Of a stretch of DNA of 64,000 nt, positions 1 through 64,000 are shown piece by piece. The stretch covers positions 1-64,000 of the forward strand of contig CANMZB010000005.1 of the NCBI GenBank assembly GCA_947502265.1, read 5' to 3'. The translations under genes and the position numbers were made by a program. This DNA is from an uncultured Sulfitobacter sp. Lineage in GTDB: Bacteria > Pseudomonadota > Alphaproteobacteria > Rhodobacterales > Rhodobacteraceae. The notes beneath the pieces are model-generated. The model ran no database searches. It was not told the origin of the DNA and saw nothing but the letters and a program-made list of their open reading frames with translations. Position 1 is the stretch's first letter; each line of letters begins with the position of its first letter.

Positions 1-1
1 C

Positions 2-42
2 CCTCTCGTGACATCACTGCGTGATGCACTGCCGGGCAGTGG
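2..42 (+). repeat. Hairpin insertion element, copy A (41 nt)
   Basis: It starts CCTCTCG. A 6-bp stem CATCAC-TGC-GTGATG follows, then a second near-perfect hairpin CACTGCC-G-GGCAGTG ending in GTGG. It has the same length and layout as copy C (526-566), with the first stem changed on both arms so pairing is kept. The host transposase resumes at ACAGCACG (DST of VDST). The left boundary lies at the window edge, so the host sequence before it is unseen and the exact insert limits are uncertain. Confidence 0.55.
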
Positions 43-359
43 ACAGCACGGGCATCAAAGCAGAGGGCGAAGGTGAGCGGAATGCCCGCAAGCATGGCGG
101 CTCCAAGCGACGTATCTGGCGCAAGATACACATAGGTATTGACGAGGAAACACTGGAGGTTCGGGCGGTCGAGATCACAAGCAGTAGCGTCGGGGATGCT
201 CCCGTGTTGCCCGATCTCCTGAACCAAATTCCGCCCAACCAAGACATCGGCAGCGTCACTGCAGATGGGGCGTATGATACCCGTAAATGTCACGAGGCTA
301 TTGCCGCTAGAGACGCCTATGCGGTGATCCCTCCGCGTAAGAACGCAAAGCCATGGAAG

Positions 360-411
360 CCCCCTCTCGTGCATGCTCGCATGCGCGTCCTTCGTCCTTG
401 CCGGGCAGTGG
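360..411 (+). repeat. Hairpin insertion element, copy B (about 49-52 nt)
   Basis: It is inserted between the Lys codon of KPWK (357-359) and ACCAGCGAC (TSDGAIARND) in the IS5-like transposase. The core CCTCTCG begins at 363. A strong stem GCATGC-TC-GCATGC (372-385), extendable by flanking pairs, is followed by a short spacer and TTGCCGGGCAGTGG ending at 411. It is longer than copies A and C but shares the same head (CCTCTCG) and tail (TGCCGG.CAG.GG). It shifts the frame by +1. Confidence 0.65.
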
Positions 412-525
412 ACCAGCGACGGAGCGATTGCCCGTAACGATGCGGTCAGCGCCCAACGATATCTGGGTCACACCCTGTGGCGACGATGGAGCGGATATCA
501 CCGCCGAAGCCGCGTCGAAACAAAA

Positions 526-566
526 CCTCTCGGGATCATGCTGCGCATGACCCTGCCGGTCAGCGG
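526..566 (+). repeat. Hairpin insertion element, copy C (41 nt)
   Basis: It is inserted between the VETK codons (514-525) and ATGCACTGC (MHCLKLMGQ) of the IS5-like transposase. It starts CCTCTCG, has stem TCATGC-TGC-GCATGA (536-550), then CTGCCGGTCAGCGG. Aligned base by base with copy A, the head, the TGC loop and the tail match, while both arms of stem 1 differ together. This is a covariation-like pattern. The insertion returns the host reading frame to that used before copy B. Confidence 0.65.
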
Positions 567-759
567 ATGCACTGCCTTAAACTAATGGGCCAATCGCTCA
601 TGGCACGGGACTTCGACAGGCAAGTCGCGGAAATCCAAATCCGCATCGCAGTCCTCAACCGCTACACGGCTCTTGGCATACCTATCACTGAGCCCGTAGG
701 CTAAATCCGTCTGGGGTAAGCGGAAGAGCGTCCTTAACCAGATTTGTGCAACAAAGCCC

Positions 760-873
760 ATCGAAAGCGTAAAAAATGCACTGGATGATGCTGGCCTCGA
801 AATTCCTTTTCCCTACCGCACGATTACATTCAAGGGCCCTGTCCCGGTTAACTTGCATTCTGAAGCGGAATGA
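760..873 (+). pseudogene. MscS-type mechanosensitive channel, C-terminal fragment
   Basis: The fragment encodes 37 residues ending in a proper TGA. It contains VKNALDDAGLEIPFPYRT, which matches the conserved C-terminal end of MscS-family small-conductance channels (the '...IPFPYRT' block). The 5' part is missing: the fragment begins directly at the right inverted repeat of the IS5-like element. This is the scar of an IS insertion that cut the channel gene, with the rest lost or outside the window. No start codon or SD belongs to it. Confidence 0.75.
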
Positions 874-1006
874 TACGTTGAACTCTGTAACGTTATCCCT
901 TTGGCACTGCGTAGAAAGGACATCTTCAAGTTGCGGGGCACCTCACCTGACATAGGTATCTATATGACCAAGCCCAAGCAATCCGGCACTCTCAAGAGGC
1001 TATCGT

Positions 1007-1192
1007 TTCCCTCCTGAAATCATCGCCTACATCGTCTAAGTCTATTTCAAATTTCCTATGAGTTTGGCGGATGTCGAGGACCTTTTAGCCGCGCGGGAAA
1101 TTGTGGTCAGCGACGAGACCATCCGCGCATAAATTGCGATATTCGGGGAGCAACATGCCAAAATAATCCGTCGGGATCATACACCACGTTGA
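1007..1192 (+). pseudogene. IS6-family transposase, N-terminal remnant
   Basis: Read in one frame the sequence gives FPPEIIAYIV, stop, VYFKFPMSLADVEDLLAARE, IVVSDETIRA, stop, IAIFGEQHAKIIRRD and a final stop. This matches the N-terminal helix-turn-helix region of IS6/IS26-type transposases. The two internal TAA codons sit where the family usually has Trp. No DDE domain follows. A GGCACTG motif at 903-909 could be the degraded left inverted repeat but is too short to rely on. The fragment is non-functional. Confidence 0.7.
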
Positions 1193-1643
1193 TCAGAAAG
1201 CAGCACGGAACACCACCGCTGACCAATACGCAGGACGTGACGGCACCGCTGGCGCAGACAACGCACGAGCGGTTTTAGTCATGCATTCCGTGAAAAGTAC
1301 GAACCCGGCTTTCCCGACGAGGTGACACCACAGCATGTAGTTCACGGCAGGGTTGCAAAGGTAACGGTGGCAAATTTCAGCTATGGGCCGAAACCAATGA
1401 CCGATCTGTTCGTGACGCGCGAAATAACTGACGCTTTCAAATTCGCCTTTGTACGTGGCCAGTCGATCACCAACTCCCCCGGACAGGCGCAACAGCGCAG
1501 CGCCGCCAACATGCATAAACACCACGCGGGGGAAGATAACGCCGTGCTAGGTCATATTGGTGCCGAAGTAGAGCTATTGTCAAATCTGGCAGGGCGGTAA
1601 AAAGTCGATTCATTTTGGGCGCTGTATCGGTTATGATCTGGCA
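1193..1643. other. Unassigned stretch between IS remnants
   Basis: About 450 bases with no gene I can support. There are overlapping open frames on both strands: 1322-1600 plus (about 92 codons) and 1193-1525 minus (about 110 codons). Neither shows a recognisable motif, SD or family resemblance. It is probably debris left by successive IS insertions. Confidence 0.5.
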
Positions 1644-3252
1644 ATGATTACGTTGCGCGATAGACGGACCGGTGAATTGTTTGATTGTTGGTCAGAGATG
1701 GGTCAGAAGCAGCGCTTGCTGCTAGATCGCTCTTGGGCGGGGTGTTCCGAGACCACCTTCTTGATGATCTTCCAGTTGATGAATTGGGCGGCCATTTTGA
1801 TGATCGCATGGGACGCCCATCGAAGGATTTGCATATCGTCATCGGGGTTCTGCTTTTGCAGCAGTTGCATGACCTGAGCGATACAGTTACGGTCGAAGCC
1901 TTCGCTTTCAACATGGCCTGGCATCACGCTCTGGATGTCCGGACCGAAGCGGATTGTTATTTCTGCGAGAAGACTTTGCGGAATTATCGCCGCCTTTTCA
2001 TCAACGAGGGGCTTGATGAAATACTGTTCCGTCGCGTGACGTACCGCCTTGTGCGGGCTTTTGGGGTAGATACCAGTCGCCAGCGCATGGACTCAACTGC
2101 GATGCGCTCGGCTATGCGCAGCTTGACGCTGCTCGGAACCGTTGTTGAGAGTATTTCAAAATTTGCGCGTGAGCTTGCGCGGTCTAATCCCGCGCTGCAT
2201 GGGTTGATCGATAATGACATCAACCTGCGATATGTAGGTCGGGAAGGTGACGGTTGCTTTTCAAATACGGCACCGAGCGCATCAAGGCGTAGGTTAGATG
2301 AGGCTGGGCGCGATCTGCTGCAGCTTGTGGCGCAGTTCAGAAATACAGCGGCGGCGGAACTGTCAGGATATGCGTTGCTGGATCAAGTCTTGCAAGAGCA
2401 GTTCGAGGTCACGGTTGAAGAAGCTGGCGATACCCTATCGGCGGTCGCCCCTCCGCGCGAACCTGATGATATGCCTTGCGATGGCGTCACCAACCCCGCC
2501 GACCCAGACGCCAATTACAATGCCCACAAAGGTTTGGGCTATATGGTGCAGATAGTCGAAACCTGTGCCGAGGATGATGGTCCTGTGCATGAGACTGCCC
2601 CCGGTCGCCCGATCTGATTACCCATGTGGCGGTTCACAAGATGACGGTGCATGACTGGCATCGATTGCCCGACGCATTGGACGACCTTGCCGACCGTTCA
2701 CTCACGCCGAAAGTCTTGCTGGCCGATTCATATTATGGGTCGGCTGATAGCATGACCTTGACCGATGAGCGCAGTATTGATCTGAAGGCACCAGTTCCTA
2801 CGGCGAGAGGTGGATCTTCAGGGCGTCTTACGCTCGAGGACTTTAATCTGGATGAAGCCGGTTTGGTTCTGCACTGTCCTAACGGAATTGAACCGGTCTC
2901 AGCCTCTGCGGTGCGTGCGAAACTGCTGGCCCGTTTTGATTTGGCCATATGTAGAAAATGCCCAGACAGAGCACTTTGCCCGGTCTAGGCTCATAAGCAT
3001 GACGGGCAGTTCGCGCGCTTTCAATACACGCCGAAGTGAGCGGGAAAACAAAAACGACGGCTCTATGAACGCAGCAAAGAGTTCCACGACATCCACCGAT
3101 GGTGCGCAGGGATAGGAGCGACCATGTCACGGCTGAAATATCAGATGAACCTTGCGCAGTTGCGGGTTCGGGGCATCCCTGCGATGCGATACACGGTCAA
3201 TCTGCGCGCCTTAGGACTGAATATCCGCCGATGTGCAGCAGTTCAGGCGTAA
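1644..3252 (+). pseudogene. IS1182-family transposase, degenerate
   Basis: A nearly full-length transposase is spread over frames. It begins MITLRDRRTGELFD (1644), shifts near 1738 (SWAG|VFRDHLLDDLPVDEL, consistent with loss of one G) and runs to about 2610. It shifts again into LITHVAVHKMTVHD, reaches a TAG at 2986-2988, then reads AHKHDGQFARFQYTPK, another stop, and finally ATMSRLKYQMNLAQLRVRG...LGLNIRRCAA with a TAA at 3250-3252. Recognisable blocks include GRPSKDLHIVIGVLLLQQLHD, DVRTEADCYFCEKTLRNY, RQRMDSTAMRSAMRSL and RKCPDRALCPV. At least two frameshifts and two in-frame stops make it inactive. Confidence 0.85.
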
Positions 3253-3399
3253 AGCCGAGTCTGTTGTCATTCTCGCCGACGCAGGCATGATAGCAAGAAA
3301 GGATCTCGCGACGATGGACCCCAAAAAAGCAAGTTATCAACGCTCAGGCCAGCCACTTTTTTACCGCCCCGTCAACTTTCAACTATATCTCAGGGGCGA

Positions 3400-3610
3400 A
3401 TTATCGATCCCGCTGCGTATATATACAGATGATCTTGTCATTCATCTCGCCGATCCGGTTTAACTTCTTGTCATCGGCTCCGGATCGAAACTGCGGTCCC
3501 GATCACGTGGTACAAAGATGGGGATATCGCCGCCCTGCCCCTTCGGCCGCTTGGTGGATGTGCCGTTGCGTCTGATCCGGCGGCTTGCCAAGCTCGTCTT
3601 CAGCTCGTCT
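3400..3610 (-). pseudogene. IS256 (Mutator)-family transposase fragment
   Basis: On the minus strand one frame reads RRIRRNGTSTKRPKGQGG, then IPIFVPRDRDRSFDPEP. This corresponds to the N-terminal 'RNG...VPRDRDGSFEP' block of IS256-type transposases. The expected continuation is found in another frame as KKLNRIGEMNDKIICIY, equivalent to the family's '...DDKII.LYA.G' block, and then hits a stop. The fragment is short, frameshifted and lacks the catalytic core. The rest of 3253-3740 holds nothing I can assign. Confidence 0.55.
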
Positions 3611-3740
3611 TCAGCTCGTCCGGCGGTTCCCGGGATAAGATCATCCTCCTCCCCCTTTCTCGGGAGGCGTGGACCAAACACCAGCCATCAAAACCTCAAA
3701 GGAGTCCTGCTCGCTGCCGGTGCTGGTTATGAGTCCATAT

Positions 3741-4448
3741 TTATGCGCTAACCGCGATATCCATCTCGTTGAGTTGCGGATCACGAAGAACATATCCTCG
3801 GCCCCAAACAGTTTCGATATAGCTCTGCCCACCTGTCGCCGTGCTCAACTTTTTGCGCAACTTGCAGATAAATACGTCGATAATCTTGAGTTCCGGCTCA
3901 TCCATGCCGCCATAAAGATGGTTGAGAAACATCTCTTTTGTTAGTGTCGTTCCCTTTCGAAGGCTCAAAAGCTCTAGCATCTGGTATTCTTTACCGGTCA
4001 GATGTACGGACTTGTTTTCCACACTTACGGTTTTTGCATCCAGATTGACGGAAATCAGGCCGGTATCGATGACCGATTGGGAATGCCCCTTGGAGCGGCG
4101 GATAATTGCGTGGATCCGCGCGACCAGTTCCTCGCGGTGGAACGGTTTTGTCAGGTAGTCGTCCGCGCCAAAACCGAAACCTTTGATCTTGTTTTCGGTG
4201 TCGTCAGCACCGGACAGGATCAAAATGGGTGTCTCGATCCGGCTGAGGCGTAATTGGCGCAAAACTTCATGGCCGTTCATATCCGGCAGATCAAGATCCA
4301 GCAGAATGATGTCATAATCGTAGAGTTTGGCCAGATCGATCCCTTCCTCTCCCAGGTCCGTCGCATAGACGTTCAGGTTGGCATGGGTCAGCATCAGTTC
4401 GATGCTTTTGGAAGTGGTTGGATCGTCTTCAACAAGCAGCACACGCAT
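3741..4448 (-). CDS. ctrA: Cell-cycle response regulator CtrA
   Basis: An OmpR/PhoB-type response regulator of 235 aa. The N-terminal receiver carries the acidic pocket VEDD at 7-9 and phospho-acceptor Asp51 ([11 protein letters not shown]). The C-terminal winged helix includes [17 protein letters not shown] and [14 protein letters not shown], highly characteristic of CtrA. In Alphaproteobacteria it is phosphorylated through CckA-ChpT. In Rhodobacteraceae it is usually non-essential and controls motility, gene-transfer-agent and signalling genes. I chose the ATG at 4448 (MRVLLVEDD), as in orthologues; an in-frame ATG lies at 4457. A CtrA-box-like site lies upstream at 4509-4524, and sciP is the next gene upstream. 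Confidence 0.96.
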
Positions 4449-4508
4449 TATGTTCATCTCCGCAGGATACGTTGGGGTCTATTTCTAACTTAAACGTGAC
4501 CATAAAAG

Positions 4509-4524
4509 GTTAACCGCCCGTAAA
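4509..4524 (-). promoter_or_regulatory. Putative CtrA box upstream of ctrA
   Basis: On the minus strand the site reads TTTA, seven bases, TTAAC, one mismatch from the CtrA consensus TTAA-N7-TTAAC. It lies about 60 bp upstream of the ctrA start, in the gap between sciP and ctrA. Autoregulation of ctrA is established in Caulobacter. Applying it here is inference. Confidence 0.45.
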
Positions 4525-4551
4525 CGTCTGCATTATTAGTAATGCGACAAC

Positions 4552-4830
4552 TTAAAGTTGTCTATATTTTTGCACCATTGTGGTTTTCAAGGCCCCTTCG
4601 CCATAGGTCGAGACGGCCCTTACCCATTCGATAAACTCGTCCTCGCTAAGCTTATAGCGCTTTAGAGCGTCATCCTTGTCGATCAAGCCATACACTACGC
4701 CGCGCACCACAGCCGCCTTTCGCGACGCCACCCAGCGCCGCGTATCGGACGGCGGAAGGTCTGCCTGTGTCATAACCGTTCCATCCGTTAACGTTACCGC
4801 GCGCGGACCATCCACTTTCTTAAGATACAT
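4552..4830 (-). CDS. sciP: SciP-like CtrA inhibitory protein (DUF1153)
   Basis: A 92-aa protein of the DUF1153 family. It has the family core LPPSDTRRWVASRKAAVV, then a helix-turn-helix-like stretch (KDDALKRYKLSEDEFIEW) and the C-terminal Q-YRQL end. In Caulobacter the homologue SciP binds DNA and CtrA and blocks CtrA-dependent transcription. It sits immediately upstream of ctrA on the same strand, separated by about 100 bp that carry a CtrA-box-like site. The pair may therefore be co-regulated. The ATG at 4830 gives the expected family length. Confidence 0.85.
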   Translation of the reverse strand: MYLKKVDGPRAVTLTDGTVMTQADLPPSDTRRWVASRKAAVVRGVVYGLIDKDDALKRYKLSEDEFIEWVRAVSTYGEGALKTTMVQKYRQL

Positions 4831-4965
4831 AACTCACCACCACATTTTGCTTGTTTCCCAAGACTGACGCGGCGATCTTAAAGACTGATGAAACCCTGCC
4901 CTTGTGAGTAGCTCACATTTTCCTATATTCTGAAGGAACCTGACACCTCCGAAACGAGAGACTCC

Positions 4966-6108
4966 ATGGCCCTTGATCAAACCCTCCCGCTCAACTCGCT
5001 TGGTTTTGCCAAAACGCCCGCCGACACCCGTGTCGTGGTGGCGATGTCCGGCGGCGTGGACAGCTCTGTTGTGGCTGCCATGCTTGCCGAGGAAGGGTAT
5101 GATGTGGTGGGTGTGACGCTTCAGCTTTATGATCACGGGGCCGCATTGGCCAAAAAAGGCGCGTGTTGTGCCGGGATCGACATTCACGATGCGCGCCGCG
5201 TGGCCGAGGATATGGGATTTCCCCATTATGTTCTGGATTATGAGAATGTGTTCAAGGATGCGGTGATCGACGAATTCGCCGACAGCTATCTTGGCGGGGC
5301 CACGCCCGTGCCGTGCATCCGCTGCAACGAGCGGGTAAAGTTCAAGGATCTGCTGGAAACGGCCAAGGATCTGGATGCGGATTGTATGGCGACAGGCCAC
5401 TACATCCAGCGGATGATGGGGCCAAAAGGGGCCGAACTTCATGGCGCAGCCGATGCGAATCGCGATCAAAGCTATTTCCTTTTCTCCACCACTCCCGAGC
5501 AGCTCGCCTATCTGCGCTTCCCGCTGGGGCATCTGCCCTCAAAGGAAGCCACCCGTGCACTGGCCGAAAAATACGGGCTGCGCGTGGCGATGAAGCCCGA
5601 CAGTCAGGACATCTGTTTTGTTCCTGACGGCGATTATGCTTCAGTGATTCGCAAGCTGCGGCCCGAAGCGGATGCACCCGGCAATATCGTGGACCCTGAC
5701 GGGCGTGTGCTGGCGCAGCACGAGGGCGTGATCAATTACACCATCGGACAGCGCCGCGGCCTTGGCATTGGCGGCCTGTCCGAGCCATTGTATGTGGTCA
5801 GGCTTGATGCGGACCGGCGCGAAGTGGTCGTGGGGCCGAAACACATGCTGGCCACCCGCACGATTCCGGTAAAGGAGATCAACTGGCTGGGCGATGATGC
5901 CTTCAGCGCGCAAAAAGAGCGGCACATTTCTGTGCGTGTCCGCTCCACCCGCCCCCCGGCTGAGGCGATCCTGCGTCCGCTGACGGACACCACGGCTGAG
6001 GTCGAATTGCTCTCGCCCGAAGAAGGGGTCAGCCCCGGTCAGGCCTGTGTGTTCTATGATCCCGATAGCAGCCGGATCTTTGGCGGCGGCTGGATTTATC
6101 GCGGTTAA
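4966..6108 (+). CDS. mnmA: tRNA-specific 2-thiouridylase MnmA
   Basis: A 380-aa PP-loop enzyme that thiolates U34 of tRNA Glu/Gln/Lys, receiving sulfur by relay from a desulfurase. The ATP-pyrophosphatase loop SGGVDSS is at 28-34. The two redox Cys are in PCIRCN (Cys120) and SQDICFVP (Cys217), and [14 protein letters not shown] precedes the C-terminal beta-barrel domain. Length and motifs are complete. It is read away from sciP, so 4831-4965 holds divergent promoters. Its stop codon TAA (6106-6108) overlaps the stop of convergent lpxB in a shared TTAA. Confidence 0.97.
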
Positions 6109-7277
6109 CCCGCGTCCAGCCCGTCCAGCACCGCACGCGCGGCGCGCAGGCCGGGCGGATCACCGCCCTGCCCCAACAGTCGCATGGTCAGCGCCATCGC
6201 GTCGTGTTGCGCATCCGGATGCTCAAAGACATCCAACACACCTTGGGCGATCAGGTCGGGCTGGCAGCGCTTGCCGATAAACTCCGGCACCACGCGGGTA
6301 TCGGAAACCAGATTGACCAGCGTCACCGTGTCCACCCTCAGCATCCGGCCAATCACCACGCGACTAAGCCAGTTCATGTCATAGGCAATGACCATCGGCG
6401 TGTCAGCTGCCGCCAATTCAAGCGAGACCGTGCCGGACGCGGCCAGCGCCACATCCGCCGCACGAAAGGCAGCACGCTTTTGCGTCATGGCATCGGCGTA
6501 ATCACCACCGCGCGGGTCAAGCACAACCGGTGTGCCGGACCAGTCACGGGTCAGTCTGGACACGATACCGGCCACAGGGGCCGCAGCGGGAATCACCACA
6601 CGCATGTCGGGGCGCTGTGCCACGATCTGTGCCACGACCGCGCCGAAACGCTCTCCCAGGCGCCCGATTTCGGAACGGCGCGAGCCCGGCAAAACCATCA
6701 AAAGCGGCGCATCCCCAAGGTCGTGCGCCGTGCGAAAGGCAAGCCCCTGCGCGTCCGTCGCCACCGGCTCCGAGACCACAGGATGGCCCACGAAATCACA
6801 GCGCATGCCCGCCGCCTGCATAAACGGGGGCTCGAAAGGCAAAAGCGCCAACACTTGATCAATGTGCCGGGCCATCTTCGCCGCACGACCCGCGCGCCAT
6901 GCCCAAACCGTCGGGGCCACATAATGCACAGTGCGCACAGTGCTGCGCATCTTTACCCTTTTCGCCACACGAAGGGAAAAATCGGGACTGTCGATGGTGA
7001 TCACCACATCAGGCTCCCCCGCAATCACCGCCTCTGCTGTCTCGTTGATACGGCGCATCAAATGGCGGTACTTTGGCAGGATTTCGGCGACGCCCATGAC
7101 GCTGAGTTCCGACATGTCAAAGCGGCTGTTCAAACCCTCGGCCTGCATCTGAACCCCGCCAATGCCTTCGAATGTCACATTAGGGCGCACCTCTTTGAGA
7201 CCCGCCATCAAAGCGCCGCCCAGCTTGTCACCGGATGGCTCCCCCGCAATGATAAAGACGTGCAGGGGTGCGTTCAT
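6105..7277 (-). CDS. lpxB: Lipid-A-disaccharide synthase LpxB
   Basis: A 390-aa GT19 glycosyltransferase that joins UDP-2,3-diacylglucosamine and lipid X to form the lipid A disaccharide at the inner membrane. Typical blocks are [17 protein letters not shown] near the N-terminus, [45 protein letters not shown] and [15 protein letters not shown]. The ATG at 7277 gives the family start ([16 protein letters not shown]) and overlaps the end of lpxI by 4 nt. It is the last gene of the long minus-strand envelope operon. Confidence 0.97.
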
Positions 7278-8065
7278 TCGCCTGTCCGTGCCCAAAAAAC
7301 AATACCGTATTTGTCTGCCAGTTCGGTGCAGCGCGCGGCGTGCAATACCAGAACGTCCTCCGCGTCGATCACCACCCCGGCAAGGCCCGCACGATGCGCG
7401 CCCTCAAAGGTTTCGGGACCGATGGCGGGCATGTCGATTTTCAACGTCTGGCCCTGCTTTGGACCTTTGAACAAAATCGCATTGGCGCCGTGCGTCTTGG
7501 GGCCGGTCCGGGCAATCAAATCATCGGTGCCGCGCGCGTCCTCCATCGCCAAAACCTTGCCATCACCGACAATACAGGCCTGCCCCACGTCCAACGGTGA
7601 CAGCTCCAGAAGATGTGCCGCGCCAACTGTCGCGTTCTTACGCATCTGCGCATCGGGCCAGTGCGCGCCGTAAACACCGCCTTTGGCCAGCAGATCAGGC
7701 GCGATTTCATGTGCGCCCCTGACGGTGAATCCGGTTTTCTCGAACAACTCCATCACAACACGCAGCGCGCCGTCATCGCCTGCCTGCAACGCCTGCATGA
7801 AAAGAGGCACCAGCGGTTTGGTCTCCGCATCCAGCTTTGCAGGGTCGATCTGCGGGCGCTCGATTGCACCCGCAAGGCACACGTCGGTCACGCCCCGCTC
7901 TCCCAACGCGATCAGAAACGAGCCAAGCGTCTCAAGCCGGAACGTGAGATCGACGGTCAAACCGCTCACCTCGACGCCCTCGTATCCGCACACGATAAAT
8001 GTCTCGCCGGTGGCCGCTGCCACCCGCGCGGGCAGATCGCCGCGTCCAGCCACCAACGCCAGCAT
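7274..8065 (-). CDS. lpxI: UDP-2,3-diacylglucosamine pyrophosphatase LpxI
   Basis: A 263-aa DUF1009-family enzyme. LpxI replaces LpxH in Alphaproteobacteria and hydrolyses UDP-2,3-diacylglucosamine to lipid X plus UMP. Visible blocks include the N-terminal LALVAGRGDLP, VGQACIVGDGKVLAMEDARGTDDLI in the C-terminal catalytic domain, and FKGPKQGQTLKIDMPAIGP. It lies between lpxA and lpxB with 1-4 nt overlaps, the standard order lpxA-lpxI-lpxB, which supports translational coupling. Confidence 0.96.
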   Translation of the reverse strand: MLALVAGRGDLPARVAAATGETFIVCGYEGVEVSGLTVDLTFRLETLGSFLIALGERGVTDVCLAGAIERPQIDPAKLDAETKPLVPLFMQALQAGDDGALRVVMELFEKTGFTVRGAHEIAPDLLAKGGVYGAHWPDAQMRKNATVGAAHLLELSPLDVGQACIVGDGKVLAMEDARGTDDLIARTGPKTHGANAILFKGPKQGQTLKIDMPAIGPETFEGAHRAGLAGVVIDAEDVLVLHAARCTELADKYGIVFWARTGE

Positions 8066-8844
8066 CAGCGCGGGGTCAGGAAGTGGCGACCGGTATCGGC
8101 CAGAACGAAATCGACGATTTCGCGGACGTAAGGGCTGTCGGTATCGGCGGCCAGCCGCTCGGCCCGGTCTTGAAAGGTGCCCTCGCCCTGTGCCAGCATC
8201 TGGAACGCCGCCCGCAGCGCGGTGATATCGCTGCGCGACACGCCGCTGCGCTTGAGCCCCACAAGGTTCAGCCCGTCCAGCTCCCCGCGCGACGCCTGCA
8301 CCAGACCGTAAGGGATCACATCGTTCGTCACCATGGTCACGGCACCGATGATCGCGCCACGCCCGATGCGCACAAACTGGTGAATTCCGGCCAGACCGCC
8401 GATGATGACGTTATCCTCGATCACACAATGCCCTGCGACAGCGGCGTTATTCACCACGACAACATGATTGCCCACCTGCGCGTCATGCGCGATATGACAG
8501 CCCGCCATGAACAGCCCGTCGTCACCGATGCTCGTCACGCCGCCGCCACCTTCGGTGCCACAGTTCATGGTGACGTGTTCGCGGATGCGGTTACGCTTGC
8601 CAATCTCCAGACGGGTCGCCTCGCCCTTGAATTTCAAATCCTGCGGGATTTCTCCGATGACGGCAAAAGGGAAAATCACTGTGCCCTCGCCCACGGTTGT
8701 TTGCCCGGTGATCACAACATGCGATTTCAACACCACATCCGCCCCAAGCGTCACCTGCGCCCCGACGATGCAAAACGGGCCAACTGTGGCCGATGGATCA
8801 ATCTGCGCGCCGTCCTCGATCACTGCGCCGGGGTGAATAGCCAT
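8065..8844 (-). CDS. lpxA: UDP-N-acetylglucosamine acyltransferase LpxA
   Basis: A 259-aa left-handed beta-helix acyltransferase catalysing the first step of lipid A synthesis, transfer of 3-hydroxyacyl from ACP to UDP-GlcNAc. Hexapeptide repeats fill the N-terminal two thirds (IHPGAVIEDGAQIDPSATVG, then NNAAVAGHCVIEDNVIIGG). The catalytic His lies in the MAGCHIAHDAQVGNH region. YGLVQASRGELDGLNLVGLKR and a helical tail follow, as in the family. It overlaps fabZ by one base. Confidence 0.97.
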   Translation of the reverse strand: MAIHPGAVIEDGAQIDPSATVGPFCIVGAQVTLGADVVLKSHVVITGQTTVGEGTVIFPFAVIGEIPQDLKFKGEATRLEIGKRNRIREHVTMNCGTEGGGGVTSIGDDGLFMAGCHIAHDAQVGNHVVVVNNAAVAGHCVIEDNVIIGGLAGIHQFVRIGRGAIIGAVTMVTNDVIPYGLVQASRGELDGLNLVGLKRSGVSRSDITALRAAFQMLAQGEGTFQDRAERLAADTDSPYVREIVDFVLADTGRHFLTPR

Positions 8845-9314
8845 TAACTGTCCCCTTTGGGCAGATCAAGCATCGCCATGAATTCGGCCTCGGCGGCCAT
8901 CTCGCCCTCGACGGTGGCAACGCCCGAGAATTTCCAGATCTTGCCGCCCGCTTTGCCCCGAAGCGTTTTCAAATCCATCCGCAGAACATCCCCCGGCACC
9001 ACTTTGCGGCGGAATTTGCATTTGTCGATCGACATGAAATAAATCAGCATATTGCGGTCCATCTGGTCCAGCGCCACGCCGACCATAACACCAGCCGTTT
9101 GTGCCATCGCTTCGACGATCGTCACGCCGGGCATGATTGGAGTGCCGGGGAAATGGCCCTGGAAATGCGGCTCGTTCATCGTCACGTTCTTGTACCCCAC
9201 AGACGTGGCGGTGCCGTCAATCTCTTCGACCTTGTCGACCAGAAGGAAGGGGTAGCGGTGCGGCAGAATCCGCTGGATCATCTGGATGTCCGCGCGCTTG
9301 AGATCTTGGGTCAT
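8844..9314 (-). CDS. fabZ: 3-hydroxyacyl-ACP dehydratase FabZ
   Basis: A 156-aa hot-dog-fold dehydratase of fatty-acid elongation. The conserved [12 protein letters not shown], the catalytic His block [14 protein letters not shown] and the Glu-containing VEAMAQTAG are all present. The ATG at 9314 ([11 protein letters not shown]) is preferred over upstream in-frame starts because it gives the family length. Pairing with lpxA reflects competition for the shared 3-hydroxyacyl-ACP pool. Confidence 0.96.
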
Positions 9315-9388
9315 GAATTTTCCTTCGGCGTATTTCATTCGGAGCAAACTGCTAGCAATTCAACCGCGCCGGAGCAAGCCGCGCCGGT

Positions 9389-9955
9389 TCAATCTTGCGC
9401 GCCGGGCGTGACTTGCGGAATCGAGGCCCCTTCCCCCAATGTCCGGTTGAGTCGCGAAACGGCGGCGACGGTAATATCGCTGCTGTTGGCGCTAATGAAC
9501 ACCGTGCGCCGTTCCAGCACGACGATCGCACCGGCCTCTTCCATCAGCATTTCAAGCACGGGTGCCGCCGCCTCAAGGAACACCTCGCGCTCGCGGTCCA
9601 GAAGTTCGGTCAAGGCACGGGATTTCGCGGCCTGCGTTCTGCGGGTTTCCTGCACCCGTTCGTCAAAAGCGTTGGCCAGCGGGCGAAATTCCTCCGGTGT
9701 CATCGTCGCGCGCCGGTCTGTCAGGCTTTGTTCTTGAGCGGCCAGATCAGATTCGATCCGGCGGTTTTCGGCGGCCAGTTCTTGCCCGAGCGTCTCGACC
9801 TCGCGCGCGACACGCTTGCCAAAATCACTGCTGAGAAACAGGCGCTCACTGTCGATCGTGAGGATCGGCGTAACGCCTCCCCCTTGTTGCGCCGACAGGG
9901 TCGCCCCGAAGAGCGCCCCTATCGTTATCAATGCGGCGAAAAACGCGCGTCGCAT
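9389..9955 (-). CDS. OmpH/Skp-family periplasmic chaperone
   Basis: A 188-aa protein with a cleavable-looking signal peptide (residues 1 to about 22, ending LSAQQ). It is followed by ILTIDSERLFLSSDFGKRV, the typical Skp/OmpH opening, then long charged helices (ELAAENRRIESDLAAQEQSL, VQETRRTQAAKSRALTELL) that form the chaperone's tentacles. Skp-type proteins carry unfolded outer-membrane proteins through the periplasm. It is three bases downstream of bamA in the same operon, which supports this role. Sequence conservation in the family is low. Confidence 0.88.
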   Translation of the reverse strand: MRRAFFAALITIGALFGATLSAQQGGGVTPILTIDSERLFLSSDFGKRVAREVETLGQELAAENRRIESDLAAQEQSLTDRRATMTPEEFRPLANAFDERVQETRRTQAAKSRALTELLDREREVFLEAAAPVLEMLMEEAGAIVVLERRTVFISANSSDITVAAVSRLNRTLGEGASIPQVTPGAQD

Positions 9956-9958
9956 CGT

Positions 9959-12316
9959 CTAGAATTGCGTCTGCAAGGTCACTTCGAACTTCTGCTCGCG
10001 GTCGTATTCTTCCTTGCGGATCGCATCGGACACGTTGAATTGCAGCGGCCCGACGGGTGTATCCCAATACAGCGAAACACCGATGACATGACGGAAAGAA
10101 CCGCTTGAGCCGCTCACCGAGCTTGTATCATAGCTCACATCCGCCAGATCCCACAGGTTGCCCACATCGTAGAACACACCACCACGGATGCCGTATTCCT
10201 CTGGCAGCCCGATGGGAAAGATCGCTTCGAGACGACCCACAACATACATGTTTCCGCCCAGCGTATCGCCGTCAGCAGCCCCCGTATCACGCGGACCAAT
10301 GCCGCCCGGTTCGAACCCGCGCAACTGTGACGGCGTCAACACAAAGCGATCAATCGCGCGGTTCGTGCCGCCACGCCACGCCAATGCCCCGCCTTCCAGC
10401 GTCGCACGCAGGGTGATTTCCTCGTTAAATATTTTCTTCTCGCCGATCACCTTGGCAACAGTGCGAATATATTCTTGGTCACCGCCCAATCCGGCAAAAT
10501 CCTGGCTAAAGCGGAAAAGGACTCCCGCCGTTGGATCCAGACCCGTGATGCGGGTATCATAGCTGTACTCGTAACCGATGGCCGAGCTGACAAGTGCGTC
10601 GGCATCTATGTCATTCTGGATGGTATTGCCGTGTTCCTTCGGATCACGCTCCAGCATCTCAGTCTCTTGTACAGTGTAGCGCATTTGCAGCCGCCCGTTT
10701 TCACTGACCGGAAAGGTCAGAGCGGGCTGAAACGTCAAACGCTTGGTGTCATAGGTCGCGAAAGAGGAGGTTGTTTCCGTATAATCCAGCTCAAAGCTGA
10801 ACGCCACATCACGCCCAAGCAGTGACGGTTCCACAAAGCGCAGGCCATAACGGCGCGCTTCGGAAGCTGTCGACAGGTTAAGATACAACTTCTGGCCACG
10901 CCCGACAAAGTTTTCCTCGGCAAAGCTGATGGCGACACCAAGACCGTCGCTAGACGAGAACGAGCCGCCAAAATTCAGCGAGCCTGTCGGCTTTTCCTCG
11001 ACATCGACATCAATGATGACCTGCTCGGGGCCTGAGCCTTCGCGGGCGTTCACTTGTGCCGTCTCGAAATACCCCAGCGCACGAATGCGCTCTGCGGACT
11101 GGCGGATTTCGCGCGGATTGAACGGGTCGCCCTCGACACTGTCAAACTGGCGGCGCACAACGGAATCAAGCGTGGCGGTGTTGCCCTCGATGTCAATCCG
11201 TTCGACAAAGATGCGCGGCCCGCGCGACAGGACAAATTCGACATCCAGCGTCAGATCACGGTCGTTGCGGACAATGCGTGGTTCGATCCGCATGAAATCA
11301 ACGCCGTCGCGGATGGCCTGACGCTCCAGACGTGCAATATCCGCGTCCACCAGCGTGGGGGAGTAAATCACACCGGGCTTGACCTTGACGATCCGAGCGT
11401 AAGCATCGCCATCCACATTCGGCAATTCGGATGTCACCGACACCTGGCCGAACTGGAATTGCTGGCCTTCCTGCACGTTGAAGCCGACGAAATAGCCGTC
11501 GCGTTCCTGCGTCAGCTGCGCGTTCACCGAGTTCACGCGCATATCAACATAGCCGCGCGACAGATAGAAATCTCGCAGAAGCTGCTTGTCGAATTCCACG
11601 CGGTCTTCGACGAAAGTATCGCTGCGGACCAGACGGCGGAACAGGCCCGCCTGCTTGGTTCCCAGCACACGGCGCAAGCGGCGGTCCGAATACTTGCGGT
11701 TACCGATAAAGCTAAGTCGTTCGATTTCGACGTTGTCGCCCTCAAACACTTCAAACACCAGATCGACGCGGTTCTGGTTGCGCTTGATCACTTTGGGTTG
11801 AACGCGTGCCGCGAGACGACCACTGTTGGCATAGGCCTCCGCAATGGCGTTTGCATCACGCTCGGCCTGATCGGGGCTGAACACACGCCGCGCGGTTGAA
11901 TTGATCACCGCAGTCAGCGCATCATCCTTGATCCGGCGGTTTCCCTCAAAGGAAATCCGGTTGATTGTTGGCAGCTCGACGACCGTGATCGTAAGCGTGC
12001 CCCCCTGCGGCTCAATAGCAACGGTTTCGAACAGACCCGAGTTGTTGAGCCGTTGAAATGCATCGTTGAGTTGCCCGCCGCTCACCGGCTGGCCACGCGC
12101 GATTCCGGCCTGTCCCAGAATGGCGCTATCGCCGATCCTCTGGTTGCCCTCGATGCGAACCGTATTAAATTGATATTGCTGCGCGCTGACTTGCGGTGCC
12201 GGAGCGACCCAAGCCGTTGTCATCAATAACGAAAATGCGAGCCCTTTAAGGCCCGTCGCGATTACACTGCTCTGCTCGTGATCGCGCGTGCCGCGCGTTC
12301 GTGACCCCAGTCCCAT
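9959..12316 (-). CDS. bamA: Outer membrane protein assembly factor BamA
   Basis: A 785-aa Omp85 protein: signal sequence (around residues 25-47, ending APQVSAQQ), five POTRA domains (FNTVRIEGNQRIGDSAIL opens POTRA 1, RIFVERIDIEGN opens POTRA 5) and a C-terminal 16-strand barrel ending in aromatic TLQTQF, the usual BAM recognition signature. It inserts beta-barrel proteins into the outer membrane. The ATG at 12316 is preferred; an in-frame start exists at 12367. It is followed at once by the skp-like gene. Confidence 0.97.
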   Translation of the reverse strand: MGLGSRTRGTRDHEQSSVIATGLKGLAFSLLMTTAWVAPAPQVSAQQYQFNTVRIEGNQRIGDSAILGQAGIARGQPVSGGQLNDAFQRLNNSGLFETVAIEPQGGTLTITVVELPTINRISFEGNRRIKDDALTAVINSTARRVFSPDQAERDANAIAEAYANSGRLAARVQPKVIKRNQNRVDLVFEVFEGDNVEIERLSFIGNRKYSDRRLRRVLGTKQAGLFRRLVRSDTFVEDRVEFDKQLLRDFYLSRGYVDMRVNSVNAQLTQERDGYFVGFNVQEGQQFQFGQVSVTSELPNVDGDAYARIVKVKPGVIYSPTLVDADIARLERQAIRDGVDFMRIEPRIVRNDRDLTLDVEFVLSRGPRIFVERIDIEGNTATLDSVVRRQFDSVEGDPFNPREIRQSAERIRALGYFETAQVNAREGSGPEQVIIDVDVEEKPTGSLNFGGSFSSSDGLGVAISFAEENFVGRGQKLYLNLSTASEARRYGLRFVEPSLLGRDVAFSFELDYTETTSSFATYDTKRLTFQPALTFPVSENGRLQMRYTVQETEMLERDPKEHGNTIQNDIDADALVSSAIGYEYSYDTRITGLDPTAGVLFRFSQDFAGLGGDQEYIRTVAKVIGEKKIFNEEITLRATLEGGALAWRGGTNRAIDRFVLTPSQLRGFEPGGIGPRDTGAADGDTLGGNMYVVGRLEAIFPIGLPEEYGIRGGVFYDVGNLWDLADVSYDTSSVSGSSGSFRHVIGVSLYWDTPVGPLQFNVSDAIRKEEYDREQKFEVTLQTQF

Positions 12317-12411
12317 GGTTTTTACCAATCTTATAGACACCGTTAGCTTCCTGAGTACCCTCCACACTGCGGCTTGTCAAAACCTCTACGGCGCTTTTTT
12401 TGAAACGCCAA

Positions 12412-12447
12412 AAGGCCCGCGCACTGCGCAGAGCCTTGTTTTGATTT
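12412..12447 (-). terminator. Possible intrinsic terminator or attenuator upstream of bamA
   Basis: AAGGC-CC-GCGC-ACT-GCGC-AGA-GCCTT forms a GC-rich stem (12412-12437). On the minus strand it ends in CCTTTT. It lies between the 42-aa ORF and bamA, so it could partially terminate transcripts coming from rseP. The T-run is short. Confidence 0.4.
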
Positions 12448-12465
12448 GGCAAGAGCGGGGTGAAG

Positions 12466-12594
12466 CTATTGCAGGCCGCCGATAAACGCACCCGCAGCCA
12501 ATGCGATGGCAATCGTTACGAAATACAGCGCGCGATCCCAGTTGAGATCCACAAGAACGCTCAATCCGCGGTAGCCTTTTGAAATCGTCTGCAT
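12466..12594 (-). CDS. Small conserved-looking membrane ORF (42 aa) between rseP and bamA
   Basis: The ATG at 12594 opens a 42-codon frame. A polar N-terminus (MQTISKGYRGLSVLVDLNWDR) is followed by one hydrophobic segment (ALYFVTIAIALAAGAFIGG) and then LQ-stop. It lies in the otherwise empty 430-bp gap between rseP and bamA, on the operon strand, upstream of a GC-rich hairpin. There is no strong SD. Function is unknown. The single membrane helix and location suggest an envelope-related microprotein, but that is inference. Confidence 0.55.
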   Translation of the reverse strand: MQTISKGYRGLSVLVDLNWDRALYFVTIAIALAAGAFIGGLQ

Positions 12595-12744
12595 GGGGGG
12601 CACTCTCTTTCCATCGATCACTTAATCAGATGTTAGGTAGCTGTGGAATATGGCATAGACGGGGGGCAAATGTGGCAAAAGCAAGGCTTTCACCCTGCTT
12701 TGCTCTTTCCTGCCCAATATTAGTTCCAGTATCGGCTTTCACCT

Positions 12745-14097
12745 TTAAGGACAAAACAGATCGTTACCGAGCGCAAACAGCATCAGTCCCAAAACCAGCA
12801 TGATCCCCACCGTCATCAATATCCGCAGCGCGGCATCGCTAGGCGGTTTGCCCGCCACAGCCTCGTAGGCGTAAAACGTCAGATGACCGCCATCAAGCGC
12901 TGGGATCGGAAACAGGTTAAGCAGTCCGACAGCCGTGCTCAGCACCGCGATAAAGTTGATAAAGCTGGCCGTGCCCTGACTTGCCATCGCGCCGGAAACC
13001 TTGGCGATACCGACAGGGCCGGACATGTTGCAGGTGCTGATCGCCCCCGTCACCATATGCCACATCCCCGACATCGACCCCTTGATGATCCGCCATGTTC
13101 CGGCCACGCCGCTTTTTGCGGCATCTATCAGGCTTGGCGTTTCGGTTGCGGGGGTGATCGCCGTGGCGCTGGAAATCCCGATCCGTAGCACGTTTTTAAA
13201 ACTGCCATCGGGTTGCGGTTCGTCGGTTGATTTCGGCACCAGCGTGAACGTAAGGGTTTCCCCCTCCCGCCAGACCTCAAGCAACAGCGCGGCGCCCTCC
13301 GAACCTTCAACAGCGTCCTTGAGATGCTTGAAGGCAAATGCCGGCTCCCCGTCAATTGCCGTAATCACATCGCCCGCCTGAAGTCCGGCCTCATAGGCGG
13401 CCGTTTCGGGACCGACACCGCCCACGAGCGCAGGCATCAGATAAGGTCCCGGCACAGTCAAGGTCGTTCCGCCCCGCAGCACAGTATAGTCCAGCACCGG
13501 TTCGACCGGCAGCGCGTCAAGAAATTCGACGTATTCGATGCCATTGGCTGCATCCGGCATCTGACGGCCCGCGATGGCGGTGATCACGTCGCCCTGTTCC
13601 AGCCCTTGGGTCATCGACGGCAGCGGCTTAAGCGCCTCAACGGTCAGCGGTTCGCGCACGGTGCCAAGGCTGAGGGCGATGCCGCCGAACACCAATATCG
13701 ACAGCGCAAAGTTGAAAGCCGGACCTGCCGCAACCGTGAGCGCACGCGCCCAAAGCGGCGCGCCGTGCATCGTTTCGCGCAACCGGACCGGATCGGTGGC
13801 AACTTCTTCCATCGCCTCCTCATCCTTGCCCGATGCAGCGTTCGCATCGCCCGCGAATTTCACATAACCGCCAAAGGGCAGCAAAGCGATTTGCCAGCGC
13901 GTGCCGTGTTTATCATCACGCGCGTATATTACCGGCCCGAACCCCAGCGAGAAAACATCCGCCTTGATGCCGCACCAGCGCCCGACGATGTAATGACCAT
14001 ACTCATGGATCGCCACGATCACCGACAATGCGACGATAAACGCCAGCAACGTCCAGATAAAACCGCCGAACTGCGGAACCAGTGTTGTGAAATCCAA
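12745..14097 (-). CDS. rseP: Site-2 intramembrane zinc metalloprotease RseP
   Basis: A 450-aa M50 protease. The zinc site HEYGH is at 31-35 in the first membrane segment. Two PDZ-like domains follow (LEQGDVITAIAGRQMPD; YEAGLQAGDVITAIDGEPAF). The third zinc ligand motif is in FPIPALDGGHL within the C-terminal membrane segments, preceded by MSGPVGIAK. It performs regulated intramembrane cleavage of anti-sigma factors and signal-peptide remnants. It sits 4 bp downstream of dxr. Confidence 0.96.
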   Translation of the reverse strand: MDFTTLVPQFGGFIWTLLAFIVALSVIVAIHEYGHYIVGRWCGIKADVFSLGFGPVIYARDDKHGTRWQIALLPFGGYVKFAGDANAASGKDEEAMEEVATDPVRLRETMHGAPLWARALTVAAGPAFNFALSILVFGGIALSLGTVREPLTVEALKPLPSMTQGLEQGDVITAIAGRQMPDAANGIEYVEFLDALPVEPVLDYTVLRGGTTLTVPGPYLMPALVGGVGPETAAYEAGLQAGDVITAIDGEPAFAFKHLKDAVEGSEGAALLLEVWREGETLTFTLVPKSTDEPQPDGSFKNVLRIGISSATAITPATETPSLIDAAKSGVAGTWRIIKGSMSGMWHMVTGAISTCNMSGPVGIAKVSGAMASQGTASFINFIAVLSTAVGLLNLFPIPALDGGHLTFYAYEAVAGKPPSDAALRILMTVGIMLVLGLMLFALGNDLFCP

Positions 14098-14101
14098 TGC
14101 T

Positions 14102-15274
14102 TTATCCTGCTCTTTTTAGAATAGCTGCTTGTGCAGCCTTACGTGCGAGATGGTCGATATTCAGCACGTTATCAAGGGTCATGGTGGCATCAATGTGACC
14201 GGCTTGTGCATCCATAGCGTCAAGCGTTTCGGCCACAATGTCAGACATCCGGGTAAATCCGATGGCACCGGCGATAAAACCGTCAAGTGCGGTTTCCTTT
14301 GCGGCGTTAAACACCGCCCCCGCCAGACCGCGCCGCGCCATGACTTCGCGCGCGATCCGCAGCGCGGGCCAGCGCACGTCATCAGGCGCGCGAAAATCAA
14401 AGCGCCCAATCGCCGCCAGATCAAGCCGCTCCACCGGCAATTTTTGCCGATGCGGGTGATGCAGGGCATAGCCGATCGCGTGGCGCATATCGGGCGGGCC
14501 GACATGCGCCATCAAGGCACCATCATTAAACCCGACAAGGGCATGGATCATCGACTGTGGATGGATCAGAACCTCGATCTGGCGTGGTGAAACATTGAAA
14601 AACTCTCGAGTTTCAATAACTTCCATCGCTTTGTTAAACATGGATGCGCTGTCAATGGTGATGCGCTGGCCCATGTCCCAATTGGGGTGGTTCGAGGCCT
14701 GTGCAAGCGTCGCCTGCGGCAACTCTTCAAGCGGCCAGTCGCGAAACGCACCGCCGGAAGCCGTGATGATGATTCGCTCGACGGCATCCATCTGCTCGCC
14801 CACCAATGCCTGAAACACCGCCGAATGTTCGCTGTCCACCGGCAGGATCGTGGCGCCGTGCTCCCTTCCCGTCTGGATCAGCAACGCGCCCGCGCACACC
14901 AGCGATTCCTTGTTGGCCAGTGCCAATGTGCAGCCCTGCGCCAGCGCCGCCATGCCCGGTGCAAGCCCCGCAGCACCGACGATTGCGGACATGATCCAGT
15001 CCGCAGGACGGCTCGCCGCCTCCACGATGGCACGGCTGCCCGCCGCCGCCTCGACGCCCGACCCGATCAAGGCCGCGCGCAGGTCATCCAGGCGTGTCTC
15101 GTCTGCGGTGATGGCGATATCGGCGCGAAGCGCGATGGCGTCCCGTGCCAGTTGCGCCACATTGCTGGCCCCTGTGAGGGCTACAACATCATAATCGTCC
15201 GGCGCGCGCCGGATCAGATCAAGGGTGTTCTGGCCAATGGAGCCGGTCGCGCCAAAAATGCTTACGCGCCGCAT
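14102..15274 (-). CDS. dxr: 1-deoxy-D-xylulose 5-phosphate reductoisomerase Dxr
   Basis: A 390-aa enzyme of the MEP isoprenoid pathway that converts DXP to MEP with NADPH. The N-terminal nucleotide-binding motif is SIFGATGSIGQNTLDL, followed by LALANKESLVCAG. The metal/substrate site is LPVDSEHSAVFQ and the flexible-loop block is ASNHPNWDMGQRITIDSASM. The family length is intact. It is placed between cdsA and rseP, the classical order. Confidence 0.97.
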   Translation of the reverse strand: MRRVSIFGATGSIGQNTLDLIRRAPDDYDVVALTGASNVAQLARDAIALRADIAITADETRLDDLRAALIGSGVEAAAGSRAIVEAASRPADWIMSAIVGAAGLAPGMAALAQGCTLALANKESLVCAGALLIQTGREHGATILPVDSEHSAVFQALVGEQMDAVERIIITASGGAFRDWPLEELPQATLAQASNHPNWDMGQRITIDSASMFNKAMEVIETREFFNVSPRQIEVLIHPQSMIHALVGFNDGALMAHVGPPDMRHAIGYALHHPHRQKLPVERLDLAAIGRFDFRAPDDVRWPALRIAREVMARRGLAGAVFNAAKETALDGFIAGAIGFTRMSDIVAETLDAMDAQAGHIDATMTLDNVLNIDHLARKAAQAAILKRAG

Positions 15275-15277
15275 AGA

Positions 15278-16090
15278 TCAGCCGACACCGGGCGGGAAGC
15301 CAATGAATTGGCCGATAACAAGCAAAAACAACGCCGCCCCCAGCATCCCGTCGAACCGGTCCATCAGGCCACCATGACCGGGGATCAGGTTCGAGCTGTC
15401 CTTGACGCCCATTTTACGCTTCAGCCCGCTTTCCGCGATGTCCCCCATCTGGGAGGCCATTGAAATGGCAATGGAAATTCCGATAAGCTGGAGGCCGACA
15501 CCGGTGTTGGTCGAGAACAACAGGCCCACCAGTGCTGCACCAATCCAGCCCGCAGCGGTGCCGGACCATGTCTTTTTCGGGCTGACCCTGGGCCAGAATT
15601 TCGGCCCGCCAATAGCACGGCCTGCGAAATATCCTACGACGTCAGTGACCACAACAACAAGCACGAGCCACATCATCCAGCCCACGCCCATGTCGTCACG
15701 CACCTGCATCATGCCAAAACCGGCGAGCAGGATCATCACGGTGAACGCTACATAAATCGTGCGGTTCCGCTCAAGGTAGCCAAACCCGACAAGCCCGGGT
15801 GCCAGAAGCAAGGGCAGCGCAAAACCGACCGGCAGATAGACCGCCGCCAAAACAGCTCCTCCCGTGAAGCTGCCCAACATCAATTGAGCCTTGGCAACAC
15901 CGGGGCGCAACATGCCCACCAGCTCCCACACCATCACACCACAGATCAGCGCGACCAGCAGATGAAACCAGTACCCCCCCATCCAGATACCAAACAGACC
16001 AACGACGACCATCGCAGCCGCCGACCCCATGCGCGCGGCCAGATCAGACCACCTTTCCGGTGATTTCGCAGGTTTTTCAGTGCGCGTCAT
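15278..16090 (-). CDS. cdsA: Phosphatidate cytidylyltransferase CdsA
   Basis: A 270-aa polytopic membrane enzyme that makes CDP-diacylglycerol, precursor of membrane phospholipids. Multiple hydrophobic segments precede the C-terminal CTP-transferase signature SGLKRKMGVKDSSNLIPGHG, then GGLMDRFDGML. The ATG at 16090 gives MTRTEKPAKSPERW before the first membrane segment. The gene starts 11 bp after uppS. Confidence 0.96.
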   Translation of the reverse strand: MTRTEKPAKSPERWSDLAARMGSAAAMVVVGLFGIWMGGYWFHLLVALICGVMVWELVGMLRPGVAKAQLMLGSFTGGAVLAAVYLPVGFALPLLLAPGLVGFGYLERNRTIYVAFTVMILLAGFGMMQVRDDMGVGWMMWLVLVVVVTDVVGYFAGRAIGGPKFWPRVSPKKTWSGTAAGWIGAALVGLLFSTNTGVGLQLIGISIAISMASQMGDIAESGLKRKMGVKDSSNLIPGHGGLMDRFDGMLGAALFLLVIGQFIGFPPGVG

Positions 16091-16101
16091 ATCAGGTTTC
16101 C

Positions 16102-16854
16102 TCACGTCTTGACGGCCCCGAACCGGCGATCGCGCCCGCCATAGGATGCACACAGCTTCGCGAACTCCTCGCGGGTGAAATCGGGCCAGAGCGTATCGAT
16201 GAATTCATATTCGGCATAGGCGGACTGCCACAGCAAAAAATTTGAAATCCGGGCTTCGCCGCTGGTGCGAATTACCAGATCAGGGTCAGGTAAAACATAA
16301 GTATCCAAATACCTTGGAAGGGTTTCTTCATCCACATCCGCAGGATCAAGCCTGCCGTCAGCGACATCCTGTGCAAGGCGTTTGGTGGCGCGGGCCACCT
16401 CGTCACGACCGCCGTAATTAAGCGCGATGGTCAGGTTCACACGGGTGTTATGTGCGGTTGCCGTTTCGAGATCGTTCATCAGCTTGACCAGCTTGTCATC
16501 CAGCCGCACACGATCTCCGATAAAACGCACACGCACGCCGTTTTCCCCCAAGGCGCGGGTTTCCTTGGCGATGTAGCGCCGAAAAAGGCTCATCAGTCCC
16601 GCAACCTCGACCTGTGTGCGCTTCCAGTTCTCGGTAGAGAAGGCAAAGATCGTCAGATATTCGACCCCGACATCGGGACAAGCCTCCACCACTTCGCGCA
16701 CACGCTTTGCGCCCGCGTGGTGGCCAAACAGGCGCGGACGTCCGCGCATCGTGGCCCAGCGGCCATTACCGTCCATGATGATCGCAACGTGCCGCGGGCC
16801 GCCCGGCTTCTGTTGAGGCAGCGGTTCCGGCTTCGCTTTGCCACGTTTGATCAT
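16102..16854 (-). CDS. uppS: Undecaprenyl diphosphate synthase UppS
   Basis: A 250-aa cis-prenyltransferase that makes the C55 lipid carrier for peptidoglycan and polysaccharides. The conserved start HVAIIMDGNGRWA carries the catalytic Asp. Also visible are GHHAGAKRVREVVEACPDVGV, YLTIFAFSTENWKR, TIALNYGGRDEV, and the C-terminal PDPDLVIRTSGEARISNFLLW and WPDF. The length is normal. Confidence 0.97.
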   Translation of the reverse strand: MIKRGKAKPEPLPQQKPGGPRHVAIIMDGNGRWATMRGRPRLFGHHAGAKRVREVVEACPDVGVEYLTIFAFSTENWKRTQVEVAGLMSLFRRYIAKETRALGENGVRVRFIGDRVRLDDKLVKLMNDLETATAHNTRVNLTIALNYGGRDEVARATKRLAQDVADGRLDPADVDEETLPRYLDTYVLPDPDLVIRTSGEARISNFLLWQSAYAEYEFIDTLWPDFTREEFAKLCASYGGRDRRFGAVKT

Positions 16855-16948
16855 ATCGGGCTGCCTTGCTGCTTCTCGGGGGTGGGTCCGGCAATGGAAC
16901 TGCCGAAACGAACGATGCCGCCCTCAAAAGGCGGCATCAGTGCCAAAA

Positions 16949-17512
16949 TCAGACCTGCATGATCTCGGCTTGTTTGGTTTCAAGCTGTTCGTCGATTGCG
17001 GTGATCAGTTTATTGGTTAAATCCTGCACTTCGCTTTCCCAGATCTTCTGGTCATCTTCCGACAGGCCGTCGGCTTTGGCTTTTTTGATCTGGTCCATGC
17101 CGTCGCGGCGGATGTTGCGGATGCTGACTCGGGCATTTTCGGCATAGCTGCCCGCGACTTTCGTCAACTGCGTACGGCGTTCCTCGTTCAACTCGGGGAT
17201 CGGCAACATGATGATCGTGCCGTTAAGCTGAGGGTTGATGCCCAGACCGCTTTCGCGGATGGCTTTTTCGACCTTGCCCACAAGGCCTTTGTCCCAGACG
17301 TTGATAGTGACCATCCGCGGCTCAGGCACGTTGACGGTGCCGACCTGGTTGATCGGGGTCATCTGCCCGTATGCATCCACCATCACCGGCTCCAGCATGG
17401 AGGCCGAGGCCCGCCCCGTGCGCAGCGACGCAAATTCGGTGCGCAGCGATGCGATGGCGCCTCTCATCCGGCGTTCAAGATCATCTGTATCCAGCATAAA
17501 GTCTTCAGACAT
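16949..17512 (-). CDS. frr: Ribosome recycling factor Frr
   Basis: A 187-aa protein that splits post-termination ribosomes together with EF-G. Characteristic blocks are [60 protein letters not shown] and [16 protein letters not shown]. The ATG at 17512 ([13 protein letters not shown]) fits the family; the longer upstream reading is not credible. It follows pyrH by about 110 bp. Confidence 0.97.
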
Positions 17513-17623
17513 GCGGTGTTCTCCTGTTCGGTGGCCGTGGCTCGGCCTTTGCAACGGGTTTAATCCGCTGCCTCGCAAAAGACCAGAAGGCTTTGCGCGT
17601 CAAATAGCCGGTGTGCGCCCTGC

Positions 17624-18349
17624 CTAGCCCTGAACGCGGGTGTAGGTGCCTTCACCGGCAAGGATGCCCTTGAACCCGCCCGGTTCGTCCAGTGAAAACA
17701 CGATGATCGGCAGGTTGTTATCACGCGCCAATGCGATGGCAGAGGCGTCCATCACCCCGAGCCGCTTGGCCAGCACATCATCATAGCTCACCGTATCATA
17801 GCGCACCGCGTCCGGGAATTTAACCGGATCTTTGTCATAAACGCCGTCTACCTTCGTTCCCTTGAAAATCGCCTCGCAGGACATCTCGTTGGCGCGCAGG
17901 GTCGCCGCCGTGTCGGTGGTGAAATACGGGTTGCCGGTCCCTGCCGCAAAGATACAGACGCGCTTTTTCTCAAGGTGGCGCACGGCGCGGCGGCGGATAT
18001 AAGGCTCGGCCACCTCGTTCATGGTGATGGCCGAAATAACGCGGGTATGAATGCCGAGCCCCTCCAGAGAAGACTGCATCGCCAGCGCGTTCATCACCGT
18101 GGCGAGCATCCCCATATAATCGGCGGTGGTCCGTTCCATCCCCTGGGCAGAGCCTTGCAACCCGCGAAAGATGTTACCGCCACCGATAACCATACAAATC
18201 TCGACATTCATGTCGTGCACCGATTTTACTTCGCGTGCGATCCGTTCCACCGTAGGCGGATGGAGGCCAAATCCCTGATCGCCCATCAACGCCTCGCCGG
18301 AAATCTTGAGCATGACACGGCGGAAAGCGGCTTTGGAGTGATCGGACAT
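17624..18349 (-). CDS. pyrH: Uridylate kinase PyrH
   Basis: A 241-aa amino-acid-kinase-fold UMP kinase (UMP to UDP). It shows [39 protein letters not shown], the nucleotide-site block [20 protein letters not shown], and [10 protein letters not shown]. The ATG at 18349 (MSDHSK) is chosen; an in-frame start farther upstream at 18409 is unlikely. It is the first gene of the minus-strand operon and is divergent from miaA, so 18350-18454 should hold both promoters. Confidence 0.97.
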
Positions 18350-18454
18350 GAGGGCACCTTTCGGGGGGTTATAACTGTCGGGCTTTCGCCTGCGCACAAA
18401 ATGTCGCAAATAGCTGCCAGATTCAATCCAGCGCGGAGGTTTGAGAGAAAAGAA

Positions 18455-19336
18455 ATGTCACAAAATGCCCAAGCCTCGATTCTCGGCGAAATACCGCCCG
18501 ACCAACCCGTACTGATCGCGGGGCCGACCGCCTCCGGTAAATCGGCGCTTGCGCTGGAAATTGCCGAGACCCGGGGTGGGGTGATCGTGAATGCGGATGC
18601 AAGTCAGGTGTACGCATGCTGGCGCGTGATCTCGGCTCGCCCTGATGCGGGCGAAACGGCCCGTGCGCCGCATCTGCTTTACGGGCATGTGGCCGAGCAG
18701 GACTTGTATTCCACCGGCCATTGGCTGCGCGAGGTCGCGGCCATTCTTGACACCGGCGCGCGCCCGATCATCGTGGGCGGTACGGGGCTTTATTTCAGGG
18801 CGTTGACCGAAGGGTTGGTTGATATTCCGGCAACCCCTCTCGATGTGCGAACTACCGCCGATGCGATGCCGCTGGAGGCGCTGGTGGCCGGTCTTGATCC
18901 GATGACGGCGGCGCGTCTTGATCTTGATAACCGCGCACGGGCACAGCGCGCGTGGGAAGTGTTGCGCGCCACGGGGCGCGGATTAGCTGCATGGCAAGAC
19001 GACACTCCCGCGCCGCTGCTCCCCCCCGAACACTGCACCCGCATCGCGTTTGATGTGTCACGCGACTGGCTGAATGCGCGGATCGTGCGACGTTTCGATT
19101 CGATGCTGGCCGAAGGCGCGCTGGACGAGGTCGCCGCCGTATTTCCACGCTATGACCCATCCTTGCCCGCGCACAAGGCGATTGGCGTGCCAGAGTTGAT
19201 GGCGCATCTGCGCGGCGACACCAGCCTTGACGGCGCGCGCGACGCCGCAATCATCGCGACACGGCAATACGCCAAGCGCCAGCGCACATGGTTGCGCAGC
19301 AAAATGGGCGATTGGAAAAAGCTGGCGATACCGTGA
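18455..19336 (+). CDS. miaA: tRNA dimethylallyltransferase MiaA
   Basis: A 293-aa enzyme that adds dimethylallyl to A37 of UNN-reading tRNAs. The P-loop GPTASGKS is at residues 23-30. Then come [33 protein letters not shown] and the C-terminal [14 protein letters not shown] and [14 protein letters not shown] start at 18455 ([10 protein letters not shown]), about 20 codons before the P-loop. The open frame runs far upstream antisense to pyrH but that part is not coding. Confidence 0.95.
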
Positions 19337-19447
19337 AAAACCGGATGGACCCGGCCTGCCTTTTGGCGTTAGCCTGAAATCTACTTCTCGCTATGGTTGA
19401 GCTACAACCATCCCACGCCCCCTTTCCGAATTGGAGCCTGCCCCAGC

Positions 19448-20281
19448 ATGAGCGAGACACATCTGAAAATTGTCACGCTTGCGCAGCTCTGCGGCGGGCA
19501 GGACTGGCGCCTTGCGCTGGCCCATGACAGGCCCCACCACACGCTCATCTGGATCACCCGTGGCCAAGGGCGCATTCTGCTCGACGGGCGCAGGCGCGGG
19601 CTTGGCACGCATAACGCCGTTTTTATCCCGACCGGATCGTTGTTTTCCCTTGATCTGGGGCGTCAGGGCATGGGGCAGGCAGTGCTTGTTCCCGATGGGA
19701 GCCCGATGCGTTTGCCTGATATGGCGCGCCATCTGCGGGTGCGCGATGGTCATGTGCAATCCGAACTGGCCACATTGATCGAGGCGGCGCAGCGCGAACA
19801 GGCGCAAACCCGCCCCTTGTGTCAGGACGCAATGGAGGCACATGTGGCGCTGATGTCAGTATGGCTGCGACGCCAGATCGCGCAGGAAGAACATGTCCCC
19901 TCCCCGCGCACCGCAGCCGAGCGGATCTCGCAGGGATTTACCAAACTGGTGAGCGAGCGTTACACCTCCGGCGCGTCGATGGCGGAATATGCCGCAACGC
20001 TGGGCATTACCCCGACCCACCTGACACGCGCGGTAAAAGCCGCCACCGGCAAAACTGCCGCCGAACTGCTGACCGAGCGTGTCGTCCATGCCGCGCGCGC
20101 CCTTCTTGAGACAACGCCCCATCCTGCGCGCAACATCGCACACCATCTCGGTTTTGGCTCGGCGGCTTATTTCACCCGCTTCATGCAACAACACACCGGA
20201 CGCACACCAAGCCAGCTGCGTGCAGCGCCTGCACCGGGGCGCGGGGCTGATCAACAGCCTTCGCGCGTATCGGTGCGCTAG
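19448..20281 (+). CDS. AraC-family transcriptional regulator
   Basis: A 277-aa regulator with an N-terminal cupin-like effector domain (HHTLIWITRGQGRILLDG, FIPTGSLFSLDL). The C-terminal double helix-turn-helix spans about residues 170-270 (ASMAEYAATLGITPTHLTRA, then NIAHHLGFGSAAYFTRFMQQ and GRTPSQLR). The start at 19448 (MSETHLKIVTL) fits better than the in-frame start at 19397. It is placed just before an ABC transporter operon on the same strand and may regulate it, although the ligand is unknown. Confidence 0.88.
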   Translation: MSETHLKIVTLAQLCGGQDWRLALAHDRPHHTLIWITRGQGRILLDGRRRGLGTHNAVFIPTGSLFSLDLGRQGMGQAVLVPDGSPMRLPDMARHLRVRDGHVQSELATLIEAAQREQAQTRPLCQDAMEAHVALMSVWLRRQIAQEEHVPSPRTAAERISQGFTKLVSERYTSGASMAEYAATLGITPTHLTRAVKAATGKTAAELLTERVVHAARALLETTPHPARNIAHHLGFGSAAYFTRFMQQHTGRTPSQLRAAPAPGRGADQQPSRVSVR

Positions 20282-20588
20282 AGCCACATGCGCGCGAGAC
20301 CCGCCACTTCCTTGTTGGTTTTCAGAATTTTATGTCACCGCAACATTGACGTGAGCGGCGAAGTTGTGCCTCATAGGCATCCAACAAAAACAGATGCCCG
20401 ATGGTGGGCCGGATAAAAACAATACCACGCCGCAGCAACCGCGTGCGGAGCGATGAATGGCGTGCAAAAAAGGGGCGCGATAGCGGCCGCAGATTGCACC
20501 CTTTGCAAATATATGAAAATCACGGGCGCAAAGTCCGGAACAACGTCGGGGTTCATGCCCTTTCGTGCCACCCACAGGGGCCACATTT
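20282..20588. other. Leader region before the ABC operon
   Basis: About 300 bp with no supported gene between the araC-type regulator and the first permease. In many Roseobacters a periplasmic binding-protein gene would precede such permeases. None is visible here, so promoter elements for the permease operon are probably in this stretch, but I could not define them. Confidence 0.5.
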
Positions 20589-21635
20589 ATGGGACTATTC
20601 ATCCTCAGACGTCTGGGCGTGATGCTTGTTACGGCATTGTGCCTGACATTCATCGTGTTCTGGCTGACGAACCTTTATCCGAACCTTGAAAAGCTTGCAA
20701 AAACCCAAGGCAACTTCCGCATGAGCGACGAAGCGGTCACTTCCTATCTGGGCAATCGCGGCTATCTTGAACCCCTGCCCGTCAAATTCGCGCAGTGGCT
20801 TGGCGTAGCGCCGGGGTGGGTGACGCAGAAAGAAGATGGCACCGCAACCGGGCGCTGCTTTAGCGCAGACGTCCCTGTGGAAGACAGGCGCAATTTTTGC
20901 GGCGTGTTGCAAGGCGATTGGGGGCAATCGACCGTTTTCAAGGAGGATGTGAGCGTCATCGTCGCCACCCGTCTGGCGTTGACCGGCAAGCTGATGATCT
21001 GGGTACTGATCCTGATGGTGCCGATGGCGCTGCTCATCGGGGTGCTGGCAGGGATGCGCGAGGGGACCAAGCTCGACCGGTCGCTTTCTACTGTCTCGAT
21101 CATGTCGACCGCAACGCCCGAATATGTCTCAGGCGTTATATTTATCGCGGTTTTCACCTCATCGGCCTTTGGGCTGAAGTGGTTCAAAGGCTCTGCCACC
21201 TCGGCCATGGAGAACGCCACCTTCGAGAATTTCTTCCTGCCGGTGCTGACCATCTCGCTTTATGGCATGGGCTATATCGCACGGATGACGCGGGCGTCCA
21301 TGGCCGAGGTGATGACCGCGCAATACATCCGCACCGCGCGGCTCAAAGGTGTCAGTTTTGGCAACATCGTGATGAAACACGCGCTGCGCAATGCGCTGAT
21401 TGCACCCTTTACGGTCATCATGTTGCAGATCCCGTGGCTTTTGAACGGTGTGGTGATCGTCGAAACCCTGTTCAACTACAAAGGCTTTGGCTGGGTTCTG
21501 GTGCAAGCCGCCAGCAACAACGACATCGAGCTTTTGCTGGCGGTGTCTGTTGTCTCGGTCTTTGTCGTGCTTCTGACGCAGCTGATATCGGACGTCGGCT
21601 ATGTTTTCCTCAATCCACGCATTCGCATTTCTTAA
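20589..21635 (+). CDS. Peptide-type ABC transporter permease (DppB/OppB-like)
   Basis: A 348-aa membrane protein. The N-terminal segment (LFILRRLGVMLVTALCLTFIV) is followed by a roughly 100-residue periplasmic insert (about residues 30-130). Several more membrane segments follow. The permease EAA-like loop is ARMTRASMAEVMTAQYIRTA, then RLKGVSFGNIVMKHALRNAL. It is the inner-membrane half of an importer of the oligopeptide/dipeptide/nickel class. The second permease begins 15 bp after its stop. The start is set at ATG 20589. Confidence 0.9.
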   Translation: MGLFILRRLGVMLVTALCLTFIVFWLTNLYPNLEKLAKTQGNFRMSDEAVTSYLGNRGYLEPLPVKFAQWLGVAPGWVTQKEDGTATGRCFSADVPVEDRRNFCGVLQGDWGQSTVFKEDVSVIVATRLALTGKLMIWVLILMVPMALLIGVLAGMREGTKLDRSLSTVSIMSTATPEYVSGVIFIAVFTSSAFGLKWFKGSATSAMENATFENFFLPVLTISLYGMGYIARMTRASMAEVMTAQYIRTARLKGVSFGNIVMKHALRNALIAPFTVIMLQIPWLLNGVVIVETLFNYKGFGWVLVQAASNNDIELLLAVSVVSVFVVLLTQLISDVGYVFLNPRIRIS

Positions 21636-21650
21636 GGGAGGAAAACGGAC

Positions 21651-23117
21651 ATGGAACACCTCACCTGGACCGGAGCGCTCGCACCGCTCAATCTATTCCT
21701 CGCACTTGCAATCGGGGTTCTGGCAATCGCTGTTATGGCGCAAATCCTCGTAAGCTTTCTGTCCACCAGCGGCGCAAGGGCCGTATATGCGGACGGGACC
21801 TTGGATGCGAACAAGGGGCTGTCGGGTTTTCTGGGAATGATCGTGCAGCACGCCTTTGTTGCGACTGTCGGGGTCGCGCTGCTGTATCTGGTTGCCGGTA
21901 TCGTGATGGGCCCCTCTGCGGGCATCATCGGCGGGATGAGCCGGCGATTGTTGCCGGTTTGGGCGGCACTGCTTGTCACCTTCGCGTTGTCGGTCGCGTT
22001 CAAGCGCAAGCTGGGCCTTTATGGCAAACTGTTCGACAGCACCGTGGGGATGATCGGCTTTGGGTTGGTGATGTTCTGGGTCTATGCGGGCCTGTTCGGC
22101 GGGGCGTTTGATTGGGTCACAACCCATGACACGTTAAGCCAGTATTCGGGCATGAAGAACAAGGCACCCGGCACCCCCCTGCGCGGTGCGGAGGACGGCG
22201 AATACATGTGGTTCCTGCTGGGAGGCGATAATCTGGCGCGGGACGTGTTCAGCCGCCTGTTCGATGGCGCATGGGTGGTGATCAAGATTGCGCCTTTTGC
22301 CACGCTGTTCGCCTTTATGGTCGGGATCACGCTGGGCCTGCCTGCGGGCTACTATGGTGGCAGGCTTGATATTTTCCTGTCGTTTTTGGCAAATCTCATC
22401 CTCGCCTTTCCGGTAATCTTGCTGTTCTATCTGCTGGTCACCCCCGAGATCGTGTTGACAGGCATCCCTAATTATATGGCGCTGGTCCTGTTCGTCTTTC
22501 CCTTGGTGTTTCTGGCGATCCTGCTGAACTCGCGCTTTTATACACAGCCGGGTTTCCGCACGCCTTTGCTGATTGTGGTGCTGGGATTCGGTGCGTGGTT
22601 CTATCTGTCGCTGGTCAGCACCGATGGTGCCGTGGTTAGTACGCCCACCTACGCAATCCCCGGCCTGCCCGTCTTTCTTGACGGGTTCGACATTGATCCA
22701 AACCTTTTGGTGGTCTTCGTCTCGGTCGTATTTGTGAATGCGCCTACCGTGTTCCGGATCGTGCGTGGCCTCGCCATGGACATCAAAACCCGCGACTATG
22801 TGGCGGCTGCACAGACCCGTGGCGAAGGGCCATGGTATATCATGCTATGGGAAATTCTGCCTAATGCGCGCGGACCGCTAATCGTCGATTTCTGTCTGCG
22901 CATCGGCTATACCACCATCCTTTTGGGGACTTTGGGGTTCTTCGGGCTGGGCCTTTCTTCGGAAAGCCCTGATTGGGGCACCACGATCAACGCAGGACGG
23001 CGGTTGTTGTCGATCTATCCGCATGCGGCGATTGCGCCGGCGGTTTCGCTTTTGACGCTGGTGCTCGGGCTGAATCTGCTGGCGGACGGGCTGCGCGAAG
23101 AGAGCTTGCGTGATTGA
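21651..23117 (+). CDS. Peptide-type ABC transporter permease (DppC/OppC-like)
   Basis: A 488-aa permease, longer than typical OppC (about 300), with an extended N-terminal membrane region and extra segments. The BPD-transport domain has NLARDVFSRLFDGAWVV and the conserved loop GLAMDIKTRDYVAAAQTRGE, followed by ILPNARGPLIVDF and LGFFGLGL near the end. It pairs with the upstream permease. The substrate is unknown. Confidence 0.9.
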   Translation: MEHLTWTGALAPLNLFLALAIGVLAIAVMAQILVSFLSTSGARAVYADGTLDANKGLSGFLGMIVQHAFVATVGVALLYLVAGIVMGPSAGIIGGMSRRLLPVWAALLVTFALSVAFKRKLGLYGKLFDSTVGMIGFGLVMFWVYAGLFGGAFDWVTTHDTLSQYSGMKNKAPGTPLRGAEDGEYMWFLLGGDNLARDVFSRLFDGAWVVIKIAPFATLFAFMVGITLGLPAGYYGGRLDIFLSFLANLILAFPVILLFYLLVTPEIVLTGIPNYMALVLFVFPLVFLAILLNSRFYTQPGFRTPLLIVVLGFGAWFYLSLVSTDGAVVSTPTYAIPGLPVFLDGFDIDPNLLVVFVSVVFVNAPTVFRIVRGLAMDIKTRDYVAAAQTRGEGPWYIMLWEILPNARGPLIVDFCLRIGYTTILLGTLGFFGLGLSSESPDWGTTINAGRRLLSIYPHAAIAPAVSLLTLVLGLNLLADGLREESLRD

Positions 23118-23127
23118 CCTGATGGTT

Positions 23128-23180
23128 TCGGGGGCGCTGCCCCCGGACCCCCGTGATATTTATGGCCAAAAGAAATGGGC
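23128..23180 (+). repeat. Rhodobacteraceae-type intergenic G/C hairpin repeat
   Basis: GGGGGC-GCT-GCCCCC (23130-23144) is followed by GGACCCCCG, a short spacer and GATATTTATGGCCAAAAG. I recall closely similar intergenic sequences (GGGGGC..TGCCCCCGGACCCCC..GATATTTTTGGCCAAAAG) as frequent repeats in Rhodobacteraceae genomes. Only one copy is seen here, between the second permease and the ATPase gene. Confidence 0.55.
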
Positions 23181-23222
23181 AAAGCGCCTTTTTCGCGGCC
23201 CTCCAGTAAAGGAGACATAGCG

Positions 23223-25316
23223 ATGGCGAAAGAAACCTATGACGGACCGATCCTTGAAATCGACAACCTTTCGATTTCATTTTTCACGCGGCTGCGCGAA
23301 ATTCCGGCCGTGATGGATTTCTCTGTCTCGGTGAAACCGGGCGAAGCCGTGGGATTGGTTGGCGAAAGCGGTTGTGGCAAGTCCACAGTGGCGCTGGGGG
23401 TGATGCAGGATCTGGGCAAAAACGGCCGTATCGTTGGCGGATCAATCAAGTTCAAGGGCCGCGATCTGGCGGAAATGAGCGACGGCGATCTGCGCAACAT
23501 CCGCGGTTCGCAAATCGCGATGATCTATCAGGAGCCGATGGCCTCGCTGAACCCTGCGATGCGGATCGGAAAGCAGCTGATGGAGGTGCCGATGATTCAC
23601 GCGGGCATGTCGGAAAAAGCCGCCTATGACCGCGCGCTTCAGGTGGTAACAGACGTAAAGCTGCCCGATCCCAAGCGCATCCTGAGTGCCTATCCCCATC
23701 AGCTTTCGGGGGGCCAGCAACAGCGGATCGTGATCGCCATGGCGCTGATGTCCGAGCCGTCGTTGTTGATCCTTGACGAACCGACTACGGCGCTGGATGT
23801 AACGGTGGAAGCGGCGGTGGTCGAGTTGGTCAAGGATCTGGGCAAGAAATACGGCACGTCGATGCTGTTCATCTCGCATAACCTTGGTCTTGTTCTGGAA
23901 ACCTGTGACCGCATCTGCGTGATGTATTCCGGCGAGGCGGTCGAGCGTGGCTCGATCGAGGATGTGTTCGACGAAATGCGCCACCCCTACACACAGGCGC
24001 TGTTCCGGTCGATCCCGCTGCCTGGTGCCGACAAGAACGCGCGCCCGCTGATCGCCATTCCCGGCAACTTTCCGTTGCCACACGAGCGGCCCAAGGGCTG
24101 TAATTTCGGCCCGCGCTGCAATTATTTTCAAGCGGGGCGCTGTGATGCCAAAAGCATCACCATGCTAAACGTCGCCGGAGACGAACGCCATGCCACCCGT
24201 TGTTTGCGCCATGAGGAAATCGACTGGTCCGCCCTGCCGGAGATGGCCGAGGTCAAAACGAAGGGCGATGTGGGGGACGTTGTTCTCAAGATCGACAATC
24301 TCAAAAAATACTATCAGGTTGCGGCCAACGCCATGTTTGGCGGCGGCAACAAAAAGGTCGTGAAGGCGAACGAAACCCTCACCTTCGAGGCACGTGAATC
24401 CGAAACGCTGGCGATTGTGGGTGAATCCGGCTGCGGCAAATCCACTTTTGCCAAGGTGTTGATGGGGCTTGAAACAGCAACCGACGGACAAATCCTGCTC
24501 GACAGCCAAAGCATCGGCGATGTCCCGATCGAAAAGCGCACCACACAAAACGTGGCAGATGTTCAGATGGTGTTCCAGAACCCGTTTGACACGCTTAACC
24601 CGTCGATGACCGTGGGCCGCCAGATTGTGCGCGCGCTGGAGATCTTCAAGATCGGCAAGAACGATAAAGAGCGGCGCGTGCGGATGCTTGAACTGCTTGA
24701 TCTGGTAAAGCTGCCGCGCGAGTTTGCCGACCGGATGCCGCGCCAGTTGTCTGGCGGGCAAAAGCAACGGGTGGGCATAGCGCGCGCGTTCGCCGGCGAT
24801 GCGCGGATCGTGGTGGCGGACGAGCCTGTCTCGGCGCTTGATGTTTCCGTGCAGGCGGCGGTGACCGATCTGTTGATGGAAATCCAGCGCAAACAGAAAA
24901 CCACGCTGCTGTTCATCAGCCACGATCTGAGCATCGTGCGCTATCTCGCGGACCGCGTGATGGTGATGTATCTGGGCCATGTCGTCGAATTGGGAACAAC
25001 ATCGCAGGTATTTTCGCCGCCCTATCACCCCTACACCGAAGCGCTGCTGTCGGCGGTACCAATCGCCGACACGCGGGTAAAGAAAAAGCACATCGTGCTT
25101 GAGGGGGAGATTCCTTCGGCGATGAACCCGCCGCCCGGCTGTCCCTTCCAGACGCGGTGCAACTGGAAATCAAAGGTGCCGGGCAATCTGTGCGAAACCG
25201 ACGTGCCGCCGATGCGGATGATGGGCGACGATCACCTGATCAAGTGTCATCTCAGTCAGGAAGAATTTAATGGCATGGAGCAGATCATTGACCTTGGAGA
25301 TCTTGCCGCCGAATGA
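23223..25316 (+). CDS. Fused double ABC ATPase of peptide-type importer (DppD-DppF-like)
   Basis: A 697-aa protein with two complete nucleotide-binding domains. Domain 1 has Walker A GESGCGKST, signature LSGGQQQR and Walker B LLILDEPTTALD. Domain 2 has GESGCGKST, LSGGQKQR and VVADEPVSALD. Each half ends in the oligopeptide-transporter C-terminal motif with Cys residues (PKGCNFGPRCNYF; PPGCPFQTRCNW). It energises the two upstream permeases. I start at ATG 23223 (MAKETYDGPILEID), just after GGAGA. Confidence 0.93.
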   Translation: MAKETYDGPILEIDNLSISFFTRLREIPAVMDFSVSVKPGEAVGLVGESGCGKSTVALGVMQDLGKNGRIVGGSIKFKGRDLAEMSDGDLRNIRGSQIAMIYQEPMASLNPAMRIGKQLMEVPMIHAGMSEKAAYDRALQVVTDVKLPDPKRILSAYPHQLSGGQQQRIVIAMALMSEPSLLILDEPTTALDVTVEAAVVELVKDLGKKYGTSMLFISHNLGLVLETCDRICVMYSGEAVERGSIEDVFDEMRHPYTQALFRSIPLPGADKNARPLIAIPGNFPLPHERPKGCNFGPRCNYFQAGRCDAKSITMLNVAGDERHATRCLRHEEIDWSALPEMAEVKTKGDVGDVVLKIDNLKKYYQVAANAMFGGGNKKVVKANETLTFEARESETLAIVGESGCGKSTFAKVLMGLETATDGQILLDSQSIGDVPIEKRTTQNVADVQMVFQNPFDTLNPSMTVGRQIVRALEIFKIGKNDKERRVRMLELLDLVKLPREFADRMPRQLSGGQKQRVGIARAFAGDARIVVADEPVSALDVSVQAAVTDLLMEIQRKQKTTLLFISHDLSIVRYLADRVMVMYLGHVVELGTTSQVFSPPYHPYTEALLSAVPIADTRVKKKHIVLEGEIPSAMNPPPGCPFQTRCNWKSKVPGNLCETDVPPMRMMGDDHLIKCHLSQEEFNGMEQIIDLGDLAAE

Positions 25317-25352
25317 CCGGTGCGCCCGTTGCAATAGCTCCCATGATCCGGC

Positions 25353-25769
25353 TTAGAAAAGCGGCAAATCGACCATCGCCGTTGCAATCACCGCGGGAAA
25401 GTAGGCCAGCGCGAAGAAGAAGAAACCGGGAAACCGGTTGCGCATCACGCAGCCCGCAATTGCCATCACAGGCCCTGCAATCAATGCCAAAAGCGTCGGC
25501 AGAACGATCACTCCGTTATACGCAAAACCGGGACCCCAAGGCATTTCGGGGTTTTCCAGACCGGCGGCAATGGCACCCGCAATCATGCCTAGAACCAGCC
25601 CCAGCAGCAGGGGTTGGTAGTTGCGGCGCACACCAGGCGCGGCGGATGCCATGACAGGAGAGCTATACATCGACGTTGCTGCGCCGTCTCCGGCAGTCAT
25701 CGCATCCCTGCCACGGTCTGTGTGGTCGTTGATGCGGGCGATGCGGTCAAAAAAGATGTCGCGGCTCAT
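25353..25769 (-). CDS. Small membrane protein of unknown function
   Basis: A 138-aa protein from ATG 25769 (MSRDIFFDRIARINDHTDRG); a GTG at 25781 would add four residues. The N-terminal ~55 residues are polar. Two or three hydrophobic segments follow (LLLGLVLGMIAGAIAAGL; VIVLPTLLALIAGPVMAIAG; FFFFALAYFPAVIATAMV). I do not recognise the family. It is convergent with the ABC ATPase gene and downstream of the lytic transglycosylase. Confidence 0.7.
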   Translation of the reverse strand: MSRDIFFDRIARINDHTDRGRDAMTAGDGAATSMYSSPVMASAAPGVRRNYQPLLLGLVLGMIAGAIAAGLENPEMPWGPGFAYNGVIVLPTLLALIAGPVMAIAGCVMRNRFPGFFFFALAYFPAVIATAMVDLPLF

Positions 25770-25935
25770 GTTTTCACTCACTGTCTACGATGTGCTGTTA
25801 ACCTTATCGTGAGAGAATGGGGCCAGATTGCGACACAGGCGCGCAGGGATTAAGGCGATATTATGACTAAGCGGACCCTCTGCATTGGCAACACTGCCGA
25901 ACGGATACCACTCTTGAATCAGCCCTCCCGAAAGG

Positions 25936-26532
25936 TCAGCTTCCTGCAATGATGCGAACGTAATTCTTTGTTTCTTTGTAAGGTGGGATGCCGCCATATT
26001 TCTTAACAGCACCCGGACCGGCATTATACGCCGCCAATGCCAGCCGCCATGAACCAAAAGCGCGGTATTGCTGCATCAGATAACGGGCGCCGCCTTCCAG
26101 ATTTTGCGCAGGTACTGCCGGATCTACGCGCAGAGTTACCGCCGTGCCGGGCATGAGCTGCGCCAGACCCAACGCGCCTTTGTGTGAAACCGCTTTGTGA
26201 TTCCATCCGCTTTCCTGCTGGACCAGCCGCAAGAACAGATCCTCTGGCACCCCATGCTTGCGCGCCGCCTCACGCGCCATCGAGAGGAACGGGCCCTTAT
26301 AACGTCCGCGATATTTGCGTATTCCACCTTGATCGCCCCATTTCGTCGGCGTCACCACTTGGGGCGGCTGAAGGCGGACAGAACTGTTGTATTGTTTGGT
26401 AGCACGGGTATCGAGCAGCTTTTTCTGCGCTGTGAAAAGCTTGCCCCGGCTTTTCGTCGAAAAAATATCGGCCGACACAGGAGCGCCGACGCAAAGAGCC
26501 CCCGCGATGATTGCTGCCAGTGCTATTCGCAT
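25936..26532 (-). CDS. Lytic transglycosylase (SLT domain)
   Basis: A 198-aa periplasmic murein hydrolase with a signal peptide (residues 1 to about 21). The C-terminal SLT/lysozyme-like domain carries catalytic Glu107 in VQQESGWN, then [13 protein letters not shown] and [18 protein letters not shown]. It cleaves peptidoglycan glycan strands to give 1,6-anhydro ends. It is divergent from ssb; the 220-bp gap between them should hold both promoters. Confidence 0.92.
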
Positions 26533-26756
26533 TAAGCCCCCTGCCCGCTGTATCTTGACTGGGACGGACTATAGCGAAAACTACGCTTCATACCAGACCC
26601 GAAAACCACCCGCACATTCGATAGCGCAACAAACCGGATGAATCACGGTGTCTCTATCCGGCGATCGCGTTATAACGACGCCTGACCGCAGGCGCGCCGG
26701 ATTCGGCGCATCTGCATGACAGACAGATAAATGTTGAAAGAGAGAGGGAGATCCGC

Positions 26757-27272
26757 ATGGCCGGCTCAGTGAACAAAGTGATCCTTATCGGCAACTTGGG
26801 CCGCGATCCGGAGGTCCGCAGCTTCCAGAATGGCGGCAAGGTGTGCAATCTGCGCATCGCAACCTCCGAGACCTGGAAAGACAAGAACACCGGCGAGCGC
26901 CGCGAAAAGACCGAATGGCATTCAGTGGCGATCTTTCAGGAAGGGCTGGTGCGCATTGCGGAACAGTACCTCAAGAAGGGCTCGAAAGTGTATATCGAAG
27001 GCCAGCTTCAGACCCGCAAATGGCAGGACCAGTCCGGCGCCGACCGCTACTCCACGGAAGTTGTGCTTCAGGGTTTCGGCGGTACGCTGACTATGCTGGA
27101 TGGCCGTGACGGCGGCTCCGGCGGCGGCGGTGGTGGCGGCGGCGGTGGTGGCGGCGGCGGTGGTTACGCTGATCGCGATGGCGGATATGATCAGGGCGGC
27201 GGATACGGCGGTGGCCAGTCACCCGGCGGCGGTGGCGGGTCGCGCGATCTGGATGACGAGATCCCGTTCTGA
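26757..27272 (+). CDS. ssb: Single-stranded DNA-binding protein Ssb
   Basis: A 171-aa protein with an N-terminal OB fold (residues 1 to about 110; [47 protein letters not shown]), a Gly-rich linker with a long uninterrupted Gly run, and the acidic tip DLDDEIPF that recruits repair and replication partners. A good SD (GAGAGGGAG) precedes ATG 26757. An intrinsic terminator follows at 27305-27330. Confidence 0.97.
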
Positions 27273-27304
27273 GGCACACCTCTTCCTGAACGTAAGTTTT
27301 TCAG

Positions 27305-27330
27305 AGGGCTGGCAGTTGTCAGCCCTTTTT
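27305..27330 (+). terminator. Intrinsic terminator of ssb
   Basis: AGGGCTG and CAGCCCT form a 7-bp stem around an 8-base loop, followed directly by TTTTT. It lies about 33 bp after the ssb stop and in the right orientation. Confidence 0.8.
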
Positions 27331-27760
27331 CGTTGAAAAGCATTTTATGTGCTCCACATCTGGATTCTTGAAATACTCCAGCGGCGTTCTGCGAGCATGG
27401 GGATTTGGGCCTGATAATGTCGCGGCAATCCGCGGTCACCTCGGCCTGCATGTGTTTCGAGGCATGGCCAAAAAGAGTGAGAAACACCAGAGTGCAACCA
27501 GCGCGGCCTCAAGTCCAGAAGCTACGTCGGTGGTAACAAACGGATCAATTATAATATCCTGAGCGACCAGTAAACGTTTCCTCTTGCTGTAGTGCCCCCG
27601 CACAGGACATTCCGGCATTCTGCACCATGCACGAGCCGTGGAGAACTGCCATAAATCCTTCTGGCCAAAGAGAGATTCCAAAGGCTGACCTAATGCTTAA
27701 AGGGCTGAATACGCTTGGGTATGGTCGGACCGAAGCGAACTTTCCGCTGTTAACCGAAAG
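27331..27760. other. Gene-free stretch after ssb
   Basis: About 430 bases. Short open frames exist on both strands (for example 27436-27681 minus), but none has a recognisable motif or SD. Because an acyl-CoA dehydrogenase fragment follows directly, this is probably decayed coding DNA. Confidence 0.45.
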
Positions 27761-27922
27761 CTATCTGCTGATGTGGGAGCTTGTGCGCCAAGCCGGAAAC
27801 CCCGCTTGCCTTCGGGGATCGACGTACCCCTGATCCTGCCTGCGTTTCTCGTGGCGATGTATTTCAGCAGCCTGAAATTTGTCGATGGTATCACCGAACA
27901 TGCGCAGCTCGTCGTTCGTCCA
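27761..27922 (-). pseudogene. Acyl-CoA dehydrogenase, N-terminal fragment
   Basis: On the minus strand, directly after the CoA-transferase stop, one frame reads WTNDELRMFGDTIDKF and QAAEIHRHEKRRQDQGYVD. This is the typical first helix pair of acyl-CoA dehydrogenases ('..ELRMFRDTVRRF...EI.PH...W...G.V'). The nearest ATG (27926) is out of frame. After about 35 residues the similarity is lost and a stop follows at 27761. An acyl-CoA dehydrogenase would be a sensible operon partner for the upstream CaiB/BaiF gene. Only this stub remains. Confidence 0.6.
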
Positions 27923-27929
27923 GCATTTT

Positions 27930-29021
27930 TCAGAGGGCGCCATCCGCGCCAAGCTCGGCGCGAATTTCATCGGTATGTTCGCCGCGCGCGGGCGGCGTGC
28001 CCGCCACAACAGCACGGCCATCGAAACGCGGGGCCGGAGCGGTTTGCAACGGGCCGTCACCCTGCCAGATTCCCCGCGCTTTGCTCAGCGGATGGTTCAA
28101 CGCCTCGTCGGGGCTGAGGACCGGCGCGGCGCAGGCATCGGTGCCGGCAAAGACATCGGCCCAATGATCGCGCGGTCGGGTCGCGAAAAGATCAACCAGC
28201 CGCCCCATGGCCTGTGGCCAGCTTTCGGGATCGAACTGCGTTGCAAACGCCGGATCGTCGCGCAACCCCATAAGCTCAAGGAAAACCGCATAAAACTTCG
28301 GCTCCAGACATTGCACGCTGATAAAACCGCCATCAGCACAGGCATAGCAGCGGCTCCAGTGCGGGCCATCCAGAATGCTCGTGCCGCGCGTTGAATTCTG
28401 CGGTCCGCTCTGACGTAGTGTCATCAGCAGGTTCATCATATGGGCAGAGCCGTCGACAATCGCCGCATCCACCACCGTGCCTTTTCCGGTCGCGCGGGCG
28501 TTCAGAATTCCGGCCAGCATCCCGACGGTCAAGTACAGCGCACCACCGCCGATATCGCCGACCATCGTGGGCGGAGCGACCGGCGGGTGACCCGGCAAAG
28601 ACGCGAACCAAAGCGCCCCTGACAGACCGATATAGTTCATATCGTGACCCGCCATCGAAGCCATCGGTCCCTCCTGCCCCCAACCGGTCATGCGCCCGTA
28701 GACAAGCGCCGGTTTGATCTTGTGGCACACCTCGGGACCAAGCCCGAGTTTCTCCATCACGCCGGGGCGGAACCCTTCGACCAGACCATCCGCCGTGCCC
28801 AACAGCGCCTTGAGCGTTGCAACGTCGCCCGCATCCTTGAGGTCCAGCTCGATTGACCGTTTGCCGCGGTCAATCACAGGTGTCGTCGGCATTCCCGGCG
28901 TCGGGTTGCCGCCTTTGCGATGCACAACGATGACATCCGCACCCAGATCAGCCATGTGCATGGCCGCAAACGGAGCAGGTCCAACGCCCTCAATCTCGAT
29001 GATACGAATACCGTTCAGCAT
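27930..29021 (-). CDS. CaiB/BaiF family CoA transferase (possible alpha-methylacyl-CoA racemase)
   Basis: A 363-aa family III CoA-transferase-fold protein. The N-terminal block GIRIIEIEGVGPAPFAAMHMADLGADVI is followed by RGKRSIELDLKD, VEGFRPGVMEKLGLGPE, LVYGRMTGWGQEGP, the likely catalytic Asp region AGHDMNYIGLSG, and GGGALYLTVGMLAGI. The GPAPFAAM opening and overall pattern favour the racemase subgroup over true CoA transferases, but this is inference. The ATG at 29021 is the family start. A broken acyl-CoA dehydrogenase gene lies just downstream. Confidence 0.85.
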   Translation of the reverse strand: MLNGIRIIEIEGVGPAPFAAMHMADLGADVIVVHRKGGNPTPGMPTTPVIDRGKRSIELDLKDAGDVATLKALLGTADGLVEGFRPGVMEKLGLGPEVCHKIKPALVYGRMTGWGQEGPMASMAGHDMNYIGLSGALWFASLPGHPPVAPPTMVGDIGGGALYLTVGMLAGILNARATGKGTVVDAAIVDGSAHMMNLLMTLRQSGPQNSTRGTSILDGPHWSRCYACADGGFISVQCLEPKFYAVFLELMGLRDDPAFATQFDPESWPQAMGRLVDLFATRPRDHWADVFAGTDACAAPVLSPDEALNHPLSKARGIWQGDGPLQTAPAPRFDGRAVVAGTPPARGEHTDEIRAELGADGAL

Positions 29022-29130
29022 GGTATTATCCCTTCCCTGAACGCTTCGACAAAAAGGTGCCGGACCGTCCGTTGCTGTTGTCAGACTGACGCGATTAGCT
29101 GGTTTAATCGCCACCGTTCGCCACCGCGCC

Positions 29131-30243
29131 TTAACGCTGGGCCAGCGCCTCGTTCAGAACGGCGAGAACATCGGCCTTATCCACTTCACCAGTCACAAAC
29201 GCCTGTCCGATACCGCGCGCGAGAATGAAACGCAAGTGGCCGTCCACGACCTTTTTGTCCTGCCCCATCAACGTCATCAACCCGTCCGCATCGGGCAGAT
29301 CGCCCGCAATATCGCGCAGGTCCACCTTCATGCCCATGTCCTGCAGATGCGCCCGCACGCGGCTTGGTTCTTCTTGAGGGCACAGGCCCATCCGCGCCGA
29401 CAGCGTGAACGCCAGCGCACAGCCGATCGCAACCCCTTCGCCGTGCAGCAGCCTGTTGGAATAGCCCGTCGCGGCCTCAAGCGCATGGCAGAACGTATGG
29501 CCAAGATTCAGCAACGCGCGCTCGCCCTGTTCGGTTTCGTCGCGGGTGACGATATCGGCTTTCATCTGGACCGAGCGGCGCACCGCCTCGACGCGCGCGG
29601 CTTTGTCTCCTGCGGCCAACGCCGGTCCCTGCTCTTCGAGCCAGTCAAAGAATGCAGCATCGCCCAGCAACCCGTATTTCACAACCTCGCCATACCCCGC
29701 AAGAAAATCGCGCGGCTTCAACGTGCCAAGCACCGCCGTATCAGCCAGCACAAGGCTTGGCTGGTGGAACGCGCCCACAAGATTTTTGCCGTGGCGCGTG
29801 TTGATCCCCGTCTTGCCCCCGACCGAGCTGTCAACCTGCGCCAGCAAGGACGTGGGGATTTGCACAAAACGCACCCCGCGCCGCAGGATCGAGGCCGCAA
29901 ACCCGGCCAGATCGCCAATCACTCCGCCGCCCAAAGCCACCAAAATATCGCCGCGCTCGACCTGTTGGTCGAGAAGCCAGTCGATGCAGGTTTGCAGATG
30001 TGTCCAGCTTTTGGTCCCTTCGCCCGGTGGCAGCGACAGGGCCGTCATTTCGATCTGTTCGGTGGAAAGCCCTGCGCGCAGCGCTTCCAGATGCAGGCCA
30101 GCGACCGTTTCATCGCTGATCACAGCCACGCGTGGACGCCGCAGAAGCGGCGCGATCTGCGCGCCCGATTCGGACAAAAGGCCGGGGCCGATCTTTACAT
30201 CATAAGCACGCCCCGGCAGGGCGACATGGACAGTCTCACGCAT
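29131..30243 (-). CDS. aroB: 3-dehydroquinate synthase AroB
   Basis: A 370-aa enzyme, the second step of the shikimate pathway (DAHP to 3-dehydroquinate, NAD and metal dependent). It shows LPPGEGTKSW, ALGGGVIGDLAGFAA, RGVRFVQIPTSLLAQVDSSV, GGKTGINTRHGKNLVGAFHQP and ALLNLGHTFCHALEA. The ATG at 30243 overlaps the end of aroK by 8 bp, indicating coupling in an aroK-aroB pair. Confidence 0.97.
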   Translation of the reverse strand: MRETVHVALPGRAYDVKIGPGLLSESGAQIAPLLRRPRVAVISDETVAGLHLEALRAGLSTEQIEMTALSLPPGEGTKSWTHLQTCIDWLLDQQVERGDILVALGGGVIGDLAGFAASILRRGVRFVQIPTSLLAQVDSSVGGKTGINTRHGKNLVGAFHQPSLVLADTAVLGTLKPRDFLAGYGEVVKYGLLGDAAFFDWLEEQGPALAAGDKAARVEAVRRSVQMKADIVTRDETEQGERALLNLGHTFCHALEAATGYSNRLLHGEGVAIGCALAFTLSARMGLCPQEEPSRVRAHLQDMGMKVDLRDIAGDLPDADGLMTLMGQDKKVVDGHLRFILARGIGQAFVTGEVDKADVLAVLNEALAQR

Positions 30244-30832
30244 CGGTTTTCTCCAGCACATCAGGCCGCGTCAGCAGCGTTTCGATCACACGGGTTGCCA
30301 TCGCATCGACCGACAATTCGGCGGCACAGTGTACCGACAATCCCGCGCGTTGATAAAACGGTCTGCGCGTCTCGAACAGCGCGGCAAGGGTCGCGCGCGG
30401 ATCGGCGGTGCGCAGCAAGGGGCGCGTGTCTTTGTGCCTCACCCGGCTCCACAGCAGATCAAGGTCGGCATCCAGCCACAACGCCACACCTTTTTGCGCG
30501 ATATTGTCGCGATTCACCTCGGCCAGATAGACGCCCCCGCCAGTTGACAGAATCCCGATCTGGGTATCAAGCAGGCGACTGACGACCTCCGCTTCGCGCT
30601 TGCGAAAAAACGTCTCGCCATCGCGTTGGAAAATCTCCGGTACGGACAGGTTTGCCGCCGCTTCGATTTCGGCATCGCTGTCAAGAAAGGGCACATCCAG
30701 CTTCAAGGCAACAGCGCGCCCCACTGCCGTCTTGCCAGCACCCATCATCCCCACCAGCGCCACCGTCTTTTTCAGACGGTAGTGTCCTTGCGGTCGGCGG
30801 ATGTCAGCCGTGGTTTGCTCTATTTCACTCAT
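30236..30832 (-). CDS. aroK: Shikimate kinase AroK
   Basis: A 198-aa P-loop kinase that phosphorylates shikimate. Walker A is VGMMGAGKTAVGRAVA. The shikimate-site residues are in DSDAEIEAAANLSVPEIF and FFRKREAEVVSRLL, followed by LSTGGGVYLAEVNRDNI, and RPLLRTADPRATLAALFETR forms the lid. The ATG at 30832 gives a short N-terminal extension before the P-loop. It is divergent from the 50-aa ORF at 30910. Confidence 0.96.
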   Translation of the reverse strand: MSEIEQTTADIRRPQGHYRLKKTVALVGMMGAGKTAVGRAVALKLDVPFLDSDAEIEAAANLSVPEIFQRDGETFFRKREAEVVSRLLDTQIGILSTGGGVYLAEVNRDNIAQKGVALWLDADLDLLWSRVRHKDTRPLLRTADPRATLAALFETRRPFYQRAGLSVHCAAELSVDAMATRVIETLLTRPDVLEKTDA

Positions 30833-30909
30833 CTTTGCTTGAATGACGTGATCTTGCCGAAAAGGCCATATATAGTTTAGAAAAACTCGGGCAAAAAAGG
30901 CAGGCACTT

Positions 30910-31062
30910 ATGTTGGGAAAACTCTTCAAGCTTCTGGTAATCCTACTGGTTCTCGGATTTATCGGACTTGTGGGCTTTGCCTATATTGCGCCGTTTCTGG
31001 GCGTGGACTTTGCGCCGCCGAAAAACGAGATTCGGATGCCAGTTACCTTGCAGGATCAGTGA
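30910..31062 (+). CDS. Small single-pass membrane protein, 50 aa
   Basis: The ATG at 30910 opens a 50-codon frame ending in TGA 31060-31062. A short charged start (MLGKLFKLL) runs into one strong hydrophobic helix (VILLVLGFIGLVGFAYIAPFL). A polar tail (APPKNEIRMPVTLQDQ) follows. The next gene begins 4 bp later, so it looks like the first gene of an operon with the 529-aa protein and xerD. Function is unknown; a membrane anchor or signal-anchor microprotein is plausible. Confidence 0.6.
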   Translation: MLGKLFKLLVILLVLGFIGLVGFAYIAPFLGVDFAPPKNEIRMPVTLQDQ

Positions 31063-31066
31063 CCGG

Positions 31067-32656
31067 ATGCGCGGCTGGCACTATTTGACCGTCCCTGCCG
31101 CCTTGATGAGCGTTCTTTTGCCGTTTGGCGTAGAGGCGCAAGGAAGAACGGCGACGCCTCTCTCTGCGATTGACTGGCTCGACAATCCCGCGCCGCTGGC
31201 GCGCCTGCCCCGTGCGCCGTTAATAGGGATACCTCTTCCAAAGAAAATCGACGAACCCTCGGTTGCAATCACAGGAACCGCGCCACAGGTCACCACCCGC
31301 CCGCTGGGTCAGGGCGCACCGCGGACCGTGGGGTTGGTCCCTGCGGCGATGACAGGCATTGCCCCCGATTTATGGCGCGCCAGCAACATTGACGATCTGG
31401 TCCGTCTGATCGGCAATTTGCCGGATCTGGATGTGCCGGCGGCCAATGCGCTTTTGTTTACCGTGCTTCTGGCCAATGCCACTGTCATGGGGGACGACGC
31501 GCAAGATGCGCTGACGCGGGCGCGGGTGGAGAAACTGATGCGGCTTGGCGCTGTTGATCCGGCCCTTGCCTTGATCGAACAGGCAGGCGCGATAAGCGAT
31601 CCCGCGCTGTTCGACCTCTGGGCCGATCTGAGCCTCCTTGCAGGCACCGAAGACACCGTTTGCGCCACCCTCACGCGCGCGCCCTACCTCAACCGCGACA
31701 TCGGCTTGCGAATCTTCTGCGCCGCGCGGGGGGGAGATTGGGACATCGCCGCCCTGACATTCGGCTCTGCCAAAGCACTGGCGCTGCTCCCGCGTGAGAC
31801 GCTTGATGTGCTTGACCGTTTTCTCCATCCCGACCTGTTCGAGGATGCGGCCCCCCTGCCCGCACCGCGCCGGATGGACCCGCTGACATTCCGTCTGTTC
31901 GAGACGATTGGCGAACCTTTGCCCACCGGTCCCTTGCCGCGCGCCTATGCTGTGGCCGATCTGCGCGATCTGATTGGTTGGAAATCCCAGTTGCAGGCCG
32001 CAGAGCGGCTGACCCGCGCAGGCGCTTTGCCCGACAACAGATTGCTTGGCCTGTATACCGACCGCAAACCGGCAGCGTCCGGCGGGATCTGGGACCGGGT
32101 CCAGGCCGTGCAACGCTTTGATGTGGCCTTGTCCACCGGCAGCCCCGATGCGATCGCCAAGACCCTTGCACCCGCGTGGCGCGCGATGCAGGAAGCGGGC
32201 CTCGAAGTGAGCTTTTCCGCCGCGTTTTACGACCGGTTGGCCAGCATCACGCTGAACGGAACGGCGCAGCAGATGCAGCTTGAGATGGGGCTGTTGTCGC
32301 CGGACTACGAAGTGGTAGCGGCGCAGGTCCAAACCGGCGTGTCTTTGGGCGCGGATATGGATGTCATTCTGGCCACGGCGGCCGGTACAGCAGCGGCCAC
32401 GCCCCCCAAAGATGCGCAGCCGCGTGCGATCCATGATGCTTTTGCGGGGGCTACCGCGCGCGCCGATCTTGTGGAAATGACCCGCACCGGCAAGCTGGGC
32501 GAGGCGTTATTGCGCACGCTGGGTGATCTGCGTGCGGGTGCGCACGGCGATAGCACCGCCTTGCGCAGTGCGCTGGGAACCCTGCGTGAGTTGGGGCTGG
32601 AGGACACGGCACGCCGCGCAGCGCTTCAGATCCTGCTGACAAAGGTTGCACAATGA
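31067..32656 (+). CDS. Secreted or periplasmic protein of unknown function (529 aa)
   Basis: It starts with a signal-peptide-like segment (residues 1 to about 25, MRGWHYLTVPAALMSVLLPF ... EAQG). A Pro-rich stretch follows, then a long alanine- and leucine-rich helical region with no catalytic motif I recognise. The pattern resembles helical-repeat scaffold proteins. The stop overlaps the xerD start in ATGA, so the two are probably co-translated. A link to envelope or division processes through xerD is only inferred from position. Confidence 0.8.
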   Translation: MRGWHYLTVPAALMSVLLPFGVEAQGRTATPLSAIDWLDNPAPLARLPRAPLIGIPLPKKIDEPSVAITGTAPQVTTRPLGQGAPRTVGLVPAAMTGIAPDLWRASNIDDLVRLIGNLPDLDVPAANALLFTVLLANATVMGDDAQDALTRARVEKLMRLGAVDPALALIEQAGAISDPALFDLWADLSLLAGTEDTVCATLTRAPYLNRDIGLRIFCAARGGDWDIAALTFGSAKALALLPRETLDVLDRFLHPDLFEDAAPLPAPRRMDPLTFRLFETIGEPLPTGPLPRAYAVADLRDLIGWKSQLQAAERLTRAGALPDNRLLGLYTDRKPAASGGIWDRVQAVQRFDVALSTGSPDAIAKTLAPAWRAMQEAGLEVSFSAAFYDRLASITLNGTAQQMQLEMGLLSPDYEVVAAQVQTGVSLGADMDVILATAAGTAAATPPKDAQPRAIHDAFAGATARADLVEMTRTGKLGEALLRTLGDLRAGAHGDSTALRSALGTLRELGLEDTARRAALQILLTKVAQ

Positions 32657-33612
32657 GCCCGCGCGCGCCCTCTTCGTGGATTTCTATGTTTCTGGAGGCA
32701 CAGGCCGCCGAGTTGGGGGCCGCCAACAATACGCTGTTGGCCTATGGCCGCGATCTGAAGGACTTTGACGGTTGGCTGGCGCGGCGCGGTGGCGATTTCG
32801 CCACCATTGCGCGCGCCGATGTCGAAGACTACCTCGTGTATTGCGATGCGCAGGGGCTTGCCAAATCGACCCGCGCGCGCCGCCTGTCCGCGATCAAACA
32901 GCTTTACCGTTTCGCTTTCGAGGAAGGGCTGCGCACCGACAATCCCGCCATCCAAATCAGCGGGCCGGGACAGGACAAACGACTGCCGAAAATCCTGTCG
33001 GTCGATGAGGTGGATCGCCTTTTGGAAGCGGCGCGCATCACCGGGCGCAGCGGTGACGACAAGGTCCGCAACACCTGCCTGATGGAGCTGCTTTATGCCA
33101 CCGGCATGCGCGTGACCGAGTTGGTCAGCCTGCCGGTCAGTGCGACACGCGGCGATCCGCGCCTGCTGCTCATTCTTGGCAAGGGTGGCAAGGAACGGAT
33201 GGTGCCGCTGTCGCCCGATGCGCGCGAAACGCTTGGCGTGTGGATCGGCCTGCGCGATGCAAGCGAGGCTGTGCGCGCCGAGAAAAAGCTGGCTCCGTCA
33301 AAATACCTTTTCCCGTCCCGCGCCAAACAAGGCCACCTTACGCGCCACCGGTTTTACCTGCTGATCAAGGAAATTGCCGTCGCCGCAGGTGTCGATCCGG
33401 CCAAAGTAACGCCACACACGCTGCGCCATGCCTTTGCCACGCATCTGCTGGCAGGCGGTGCGGATTTGCGCGCGATCCAGACGATGCTGGGCCATGCCGA
33501 TGTGGCCACCACCGAGATTTACACCCATGTCCTGGAGGCGCGCCTGTCCGAGCTGGTGCTGGAGCATCACCCCTTGGCGGAGTCGTCGCCCCGCAAGGAG
33601 TCCGGCAAATGA
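32653..33612 (+). CDS. xerD: Tyrosine recombinase XerD
   Basis: A 319-aa integrase-family recombinase that resolves chromosome dimers at dif with XerC and FtsK. The N-terminal SAM-like core-binding domain spans about 5-100. The catalytic domain carries Arg153 (TGMRVTELV), Lys177 (GKGGKER), His255 and Arg258 (HTLRHAFATHLL), His281 (GHADVATTEIYTH) and the nucleophile Tyr290. All catalytic residues are present. The last 46 bp overlap the end of the convergent metallophosphoesterase gene. Confidence 0.94.
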   Translation: MSPRAPSSWISMFLEAQAAELGAANNTLLAYGRDLKDFDGWLARRGGDFATIARADVEDYLVYCDAQGLAKSTRARRLSAIKQLYRFAFEEGLRTDNPAIQISGPGQDKRLPKILSVDEVDRLLEAARITGRSGDDKVRNTCLMELLYATGMRVTELVSLPVSATRGDPRLLLILGKGGKERMVPLSPDARETLGVWIGLRDASEAVRAEKKLAPSKYLFPSRAKQGHLTRHRFYLLIKEIAVAAGVDPAKVTPHTLRHAFATHLLAGGADLRAIQTMLGHADVATTEIYTHVLEARLSELVLEHHPLAESSPRKESGK

Positions 33613-34379
33613 TCCTGCGAAGGCCAATAGCCTGTTTCCAAAACCGATTGATAGACATCCGGCAGACCGGCATCGCGCATATCACGGATCGCGCTTTCTA
33701 CGTCATATGTAAGATGCTCGATGCGCATCTGCCCGCCGCTGAGCAGAGCAAAGCGTGTTTGGGGCGCGCCATCGTTCGGCGGCATCCCGATCACACCGGC
33801 GTTCATCCACGGGCCGCGCGCCGTCAGCCGTAGAAACGGCAGGCCGCAATGCCCCGCGATGATCGCATCCACAGGGCCGATATGGTCTTCCAATGCGGCC
33901 CACTCACGCGCGAAAACTGCGTCTTCATCGCTTTCCCAGATCAAGCGGGAGACATCCGTGCCGCCGCCATGAAGCACCCCGTAACGTTTCCCCGCGTGGT
34001 TAAAGCTCACGAAATCCGGTGCCTCGCCCAGCCACGCCTTTTGCTCCGCACTCAAAACCGATCGCGCATGGTCGAACCACGCGCTGCTCGACGTGTCGCA
34101 GACCGATCCCGGTTCAAACCCGCCATCCCCCGCATCAGTGGCGATCAGGATCTCGCAATTACCCGCAACAAGGGTGCAGCCAGAAGCGCGCAGTGCGTCG
34201 ACGCTCGCCCCTGGCGCGCCACAATAGGCCACGACGTCGCCCGTGCAAATCAGATGATCGGGGGCCACGTCCGCCTCGCGCGCCCGTTCAAACACTGCAT
34301 CCAGCGCCTGAAGGTTGGAATACGGACCGCCGAACAGCACAATATCGCCCTCCAGATCGCCCAAATCGCGATGTTTCAT
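33567..34379 (-). CDS. Metallophosphoesterase family protein
   Basis: A 270-aa protein of the calcineurin-like/YfcE-type class. It shows DIVLFGGPYSNLQALDAVF, HLICTGDVVAYCGAPG, LVAGNCEIL, FNHAGKRYGVLHGG and AIIAGHCGLPFLR. The usual GD.H.N motif is changed to GGPYSNL, with Gly-Pro-Tyr where a metal-binding Asp-x-His is normally found. The activity may therefore be altered. I chose the ATG at 34379. It overlaps xerD tail to tail. Confidence 0.8.
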   Translation of the reverse strand: MKHRDLGDLEGDIVLFGGPYSNLQALDAVFERAREADVAPDHLICTGDVVAYCGAPGASVDALRASGCTLVAGNCEILIATDAGDGGFEPGSVCDTSSSAWFDHARSVLSAEQKAWLGEAPDFVSFNHAGKRYGVLHGGGTDVSRLIWESDEDAVFAREWAALEDHIGPVDAIIAGHCGLPFLRLTARGPWMNAGVIGMPPNDGAPQTRFALLSGGQMRIEHLTYDVESAIRDMRDAGLPDVYQSVLETGYWPSQDHLPDSLRGDDSAKG

Positions 34380-34451
34380 ATCCTGCTCCACCTTGAATGC
34401 ATGCTGCGTTACGATCATAACACCGACATATCATGCTGAAAGGTTTCCCAC

Positions 34452-35774
34452 ATGGACATGCCGCAGGCAACGCCAGAAACGGCCATCTGGTTTTCTTCCG
34501 CGATCATCCTGCTTCTACTGGTTTTGTCGGGCTTCTTCTCGGGGTCCGAAACGGCCCTTACCGCCGCCTCGCGCGGCAAGCTTAGGGCGCAGGCCGACAA
34601 AGGATCGCGCGGCGCACAGCGCGCACTGGCGATCACCGAAGATAACGAGCGGCTGATCGGGTCGGTCCTGCTTGGCAACAACCTTGTGAATATCCTCGCG
34701 GCGGCGCTGGCGACATCTCTTTTCACCTCCCTGTTCGGTGAAAGCGGCGTTGCGCTGGCCACGCTGGTGATGACGGTTCTGGTGCTTGTCTTTGCCGAAG
34801 TGCTGCCGAAAACCTACGCGATCACCAATGCCGAACGTGCGGCGGCACTGGTGTCGCGCCCCATCGGGATTGTGGTGCTTGTGTTTTCGCCGGTGGTTGC
34901 GGCGGTGCGGTTTCTGGTGCAGGGCATTTTGCGACTGTTGGGCGTTGCGGTGGATCCCGACAGCAACATTCTGGCCGTCCGCGAGGAAATCGCGGGCGCG
35001 TTGCAGTTGGGCCATTCCGAAGGTGTCGTGGAAAAAGAAGACCGCGACCGCATTCTTGGCGCCCTTGATCTGCGCGAACGCGACGTGGAAGAAATCATGC
35101 TTCACCGTTCCGGCATCGAGATGATCGACGCCTCCAACGCGCCGGATGAAATTCTGGCACAATGCCTGCGCTCCAGTCATTCGCGTCTGCCGCTGTTTCG
35201 CGACGATCCCGAGAACATCGTGGGTGTGATCCACGTCAAGGATCTGTTGCGCGCCATGTACAAGCTGATCGGCGATTCCGAAGGTGAAGCAGGCGCTCTC
35301 AAAGATTTCGATGTTTCGAAGGTGGCAAAGGAGCCTTATTTCGTTCCCGAAACCTCGACGCTGGATGAACAGATGCGCCAGTTTTTGCACCGGCGCACCC
35401 ATTTTGCCCTGGTGGTGGATGAATACGGCTCGTTACAGGGGTTGATCACGCTTGAAGACATTCTCGAAGAGATCGTTGGCGAAATTACCGACGAATTCGA
35501 CCCTCTCGCAGATCATCTGGTCAAAACCGCCGGTGACGGTCAGTTCATCGTGGACGGTGCCATGACCATCCGCGACCTCAACCGCGCGAACGACTGGAAC
35601 CTGCCCGACGATGAAGCCAACACCGTTGCCGGACTTGTGATTCACGAGGCGCAGATGATCCCGACCCGCGGGCAGGTGTTTTCTTTCCACGGGTTCCGCT
35701 TCGAGGTGACAGACCGGGTCGGCAACCGTGTCACGGAATTGAAAATCCGCAAGCTCGCCGACAGCGCAGATTAA
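34452..35774 (+). CDS. CorC/HlyC-family membrane protein with CBS domains
   Basis: A 440-aa protein. An N-terminal DUF21/CNNM transmembrane domain (residues 1 to about 180; LSGFFSGSETALTAASRGKL, LGNNLVNILAAALATSLF, VLPKTYAI) is followed by a CBS pair (about 200-330; DRILGALDLRERDVEEIMLHR, LVVDEYGSLQGLITLEDILE). A C-terminal CorC_HlyC domain (about 350-435) ends in ELKIRK. Family members are implicated in Mg2+/Co2+ transport. Its stop TAA shares a TTAA with the stop of the convergent downstream gene. Confidence 0.9.
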   Translation: MDMPQATPETAIWFSSAIILLLLVLSGFFSGSETALTAASRGKLRAQADKGSRGAQRALAITEDNERLIGSVLLGNNLVNILAAALATSLFTSLFGESGVALATLVMTVLVLVFAEVLPKTYAITNAERAAALVSRPIGIVVLVFSPVVAAVRFLVQGILRLLGVAVDPDSNILAVREEIAGALQLGHSEGVVEKEDRDRILGALDLRERDVEEIMLHRSGIEMIDASNAPDEILAQCLRSSHSRLPLFRDDPENIVGVIHVKDLLRAMYKLIGDSEGEAGALKDFDVSKVAKEPYFVPETSTLDEQMRQFLHRRTHFALVVDEYGSLQGLITLEDILEEIVGEITDEFDPLADHLVKTAGDGQFIVDGAMTIRDLNRANDWNLPDDEANTVAGLVIHEAQMIPTRGQVFSFHGFRFEVTDRVGNRVTELKIRKLADSAD

Positions 35775-38194
35775 CTGCGCAGCCGGAGGCCTTGGGGATC
35801 AAATGGCGGCTCGGCCAACACGGTCGCCTTGTGCGGCACACCCAACACCATCACGTCAACCGTTTCGCCCGCGGCCACGTCTTTGACAAAGCCAAGCGCC
35901 AGCGACATGCCCACGCCATATCCATAGGCCCCCGAGGTGACACGCCCCACGCCGATGCCGTCCTTAAAGATCGGCTCGCCGCCCGTGGCATCCGCGTTGG
36001 ACGCGTTGGTCTGCGCGGTGTCGAGCGCCAGCATTACCAGCATTTCGCGGAGCGGATTGGCCAGCGTTTCGGTCACGACATCGCGATTGAGGAACGGCTT
36101 GTCGAGCTTGCACAGCCGCGCAAGGCCGACCTCCTGTGGCCAGTATTCAGGACTGTATTCGCGCCCCCACGAGCCATACCCCTTTTCAAGGCGCAGCGAC
36201 ATCAGCGCCCTGCTGCCCACCGGCCCCGCCCCCACATCAGTCGCCGCAAGGGTCAACGCCTGCCAAAGGGCGAGTTGATCCGCCTCCGCGCAGTGCAGCT
36301 CCCATCCCAGATCACCGGTGAACGAAACCCGCAGCGCCAGACAGCGCACACCCGCCAGCACGATCCATTTCGAGGACATGAAAGGGAAGTCCGCATTTTC
36401 CAGCGAGGTATGCGTCAGCCGTTGCAACATGCCGCGCGATTTCGGGCCCGCAACGTTAAAGCCGCACATCGCGACTGTCCGGCTTTCGAATGTGGTCCCG
36501 TCCGGCAATGGCACCTCTTTGAAAAAGCGGTGGTGATAGCGCTCTGCCATGCCCGAACCGATGATCCAGAAGTCGTTCTGCGCCAGACGGGTCACTGTGA
36601 AATCCCCCGCAATGCCGCCGCGCTGCCCGATCAGCGGGGTGAGGCAGGACCGGCCCACCTCGCGCGGCATGGTGTTGGCGAAAACCGCATTAAGCCAGCT
36701 TTCGGCACCCGCCCCCGCGCACCGGTATTTGGCAAAGTTAGAGATGTCGATAATGCCCGCATGTTCGCGCAACATCCGCGCCTCTGCGCCCACCATGTCC
36801 CACCATGGCTGGCGGGTGAAACCGTGTGTCTGGTCCTGCGCGCCCACCGCGTCACCGTAATACAGCGGATGCTCCCACCCAAAGTTGAGACCGAATACAG
36901 CGCCGCGTGCGCGTTGGGCATCATAGGCGGGACGGGTGCGCGCCGGACGGCCTGCGCCGCGTTCTTCATTCGGGAAATGGATCTTGAACCGGTTGGCGTA
37001 TTGGTCGCCCACCCGCGCCTTGGTAAACGCCTTGTCCGCCCAATCACCAAAGCGCGCCACATCCCACGCGAACATGTCATAGCGGCTTTCGCCCGTCACG
37101 ATCCAGTCGGCGGCCAAAAGGCCCATGCCGCCCGATTGGCTGAACCCCGGAATGATCCCGTTGCAGCAAAAGTAGTTATCAAGCTCGGGCACAGGACCAA
37201 AAAGCACATTGCTGTCCGGTGACCAGATCATCGGTCCGTTGATAACGCGTTTCACGCCCGCCTCGCCCACCGCCGGAACCCGCGCAATGGCGCGCAGCAT
37301 ATTGTCTTCGATGCGGTCCAGATCATCGGCAAAAAGCTCGTGACCAAATCCTTGCGGCGTGCCGTCTTCGGCCCAGAACGCCGGATTTTTCTCATAGGCA
37401 CCGACAAGAAGGCCCTTGCCCTCCTGTCGCAGGTAATATTCACCGTCGCGGTCCGCAACCGATGGGAGGCGACGATCAAGCGCGGCAATTTCTGCAATGG
37501 TTTCGGTGACGAAATACTGATGCTCGGTTGGTTGCAGCGGCAGCGTGATCCCCGCCAGCGCCGCAACCTCCCTGCCCCAAAGCCCTGCGGCATTTACCAC
37601 CCACTGCGTCTTGATGTCGCCTTTGGCTGTGCGCACGATCCATGTGCCATCCGGTTGTGGTTCGGTTCCCGTCACGGGGCAAAAGCGGATGATCTCGGCC
37701 CCGTTTTGGCGCGCTCCTGTGGCATAGGCATTGGTGACACCCGACGGATCCACATTGCCGCCCGACGGCTCGAACATGATGCAACGGATGTCTTCGAAAT
37801 CAACCAGCGGATGCAGTCGCTCTGCCTCGTTGCGGTTCACCTCGAAAAAGTTCAGACCGTAGTATTTCGCCTTGGCCGCCTGCAAGCGCAACTGGTGTTC
37901 GCGCGCTTCTGTCTGCGCCAGATAAAGCGAACCGGGCTGGAAAATGCCACAGCTTTGGCCGGTCTCAGCCTCAAGGGCTTTATACAGATCCATCGTATAG
38001 TTCTGGATGCGTGTGATGTTGTTGTTGTCGTGCAACCCGTGGATATTGGCCGCCGCGTGCCAGGTGGAACCGGAGGTCAATTCGTCACGCTCAAGCAGCA
38101 CAACATCAGTCCACCCCATTCTGGTCAGATGGTAAAGGATCGAGCAACCAATAACGCCGCCCCCGATGATGACGGCCTGAGCGTGGGTGCGCAT
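35771..38194 (-). CDS. FAD-dependent oxidoreductase-GcvT fusion (dimethylglycine/sarcosine dehydrogenase type)
   Basis: An 807-aa two-part protein. The N-terminal FAD/DAO domain (about 1-400) has the dinucleotide motif IIGGGVIGCSILYHLTRMGW and the FAD-site segment GSTWHAAANIHGLH. The C-terminal GcvT aminomethyltransferase/THF domain (about 430-800) has FANTMPREVGRSCLTPLIGQ, VSFTGDLGWELH and GSRALMSLRLEKGYGSWG. Such enzymes oxidatively N-demethylate methylated glycines and pass the C1 unit to tetrahydrofolate. The exact substrate is not decidable here. I start at 38194 (MRTHAQAVIIGGG); the longer open frame upstream is not credible. Confidence 0.88.
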   Translation of the reverse strand: MRTHAQAVIIGGGVIGCSILYHLTRMGWTDVVLLERDELTSGSTWHAAANIHGLHDNNNITRIQNYTMDLYKALEAETGQSCGIFQPGSLYLAQTEAREHQLRLQAAKAKYYGLNFFEVNRNEAERLHPLVDFEDIRCIMFEPSGGNVDPSGVTNAYATGARQNGAEIIRFCPVTGTEPQPDGTWIVRTAKGDIKTQWVVNAAGLWGREVAALAGITLPLQPTEHQYFVTETIAEIAALDRRLPSVADRDGEYYLRQEGKGLLVGAYEKNPAFWAEDGTPQGFGHELFADDLDRIEDNMLRAIARVPAVGEAGVKRVINGPMIWSPDSNVLFGPVPELDNYFCCNGIIPGFSQSGGMGLLAADWIVTGESRYDMFAWDVARFGDWADKAFTKARVGDQYANRFKIHFPNEERGAGRPARTRPAYDAQRARGAVFGLNFGWEHPLYYGDAVGAQDQTHGFTRQPWWDMVGAEARMLREHAGIIDISNFAKYRCAGAGAESWLNAVFANTMPREVGRSCLTPLIGQRGGIAGDFTVTRLAQNDFWIIGSGMAERYHHRFFKEVPLPDGTTFESRTVAMCGFNVAGPKSRGMLQRLTHTSLENADFPFMSSKWIVLAGVRCLALRVSFTGDLGWELHCAEADQLALWQALTLAATDVGAGPVGSRALMSLRLEKGYGSWGREYSPEYWPQEVGLARLCKLDKPFLNRDVVTETLANPLREMLVMLALDTAQTNASNADATGGEPIFKDGIGVGRVTSGAYGYGVGMSLALGFVKDVAAGETVDVMVLGVPHKATVLAEPPFDPQGLRLRS

Positions 38195-38303
38195 ATGGAT
38201 GTCCTGCTGCCTGTTTCGCTTTACCTGATCCTGACGCTCCGCCCCCGTCACCGATAGCACATCCGCGACATAACGCGTCGCGCAGGAACAAGACGCAGGC
38301 AGT

Positions 38304-39599
38304 TCAGTCCAGATTGATCGACTTATCCGCCGAGGCACACAGCGTTTCGCGGTCCGTCTCGAAAACAAGCGCTTCGAGCGCGCGCCGGAGTTCGATCTTT
38401 GCGCGCCGTCTGGCCGCCGCACGCAAGCCCTTGTCAGGGTGCTGCATCAAACCGCTCAACGTCTGTTGCAGACGTTGTTGTACCTCAAGCGTCGTCGCCC
38501 CGTCACGCGACAGCGCCCCGAAACCGTCGCGTAGAAGATCATCAGGATCAAGCGGACGCACATGGACGCGCTCCAGCACCCCATCCGGGGTCGTTTCGGT
38601 TTCGTCCTTATAATCCGACAGGATGCGCCCGATCCGCGTGATCACATCAATCGCTGTCCCTGGATCATTAACACCGGGCGACAACGCCTTCGATCCGACC
38701 TCCCCCATCACGATCAGACCGAAACGCGGGTCTTGTTCATAGGTCCGCAGATCACCAAGCGTCAGCGCATCGCGTACCCCCTCGCACAGCGCCTCCCAAT
38801 CGGTGTCGCTTGCGTGTTCCACCACATGCAAAACCGGCGCATTGAGAAAAACAAAGCTGCCGTTGCTTTGCGTAAGATACAGCGCCACATCGTGCTTTTC
38901 CGCCAGCGCATTAAGCGCTTCGGGATAAATGTATTGAATATAGCCGCTTTCCCATGCTTTCAGCGGGCGCGCGCGCTCCGGCAATGTACCGGTGAACGGG
39001 GTCGCGCCAAGACATGGTTTGGCAAGCCGTTCGCGAAACTGGTTGCGGGTGGTTTCCTCGATCTGGCGGGTGATGTCGATCAATTGGCCGAAGCCCTGCA
39101 AATGCAGCACCCAACGGATCAGATACACCACAATCACACCAAGAACCGCAACAGTCATCCAGAACAACACGAACGAGCGGTCATCGTTATAGATGCCCAG
39201 TTCGCGCAGGATGATGCCGAGAAGCGCGTAAACATAAGCCCCGATAAACACCGCCAACGTGTTCTGGGTGGTGTGGTCTTGCATGATCAGGCGGTGGATG
39301 CGCGGGGTCCATTGGGTAGATGAGGATTGATAGACCGACACCATGACCGTAATCGAAAAAATCGTGACCGAAAGCATCGCGCTCGCAATCACATTAAGCA
39401 GCCTGTCGGCAGATGTTCCACCGAGGCTTTCTGCAAGCTCGTCGGGAATCAGCATTTCGACCAGCTGGCTGAGGCCCACAGCCACAACAGCAAGCAGCCC
39501 CATCAATACCACGCGCACCCAAAGCTTGCGGGTATAACGGCGCGCCTTGCGAAAGATCGTGCGCGGCAAAGATTCGAAGAGTTCGGCAATGGTTTCCAT
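38304..39599 (-). CDS. DUF2254 membrane protein
   Basis: A 431-aa protein. Membrane segments lie near residues 25-45 (VRVVLMGLLAVVAVGL), 65-95 (LLNVIASAMLSVTIFSITVM), 115-140 (LAVFIGAYVYALLGIIL) and 150-175. YQSSSTQWTPRIHRLIMQDH lies between the second and third. The large C-terminal half is soluble. The pattern matches the DUF2254 family, whose role is unknown. The ATG at 39599 (METIAELFESLPR) is chosen over an in-frame upstream start. It lies between two DMGDH-type genes. Confidence 0.8.
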   Translation of the reverse strand: METIAELFESLPRTIFRKARRYTRKLWVRVVLMGLLAVVAVGLSQLVEMLIPDELAESLGGTSADRLLNVIASAMLSVTIFSITVMVSVYQSSSTQWTPRIHRLIMQDHTTQNTLAVFIGAYVYALLGIILRELGIYNDDRSFVLFWMTVAVLGVIVVYLIRWVLHLQGFGQLIDITRQIEETTRNQFRERLAKPCLGATPFTGTLPERARPLKAWESGYIQYIYPEALNALAEKHDVALYLTQSNGSFVFLNAPVLHVVEHASDTDWEALCEGVRDALTLGDLRTYEQDPRFGLIVMGEVGSKALSPGVNDPGTAIDVITRIGRILSDYKDETETTPDGVLERVHVRPLDPDDLLRDGFGALSRDGATTLEVQQRLQQTLSGLMQHPDKGLRAAARRRAKIELRRALEALVFETDRETLCASADKSINLD

Positions 39600-39719
39600 A
39601 CCTGCGCAGATAGCATGAATTTTCGAGACAAGGAGACCAAACCGGCGGTTTTTCAAAAATCGACATATACCGTCGCAAATTCACTTGCCGGTAGCGTATC
39701 CCTACCGCAGGCTGCGGGC

Positions 39720-41189
39720 ATGACAACGGAGAATGCCCCCATGAAAACCACCACCCGTGTTGCGGTCATTGGCGGCGGTGTTGTCGGCGCGTCAGTGCTG
39801 TATCATTTGACCAAACTCGGCTGGTCCGATGTGATGCTGCTGGAACGCTCCGAACTGACATCAGGCTCCACATGGCACGCGGCGGGCGGGTTTCATACGC
39901 TGAACGGCGATACCAACATGGCCGCGCTTCAGGGATATACCATCCGACTTTACAAGGAGTTGGAAGAGATCACCGGCATGTCTTGCGGGCTGCATCATGT
40001 GGGCGGTGTTACGCTGGCCGCCGCGCGGCCCCACCACACCACACCGATGTACGATATTTTCACCGGCATGGGGGCGGTCTGGGGACAGCAATTCGGGCTG
40101 GAAGTCGCGAATTACTTTGCCCGAGGGCACGAGCCGACATACGAAAGACCTTCCTTCCGCCGCTCCGATGCGTTCGATGCCATTGCGCGCGAGGTACGCG
40201 CCGTGCGGGGCGGCGTGGGCATTAACGAGGTGCAGAATTTCGGCAAATACCTTGTCACTGGCCCGCGCGCACGCGATTGGCTCAACCGGATCATGGCGGG
40301 GCGTGTGCCTGCGCAGGGGCGGCTGTCGCTCACGCCGATGCTGTCGCCCAAGGGCAAATTGATCGGTGATTTCACCATTTCCTGTCTCGGGGTACAAACC
40401 TTCCAACTTACCGCATCTTACGGCGCGCAGGCCTATCACATGCGTTGGTTCACGCAGCATGAGGAGGACGGTGTGCATGTCGAAAACATCTCTGACAGGC
40501 GTACGGGGTTCCAGATTGCCGGGCCAAAGGCGCGCGAGGTGCTTCAGGCCTGTACGCTGGATGACGTCAGCACGATGAAGTTTCTTGACGTGCGGCAAAT
40601 GGGTGTCGGGCGGGTGGCATGTCTGGTGCAACGGGTGAGCTATACCGGTGATCTGGGATTCGAGATTTACTGCGATGCGATGGCGCAGCGGCGCTTGTGG
40701 ACAGCCCTGAGGAACGCGGGCCAGCCCCATGCCATGACGCCTTTCGGGATGCGCGCGATGATGTCGCTGCGCCTTGATAAATTCTTTGGCGCGTGGCTTT
40801 TGGAGTTCGGGCCGGATTATACGGCGGCGCAAACAGGGCTGGACCGTTTCATCAGCTTTGGGAAAGATGTCGATTTCATCGGCCGCACCGCAGCAGAGGC
40901 CGAGCGCGACACGGGCCCCGCCCGCAAACTTGTCGCCTTCGAGGTGGAGGCTTTGGATGCGGATGTCCAGGGGTACGAGCCGATCTGGCATGCAGGCGAT
41001 GTGATCGGGTTTTGCACCTCCGGCGGCTATTCGCATCATGCGGAAAAATCCGTTGCCCAAGGGTTCGTTCCCCCTGCGCAAGCCCGCGAGGGGTTGCAGC
41101 TCGAGATTGAAATCCTGGGTCAAATGCGGCCTGCCACGTTGATCACAACGCCGCTTTTTGATGCGGACGGTGCGCGGATGCGGGGTTGA
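39720..41189 (+). pseudogene. DMGDH/GcvT-type oxidoreductase with a large in-frame internal deletion
   Basis: The 489-aa frame starts like its 807-aa neighbour (VAVIGGGVVGASVLYHLTKLGW; GSTWHAAGGFHTLNGDTN). After about residue 100 it jumps from HHVGGVTLAAARPHHTT directly into the linker before the GcvT half (MYDIFTGMGAVWGQQFGLEV). The substrate-binding and C-terminal parts of the FAD domain are missing, roughly 320 residues by comparison with the neighbour. The GcvT half is intact (GPKAREVLQACTLDD, VSYTGDLGFEIYCDA, MRAMMSLRLDKFFG). The frame is maintained, so a product may be made, but FAD oxidase activity is not expected. Confidence 0.75.
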
Positions 41190-41192
41190 ACG

Positions 41193-41798
41193 ATGGATAT
41201 TCCCATCCTCGTTCTGGCCGCTGGTGGCGCGCGCCGGATGCAAGGGCGCGACAAGCTTTTGGAGGGTGTGGACGGCATGCCGCTTTTACGCCGTCAGGTG
41301 TTGCGCGCGCGCGCCGCCACTGATGCGCCGCTGCTGGTCGCCCTGCCCCCGTTGCCCCATGCGCGCCACGACGCGATCGGTGATCTGGATGTGCGGATCG
41401 TTGAGGTCGAAAACGCCGCCGACGGGATGAACGCCAGCCTTAGCGCCGGATTGGCCGCCCTGCCCGCCACGGCCAAGGCGGTCATGGTGATGCTGGCGGA
41501 TATGCCCGAGGTGTCGCGGGCGGATGTGCGCACGGTTCTTGATGCTGTCGATCTTGCATCGGATCGCTTGATCTGGCGCGCGACAACGGCACAGGGCGCG
41601 CCCGGACATCCGGTCGTTTTCAAATCATCCCTATGGCCTGCGCTTCAAGCTCTGACAGGTGATAGCGGCGGGCGCGACGTTGCGCGCGCCCACCTTGATC
41701 AAACCGTTTACGTTCCCCTGCCCGAAAATCACGCGCGCACCGATCTGGATACTCCCGAAGCATGGGCCGCATGGCGTGCAGGCAACAAGCCTGTTTAG
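41193..41798 (+). CDS. MobA-like NTP transferase family protein
   Basis: A 201-aa nucleotidyltransferase-fold protein. The N-terminal motif LVLAAGGARRMQGRDKLLEGV is that of the MobA/MocA class. The acidic metal site is VMVMLADMPEVSRADV, and GAPGHPVVFKSSLWPALQ then GDSGGRDV follow. MocA-type members transfer CMP to molybdopterin for molybdenum enzymes. The family also includes sugar and phosphonate cytidylyltransferases, so the substrate is open. It starts 3 bp after the deleted DMGDH-like gene and probably shares its transcript. Confidence 0.8.
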   Translation: MDIPILVLAAGGARRMQGRDKLLEGVDGMPLLRRQVLRARAATDAPLLVALPPLPHARHDAIGDLDVRIVEVENAADGMNASLSAGLAALPATAKAVMVMLADMPEVSRADVRTVLDAVDLASDRLIWRATTAQGAPGHPVVFKSSLWPALQALTGDSGGRDVARAHLDQTVYVPLPENHARTDLDTPEAWAAWRAGNKPV

Positions 41799-41805
41799 GA
41801 ACCGC

Positions 41806-42937
41806 TTACTTAAGACCCAGCGCCACCTCGTGCCGCTTCATGCTGCGCCGTACGGCGGCATAGTTATCAATACCTTCGTGGGTGCCAAGTTCTGGAAACA
41901 GCTCAAGCAGTTCATTGCGCTGTGCATTTCCCACACCAGCCAGCGGTTGCAGACCGCGCTGAAAGCTCTCGCTCCATGTACCATCCGATAGGATCACCTC
42001 TGCTGGTCAAACATCAGGTGGATATAGGTCGTATCCACAGCCGCGACGACATTCACGCCTGCCAGTCCAGTTAGATGTTTCGCCGCTACCAGCACTTCGC
42101 GCTCTTCGAAATAAAGCGCCGTCTTCTCGTTGACGACAAGCTTCCGGTGGTTGGGTGACACCATCATGTCGCGCTCCGGCAGATCATTGCCAAGCGCCCC
42201 TTTGGAAATACGCACAGGCGCGAGATGACGGTTTTCGTCAAACTCCTGTGCGGACATCGGGCGCACACCGATCCAGCGAATGGTTTGCAGGCCGTTGTCG
42301 CGGGTGATCACACGGTCGCCCACCTTCAGCTTTTCTACCGCAACTTCGCTCTGCGGCGTGGCGATGCGGGTGCCGGGGGTAAAACATGGAACAACCGGAG
42401 GCGGCGGATCTGGCGGGCAATCCTTGTCCTCGACGATTTAGTCGATATTGCTGAATATGATCTTTCCCGCATCGTTCCCGTCCGCATCAAAGTATTGGAC
42501 ATGGCCGTTATCCGGTGCGTCGTCGTTATACAAAATCTCGTAGCGGCCCCCCGGCAGGTTGGAGACACGCAAATTGAGGACGTCATGACCTTCGCCACCC
42601 TCGACCACATCGCCCGGATTCAGGTTTTAGAAGATGTCATTCCCCGTACCGCCAACCATCGTATCCGTCCCCGGACCACCGGTCATCAGGTCGTTCCCTG
42701 ATCCGCCGTCAATATAATCGTCGCCTTCGCCTCCGAACATATCATCATTGCCGGCCTCCTCGTACAGGGAGTCATTGCCATCGCCCCCGAACAGGAATCG
42801 TTCCCCTCCCCCGAGCGCAACGTATCGTCACCACCTAATCCGGCGAGGATGTCGTTACCAGATCCGGTAACAATCAGAACATTACCTTCAGTGGCGCGAA
42901 TACTTTCGTCGCGATCGGTTTCAGTGATATTCGTCAT
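41806..42937 (-). pseudogene. Broken RTX-Hint protein, paralogue of the neighbouring large gene
   Basis: The N-terminus (ATG 42937: MTNITETDRDESIRATEGNV, then GNDILAGLGGDDTLRSGEGND) is an RTX-type Ca2+-binding start that loses frame near 42800. Further RTX-like repeats appear in other frames. An in-frame stop lies before the Hint domain. The Hint domain (CFTPGTRIATP; GDRVITRDNGLQTIRWIGVR; MVSPNHRKLVVNEKTALYFE) runs until 42001, where FDQ-Q-R-stop replaces the paralogue's FDQHEVILSD. This fits loss of one T (CAT to CA). The tail ILSDGTWSESFQ continues in another frame to 41806. Confidence 0.85.
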
Positions 42938-43106
42938 TTTTCAGCTCCGGTGAAAGAGTACAGGGGAAACATGAAAGTAGTTACCACCACCAAATCACCC
43001 AATTACACCCCGGCCAATGAATGTCTTAATTATGTGTTAATATTAAAAATATTACGCTCAATCTTCGGACTTCAAAAGTTATTATCTCCGAATGAGCTAT
43101 AAAAAC

Positions 43107-43138
43107 AAAAAAGCGAAGCCGCTTCCGGCTCCGCTTTT
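43107..43138 (-). terminator. Intrinsic terminator downstream of the RTX-Hint gene
   Basis: On the minus strand AAAAGCG-G-AGCCG-GAAG-CGGCT-T-CGCTTTT is followed by more T's (CGCTTTTTTTGTTTTT). The stem is strong, with a GAAG loop and one internal mismatch. It lies about 115 bp beyond the stop of the 1539-aa gene. Confidence 0.8.
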
Positions 43139-43190
43139 CTTGTCAACCGGGTTCACTAGGCCCGGGTGCGCTGCATATTCCGTGTACTTT

Positions 43191-43221
43191 CGGGCGCTGG
43201 ACCTTATTCATCCAGCGCCCG
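43191..43221. repeat. Perfect 11-bp inverted repeat after the RTX-Hint gene
   Basis: CGGGCGCTGGA and TCCAGCGCCCG are exact reverse complements around a 9-base loop. They lie 30 bp past the stop codon on the minus-strand transcript. There is no T-run, so it may stabilise the 3' end or act with the stronger terminator at 43107-43138. The remaining 42938-43251 region has no gene. Confidence 0.7.
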
Positions 43222-43251
43222 AAGGCCAATTCCGAGAGAGGCGCAAGCTGG

Positions 43252-46200
43252 TTACGTTTTGGTAATCAGCCTGGCTTCGTGTTTTTTCAGCGAGCGGCGG
43301 GCAGCGGCGTACGCCTCTATCCCCACACGCGTGGCCAGTTCGGGGAACAGTTCCAGAATCTCGTCGCGCTGCGCATCACCGACGCCTGCCAAAGACATGT
43401 CGCCCGGCTGGAAGCTCTCGCTCCAGGTTCCGTCGGACAGGATCACTTCATGCTGGTCGAACATGATGTGGATGTAGGTCGTCCCCGACACATCAACCAC
43501 GTCAATGCCCTCCACATCCGTCAGATGTTTCGCCGCAACAAGAACCTCGCGCTCTTCGAAATAGAGCGCCGTCTTGTCATTGGCCACCAACACGCGGTGG
43601 TTGGGCGACACCATCATGTCACGCTCCGGCAGTCCATTACCCAGCGCCCCTTCGCGGATCAGTACTGGGCGCAGATGCTCTTTCGCAGCCAGTTCTTCGC
43701 CAGACATTTTACGCGCCCCGACCCAGCGGATTTCCTGCATCCCGTTGTCACGGGTGATGATCCGGTCACCGACCTGCAACTCCTCCACCTTGCGCTCGCC
43801 TTTGGCTGTCGCAATCCGTGTGCCGGGCGTAAAGCAGGGAATGACTGTCTCGATGTTCGAGAAGATCAACTGGCCCGCATCGGTCCCGTCCTCGTTAAAA
43901 TACTGGACGATCCCGTTCTCGGGGTTATCGGGGGCCTCAGGGTCCGGCAGGATTTCAAGGCGTCCGCCTTCGGGCTTGGACCCGGTGAGATCAAGAAGGT
44001 CAAAGTCGTCACCGGATTCAGACCCGTCAACCACGTCCCCTGCATTGACGTTGATGAAGGTGTCGCGATCCGCGCCCCCCGTCATGGTATCGTTACCGGC
44101 ACCGCCATCGAACAGATCGTTGCCCGCCCCGCCAAGGAGGTTATCGTCCCCCTGTCCGCCGATCAGCGTATCGTCGCCAGCGCCGCCGTCGAGAAAGTCG
44201 TCACCGACACCGCCGTCAATATCATCGTTGCCGTCGCCACCCGACACGCTATCGTCGCCTTCGCCGGCGCGCACGGTATCGTCACCGTCGCCTGCTTCAA
44301 TAATGTCGTCGTTCGGGCCTTGCCCCGGCAAGAACGCGTCTTCGTTATCAACACGGTCGCCTTCGGGATCGCCGGTATAGTCAACATCGATCAGGTCATC
44401 ACCATCGGTGCCCGACACGATGCCATCCCGCACCATCACATTTACAGTGCCCGGCGTTTCACCGCCCAGACCGTCAGAGGCAACATAGGTGATGTCGGCA
44501 GGACCGCTGAAGCCCGGTGTCGGGTTGAAGGTAATCGTGCCATCGTCGTTGATTGTGACGTCACCGTTCGGGCTTGTCGCGCTTTGAACCTCAAGAGGAT
44601 CGCCGTCCGGATCGCTGTCATTGGCAAGCACGTCGATAACCACCGGCGCATCCTGATTGGTGATGGCCGTGTCATCTTCGGTAACCGGTGGGTTGTTCTC
44701 AATCGTTGCGGGTTCAACGGTGACAAAAAGCACCGCAGGATCGGTCAATGCGCCATCAGAGATGGTATAGTTGACCGCCGCTTCGCCGGTAAAGCCATCG
44801 GCAGGCGTGAAGGTAAGCGTGCCGTCGGGATTGATCTCAACGTCACCGTGAGGGCTTGATGCCGTGATCACTGTCAGCGGATCGCCCTCGACGTCGCTGT
44901 CGTTGTCAAGCACCGGAACGGTCACGGGTGTGCCCGCGTCTGTTGTCGCGGTGTCGTCTTCGGCTACCGGGCCGTCATTGACAGGGTTAACCGTCACATC
45001 GACTGTCGCAGTGTCCTCACCGCCGTTGCCGTCGTTGATCGTATAGCTGATCGTTGTTGTCCCGTTAAAGTCGCGGTCCGGCGTGAACGACAGGGTGCCG
45101 TCGGGGTTGATTTCAACTGTACCGTCGGGGCTGCTGGCCTCTGTCACGGTCAGCGGATCGCCCTCGGCATCGGAGTCATTGGCAAGCACGGGGATCACAA
45201 CGGTGGTGTCTTCGTCGGTGACGGCCGTGTCGTCTTCGGCAACCGGCGCTGTAGACGTCTCGCCCACAGATACCGACACCTGCGCCGTATCGCTGGCGCC
45301 ATTGCCGTCATCAATCGTGTAGTCGATCACCGCATCGCCGGTGAATCCTGCGGCAGGCGTGAAGGTCACTGTACCGTCCGCATTAACCACAACAGTGCCA
45401 TCCGCGCTTGTCGCGTCGGTCACGGTAAGGGTGTCGCCGTCCACATCCGTGTCGTTGGCCAGCACAGGGATCGTCACCGGCGTGCCCGGATCGGTCGCGG
45501 CCAGATCATCCGTCGCCACCGGTGCATCATTCACGTTGTTCACTGTCACAAACACACGGCTGTCATCAAAACCACCGTTGCCATCGGTGATGGTGTAATC
45601 AATCACCGCCTCGCCGAAAAAGTCGGTGTTGGGGGTGAAGTCCAGCGTGCCATCGGCGTTGATCACAACGGTGCCATCATGCGACAGCGCCTCAGTGATG
45701 GTAAGCGGGTCGCTTTCGGGATCGCTGTCGTTTTCGAGCACGGCGATGTTGACGGTGGTTTCTTCGTCCGTCTCGGCGACATCATCCGTTGCCACAGGCG
45801 CGTAGTTGCCCGGCGCGTCGGGTGTTATCGTCACGTTCACAACCGCATCGTCAAAGCCGCCCTGACCGTCCGTGATCGTATAATTGACCACCGCCTCGCC
45901 GGTATAGTCTGGCGATGGCGTGAACGTCAAAGTGCCGTCCGCATTGATATCGACCCTGCCGTTCGGGCTGGACGCTTCGGTAATGCTCAGCGGATCGCCG
46001 TCCGCATCTGTGTCATTCACCAGCACAGGAATGGTGACCGCATTGTCCTCTACGGTGGTGGTTGTATCGTCACTGGCAACTGGCGCCGTATTGGACGCGG
46101 GCAGGATCAGGTTTTCGATTTCCTTGAAGGTCATCGTGCCTGTGACGGCCCCTGTCGTGTCAAGAAATTCAATCGTGCCGGATGTGGAATCGCCATCCGC

Positions 46201-47871
46201 GTCGGTTGTCTCGTCGACAACCCGCAGCGGGCCACTGCCGGACAGATCGAGCGTATCATTGTCATCCCCGTCGGTGCCACCGTCAACGTAATCGCCTACG
46301 GTGCCGCCGATGATGGTATCGGCATCTGCACCGCCAAAGATTGTGTCTGCATCGTCGCCACCGGTGAGAACGTCATTGCCCGCCCCGCCATAAAGCACGT
46401 CGCTACCGGTTCCACCGGAAAGCGTATCGTCTCCGGCCTCCCCGTAGATGGTATCGTTCCCTGCGCCGCCCGACAGATCGTCGTTGCCGCCTGCTGCGCC
46501 AAAATCGCCCCCTGCGGTAAAGAACACATCGGAGATGTTGATATTGGTATTACCGGCACCGTCTTGCGCATGTTCGATAACGATGCGTGATACAGGCCCC
46601 GCAATGCCGACGTTGAGGGCATAAAACGGATTGGGAGCATCGGCGTAGCCGCCGTCGCTGTTGGCAGTGTCGGTGCCGGGCACGGCATCGGTATCCGTAA
46701 GCGTGAGCCCGCCACCACCGGTCAGGGATACTTCGATCGGGTTACCCGCTGCATCAAATGCCAACACACGTACATTGCTGTCGCCATCCACATCGCTGAT
46801 GTTGAAATCGACCGTGCCCACCGGCGCGTCGAATGCCAACTCATAGCTGATGTTCTGCCCGTCCAGACGTGTCCCGCTTTCCAGCGAACTGGTGTTGCTG
46901 ACCGTCTCAAGGCCGCCGCCGATCCCGTCGATCCGGGTTTCTTCGGTGGCATAGCTTGTCGAGGTTTTCGGCGTCGCGCCAAAAGTTTTGAACGTTACAT
47001 TGGTGGTGCCGGTGTCCTGGGTAAAGCCGGTGACGCTTTCGCCGTCAGTATAGCCCTGTTCGCTCCAGTTGAGGCTTTCGCGCACGGCACCGTCCGGCCC
47101 GTTACCATCGGCCAATGTGCGGTCGCCGTAGATCAGATCATCGCCGTTACCGCCAAACACCACGTCGTCGCCCGCGCCTGCATAAACGTCATCATCACCT
47201 TCCAGCGCGTAAACGGTATCGTTACCTCCCTGCGCATCGACGATATCGTCGTCCGCCCCTTCGCCTGCAATAATGGCATCGCCCGCATCAATCATGTCGC
47301 CTTCGGGGTCACCGGTGTAGGCCAGATCAATCAGATCGTCGTCATCGCTGCCCGACACGATGCCGTCAGCAACCGGCGACTGCATCCCGTCATCAATGAA
47401 AACCAGATTATCAAGCGCGCAGGATTCAGTTGTGACCACTTCCATACGGTCCACACCTTCGACGAACAATTGGACCACGCTTTGGCCGTTATTGCCGTTG
47501 GGCGTCACAAACTGCTCGCTGATGACAGAGCCATCGGCGGCGTAGAAGAAAAGGCGCGCAGGCTCTTCCAGATCGAGGAAGGTCAGGGATTTGACGGTGA
47601 CGAGACCGTTGAAATCAAACTTGAATGTGCCGCCGGTCGCGTTGTCGTCAGGATCGCTTGCATCCCCGTCTTCCGAGATGATCAGCACGTTGTCCAGATT
47701 GGAAGTCGCCAGATCGTCGCCGCCCCCGGTGGGATTGTTGCTGTCAAAGATCATGGCCTTGTTGACGCCCGGCGCATTGGCCAGCGCAGAAATAGTGACA
47801 CCCTCGGCCTGATATTGATTTGTGACAGTTTCACCTGCCGTGAGATTGTTGAAGTCGATTGTTCTGATCAT
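43252..47871 (-). CDS. RTX / cadherin-like / Hint-domain secreted protein (1539 aa)
   Basis: There is no N-terminal signal peptide. It starts MIRTIDFNNLTAGETVTNQY in a jelly-roll-like domain (about 1-150). RTX Ca2+-binding nonapeptides (GGxGxDxxx) occur at about 170-250, 455-525 and 1170-1270. A lectin-like region covers about 255-455. Six tandem ~91-residue cadherin/Ig-like repeats (each with VL.ND.D..GDPL and DGT..FTP) occupy about 595-1145. A C-terminal Hint domain begins at Cys1346 (CFTPGTRIAT, later SPNHRVLVANDKTAL). The layout fits type I secretion and adhesin or surface-protein roles. Hint may self-process, but no clear C-terminal Asn nucleophile is seen. The start at ATG 47871 is preferred to 47898. 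Confidence 0.88.
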   Translation of the reverse strand: MIRTIDFNNLTAGETVTNQYQAEGVTISALANAPGVNKAMIFDSNNPTGGGDDLATSNLDNVLIISEDGDASDPDDNATGGTFKFDFNGLVTVKSLTFLDLEEPARLFFYAADGSVISEQFVTPNGNNGQSVVQLFVEGVDRMEVVTTESCALDNLVFIDDGMQSPVADGIVSGSDDDDLIDLAYTGDPEGDMIDAGDAIIAGEGADDDIVDAQGGNDTVYALEGDDDVYAGAGDDVVFGGNGDDLIYGDRTLADGNGPDGAVRESLNWSEQGYTDGESVTGFTQDTGTTNVTFKTFGATPKTSTSYATEETRIDGIGGGLETVSNTSSLESGTRLDGQNISYELAFDAPVGTVDFNISDVDGDSNVRVLAFDAAGNPIEVSLTGGGGLTLTDTDAVPGTDTANSDGGYADAPNPFYALNVGIAGPVSRIVIEHAQDGAGNTNINISDVFFTAGGDFGAAGGNDDLSGGAGNDTIYGEAGDDTLSGGTGSDVLYGGAGNDVLTGGDDADTIFGGADADTIIGGTVGDYVDGGTDGDDNDTLDLSGSGPLRVVDETTDADGDSTSGTIEFLDTTGAVTGTMTFKEIENLILPASNTAPVASDDTTTTVEDNAVTIPVLVNDTDADGDPLSITEASSPNGRVDINADGTLTFTPSPDYTGEAVVNYTITDGQGGFDDAVVNVTITPDAPGNYAPVATDDVAETDEETTVNIAVLENDSDPESDPLTITEALSHDGTVVINADGTLDFTPNTDFFGEAVIDYTITDGNGGFDDSRVFVTVNNVNDAPVATDDLAATDPGTPVTIPVLANDTDVDGDTLTVTDATSADGTVVVNADGTVTFTPAAGFTGDAVIDYTIDDGNGASDTAQVSVSVGETSTAPVAEDDTAVTDEDTTVVIPVLANDSDAEGDPLTVTEASSPDGTVEINPDGTLSFTPDRDFNGTTTISYTINDGNGGEDTATVDVTVNPVNDGPVAEDDTATTDAGTPVTVPVLDNDSDVEGDPLTVITASSPHGDVEINPDGTLTFTPADGFTGEAAVNYTISDGALTDPAVLFVTVEPATIENNPPVTEDDTAITNQDAPVVIDVLANDSDPDGDPLEVQSATSPNGDVTINDDGTITFNPTPGFSGPADITYVASDGLGGETPGTVNVMVRDGIVSGTDGDDLIDVDYTGDPEGDRVDNEDAFLPGQGPNDDIIEAGDGDDTVRAGEGDDSVSGGDGNDDIDGGVGDDFLDGGAGDDTLIGGQGDDNLLGGAGNDLFDGGAGNDTMTGGADRDTFINVNAGDVVDGSESGDDFDLLDLTGSKPEGGRLEILPDPEAPDNPENGIVQYFNEDGTDAGQLIFSNIETVIPCFTPGTRIATAKGERKVEELQVGDRIITRDNGMQEIRWVGARKMSGEELAAKEHLRPVLIREGALGNGLPERDMMVSPNHRVLVANDKTALYFEEREVLVAAKHLTDVEGIDVVDVSGTTYIHIMFDQHEVILSDGTWSESFQPGDMSLAGVGDAQRDEILELFPELATRVGIEAYAAARRSLKKHEARLITKT
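44420..46090 (-). repeat. Six tandem ~273-bp repeats encoding cadherin-like domains
   Basis: Six consecutive coding repeats of about 91 codons, each opening with a variant of APVA.DD.A.T and containing ND(T/S)D..GDPL, NPDGTL.FTP and VNYTI.DG. DNA identity between units is appreciable, so copy number may vary by recombination. They form the stalk of the 1539-aa protein. Confidence 0.8.
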
Positions 47872-48760
47872 GCCTAAGGCTCCTATGCAGCGTTGCACGC
47901 GGCGCGCGACGCGGCCGGACGGGAAAATATATAAACTGAGAAAGCTTGAACGGCTTGCACTATGGGTGGCGATGTCTCTTGGACATCGAGCAGGGTTTTA
48001 TAGTTTAGAACTGATACCATTGCGGCCATCTCCGTACAAATTCGTTCACCCCGCGAAGCGACAACCCGTCAGGTCTGTAGCGACGCGCACACAACACAGC
48101 GAAAACCGGAGAGAGACAGGCCACAAAAAGCCTGCCCGCGAAGCGCATATCTTGCGCCACGCAGTATTTATGTATCGGTCGCAAACCTGCGGTCCGTACA
48201 CCTCTCCCGCATCCGCTGATGCAGTCAATGTGCGGCCGCCCCCGTGACCTGAAAATCGTCGCCCCCCAGTTGGGCAAGGCCATAGATACCCAAGAAGCAG
48301 CTACGAACAAAGAGAAAAATGATTGAAAAGTGTCTTGGACCGAGTTATCGGTTGCAAAGAATATCAGGCACTCTACCGTAACGCGAACCATACGCGCAGG
48401 TATTGTTTCCAGTATCGAAATACACGAATTCGCTGCGTTGCCATAAAACAAGCCTGTTTGGCACCATGCCCACATCAACTCACGCCTTCAAACACCACCG
48501 ATTGTTTCGCGCAAAGAGACAATGCACTAGAATTCGGCGCACCCGTGCTTTCTTTGCTCAGGAGATAACGCGCCCGTGTCCGGATGTGTGTGCAGAAACA
48601 ATCCGCTGTATTTGATCGAAATGGTGCGAGAATTGGACTGAATGCGCCATACATTTGTCGAATCGTTACGGCGCAAGCCCCAAACCAAACGCGCAAAACT
48701 GTGGAAATTGACGATTTCAGTCGAAATCCGGACCATGCAACCCTTTGCCGATCCCCTGTG
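47872..48760. other. 889-bp leader of the RTX-Hint gene, no gene seen
   Basis: Between the RTX-Hint start and the lacI 3' end. I found no ORF with family motifs or SD on either strand; the longest (48005-48478 minus) has no recognisable features. It should contain the promoter of the RTX-Hint gene. No clear operator or tRNA is visible. Confidence 0.5.
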
Positions 48761-49831
48761 TCAGGCCGTTCCCCCTGCAATCAACGTGAACCCCAGATCT
48801 GCGAGGGTTTCGGTATGCCTCCCGGAAAGCCGGTCAAGGATACAGTCGGCGGCTGTTTTGCCGATCGCGGTGCGGTGCGATGCGATCGTCGCCAGAGGCA
48901 CCGGCAGGCTTTGCCCGATTTCAAGGCCGTTGAACCCCGCAATCGCCAGCGAATCCGGCACAGCAATACCTTGGCTCATACAATGGAACACACCGCCCAC
49001 GGCCATGTCATCATTCGAGAAATAGACGACATCAGGCCACTCCGAAGCCTCGCTCAAAAGCTGTGCGAGCCCCTGTCGGCCCAAGGCCACCGACGATTGC
49101 GCGGGCAAAGTCAGGCTGGCACAAAGCGCCAGCCCCGCCTTGCCAAGGGTGGCGCAAAACCCGTCCCGGCGCGCCGCAGCGCGCCTGTCACGCACGATGT
49201 CATGCCCCAGATAGGCCATCCGCCGGTATCCGCGCGCGATCAGATGATGCGCCATCCTGCTGCCCGCACCGCGTTGCGACATGCCCACCCCCATATCAAT
49301 CGGGGTCGTGTCGGTATCCATGATCTCGACCAACGGCAGGCCGGCACCTTCCAAAAGCGCATGACTGGCCTTGGTCAGGTCACTGGGCGCGATCACGAGG
49401 CCCGCGGGACGCCATGTCAGCAGGTTGCGGATCAGTTGCTCCTCTTGCTGCGGATCATAGTTGGACACGCCCAGAACCGGATGAAAACCGGCCTGCTCCA
49501 GCCGGACCTCCAGCCCGTTGAGAACATCTGCGAAAACACTGTTCGACAGAGACGGCAGGATTACCGCCACCTGATTTGACGCCCCTCCCGCCAAGGCCCC
49601 GGCAAGTCGATTACGAAGATAGCCAAGCGATGTCGCGGCTTTTTCGACCTTGAGAAGGGTCTTCCCCGAGACCGAAGCGCTGCCTCGCAAGGCCCGCGAT
49701 ACCGTGATTTCACTGACTCCGGCCAGTTTGGCAACCTCGGATAGCGTCGGTTTTTTATCTCTTTGCACGCTGCGGCTTCCTTCTGCCTTGCGGCGTTCTT
49801 TTGTTGCGCGGAGCCTCTTTGATCTTGCCAA
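48761..49831 (-). CDS. LacI-family transcriptional regulator of the acid-sugar cluster
   Basis: A 356-aa repressor. An N-terminal basic extension (residues 1 to about 27) precedes the LacI helix-turn-helix (PTLSEVAKLAGVSEITVSRALRG), then the hinge SLGYLRNRLAGALAGGASNQ, then a periplasmic-binding-protein-like effector domain (VAVILPSLSNSVFADVL, YRRMAYLGHDI, PDVVYFSNDDMAVGGVF, IAGFNGLEIGQ). It is divergent from denD with a strong central-CpG palindrome between them, so it probably represses the pathway and responds to a tetronate or intermediate (inference). Confidence 0.92.
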   Translation of the reverse strand: MARSKRLRATKERRKAEGSRSVQRDKKPTLSEVAKLAGVSEITVSRALRGSASVSGKTLLKVEKAATSLGYLRNRLAGALAGGASNQVAVILPSLSNSVFADVLNGLEVRLEQAGFHPVLGVSNYDPQQEEQLIRNLLTWRPAGLVIAPSDLTKASHALLEGAGLPLVEIMDTDTTPIDMGVGMSQRGAGSRMAHHLIARGYRRMAYLGHDIVRDRRAAARRDGFCATLGKAGLALCASLTLPAQSSVALGRQGLAQLLSEASEWPDVVYFSNDDMAVGGVFHCMSQGIAVPDSLAIAGFNGLEIGQSLPVPLATIASHRTAIGKTAADCILDRLSGRHTETLADLGFTLIAGGTA

Positions 49832-49873
49832 CTCTGTCCGGACCGCAGTGCCAAAGACGATTCCCGTTTATCA

Positions 49874-49907
49874 TGACAGCAATTGACAGCGCTGTCATTC
49901 AATGTCA
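49874..49907. promoter_or_regulatory. LacI-type operator, nested palindrome upstream of denD
   Basis: TGACAGC-GCTGTCA (49884-49897) is a perfect 14-bp palindrome with a central CpG, typical of LacI-family operators. Additional half-sites TGACA (49874-49878) and TGTCA (49903-49907) are placed symmetrically about the same centre, each 10 bp from the inner half-site. The whole lies in the lacI/denD gap, 26 bp upstream of denD. Confidence 0.8.
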
Positions 49908-49932
49908 GCGTTTTCAATAAAGGAGTTCGACA

Positions 49933-50916
49933 TTGCGAATTCTCGTCACAGGAGCGGCCGGTTTTATCGGCCAGATGGTTGTCGACGCGCTTGCGACACG
50001 CGATGCGATTCTGCTGGACGGAGCCGAGCGACGGATCGCGGCCATCCTCGCCACTGACATTGCCGAGGCACCGCTGGCCGATCTGGCGGCGCGTCACCGG
50101 CGCGTTCATGCGCTGTCCGGCGCGCTGTCCTCGGCGCCGGTCCTTGAACGGATTGTCGACGACGCACCTGATCTTGTGATCCATCTGGCGGCGGTCGTAT
50201 CCGGCCAGGCCGAGGCGGATTATGATCTGGGCATGGCCGTCAACCTCCAGTCCACCATCGACCTGATTGACGCCTGCCGCAGGATGCCCGCACCGCCGGT
50301 CTTTCTTTTCTCGTCCTCGGTTGCCGTTTTTTCCTGCGACGCCAACGACACTATATCCGAAGACAGGCTGCCGGTCCCGCGCTCGTCCTATGGCACGCAG
50401 AAACTGATGGGCGAAATGCTGGTGCGCGACGCAACGCGCAAAGGCTTTGTCCGGGGCCGCAGCCTGCGCTTTCCGACCATCTCGGTCCGTCCCGGCGCGC
50501 CCAACAAAGCGGCCAGCAGCTTTGCCAGCGGCATCATCCGCGAACCGCTCGCCGGACAGGACGCGACCTTGCCCGTTGGCCGTGACCTCCGTCTGCATCT
50601 TGCCTCGCCGGACCGCGCGCTGACCTATACGCTTCACGCGGCAGGTCTGAGCCAAGCAACCATCGGTGCAGAAACCACCCTGACATTACCGGGCGTGAGC
50701 GTAAGCGTCGGCGCGATGATCGACACCCTTTCGCAGATTGCCGGACCCGATGTAGCCGCACGTGTCAAATTCACGCATGATCCCGCCATCGAGGCGATTG
50801 TGGCCGGATGGCCGGGGCAGATCCTGACCCCGCGCGCAGAGACCTTGGGATTTCAACCGGATACTGATTTTGCCGGTCTGGTGGTGGCCCACATGGACCG
50901 GATCGCGGCGGACTAA
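49933..50916 (+). CDS. denD: D-erythronate dehydrogenase-like SDR (DenD)
   Basis: A 327-aa extended short-chain dehydrogenase/epimerase-fold enzyme. It has the Rossmann motif VTGAAGFIGQ at the N-terminus, VIHLAAVVSGQAEADYDLG, and the catalytic-type YxxxK in SSYGTQKLMGEM. The family has been assigned as D-erythronate dehydrogenase (to 2-oxo-tetronate) where linked to otnK/otnC/otnI, as here. The start is TTG at 49933, preceded by AAAGGAG (49919-49925) at 7 nt, with no better ATG. First gene after the operator. Confidence 0.88.
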   Translation: MRILVTGAAGFIGQMVVDALATRDAILLDGAERRIAAILATDIAEAPLADLAARHRRVHALSGALSSAPVLERIVDDAPDLVIHLAAVVSGQAEADYDLGMAVNLQSTIDLIDACRRMPAPPVFLFSSSVAVFSCDANDTISEDRLPVPRSSYGTQKLMGEMLVRDATRKGFVRGRSLRFPTISVRPGAPNKAASSFASGIIREPLAGQDATLPVGRDLRLHLASPDRALTYTLHAAGLSQATIGAETTLTLPGVSVSVGAMIDTLSQIAGPDVAARVKFTHDPAIEAIVAGWPGQILTPRAETLGFQPDTDFAGLVVAHMDRIAAD

Positions 50917-50951
50917 ACGACCAAAAAACCAAAACTCTCGGGAGGAGAAGC

Positions 50952-51917
50952 ACGAAACATCTTATCACAGGCCTGTTTGCAGCGGCCATTCTGACAACCG
51001 GCGCACAGGCGCAACAAAACATCGTCGTAGGTCACGCGCTATCGCCCAGTTCACATTACGGCGTCGGCGCACAGGCCTTCATCGACACGCTCACCGAGCT
51101 GTCAGGCGGCGCCTTCACCGGCGAACAGGCCCCCGCAGGCCAGTTGGGCGGCGAGCGCGACATGATCGAGGGCCTTCAGATCGGCTCGCTTGATGTGGTC
51201 ATCACCTCGACCGGCCCTCTTGGCAACTTCGTACCCGAGGTTTTCGCGCTTGATCTGCCGTTCCTGTTTCGCGACTACGATCACGCGCGTAACACCCTTG
51301 ACGGCGAGATCGGACAGGAGTTGTTGGCAAAAATCGGCGAGAACGAACTTGTCGGGCTGGCCTGGTCCGAAAACGGTTTTCGTCACGTGACCAACTCGCA
51401 GCGCGCTGTTAACACGCCTGCCGATCTGGACGGTCTCAAGCTGCGCACAATGGAAAACCGCGTCCACATGACAGCCTTCAGCGCAATGGGTGCCTGGCCC
51501 ACGCCGATGGCCTTTCCCGAACTGTTCACCGCGCTTCAGCAAGGTGTAGTCGACGGACAGGAGAACCCGGTAACGGTGATTACCGCCACGAAGTTCTGGG
51601 AAGTGCAGAAATTCGTGTCGCTGACCGGTCATGTCTATTCGCCCGCTGCCATTCTGGCCTCGCCGATCCTGTATGACGAGCTGTCCGACGAACAGAAGGG
51701 CTGGTTCGATGAGGCCGCTACCGCCTCTGCCGCCGCGACCCGCGCCGAGGTGAACCGCCTTGAAGAAGCAGGCGTTGCCCTGCTGCGTGAAAACGGGATG
51801 GAAGTGACGGCCGACATCGACAAGGTCCCTTTCGCAGCCCTCGCCGAGGCGTCGAATTCCGTCTATACGGACGAATATGGCACCGGGATGGTGGATCGCA
51901 TCAAGGCTGTCGAATAA
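50952..51917 (+). CDS. dctP: TRAP transporter substrate-binding protein DctP, ACG in place of start codon
   Basis: A 321-aa periplasmic solute receptor. In frame with the conserved body, the expected start position carries ACG (50952-50954), 4 nt after GGAGGAG. It would encode a signal peptide of about 20 residues (KHLITGLFAAAILTTGAQA) and mature QNIVVGHALSPSSHYG. There is no ATG, GTG or TTG in frame until TTG at 51144 (residue 65), which would remove the signal peptide. Family blocks are present: AGQLGGERDMIEGLQIGSLD, FVPEVFALDLPFLFRD, LDGLKLRTMENRVH and QQGVVDGQENPV. It is probably poorly translated or silent unless ACG is used or this is a sequence error. Confidence 0.8.
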   Translation, partial: TKHLITGLFAAAILTTGAQAQQNIVVGHALSPSSHYGVGAQAFIDTLTELSGGAFTGEQAPAGQLGGERDMIEGLQIGSLDVVITSTGPLGNFVPEVFALDLPFLFRDYDHARNTLDGEIGQELLAKIGENELVGLAWSENGFRHVTNSQRAVNTPADLDGLKLRTMENRVHMTAFSAMGAWPTPMAFPELFTALQQGVVDGQENPVTVITATKFWEVQKFVSLTGHVYSPAAILASPILYDELSDEQKGWFDEAATASAAATRAEVNRLEEAGVALLRENGMEVTADIDKVPFAALAEASNSVYTDEYGTGMVDRIKAVE

Positions 51918-51934
51918 CAGCCCTATTCCAAACA

Positions 51935-51964
51935 AACCGGCGCAGCCCCCTGTGCCGGTTTTTT
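51935..51964 (+). terminator. Intra-operon terminator/attenuator after dctP
   Basis: AACCGGCGCAG and CTGTGCCGGTT form an 11-bp stem (one G-T pair) with a C-rich loop, followed by TTTT. It lies 18 bp after the dctP stop and before dctQ. Such hairpins commonly raise receptor levels over the membrane subunits. Confidence 0.8.
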
Positions 51965-51986
51965 CTTCGGCCAAGCGGAGGCAAAG

Positions 51987-52496
51987 ATGCGCGCATTCCT
52001 GCGATTTGAAGATTTCAGTACAGGGCTGGCGTTGCGGCTTTCAATCAGCTTCCTGGTGATAGCGGCCTCGCTGGCGTTGTTTCAGGTGATCACACGGTTC
52101 GTGTTTTCCAACCCATCAACCTGGTCCGAGGTCATCACGCGCTCCGCGATGATCTGGTCCGTCTTTCTGGGGGTCGCGGTGGCGTTCCGGCATGGGGCCA
52201 TGATCGCGGTCGAGGTGATCCAGCAAAATCTGCCCCCCCGTTTGGGGCTGGCATTATTCCTATTTTCCAATGTCCTATCGGTCGTCTTCTTCAGCATCCT
52301 CTTTTGGCAAGGCTGGGCAATGACCCTTCGGGTGCTCGGACAGAAGCTTTCCGCGCTGGATGTATCTATCGCGTGGGTCTATGCCGCATTGCCGGTCGGG
52401 TCTGTTTTCATCATCATCGCCATTCTGGCCTCGATGATCCGGGGCACGCAAGGCGAATGGACCTCGGGCAAAGCCAAGGCCGGGGTGGCAGAATGA
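51987..52496 (+). CDS. dctQ: TRAP transporter small permease DctQ
   Basis: A 169-aa protein with four predicted membrane segments (SISFLVIAASLALFQVI; AMIWSVFLGVAVAFRHG; LALFLFSNVLSVVFFSILFW; YAALPVGSVFIIIAIL) and the typical GVAVAFRHGAMIAVEV block. It is the 4TM subunit of a tripartite importer. The start ATG 51987 has GCGGAGG upstream. Its stop overlaps the dctM start (ATGA). Confidence 0.93.
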   Translation: MRAFLRFEDFSTGLALRLSISFLVIAASLALFQVITRFVFSNPSTWSEVITRSAMIWSVFLGVAVAFRHGAMIAVEVIQQNLPPRLGLALFLFSNVLSVVFFSILFWQGWAMTLRVLGQKLSALDVSIAWVYAALPVGSVFIIIAILASMIRGTQGEWTSGKAKAGVAE

Positions 52497-53773
52497 ATAC
52501 AGCACTTGGCCTTTCGCTGGGCATCCTTTTTGTTTTGGGCGTTCCGATTGCGGTCGCCATCGGTCTAGCCTCTGTCATCGGCATCGAGGCGCATGGCCGG
52601 TTGCCGCTGCTTCTGGTGGCGCAACGCATGTTTACCGGCATCGACAGCTTCCCATTGATGGCAATCCCGCTTTTCATTCTGGCCGGTAACCTCATGTCGG
52701 CGGGCGGTATCTCGCACCGGCTGGTTGAACTGGCTAAATCAGTCGTCGGCGGTATTCAGGGCGGGCTGGCCTGCTCGTGCGTGTTGACCTGCATGATGTT
52801 CGCCTCGGTGTCCGGCTCCAGTGTGGCCACGACCTTTGCCATTGGCGCGATCCTGATCCCGGCCATGGTCAAACATGGCTATCCCAAACCGATGGCCGCC
52901 TCGATTCAGGCCAGCTCGGCCGAGTTGGGCGTGCTCATTCCGCCGTCCATCCCACTGATCCTGTATGGTGTCTCGACCGACACCTCGATCGGCAAGCTGT
53001 TCATCGCGGGCCTTGGGCCGGGTCTTCTGGTGGCGACCTCGCTCATCGTTCTTGTGCTGGTCCTGTGCCGCCTGCGCGGCATCGGCTTGCAAGACGGAGA
53101 GGACCGGTCCACCATTCCCGGTGCCGCCAAGGCCGCACTTCCCGCATTGCTGGTGCCGTTTGTGATTCTGGGCGGTATCTATTCCGGCGTCTTTACCCCC
53201 ACCGAAGCCAGCGCCGCAGCCGTCGCTGTGGCCTTGCTGATCGGCATGGGCATCTACCGCGAACTGAAATTCAACCATCTCCCCGAGATCTTCAAACAGA
53301 CGATCATTTCGACCTCGGCGATCATGATCATCATCGCGGCCGCCTCGCTGTTTTCGTTCCTGATCACCCGATCGGGCCTGCCCAACGAAATAGCCGCGTG
53401 GTTCAAGGATGTCATTTAAAGCCGCATTGTCTTTCTCATGGCGGTCAACGTGCTTTTGCTGGTTGTTGGCATGTTCATCGAAACCTCGGCGGCGATACTT
53501 GTGCTCGCGCCGATCCTTGCGCCCATCGCTGTCGCTTATGGTGTCGATCCGGTGCATTTCGGACTGATCATTGTTGTCAATCTGGCCCTTGGTATGATCA
53601 CGCCGCCTTTAGGCGTGAACCTTTTTGCGGCCTGTGCCGTAGCACAACTTCCGGTAGAAAAGATCATCCCGCAACTGGTCTGGTTCGTGCTGACCGTCTT
53701 TGGCGCATTGATGATCATCACCTATGTGCCGGCCATCACATTGTGGCCTGTTGAAATCCTTATGGGGAACTGA
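52493..53773 (+). pseudogene. dctM: TRAP transporter large permease DctM, interrupted by in-frame TAA
   Basis: Read through, this is a normal 426-residue DctM with many membrane segments (LGLSLGILFVLGVPIAVAIG; MAIPLFILAGNLMSAGG; SSVATTFAIGAILIPAM; GIYSGVFTPTEASAAAVA; GLIIVVNLALGMITPPLG). Codon 309 is TAA (53417-53419) between KDVI and SRIVFLMAVNV. This is most simply a CAA(Gln)-to-TAA change. The downstream part stays in frame with no other damage. Truncation removes the last two to three membrane segments. It may be a recent nonsense mutation or a sequence error. Confidence 0.85.
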
Positions 53774-53775
53774 AG

Positions 53776-54663
53776 ATGAGTGTTGTTCACGTTATAGGAC
53801 TTGGATCTATGGGGCTTGGCATGGCCCTCTCCTTGCGGCGCGCGCAGCATCAGGTGCACGGGTGTGACCTTGATCCGGCACAGACAGCGGCCCTGCAAGA
53901 GGCGGACGGTCATGCCCTGACCCCACACTCACCCCTGGCCGATACGCTGGTCTGCGTCGTTCTGAATGCGGAGCAGACCGAAGCGGCGCTGTTTGGCCCC
54001 GATGGCTGGGCCGGACATCTGAAACCCGGCGGCACGATCGTGTCCTGCGCCACCGTTGCGCCCGATTTTGCCCGCCGGATGGAGACGGAGGCGCAGGCGC
54101 GCGGCCTGCACTACCTCGATGCGCCGGTTTCGGGCGGATCGGTGCGCGCGGCGGATGGCGTGCTGTCGGTCATGGCGTCCGGCACGCCAGCCGCCTTCGA
54201 TGGCGCAAAAGACGTGTTGGACGCAATCGCGCAAACCGTGCACCGGCTGGGTGACAGGGCCGGTCCCGGCTCGGCGATGAAGGCGGTCAATCAACTGTTG
54301 GCAGGGGTTCATATCGCCGCCATGGGCGAGGCTTTGGCTTTCGCCACCTCGCAAGGCCTTGATCTGAAACGGGTGCTGGACGTGATCCGCGTCTCTGCCG
54401 GAACCTCGTGGATGTTCGAAAACCGCACGCCGCATGTGATCGAGGCGGATTATACGCCGCGTTCCACCATTAATATCTGGCCCAAGGATCTGGGCATCGT
54501 CACTGCAATCGCGCAAGGTGCAGGCCTACCTTTGCCGGTAACGCAAAGCGCGCTCGACCAGTACCGCGTCGCCGCCAACGCCGGTCTGGGGCATGAAGAT
54601 GACGCCGCGATCACCAAACTTGTGGTCACGCGCGGCGGGCTGCACCTGCCGGGAGATGCGTGA
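53776..54663 (+). CDS. ltnD: L-threonate 2-dehydrogenase LtnD
   Basis: A 295-aa member of the 3-hydroxyisobutyrate dehydrogenase/6-phosphogluconate dehydrogenase-like family. It has the NAD-binding motif VIGLGSMGLGMA, the substrate motif YLDAPVSGGSVRAADG and the catalytic Lys in GPGSAMKAVNQLLAG, and KDLGIVTAIAQGAGLPLP. In otnK/otnC/otnI-linked operons this enzyme oxidises L-threonate to 2-oxo-tetronate. It starts 2 bp after dctM. Its stop overlaps the otnK start in TGATG. Confidence 0.88.
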   Translation: MSVVHVIGLGSMGLGMALSLRRAQHQVHGCDLDPAQTAALQEADGHALTPHSPLADTLVCVVLNAEQTEAALFGPDGWAGHLKPGGTIVSCATVAPDFARRMETEAQARGLHYLDAPVSGGSVRAADGVLSVMASGTPAAFDGAKDVLDAIAQTVHRLGDRAGPGSAMKAVNQLLAGVHIAAMGEALAFATSQGLDLKRVLDVIRVSAGTSWMFENRTPHVIEADYTPRSTINIWPKDLGIVTAIAQGAGLPLPVTQSALDQYRVAANAGLGHEDDAAITKLVVTRGGLHLPGDA

Positions 54664-55907
54664 TGCTGTTGGGGTGTATCGGGGATGATTTTACCGGCTC
54701 GTCCGATCTGGGCAATACGCTGACAAAAGCAGGGATGCGCGTCACGCAATATGTGGGCGTGCCCCCCGCGCCAGCGGCACCCGACGTCGAGGCGGGAATT
54801 GTCGCGCTCAAATCCCGCTCGATTCCGGTGGCGGACGCCGTGCGCGTTTCGCTGGAGGCGCTTGAGTGGCTGCGCGCACAGGGCTGCACGCAAATCCTGT
54901 TCAAATATTGCTCGACCTTCGATTCAACGCGCGACGGCAATATCGGTCCGGTGGCCGAGGCACTGGCCGACGCTTTGGGCGCGCGTCAGGTGCTGGTGTG
55001 TCCGGCCTTTCCCGCGACGGGCCGCTCGATCTATCAGGGGCATCTTTTTGTGGCCGACACGCTGTTGAGCGAAAGCGGGATGCAGCACCATCCGCTGACG
55101 CCGATGACCGACCCCGACATCCGCCGCTGGCTGGGCCATCAGATCACCGGAACCGTGGGTCATGTTCCCGCGTCCATCGTGATGCAAGGACCGGTAGAAG
55201 TTGTGCAGCGGATGCAAGCCGAGGACGCGGCAGGCCATCGCATGATCGTCGCCGATGCGATCACCGACACCGATCTTGTCACGCTGGGACAGGCAGTGGC
55301 CGATCTGCCATTGATCACCGGCGGGTCGGGGATTGCCATGGGACTGCCGGCCAATTTTCGCGCCAAGGGCCTGTTGTCCCCCGACCGCGAGGTCTGGACA
55401 GGGCAAACCGGGCGCGCAGTGCTTTTGTCGGGGTCGTGCTCTCTCGCCACGCGCGGACAAGTGGCACATCATGCGGCAGACCATCCCGCGCGTGAAGTCA
55501 CGGCGGATCAGGTGATGTCGATGCAGGTCACGGCGCAGGCTTTGGCCGACTGGGCATTGGCGCAGGACGGTTTGCCGCTGATCTACACCTCCGCCGATCC
55601 TGCCATTGTAGCGGACGCGCAATCGCGCTTCGGTCAGGGCGAGGTCGCAGGGAGGATCGAGGCGCTGTTTGCCGAACTGGCGCGCAAGCTGGTGGCCGGC
55701 GGCGTGACCCGCCTGATCACTGCGGGCGGCGAAACCTCGGGCGCGGTGGTTGAAGGGCTGGAGTTGTCCGCATTTGAAATTGGGCCCGAGATAGACCCCG
55801 GCGTCCCGATGATCCGTGCGTCCGGCACCCTTGTCCTCGCCCTCAAATCGGGCAATTTCGGCGCACCCGATTTTTTCGCACGCGCCGCCGCACTGATGGA
55901 GGGCTGA
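54663..55907 (+). CDS. otnK: 3-oxo-tetronate kinase OtnK (DUF1537)
   Basis: A 414-aa four-carbon acid-sugar kinase. The N-terminal DUF1537 domain shows LLGCIGDDFTGSSDLGNTLTKAGM, KYCSTFDSTRDGNIGPVAEAL and VCPAFPATGRSIYQGHLFV. The C-terminal nucleotide-binding domain has LLSGSCSLATRGQV, ITAGGETSGAVVEGL and KSGNFGAPDFF. It phosphorylates 3-oxo-tetronate at C4. I use ATG 54663; GTG at 54660 is a possible alternative. It is coupled to ltnD and followed by otnC 4 bp later. Confidence 0.94.
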   Translation: MLLGCIGDDFTGSSDLGNTLTKAGMRVTQYVGVPPAPAAPDVEAGIVALKSRSIPVADAVRVSLEALEWLRAQGCTQILFKYCSTFDSTRDGNIGPVAEALADALGARQVLVCPAFPATGRSIYQGHLFVADTLLSESGMQHHPLTPMTDPDIRRWLGHQITGTVGHVPASIVMQGPVEVVQRMQAEDAAGHRMIVADAITDTDLVTLGQAVADLPLITGGSGIAMGLPANFRAKGLLSPDREVWTGQTGRAVLLSGSCSLATRGQVAHHAADHPAREVTADQVMSMQVTAQALADWALAQDGLPLIYTSADPAIVADAQSRFGQGEVAGRIEALFAELARKLVAGGVTRLITAGGETSGAVVEGLELSAFEIGPEIDPGVPMIRASGTLVLALKSGNFGAPDFFARAAALMEG

Positions 55908-55911
55908 ACGC

Positions 55912-56556
55912 ATGTCAGAAACGAAACTGCGCGAAGATATCTGCTTCTGGGCTGCCTCGATGTTCAATCGGGGGCTCACGGGCGGGGCGTCGGGCAACAT
56001 TTCCGTGCGCACCGACGATGGCGGGCTTTTGGTCACCCCCTCGGGCGTTAGCATGGGCCGGCTTGATCCCGCGCGTCTGTCGCGGTTCGATGCCGCCGGA
56101 CAGCACATTGCCGGAGACGCACCCACCAAGGAAATGCCGCTGCACACCGCGTTTTATGAAACCCGCAAAAGTGCCGGTGCCGTGGTGCATCTGCACTCCA
56201 CCCATTCTGTAGCGCTGTCTATGCTGCCCGATGCCGATCCCGACAACGTCCTGCCGCCGCTCACGCCCTATGCGGTAATGCGTGTGGGCAAGGTGGCGCT
56301 GCTGCCGTTCTTTCTGCCGGGGGATGCTGCAATGGGCGCAGCGGTGCGCGGCTTGGGTGGCAAACGCTCTGCCGTGTTACTGGCCAATCATGGGCCGGTT
56401 GTCGCATCGAAAGATCTGGAGGCAGCGGTCTTTGCCATGGAAGAGCTGGAAGAGACCGCGAAACTGGCGCTGTTGCTGCGCGGGCACGGTGCCGTTGCAT
56501 TGACCGGCGGGCAAATCACCGGTCTGGTAAAGAAATTTGAACTGGAGTGGGACTGA
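55912..56556 (+). CDS. otnC: 3-oxo-tetronate 4-phosphate decarboxylase OtnC (class II aldolase fold)
   Basis: A 214-aa class II aldolase/adducin protein. It has GGASGNISVRTDDGGLLVTPSG at the N-terminus and the Zn-binding His pair in VVHLHSTHSVALS. A further His is in LLANHGPVVAS, and the acidic residue in PTKEMPLHTAFYE. It converts 3-oxo-tetronate 4-phosphate to DHAP and CO2. Its stop overlaps the otnI start (TGATG). Confidence 0.93.
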   Translation: MSETKLREDICFWAASMFNRGLTGGASGNISVRTDDGGLLVTPSGVSMGRLDPARLSRFDAAGQHIAGDAPTKEMPLHTAFYETRKSAGAVVHLHSTHSVALSMLPDADPDNVLPPLTPYAVMRVGKVALLPFFLPGDAAMGAAVRGLGGKRSAVLLANHGPVVASKDLEAAVFAMEELEETAKLALLLRGHGAVALTGGQITGLVKKFELEWD

Positions 56557-57329
56557 TGCGGTATTCCGCGAACCTCGGCTTTCTTTTCACCGACCTGCCA
56601 TTGCCTCAGGCGATCCACGCCGCAAAGCAGGCCGGTTTCGACGCGGTGGAGTGCTATTTTCCCTTTGATGTGCCGCCTGCCGATGTGGCACAAGCGCTGG
56701 CGGATACCGGCCTTGGCATGTTGGGTCTGAACACATGGCCGGGTGATCGCAGCGCAGGTGATTTCGGTCTGGCCGCCCTGCCCGCCCGCAAGGACGAGGC
56801 GCGCGCCGCTATCGCGCAAGCGGTGGCGTATGCGGCGGACACCGGCACGCAGGTCGTGCATGTCATGGCGGGCAGAACCGATGGCGGCACCGAGGCAGAC
56901 GCGACATTTCGCGCCAACCTTGCCCATGCCTGCGACCTGGCTGGCCCCCACGACGTCACTGTCCTGATCGAGCCGATAAACACCCGCGACGTACCCGGCT
57001 ATCACCTGTCGCGCACCGAGCACGCGGTGCGCCTTATCGATGCTGTAGCGCGGCCCAATCTCAAGCTGATGTTCGACTGTTATCACACCCAGATCATGCA
57101 GGGTGATCTGGCCACGCATCTGCGCGATCTGTTGCCTTTGATCGGCCATGTCCAGATCGCCGCCGTCCCCGACCGCGGCGAGCCGGATCAGGGCGAAGTC
57201 GATTACATCTGGCTGATGCAGCATTTGCAGGACTTGGGTTATTCGGCCCCTATCGGTGCGGAATACAAGCCGCGCGCAGGCACCACCCAAGGTCTTGGAT
57301 GGCTTGCGCGGTTTCGAGACGCCATTTGA
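56556..57329 (+). CDS. otnI: 2-oxo-tetronate isomerase OtnI
   Basis: A 257-aa TIM-barrel protein of the hydroxypyruvate-isomerase/xylose-isomerase-like family. It shows ANLGFLFTDLPLPQAIHAAKQ, GFDAVECYFPFD, LLGLNTWPGD-like GLNTWPGDRSAGDFG, VLIEPINTRDVPGYHL, LMFDCYHTQIMQGDL and IGAEYKPRAGT. The metal ligands are the usual Glu/Asp/His/Glu. It moves the keto group between C2 and C3 so that OtnK can act. It is the last gene of the operon. Confidence 0.93.
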   Translation: MRYSANLGFLFTDLPLPQAIHAAKQAGFDAVECYFPFDVPPADVAQALADTGLGMLGLNTWPGDRSAGDFGLAALPARKDEARAAIAQAVAYAADTGTQVVHVMAGRTDGGTEADATFRANLAHACDLAGPHDVTVLIEPINTRDVPGYHLSRTEHAVRLIDAVARPNLKLMFDCYHTQIMQGDLATHLRDLLPLIGHVQIAAVPDRGEPDQGEVDYIWLMQHLQDLGYSAPIGAEYKPRAGTTQGLGWLARFRDAI

Positions 57330-57356
57330 ACCCGCACGGGATTAAGGCGGGACGCA

Positions 57357-58085
57357 TTAGCCGGCGATTTCGGATTTGAATCCCGTGGCGACCACGAACT
57401 TTTCCGAGCTGTCTGATCTGCTTGCCGGTGGTTTGAAGTTCGCGACCTTCGTGAACCTTTGTTTCAGCAGCTTCTGAAGCTCGCCTTCCGCGCCGCCTGC
57501 AAGGACTTTGGCAACAAAAGTTCCGCCCTCGTCAAGCACGTCGAAGGCAAAATATGCCGCCGCTTCGCACAGGGCGATGATGCGCAAGTGGTCCGTTTGC
57601 TTGTGCCCCGACGAGGACGCGGCCATGTCGGACATGACCACATCGGCCTTGCCGCCCAGCCACTCTTTGACCTTGAGATCGGCGTCATCCTCCATGAAAT
57701 CAAGCTGGTACAATTCGCACCCCGCAATCGGCTCCATTTCCTGTAGGTCAATGCCCAAAATCGTGCCCACTGCCTTACCGCCGCGCTCGCCCAACACATT
57801 GGACCGCTTCACCGCGACCTGACACCAGCCACCCGGCGCTGCCCCCAAATCCACGATCCGCGCGCCTGGCACCAGAAACCGGAATTTATCGTCCAGCTCC
57901 ATGATCTTGTAGGCTGCGCGCCCGCGATACCCTTCGGCCTTGGCGCGTTTGACGTACGGGTCATTGAGCTGGCGTTGCAGCCAGCGCGTCGAGCTGAGCT
58001 TGCGCCCGCGCGCGGATTTCACCTTAACCTTCAGTTCGCGCTGACCGCGCCCCGAGGTATTCTTGCCCGTGGGTGTTTTTTCCAT
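57357..58085 (-). CDS. rlmE: 23S rRNA 2'-O-methyltransferase RlmE (FtsJ/RrmJ)
   Basis: A 242-aa SAM-dependent enzyme that methylates U2552. The core starts [20 protein letters not shown] and [16 protein letters not shown]. The SAM motif is [15 protein letters not shown], and [21 protein letters not shown] carries the catalytic Asp. Also present are [12 protein letters not shown] (Lys) and [19 protein letters not shown]. The basic N-terminal extension is common in Rhodobacteraceae. Its ATG overlaps the ppx stop (TGATG). Confidence 0.96.
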
Positions 58086-59206
58086 CAGAAAATTCCTTCT
58101 TCAAGCACGCCATCGGCGCTCATCTGGGCATAAAGCAGCCCTTCGCGTAGTCCACGATCCGCAACGCTAAGCCGGTCCGTGGGCCAGCAGCGCATCAGGG
58201 CTTGCAAGATTGCGGCCCCCGACATGATCAATGCCGACCGGTCGTTTCCGATGCACGGATCTTCGCGCCGACCTGTCGGACCCATCGCCAGATAGCTGTG
58301 GATCACCTTGTCGATCTGCGCCGATGTCATGCTTAACCCGTCAACCTTAGTGCGGTCATACCGGCGCAGGCCCAGATGGCTTGCTGCGACGGTGGTGACT
58401 GTACCCGAGGTGCCGACGATCTGGAAGCGCTCCTGGGGTTGGGCGGATTGGTAGGGGGTGAAATCGGCCAGATTTTCCTCGAAAAACCAGCTCATCAAGG
58501 CGAACCGTGCCGCGTCATCCTCAACATCCGAGAACTGGTCGCGCAGCGTCGCCACGCCAAGCGGGACGCTGATCCAGTCGACGACGCGGGCGGCAGGCAC
58601 ATCCGTTTTGGCCTGCACAAAGCCTCCGTGCAGGCGCATGATGGATTGTGCGCGGTCTTTCGGTGGCACCTCTGAAATGTCGATCCACACCAGCTCGGTA
58701 GAGCCGCCACCGATGTCTACCACAAGCAGATTGTCCGTTTTGGGGCTGACCAGGGGCGCGCAAGAGATGACCGCAAGCTGCGCCTCCTGCTCGGGGGCGA
58801 TGATATCAAGGCGCAGGCCCGTTTCGCGGATGACACGGCGTATGAATTCATCCCCGTTGAGCGCCCGACGGCACGCTTCGGTGGCGACAAGACGCATCCG
58901 GCTGACTTTGTTACGGCGAAGTTTCTGCTGGCAGATGCGCAATGCCTGTACGGTACGCGTCATCGATCCGCGCGACAACCGCCCGGTTTTCTCCAAGCCC
59001 GCGCCAAGTTGCACGGATTTCGAGAAGCTATCCACCACATGAAAACCGCCACCTTTCGGTTGGGCGATCAACATGCGACAGCTATTTGTGCCCAGATCCA
59101 GGGCCGCATATAGGTCGTTCGATCTGGACGAAACTGGCGCGGGGCTCAGAGCCGTCTTTTTTTTACGTTCGAGCGCGCCCGCACCTGTGGAGCGCTTTGG
59201 CGCCAT
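58085..59206 (-). CDS. Ppx/GppA-family phosphatase
   Basis: A 373-aa ASKHA-fold protein. It has [18 protein letters not shown] (phosphate 1), [43 protein letters not shown] (phosphate 2) and [17 protein letters not shown] (adenosine-type motif). Members hydrolyse polyphosphate and/or pppGpp. It lacks the long C-terminal HD domain of enterobacterial Ppx, so its preference is unclear. It is read as a pair with rlmE, a usual order in this group. Confidence 0.92.
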
Positions 59207-59289
59207 GGGTTGCGCCTTTCATTACGTGTTGGTCACAGCCTATGGTGCGCGGCTTGCGCGCGCAAGTGGCCAGTCCGCCCCATTGCCCC

Positions 59290-59952
59290 TTATTGAAGCG
59301 GGTTTTCGTAATATTTCCCCAGCAGCGCGTATTCACGGGCCAGATAGGTGCGCAGACTGTCGCGGGTTTCGGATTTCAGATCCGCAATGGCCAACCCGCC
59401 GCCGCTTTTGTTTTTTCGCCTCAGGACAAGTGGCGTGCCGCTGCGCGCGCCCAGATCGGTCATCAGCCGGGACAGGTCTTCGATCGGATAGACGCGGTCA
59501 TACGCCTCCAGATCGTAGCCGATAAACATGTCGGCAGGCAGCGCGTGATGCTTGATCACAGAGGCCGCGCGCCGGTATTCAGCAAGGTTCTGAAAGAAAA
59601 AGTCCGGATCGGGGTCCATCGGGAGATCGACAATCCCCCTGAGCAGCTTGCGACTGTTATGCAAGTCTTTGAGCTGAACCACCCTGTTGGTGTAACACGA
59701 TATCAAGCGTTTGGCCGGATCACGCACGACACAAAACCGCCACCAGTCCTTTTCCAGCGCCTCCCAGCGATTGGGCTTGAACCGGCTGGTGGGGTAAATG
59801 ATGTGCTCGGGGTTCAGCGCGGGTGCGCCTGCTTTTTCGAATTTGCGCGCATAAGCGGGGTCAATCTGCGCAAGCGCCTGTTTTACCGTGCTACAGGCCG
59901 CCTTCGGCAGCGCCATATAGGCGATACGATGCGCTTTGATCTTGATCGCCAT
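59290..59952 (-). CDS. Sulfotransferase family 2-like protein
   Basis: A 220-aa protein from ATG 59952 (MAIKIKAHRIAYMALPKAAC). MALPKAACSTVKQALAQ resembles the 5'-phosphosulfate-binding loop of carbohydrate sulfotransferases, and FCVVRDPAKRLISCYTNRVV the 3'-phosphate-binding region. PAPS is therefore the likely donor. The acceptor is unknown, possibly a surface polysaccharide. There is no signal peptide. It stands alone on the minus strand, divergent from the one-carbon genes. Confidence 0.8.
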   Translation of the reverse strand: MAIKIKAHRIAYMALPKAACSTVKQALAQIDPAYARKFEKAGAPALNPEHIIYPTSRFKPNRWEALEKDWWRFCVVRDPAKRLISCYTNRVVQLKDLHNSRKLLRGIVDLPMDPDPDFFFQNLAEYRRAASVIKHHALPADMFIGYDLEAYDRVYPIEDLSRLMTDLGARSGTPLVLRRKNKSGGGLAIADLKSETRDSLRTYLAREYALLGKYYENPLQ

Positions 59953-60121
59953 ACGGCATTTTCTTTCCGGCTGCTTTGCTGTGGGCAACCATACCGGAAG
60001 GCCGGAACATTGGGCAAGGTCGCGGAAAGACGCGTTTCTGTCGAAAACCGCCTTTGGCCCGCGACCGGCTTCCGTTAGAGAGAGCGGAGCAAGTTACACA
60101 GCAGTCATGAGGAATCATATT

Positions 60122-60418
60122 ATGGCCGAGGTCGTCATCGTCTATTGGCGCGATATTCCCGCACAAGTCATCGTCGGAAAAGGCCGTCGCGCCCAGAAGC
60201 GCCCGCTACCCGAGCGGTTCGAGCAGGCGATTGACCGCGCCGCAATGAAGGTGGGGGCGGGTAATTCCGATGCGTATCTCGCCGAATGGCGCAAGGCCGC
60301 GCCCTATACAATTGAGGGAGAAGACGCCGCCGTGGCCGATGCCGAAGCGGCGCGCCTTGATGCGGAGTTTGACCGCGAGCGCTTCAAGGCGCTGATTGCC
60401 AACGACGGCTGGGCCTGA
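60122..60418 (+). CDS. Small 'virulence factor' family protein of the one-carbon locus
   Basis: A 98-aa protein beginning MAEVVIVYWRDIPAQVIVG. It continues KGRRAQKRPLPERFEQAIDR and ends in a charged helix. This matches the small family annotated 'virulence factor' that regularly precedes the MTHFR-like and pterin-binding methyltransferase genes in Rhodobacteraceae. The name is misleading and the function is unknown. An in-frame ATG at 60107 is an alternative start. It is 39 bp before the MTHFR-like gene. Confidence 0.75.
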   Translation: MAEVVIVYWRDIPAQVIVGKGRRAQKRPLPERFEQAIDRAAMKVGAGNSDAYLAEWRKAAPYTIEGEDAAVADAEAARLDAEFDRERFKALIANDGWA

Positions 60419-60457
60419 TCCCTGCCTCCGCTTTTTGACACAGGAAGGAACCTTGTG

Positions 60458-61384
60458 ATGGCTCTGCTGAATTTCCGCAAAAAAGAAACCGCACACGATA
60501 CGGTTAATCCGCTGGTCGAAGCGTTGTTGCAAGACTTCTCTATCGAGGTGATGCCGCGCACCGCCGAGAAGGTGGATGATTTTCGCGCGCTGCTGCCCGC
60601 GGGTACGCGCGTTTACATCGCGCACATCGAAGGCACCCCGATCGAGGAAATGGTCGCCACCGCCGCGCGCCTGAACGCGGGCGGCTACAAGGTCATGCCG
60701 CATTTTCCCGCGCGCATCATCAAGGATCGCGCGACGCTGGCCGACTGGATAGCGCGCTATCAGGGCGAGGCGGACGTAAAACAGGCGCTGTTGCTTGCGG
60801 GTGGCGTGAACGCCCCTATGGGCGATTTCAGCGACTCCATGCAACTGATGGAAACGGGTCTGTTCGACAAGGCCGGTTTCGAGCGGCTGCATGTGGCTGG
60901 TCACCCCGAAGGCAACCGCGACATCGACACCAACGGCGGACGGGTCCGCGTCGACGAGGCGCTGCAATGGAAAAATGCATTCCAGACCCGGACAGACGCC
61001 AAAATGGCAATTGCCACGCAATTCGCCTTTGAGGCCAAGCCGATCATCGCATGGGCAGACAGCCTGAAAGACGCTGGCATCACCCTGCCCGTTCATATCG
61101 GCATTGCGGGACCGGCCAAGCTTCAGACGCTGATCAAATTCGCCATCGCCTGCGGTGTTGGCCCGTCTTTGAAGGTGCTGCAAAAGCGCGCGATGGATGT
61201 GACAAAGCTGCTCTTGCCTTATGAGCCTACGGATGTGATCACCGAGTTGGCCGCGCACAAGGCCACACACCCTGATTTCGGTGTGAGCCATGTGCATTTC
61301 TTCCCGCTGGGCGGGATCAAGACCAATGCAACGTGGGCGCACAACAATGGTGGCAACGCCGCAGTGCCTGCTAACGCTTCGTAA
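60458..61384 (+). CDS. Methylenetetrahydrofolate reductase-like protein
   Basis: A 308-aa TIM-barrel protein with distant similarity to MetF. It has SIEVMPRTAEKVDDFRALLP, VYIAHIEGTPIEEMVATAAR, VMPHFPARII, LLLAGGVNAPMGDFSDSM, RLHVAGHPEGNRDIDTNGG and GPAKLQTLIKF. It probably reduces methylene-THF to methyl-THF or handles a folate-bound C1 unit. Start ATG 60458 follows GGAAGGA; a GTG codon directly precedes it. The next gene starts 10 bp after the stop, so the two form an operon. Confidence 0.85.
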   Translation: MALLNFRKKETAHDTVNPLVEALLQDFSIEVMPRTAEKVDDFRALLPAGTRVYIAHIEGTPIEEMVATAARLNAGGYKVMPHFPARIIKDRATLADWIARYQGEADVKQALLLAGGVNAPMGDFSDSMQLMETGLFDKAGFERLHVAGHPEGNRDIDTNGGRVRVDEALQWKNAFQTRTDAKMAIATQFAFEAKPIIAWADSLKDAGITLPVHIGIAGPAKLQTLIKFAIACGVGPSLKVLQKRAMDVTKLLLPYEPTDVITELAAHKATHPDFGVSHVHFFPLGGIKTNATWAHNNGGNAAVPANAS

Positions 61385-61394
61385 GGACCAAAGA

Positions 61395-62474
61395 ATGACC
61401 AGAACGATCGTCGAATCCAAAACAAAAACGGCCATTATCGGCTTTGACCAGCCGTTTTGCGTCATCGGGGAACGGATCAACCCGACCGGGCGCAAAATCC
61501 TTGCAGAAGAGCTGGAGCGCGGCGATTTCAGCCGTGTCGAAGCCGATGCCGTCGCCCAAGTCAACGCAGGTGCCACCATCCTTGATGTGAACTCGGGCGC
61601 TGTTTTCTCGAACAAAATGACCGAAGATCCCCGCTATGCCGACAACAACTTTGTCGAGCCGATGCTGATGCCCGAGATGATCCGCCGCGTGCAGGCCGTA
61701 ACCGATTGCCCGATCTGTATCGACAGCTCGGTGCCCGGTGCGCTTGAAAACGGTCTGGCAGCGTGCGAGGGTCGCCCCCTGCTCAACTCCGTGACCGGAG
61801 AGGAAGAGCGACTGGAACTCGTGCTGCCGCTGGTCAAGAAATACAACGTGCCGGTTGTCGCTATTTCCAACGATGACACGGGTATTTCCGAAGATCCCGA
61901 AGTCCGCTTTGCCGTGGCCAAAAAGATCGTCGAACGGGCCGCAGATTTTGGCATCCCGGCCCATGACATCGTCGTTGATCCGCTGGTTATGCCCATCGGT
62001 GCGATGGCGACTGCGGGGCATCAGGTCTTTACCCTCGTGCGCCGCTTGCGCGAGGAATTGGGCGTGAATACCACATGCGGCGCTTCCAACATCAGCTTTG
62101 GCCTGCCCAACCGCCACGGCATCAACAACGCGTTCCTGCCGATGGCGATGGGCGCGGGCATGACATCGGCAATCATGAATCCGGTGGCCCTGCCTGTCGG
62201 TCCCAAGAAAATCGCCGCGAAAAAAGCAGAGCTTCAGGCGCTGGGCGTCATTTTGCCCGACGAAATGGACGACGAAGTGTTTGTGCAACTTTTCGGGATG
62301 GGATCGACCTCCCCGCGTGCGGGCTCTGAAATGGAAGCCATCCGCGCCGCAAACTTTCTGTTTGATCGCGACCCCAACGGCGGCGAATGGATCAGGACGA
62401 ACAAAGTCGCGCCAAAAGCAGGACACGAAGGGCGCGGGCGCGAAGGGCGCAGCGGGGGCCGTCGGCGTCGCTGA
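61395..62474 (+). CDS. Pterin-binding (DHPS-like) methyltetrahydrofolate methyltransferase
   Basis: A 359-aa protein with the pterin-binding TIM barrel of MetH/AcsE-type methyltransferases. It has FCVIGERINPTGRKILAEEL, AGATILDVNSGAVF, CPICIDSSVPGALENGL, LLNSVTGEEERLE, DIVVDPLVMPIGA and NTTCGASNISFGLPNR. The C-terminus is a basic Arg/Gly-rich tail. It should move methyl from methyl-THF to a corrinoid protein. Roseobacters are reported to make methionine with a MetH split over separate polypeptides; this is the right type for the pterin part. Corrinoid and homocysteine-binding partners are not in the window. Confidence 0.88.
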   Translation: MTRTIVESKTKTAIIGFDQPFCVIGERINPTGRKILAEELERGDFSRVEADAVAQVNAGATILDVNSGAVFSNKMTEDPRYADNNFVEPMLMPEMIRRVQAVTDCPICIDSSVPGALENGLAACEGRPLLNSVTGEEERLELVLPLVKKYNVPVVAISNDDTGISEDPEVRFAVAKKIVERAADFGIPAHDIVVDPLVMPIGAMATAGHQVFTLVRRLREELGVNTTCGASNISFGLPNRHGINNAFLPMAMGAGMTSAIMNPVALPVGPKKIAAKKAELQALGVILPDEMDDEVFVQLFGMGSTSPRAGSEMEAIRAANFLFDRDPNGGEWIRTNKVAPKAGHEGRGREGRSGGRRRR

Positions 62475-62496
62475 GCCTTTGCGCACCGGAAAATCC

Positions 62497-62540
62497 AAAA
62501 ACGACGGGCGGCGCAGCAAGGCTGGGACCGGCCGTTTTTG
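62497..62540 (+). terminator. Possible terminator after the one-carbon operon
   Basis: AAAAACG (62497-62503) and CGTTTTT (62533-62539) can pair around a GC-rich interior that may extend the stem imperfectly. It lies 22 bp after the methyltransferase stop. The stem is imperfect, so confidence is low. Confidence 0.4.
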
Positions 62541-62632
62541 TTTCCGCGCTGTGCCATCCAAGCGGCTTGCGTTGCAAAACCTTCATGATTGCCGCAACCA
62601 CTCCTGACCATACAAAGAGGTGCCCGGATTCC

Positions 62633-63463
62633 ATGCGCATTCTGGCGATAGACGACGACCCGACGATCCTCGAAATCATCGAGCTATTTCTGGAATCGCT
62701 CGGGTACAGCGATATTCACGTCGCCCCCTCCGCCGAACAGGCGATCAGACTGATGTCGCGCAGTGACGCCCCGTTTGATCTGGTGCTGCTTGATATCAAC
62801 ATGCCGGGGATGTCGGGTATTTCCCTGATCCGTGAAATCATGCATCATCCGTTACACCGCCACGCGCGAATTGTCATGCTGAGCGCACTGGACGATCCGC
62901 ACCATATAGAGGACGCTTTCATCGCCGGTGCCGTTGATTACAGGGTCAAACCGTTCGAACTTTGTGATCTCGAAGCCAGCATCAAGGCGGTGGAGAGGGC
63001 ATGCCAGTCCGATATAGAACCGGGTATCAGGTCCGGAAATGACCTGCGATCCGGCGTGACGGGTATGGTGCCGCCAGAGGCAATCGCGAACTGCATACAG
63101 CGCATCCCCCCCGCCAGTCGCGCGCGCGCAACACTGGCTTTCGTAGAAATCCCATCGCGCCCCGACCCGACCGCAGAAGCGGAATATGTCGTCGCGCTGG
63201 CGCAGGAGCTTTTGTGCGCGCTGGAGGGACGCCGCAGCCTGCTCAGCCATATCGGCAGCCGCAGGTTTGCCATCATGTCCTTTGGAGCAAGCGATACATC
63301 TGCGCCGGATCTGGAGGCCCTCGTCAACGCCGCAGTTGCCGCCACTGACACGGCAACCACGGGCAAGACGACCGGCCCGACCGGTTTCGACTTCGAACGC
63401 CTGGAGATCAAAGCACGCGGCGGCGCAGACCTCCTTGCCGCGTTTGAAAAGCGGCGCGGCTAG
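62633..63463 (+). CDS. Response regulator with degenerate C-terminal output domain
   Basis: A 276-aa protein. The receiver domain (1 to about 120) starts MRILAIDDDPTILEIIELFLE, has LVLLDINMPGMSG with the phospho-acceptor Asp, and a Lys in VDYRVKPFEL. The remaining ~140 residues have no DNA-binding motif. LLSHIGSRRFAIMSFGASD aligns in pattern with the GGDEF active-site strand but reads GSRRF, so an inactive GGDEF-like fold is possible (inference). ATG 62633 is the natural start; the open frame upstream is not coding. No kinase gene is adjacent. Confidence 0.85.
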   Translation: MRILAIDDDPTILEIIELFLESLGYSDIHVAPSAEQAIRLMSRSDAPFDLVLLDINMPGMSGISLIREIMHHPLHRHARIVMLSALDDPHHIEDAFIAGAVDYRVKPFELCDLEASIKAVERACQSDIEPGIRSGNDLRSGVTGMVPPEAIANCIQRIPPASRARATLAFVEIPSRPDPTAEAEYVVALAQELLCALEGRRSLLSHIGSRRFAIMSFGASDTSAPDLEALVNAAVAATDTATTGKTTGPTGFDFERLEIKARGGADLLAAFEKRRG

Positions 63464-63899
63464 CCAGAAGGCTATCTGAAAAAACACATGTCTTTCCATC
63501 GAAAAGCTTGTCGCTCAGAACTGCCGCCGCTGTGCTTCCCGGCAGGCCGCAACGCCCTGCATAGCTGCACGGCATTAGTTTGCTTCAAGCGTTTGAGGTG
63601 CAAGACCTGATGCGGGTCATTCAAACCGGCGCAACCCACTCTTTCAAAGAACCCCGCGTCTGCACAATTCCATCGCCTCCAAAGGGCCAGCGGGCGTATT
63701 CTCTGCATGGGCATCAGCCGACAGTTGCCTAAAAAATTTCTCATATTGACCGAAATCAACATGCGGTCGCGCGCGTTGGGCTATCTGATGTAAACGCTCC
63801 ATCCGCTCGGAAAGGCTCAGGCAATGACGAACATCCCCTTAACGGGCAAATACTCCATGCGATGCATCGGGCAACCATGTATTTCAGGAGTAGCCGAAA
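63464..63899. other. Gene-free stretch before fabI
   Basis: About 436 bp with no supported gene. A 96-codon minus-strand frame at 63472-63762 has no recognisable motif. The fabI promoter should lie near the right end. Confidence 0.5.
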
Positions 63900-64000
63900 G
63901 TGATTGAGAACCTTCTAAAAGGCAAACGGGGCCTTATCGTTGGCGTTGCGAACAGGCATTCAATCGCCGCGGGATGCGCCGTGGCCTTTCGCGCGGCGGG
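63900..64000 (+). CDS. fabI: Enoyl-ACP reductase FabI, N-terminal part
   Basis: A GTG at 63900 with AGGAG 9 nt upstream opens IENLLKGKRGLIVGVANRHS and IAAGCAVAFRAA, running off the window end. This is the typical FabI opening ('LLKGKRGLI.GVAN..SIA.G.A.A...AG') with the short-chain dehydrogenase nucleotide-binding loop. The Asn-Arg-His after GVAN is less usual than Asn-Asp/Asn-Lys/Arg. Only 33 codons are visible, so completeness cannot be judged. Confidence 0.75.
   Translation, partial: MIENLLKGKRGLIVGVANRHSIAAGCAVAFRAA

What the first reader, a model, noticed from the sequence alone, without database searches (positions are those of the whole stretch)
1..566. Short hairpin elements inserted repeatedly in one transposase gene, with covarying stems
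The IS5-like transposase is split by inserts at 360-411 (52 nt) and 526-566 (41 nt). A third copy lies at 2-42 (41 nt) at the window edge. All share a CCTCTCG head, a first hairpin with a short loop (TGC or TC), and a TGCCGG.CAG.GG tail. In copies A and C, which have equal length, both arms of stem 1 differ but pairing is kept (CATCAC/GTGATG versus TCATGC/GCATGA). Removing copies B and C restores one undamaged reading frame; the host DNA between them shows no other decay. This suggests a tiny structured mobile element. Precise removal restoring the frame also recalls translationally bypassed hairpin inserts (phage T4 gene 60, yeast mitochondrial byps). Bypass here is speculation.
Basis: partly seen in the sequence, partly recalled or inferred. 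Interest (0 to 1): 0.78.

Follow-up and report, generated by a model that had tools for sequence, protein, structure and literature searches.

The report
Tiny hairpin element inactivating bacterial transposases
[quoted passage not shown] it matters because it is very small, its mover is unknown, and it disables whole families of mobile DNA.

Summary
A, B and C belong to a dispersed family: 43 matches in the window's genome, 31 of 36 same-genus genomes, 123 of 394 genomes of the family, 9 of 385 in the class, four of them outside the family. The unit, CCCTCTCG...CAGTG, is 41 nt in 200 of 268 copies. It inserts without target duplication, usually before GA; 50 copies have a cleanly empty relative at >=85% identity. 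The stem covaries: 109 stem sequences, 94.8% of cells paired, 76.6% shuffled. Hosts are mostly transposase genes of at least nine IS families, both strands, all phases, with hot spots at catalytic codons. Bypass is not supported: IS5 copies sharing one insertion in Phaeobacter inhibens decay neutrally (23 nonsynonymous, 5 synonymous codons, three frame-shifting deletions), yet sit in several contexts. Best reading: a structure-dependent, non-autonomous mobile element that kills transposases and rides on the dead copies. Its mover was not found. Nearest precedent is RUP of pneumococcus, which is larger and differs in ends and target.

The parts
1..41 (+). copy A of the hairpin element (41 nt), before the codon of the first catalytic Asp of an IS5 transposase; target G at 42; left flank off the contig
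   Evidence: (E 2.8e-13)
362..410 (+). copy B, long variant (49 nt) with a different stem and a 3' extension; target G at 411
   Evidence: E 0.0032; empty relatives L003 and L049 at 80-81%
525..565 (+). copy C (41 nt) beside the catalytic Glu (VETK/MHC); target G at 566
   Evidence: E 1.1e-12; empty relative L003, 87%
42..704 (+). interrupted IS5-family transposase (from first catalytic Asp to stop); 5' part off the contig

Best explanation
A family of about 41-nt non-autonomous mobile elements, centred on the family of the window's organism (Rhodobacteraceae by record titles). Shown: the unit CCCTCTCG-[variable stem]-TGCCGGGCAGTG is gained as a clean insertion without target duplication or loss, preferentially at Y|GAY; it interrupts transposase genes of many IS families; in the lineage tested the interrupted gene decays, yet copies of it stand at different places with the insert inside. 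Inferred: the element is recognised through its folded single strand (foot helix 1-3/34-36, internal loop TCTC/TGCC, helix 8-10/27-29 with bulged A11, apical stem, 3' tail CAGTG) by a trans-acting enzyme, most likely of a kind that moves single-stranded hairpins without target duplication (HUH transposases are the model, recalled), cutting 5' of the foot and after the tail. After inactivation the host IS is moved in trans by intact relatives, which with gene conversion spreads the insert.
For: 50 copies with a clean empty relative at >=85% identity, some of them at the same site; e.g. L060:1737 versus L059, 98%. Recent gains: an IS256 in G023 has one insert; its 94-97% identical relative in G025 has the same one plus three more, the alignment breaking at them. 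Covariation. Repeated hits of one junction: LLI|DSTG of IS5 holds 10 different stems in 15 distinct copies (my recount, leaving out two rows of another site). Spread on interrupted carriers: two G025 IS256 copies, 99.2% over 1493 bp without gaps, different flanks; P. inhibens IS5 copies in several contexts. A conversion-like patch in Pseudorhodobacter turbinis.
Against: No mover and no longer relative with the same ends was found in the held loci: 9 tails and 60 heads without a partner, by eye complete elements with a changed end or chance. Y1 transposases (PF01797) do not track copy number: G011, G018 and G019 have 12-21 copies and no match. Folded as DNA, six copies have z-scores of -2.2 to +0.2, and none of the six lowest-energy structures holds the foot helix 1-3/34-36, which rests on covariation alone. 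Covariation could be kept by template switching rather than selection. That the dead IS moves in trans is not shown; recombination could also have spread it.
Confidence: 0.7

Rival explanations
1. The inserts are bypassed by the ribosome or removed from RNA, so the transposase stays functional.
For: Several interrupted IS5 copies are otherwise intact: L101, L005 and L108 with two inserts each, L283 with one. At IS5 site C position 1 is often A (with T36) or G (with C36), which would keep the Lys codon if 2-42 were removed. dN/dS among filled copies downstream of site C is 0.12, like empty ones at 0.10.
Against: Neutral decay after insertion in P. inhibens. 109 sense, 56 antisense; phases 0/1/2 = 87/22/56. 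Fixed tail with variable flanks leaves no matched take-off and landing codons (by inspection). The low dN/dS also follows from separate insertions into living lineages, as synonymous sites are near saturation.
Confidence: 0.03
2. A conventional double-strand miniature element moved by an unknown transposase; the hairpin is incidental and its arms are kept matched by template-switch repair of quasi-palindromes.
For: Template switching can copy one arm onto the other (recalled); folding energies are modest.
Against: No terminal inverted repeats in the linear sense and no target duplication. The pair 1-36 also changes on both sides (CG 129, AT 14, GC 5 of 159).
Confidence: 0.18
3. An RNA-borne element: a hairpin RNA inserts into transposase transcripts or DNA and is reverse transcribed.
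For: Clean insertion without duplication; more sense than antisense copies (109 to 56).
Against: Many antisense insertions; no RVT_1 match in G000, which has 43 element matches.
Confidence: 0.06

Closest known systems
RUP (repeat unit of pneumococcus), from passages of PMC2229807
   Same: small non-autonomous element; reported in more than six IS families, inactivating transposase genes
   Different: RUP is 107 bp with terminal inverted repeats, TA targets and a proposed mover (IS630-Spn1); here 41 nt, no linear terminal repeats, no duplication, Y|GAY target, no known mover
REP / GTAG- and CGTC-tagged palindromes, from passages of PMC3733652
   Same: 20-40 bp hairpins in many copies, some inside genes; CGTC class common in alphaproteobacteria and without a dedicated transposase
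   Different: no unpaired GTAG or CGTC tag at the foot; most copies assigned here lie in mobile DNA rather than between genes
Rickettsia palindromic elements, from passages of PMC2229807
   Same: palindromic insert inside protein genes of alphaproteobacteria
   Different: 105-146 bp and read in frame; here the main length shifts the frame
Yeast mitochondrial byps / T4 gene 60 (recalled; one search gave a search listing only)
   Same: short hairpin inserts in genes; clean removal restores the frame
   Different: no purifying selection after insertion in the lineage tested, both strands, all phases

Membership tests
MITE (RUP type) | terminal inverted repeats | tested here: not met
   head CCCTCTCG and reverse complement of the tail (CACTGCCC) do not match, by inspection
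MITE (RUP type) | target-site duplication | tested here: not met
   50 copies align without gaps to an empty relative once 41 nt (or the variant length) are left out
REP (GTAG/CGTC) | unpaired GTAG or CGTC tag at one end | tested here: not met
   ends are CCCTCTCG and CAGTG, by inspection
REP/RAYT | associated Y1 transposase | tested here: inconclusive
   PF01797 in 14 of 40 same-genus genomes, not tracking copy number
RPE | in-frame, translated insert | tested here: not met
   200 of 268 copies are 41 nt; decay after insertion in one lineage
Programmed bypass element | host gene stays under purifying selection with the insert | tested here: not met
   six P. inhibens copies: 23 nonsynonymous, 5 synonymous codons, 3 frame-shifting deletions; one lineage only
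Integron attC | R boxes with AAC/GTT | tested here: not met
   absent from the consensus, by inspection; attC features are recalled
IS200/IS605-type single-strand element | moved by an HUH transposase acting on hairpin ends | not testable with these tools
   no partner found
Described RNA family | match to Rfam 15 | tested here: not met
   window at gathering threshold: only Cis52_sRNA, elsewhere; L060, L101, L029, L174 at E<=0.1: none

The most novel reading that the evidence does not exclude
A dedicated anti-transposon element: a minimal single-strand hairpin, steered to mobile DNA and to conserved catalytic codons of transposases, that disarms IS families and persists by riding on the disarmed copies; position 36 may act as a one-base guide to the base beside the cut (A0-A1-T36 versus C/T0-C1-G36).
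Probability: 0.2. Interest if true: 0.9.

Novelty: new variant of a known kind. Interest (0 to 1): 0.72.

Why it matters
With 41 nt and exactly defined ends it would be among the smallest mobile DNA units (judged from memory, not from a search), with structure kept by compensatory change and no target duplication, in 122 of 393 sampled genera of a major marine family. It makes two questions testable: how so small a unit is recognised and moved, and whether transposon families are held down by parasites of their own. It may explain part of the broken transposases in Roseobacter annotations.

Tried and rejected
Bypass or splicing: rejected. Low dN/dS downstream of site C was not taken as support for function, since synonymous differences are near saturation; no filled/empty tree was built, so separate insertion is a judgement. 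Autonomous partner: one search gave nothing convincing. Y1_Tnp and RVT_1 by presence in the genus: no match with copy number. IS91 ends: no resemblance seen by eye, not a firm test. L119 (an Ignavibacteriales FlgI gene) is taken as a chance match. Limits: E-values of the model are rough; the family and class searches used strict filters and few scored candidates per genome, so copy numbers there are lower bounds; the transposase share of the genome was not measured, so no enrichment figure is given; hosts were assigned with reference proteins that I picked from interrupted frames; IS family names are mine, from Pfam domains and memory; the foot helix counted was chosen after seeing the alignments; stretches over 60 nt were left out of the counts from then on.

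Full report
Observation. The three copies are there; the pattern gives 3 matches and none in 100 shuffles. A covariance model from 12 copies finds 43 matches at E<=0.1 in the window's own genome of 4.55 Mb. In the relatives search 31 of 36 same-genus genomes (own included) match at E<=0.01 and 0 of 24 genomes of other families; in the family 123 of 394 at E<=1e-6, 122 of 393 genera; in the class 9 of 385 at E<=1e-5, five of the family and four of other families. Exceptions include an Ignavibacteriales and a Deltaproteobacteria contig, taken as chance (model E 3e-6 and 0.005), and an Enemella contig with the same set of copies and spacing as L091 (contamination or transfer, not resolved).

Anatomy. 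Model positions 1-41 are the insert, position 42 the target base. Of 268 distinct copies 200 are 41 nt; the others range from 26 to 51. Pairs 1-3/34-36, 8-10/27-29 and 12-17/21-26 hold in 1809 of 1908 cells over 159 distinct stretches of the 41-nt class; with the 3' letters re-dealt the mean is 76.6% and the highest of 200 shuffles 78.0%. Many pairs switch on both sides, e.g. 12-26 CG 72, GC 32, TA 32; 13-25 AT 106, CG 32; 14-24 TA 107, AT 42. The first count, on 12 copies with a second small hairpin in place of the foot helix, gave 97.7% against 80.0% and 7 of 12 pairs with double changes, none of them in the second hairpin. Positions 4-7 and 30-33 face each other and vary little, apart from 5 and 32. 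Shuffles do not remove relatedness, but 109 different stems make descent alone an unlikely source. DNA folding is only modestly favourable: z -2.2 to +0.2 in six copies, and the predicted folds lack the foot helix.

Insertion. 50 copies have an empty relative at >=85% identity with a gapless junction; several share a site. The clearest are L060 versus L059 at 94 to 98%: gains of 41, 38 and 41 nt. Of 230 copies with both flanks 210 are followed by G, 166 by GA and 130 fit Y|GAY. In 110 pairs the base before the insert differs from the empty relative in 25, against 5 to 19% for its neighbours, ten times G to C; unexplained.

Hosts. By tblastn against representative proteins 198 of 291 copies (redundant loci included, window not) lie in a transposase or integrase and 23 within 300 nt; 22 more lie in or within 60 nt of IS427-type genes. 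Of the 48 left, Pfam places copies inside IS6 (L046), IS21 IstB (L183) and IS256 (L096) genes and beside IS110, IS66, DUF4096, DDE_3 or phage-integrase genes (L138, L161, L169, L127, L191, L121, L090); the remainder had no match or lie near ordinary genes such as purD (L064) or an FGGY kinase (L109). Representatives were checked with Pfam. IS families with copies inside are IS3, IS5 (with IS427), IS6, IS21, IS30, IS66, IS91, IS256 and IS481, plus tyrosine integrases and an rve type that I did not name. In the window's genome I grouped the 43 matches by hand into 25 clusters: 24 lie in or close to transposase sequence and one weak match (L233) is unassigned. Copies also sit in repeated units of about 350-400 bp with terminal inverted repeats in G018 and G007, so the preference may be for mobile DNA in general.

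Sites. For 165 distinct placements on eight reference proteins (three of them IS3 type) 109 are sense and 56 antisense, and all phases occur. In IS5, 23 of 70 fall at LLI|DSTG, 15 at VET|K and 5 at TA|DGAYD, the three catalytic positions (roles recalled). An IS5 gene has on average 43 YGAY sites on both strands (12 genes), so 23 at one is far from even use, though shared descent inflates the count. Different stems at one junction argue for repeated hits: one search printed 17 copies and 12 stems for LLI|DSTG, of which two rows belong to another site; 15 copies and 10 stems remain.

Fate. Six P. inhibens plasmid copies of IS5 share one identical insert; among them 23 codons differ by nonsynonymous and 5 only by synonymous changes, and three copies have deletions of 14, 13 and 10 nt. 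The gene is thus not maintained there. The copies lie in at least two, probably three contexts with matching ends, so they were dispersed with the insert; movement in trans is inferred. Two IS256 copies in G025 tell the same: different flanks, a gapless 1493-bp match, hence the same four inserts. In P. turbinis L323 matches L325 at 97.7% over 86 nt around the insert but other copies at 80-86%, as expected of conversion.

Positions 1 and 36. Where the base before the insert is A, position 1 is A with T36 in 14 copies and G with C36 in 3, but C1-G36 occurs in 7. Most are at two IS5 sites; one is in an IS3-type gene of another family (L338). Coding selection at a site or pairing with the target could each explain this.

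Print. Searches of the open PMC library listed no paper that I recognised as describing this element (listings only); two papers were seen in passages. Subscription papers and preprints are not covered.

Noticed in passing
window 21212-21390 (-): Rfam Cis52_sRNA (Ruegeria cis52), E 2.2e-24.
   Followed up: no
window 1644-2988 (+): A second transposase-like gene after the IS5 copy, broken into several frames (by eye).
   Followed up: no
L323 979-1064 versus L325: Conversion-like patch: 97.7% over 86 nt around the insert, while L323 matches other copies at 80-86%.
   Followed up: partly
L086 near 1500 and 1672 (-): Two element-like hairpins 172 nt apart with a different tail (CTGTCGGGACGACGGG).
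   Followed up: no
L152, L231, L222: Other tails after CCGGG, such as TGACAG or TTAGAG in place of CAGTG; perhaps subfamilies.
   Followed up: no
base before the insert, many loci: Excess change of this base against empty relatives, ten G to C among 110 pairs.
   Followed up: partly
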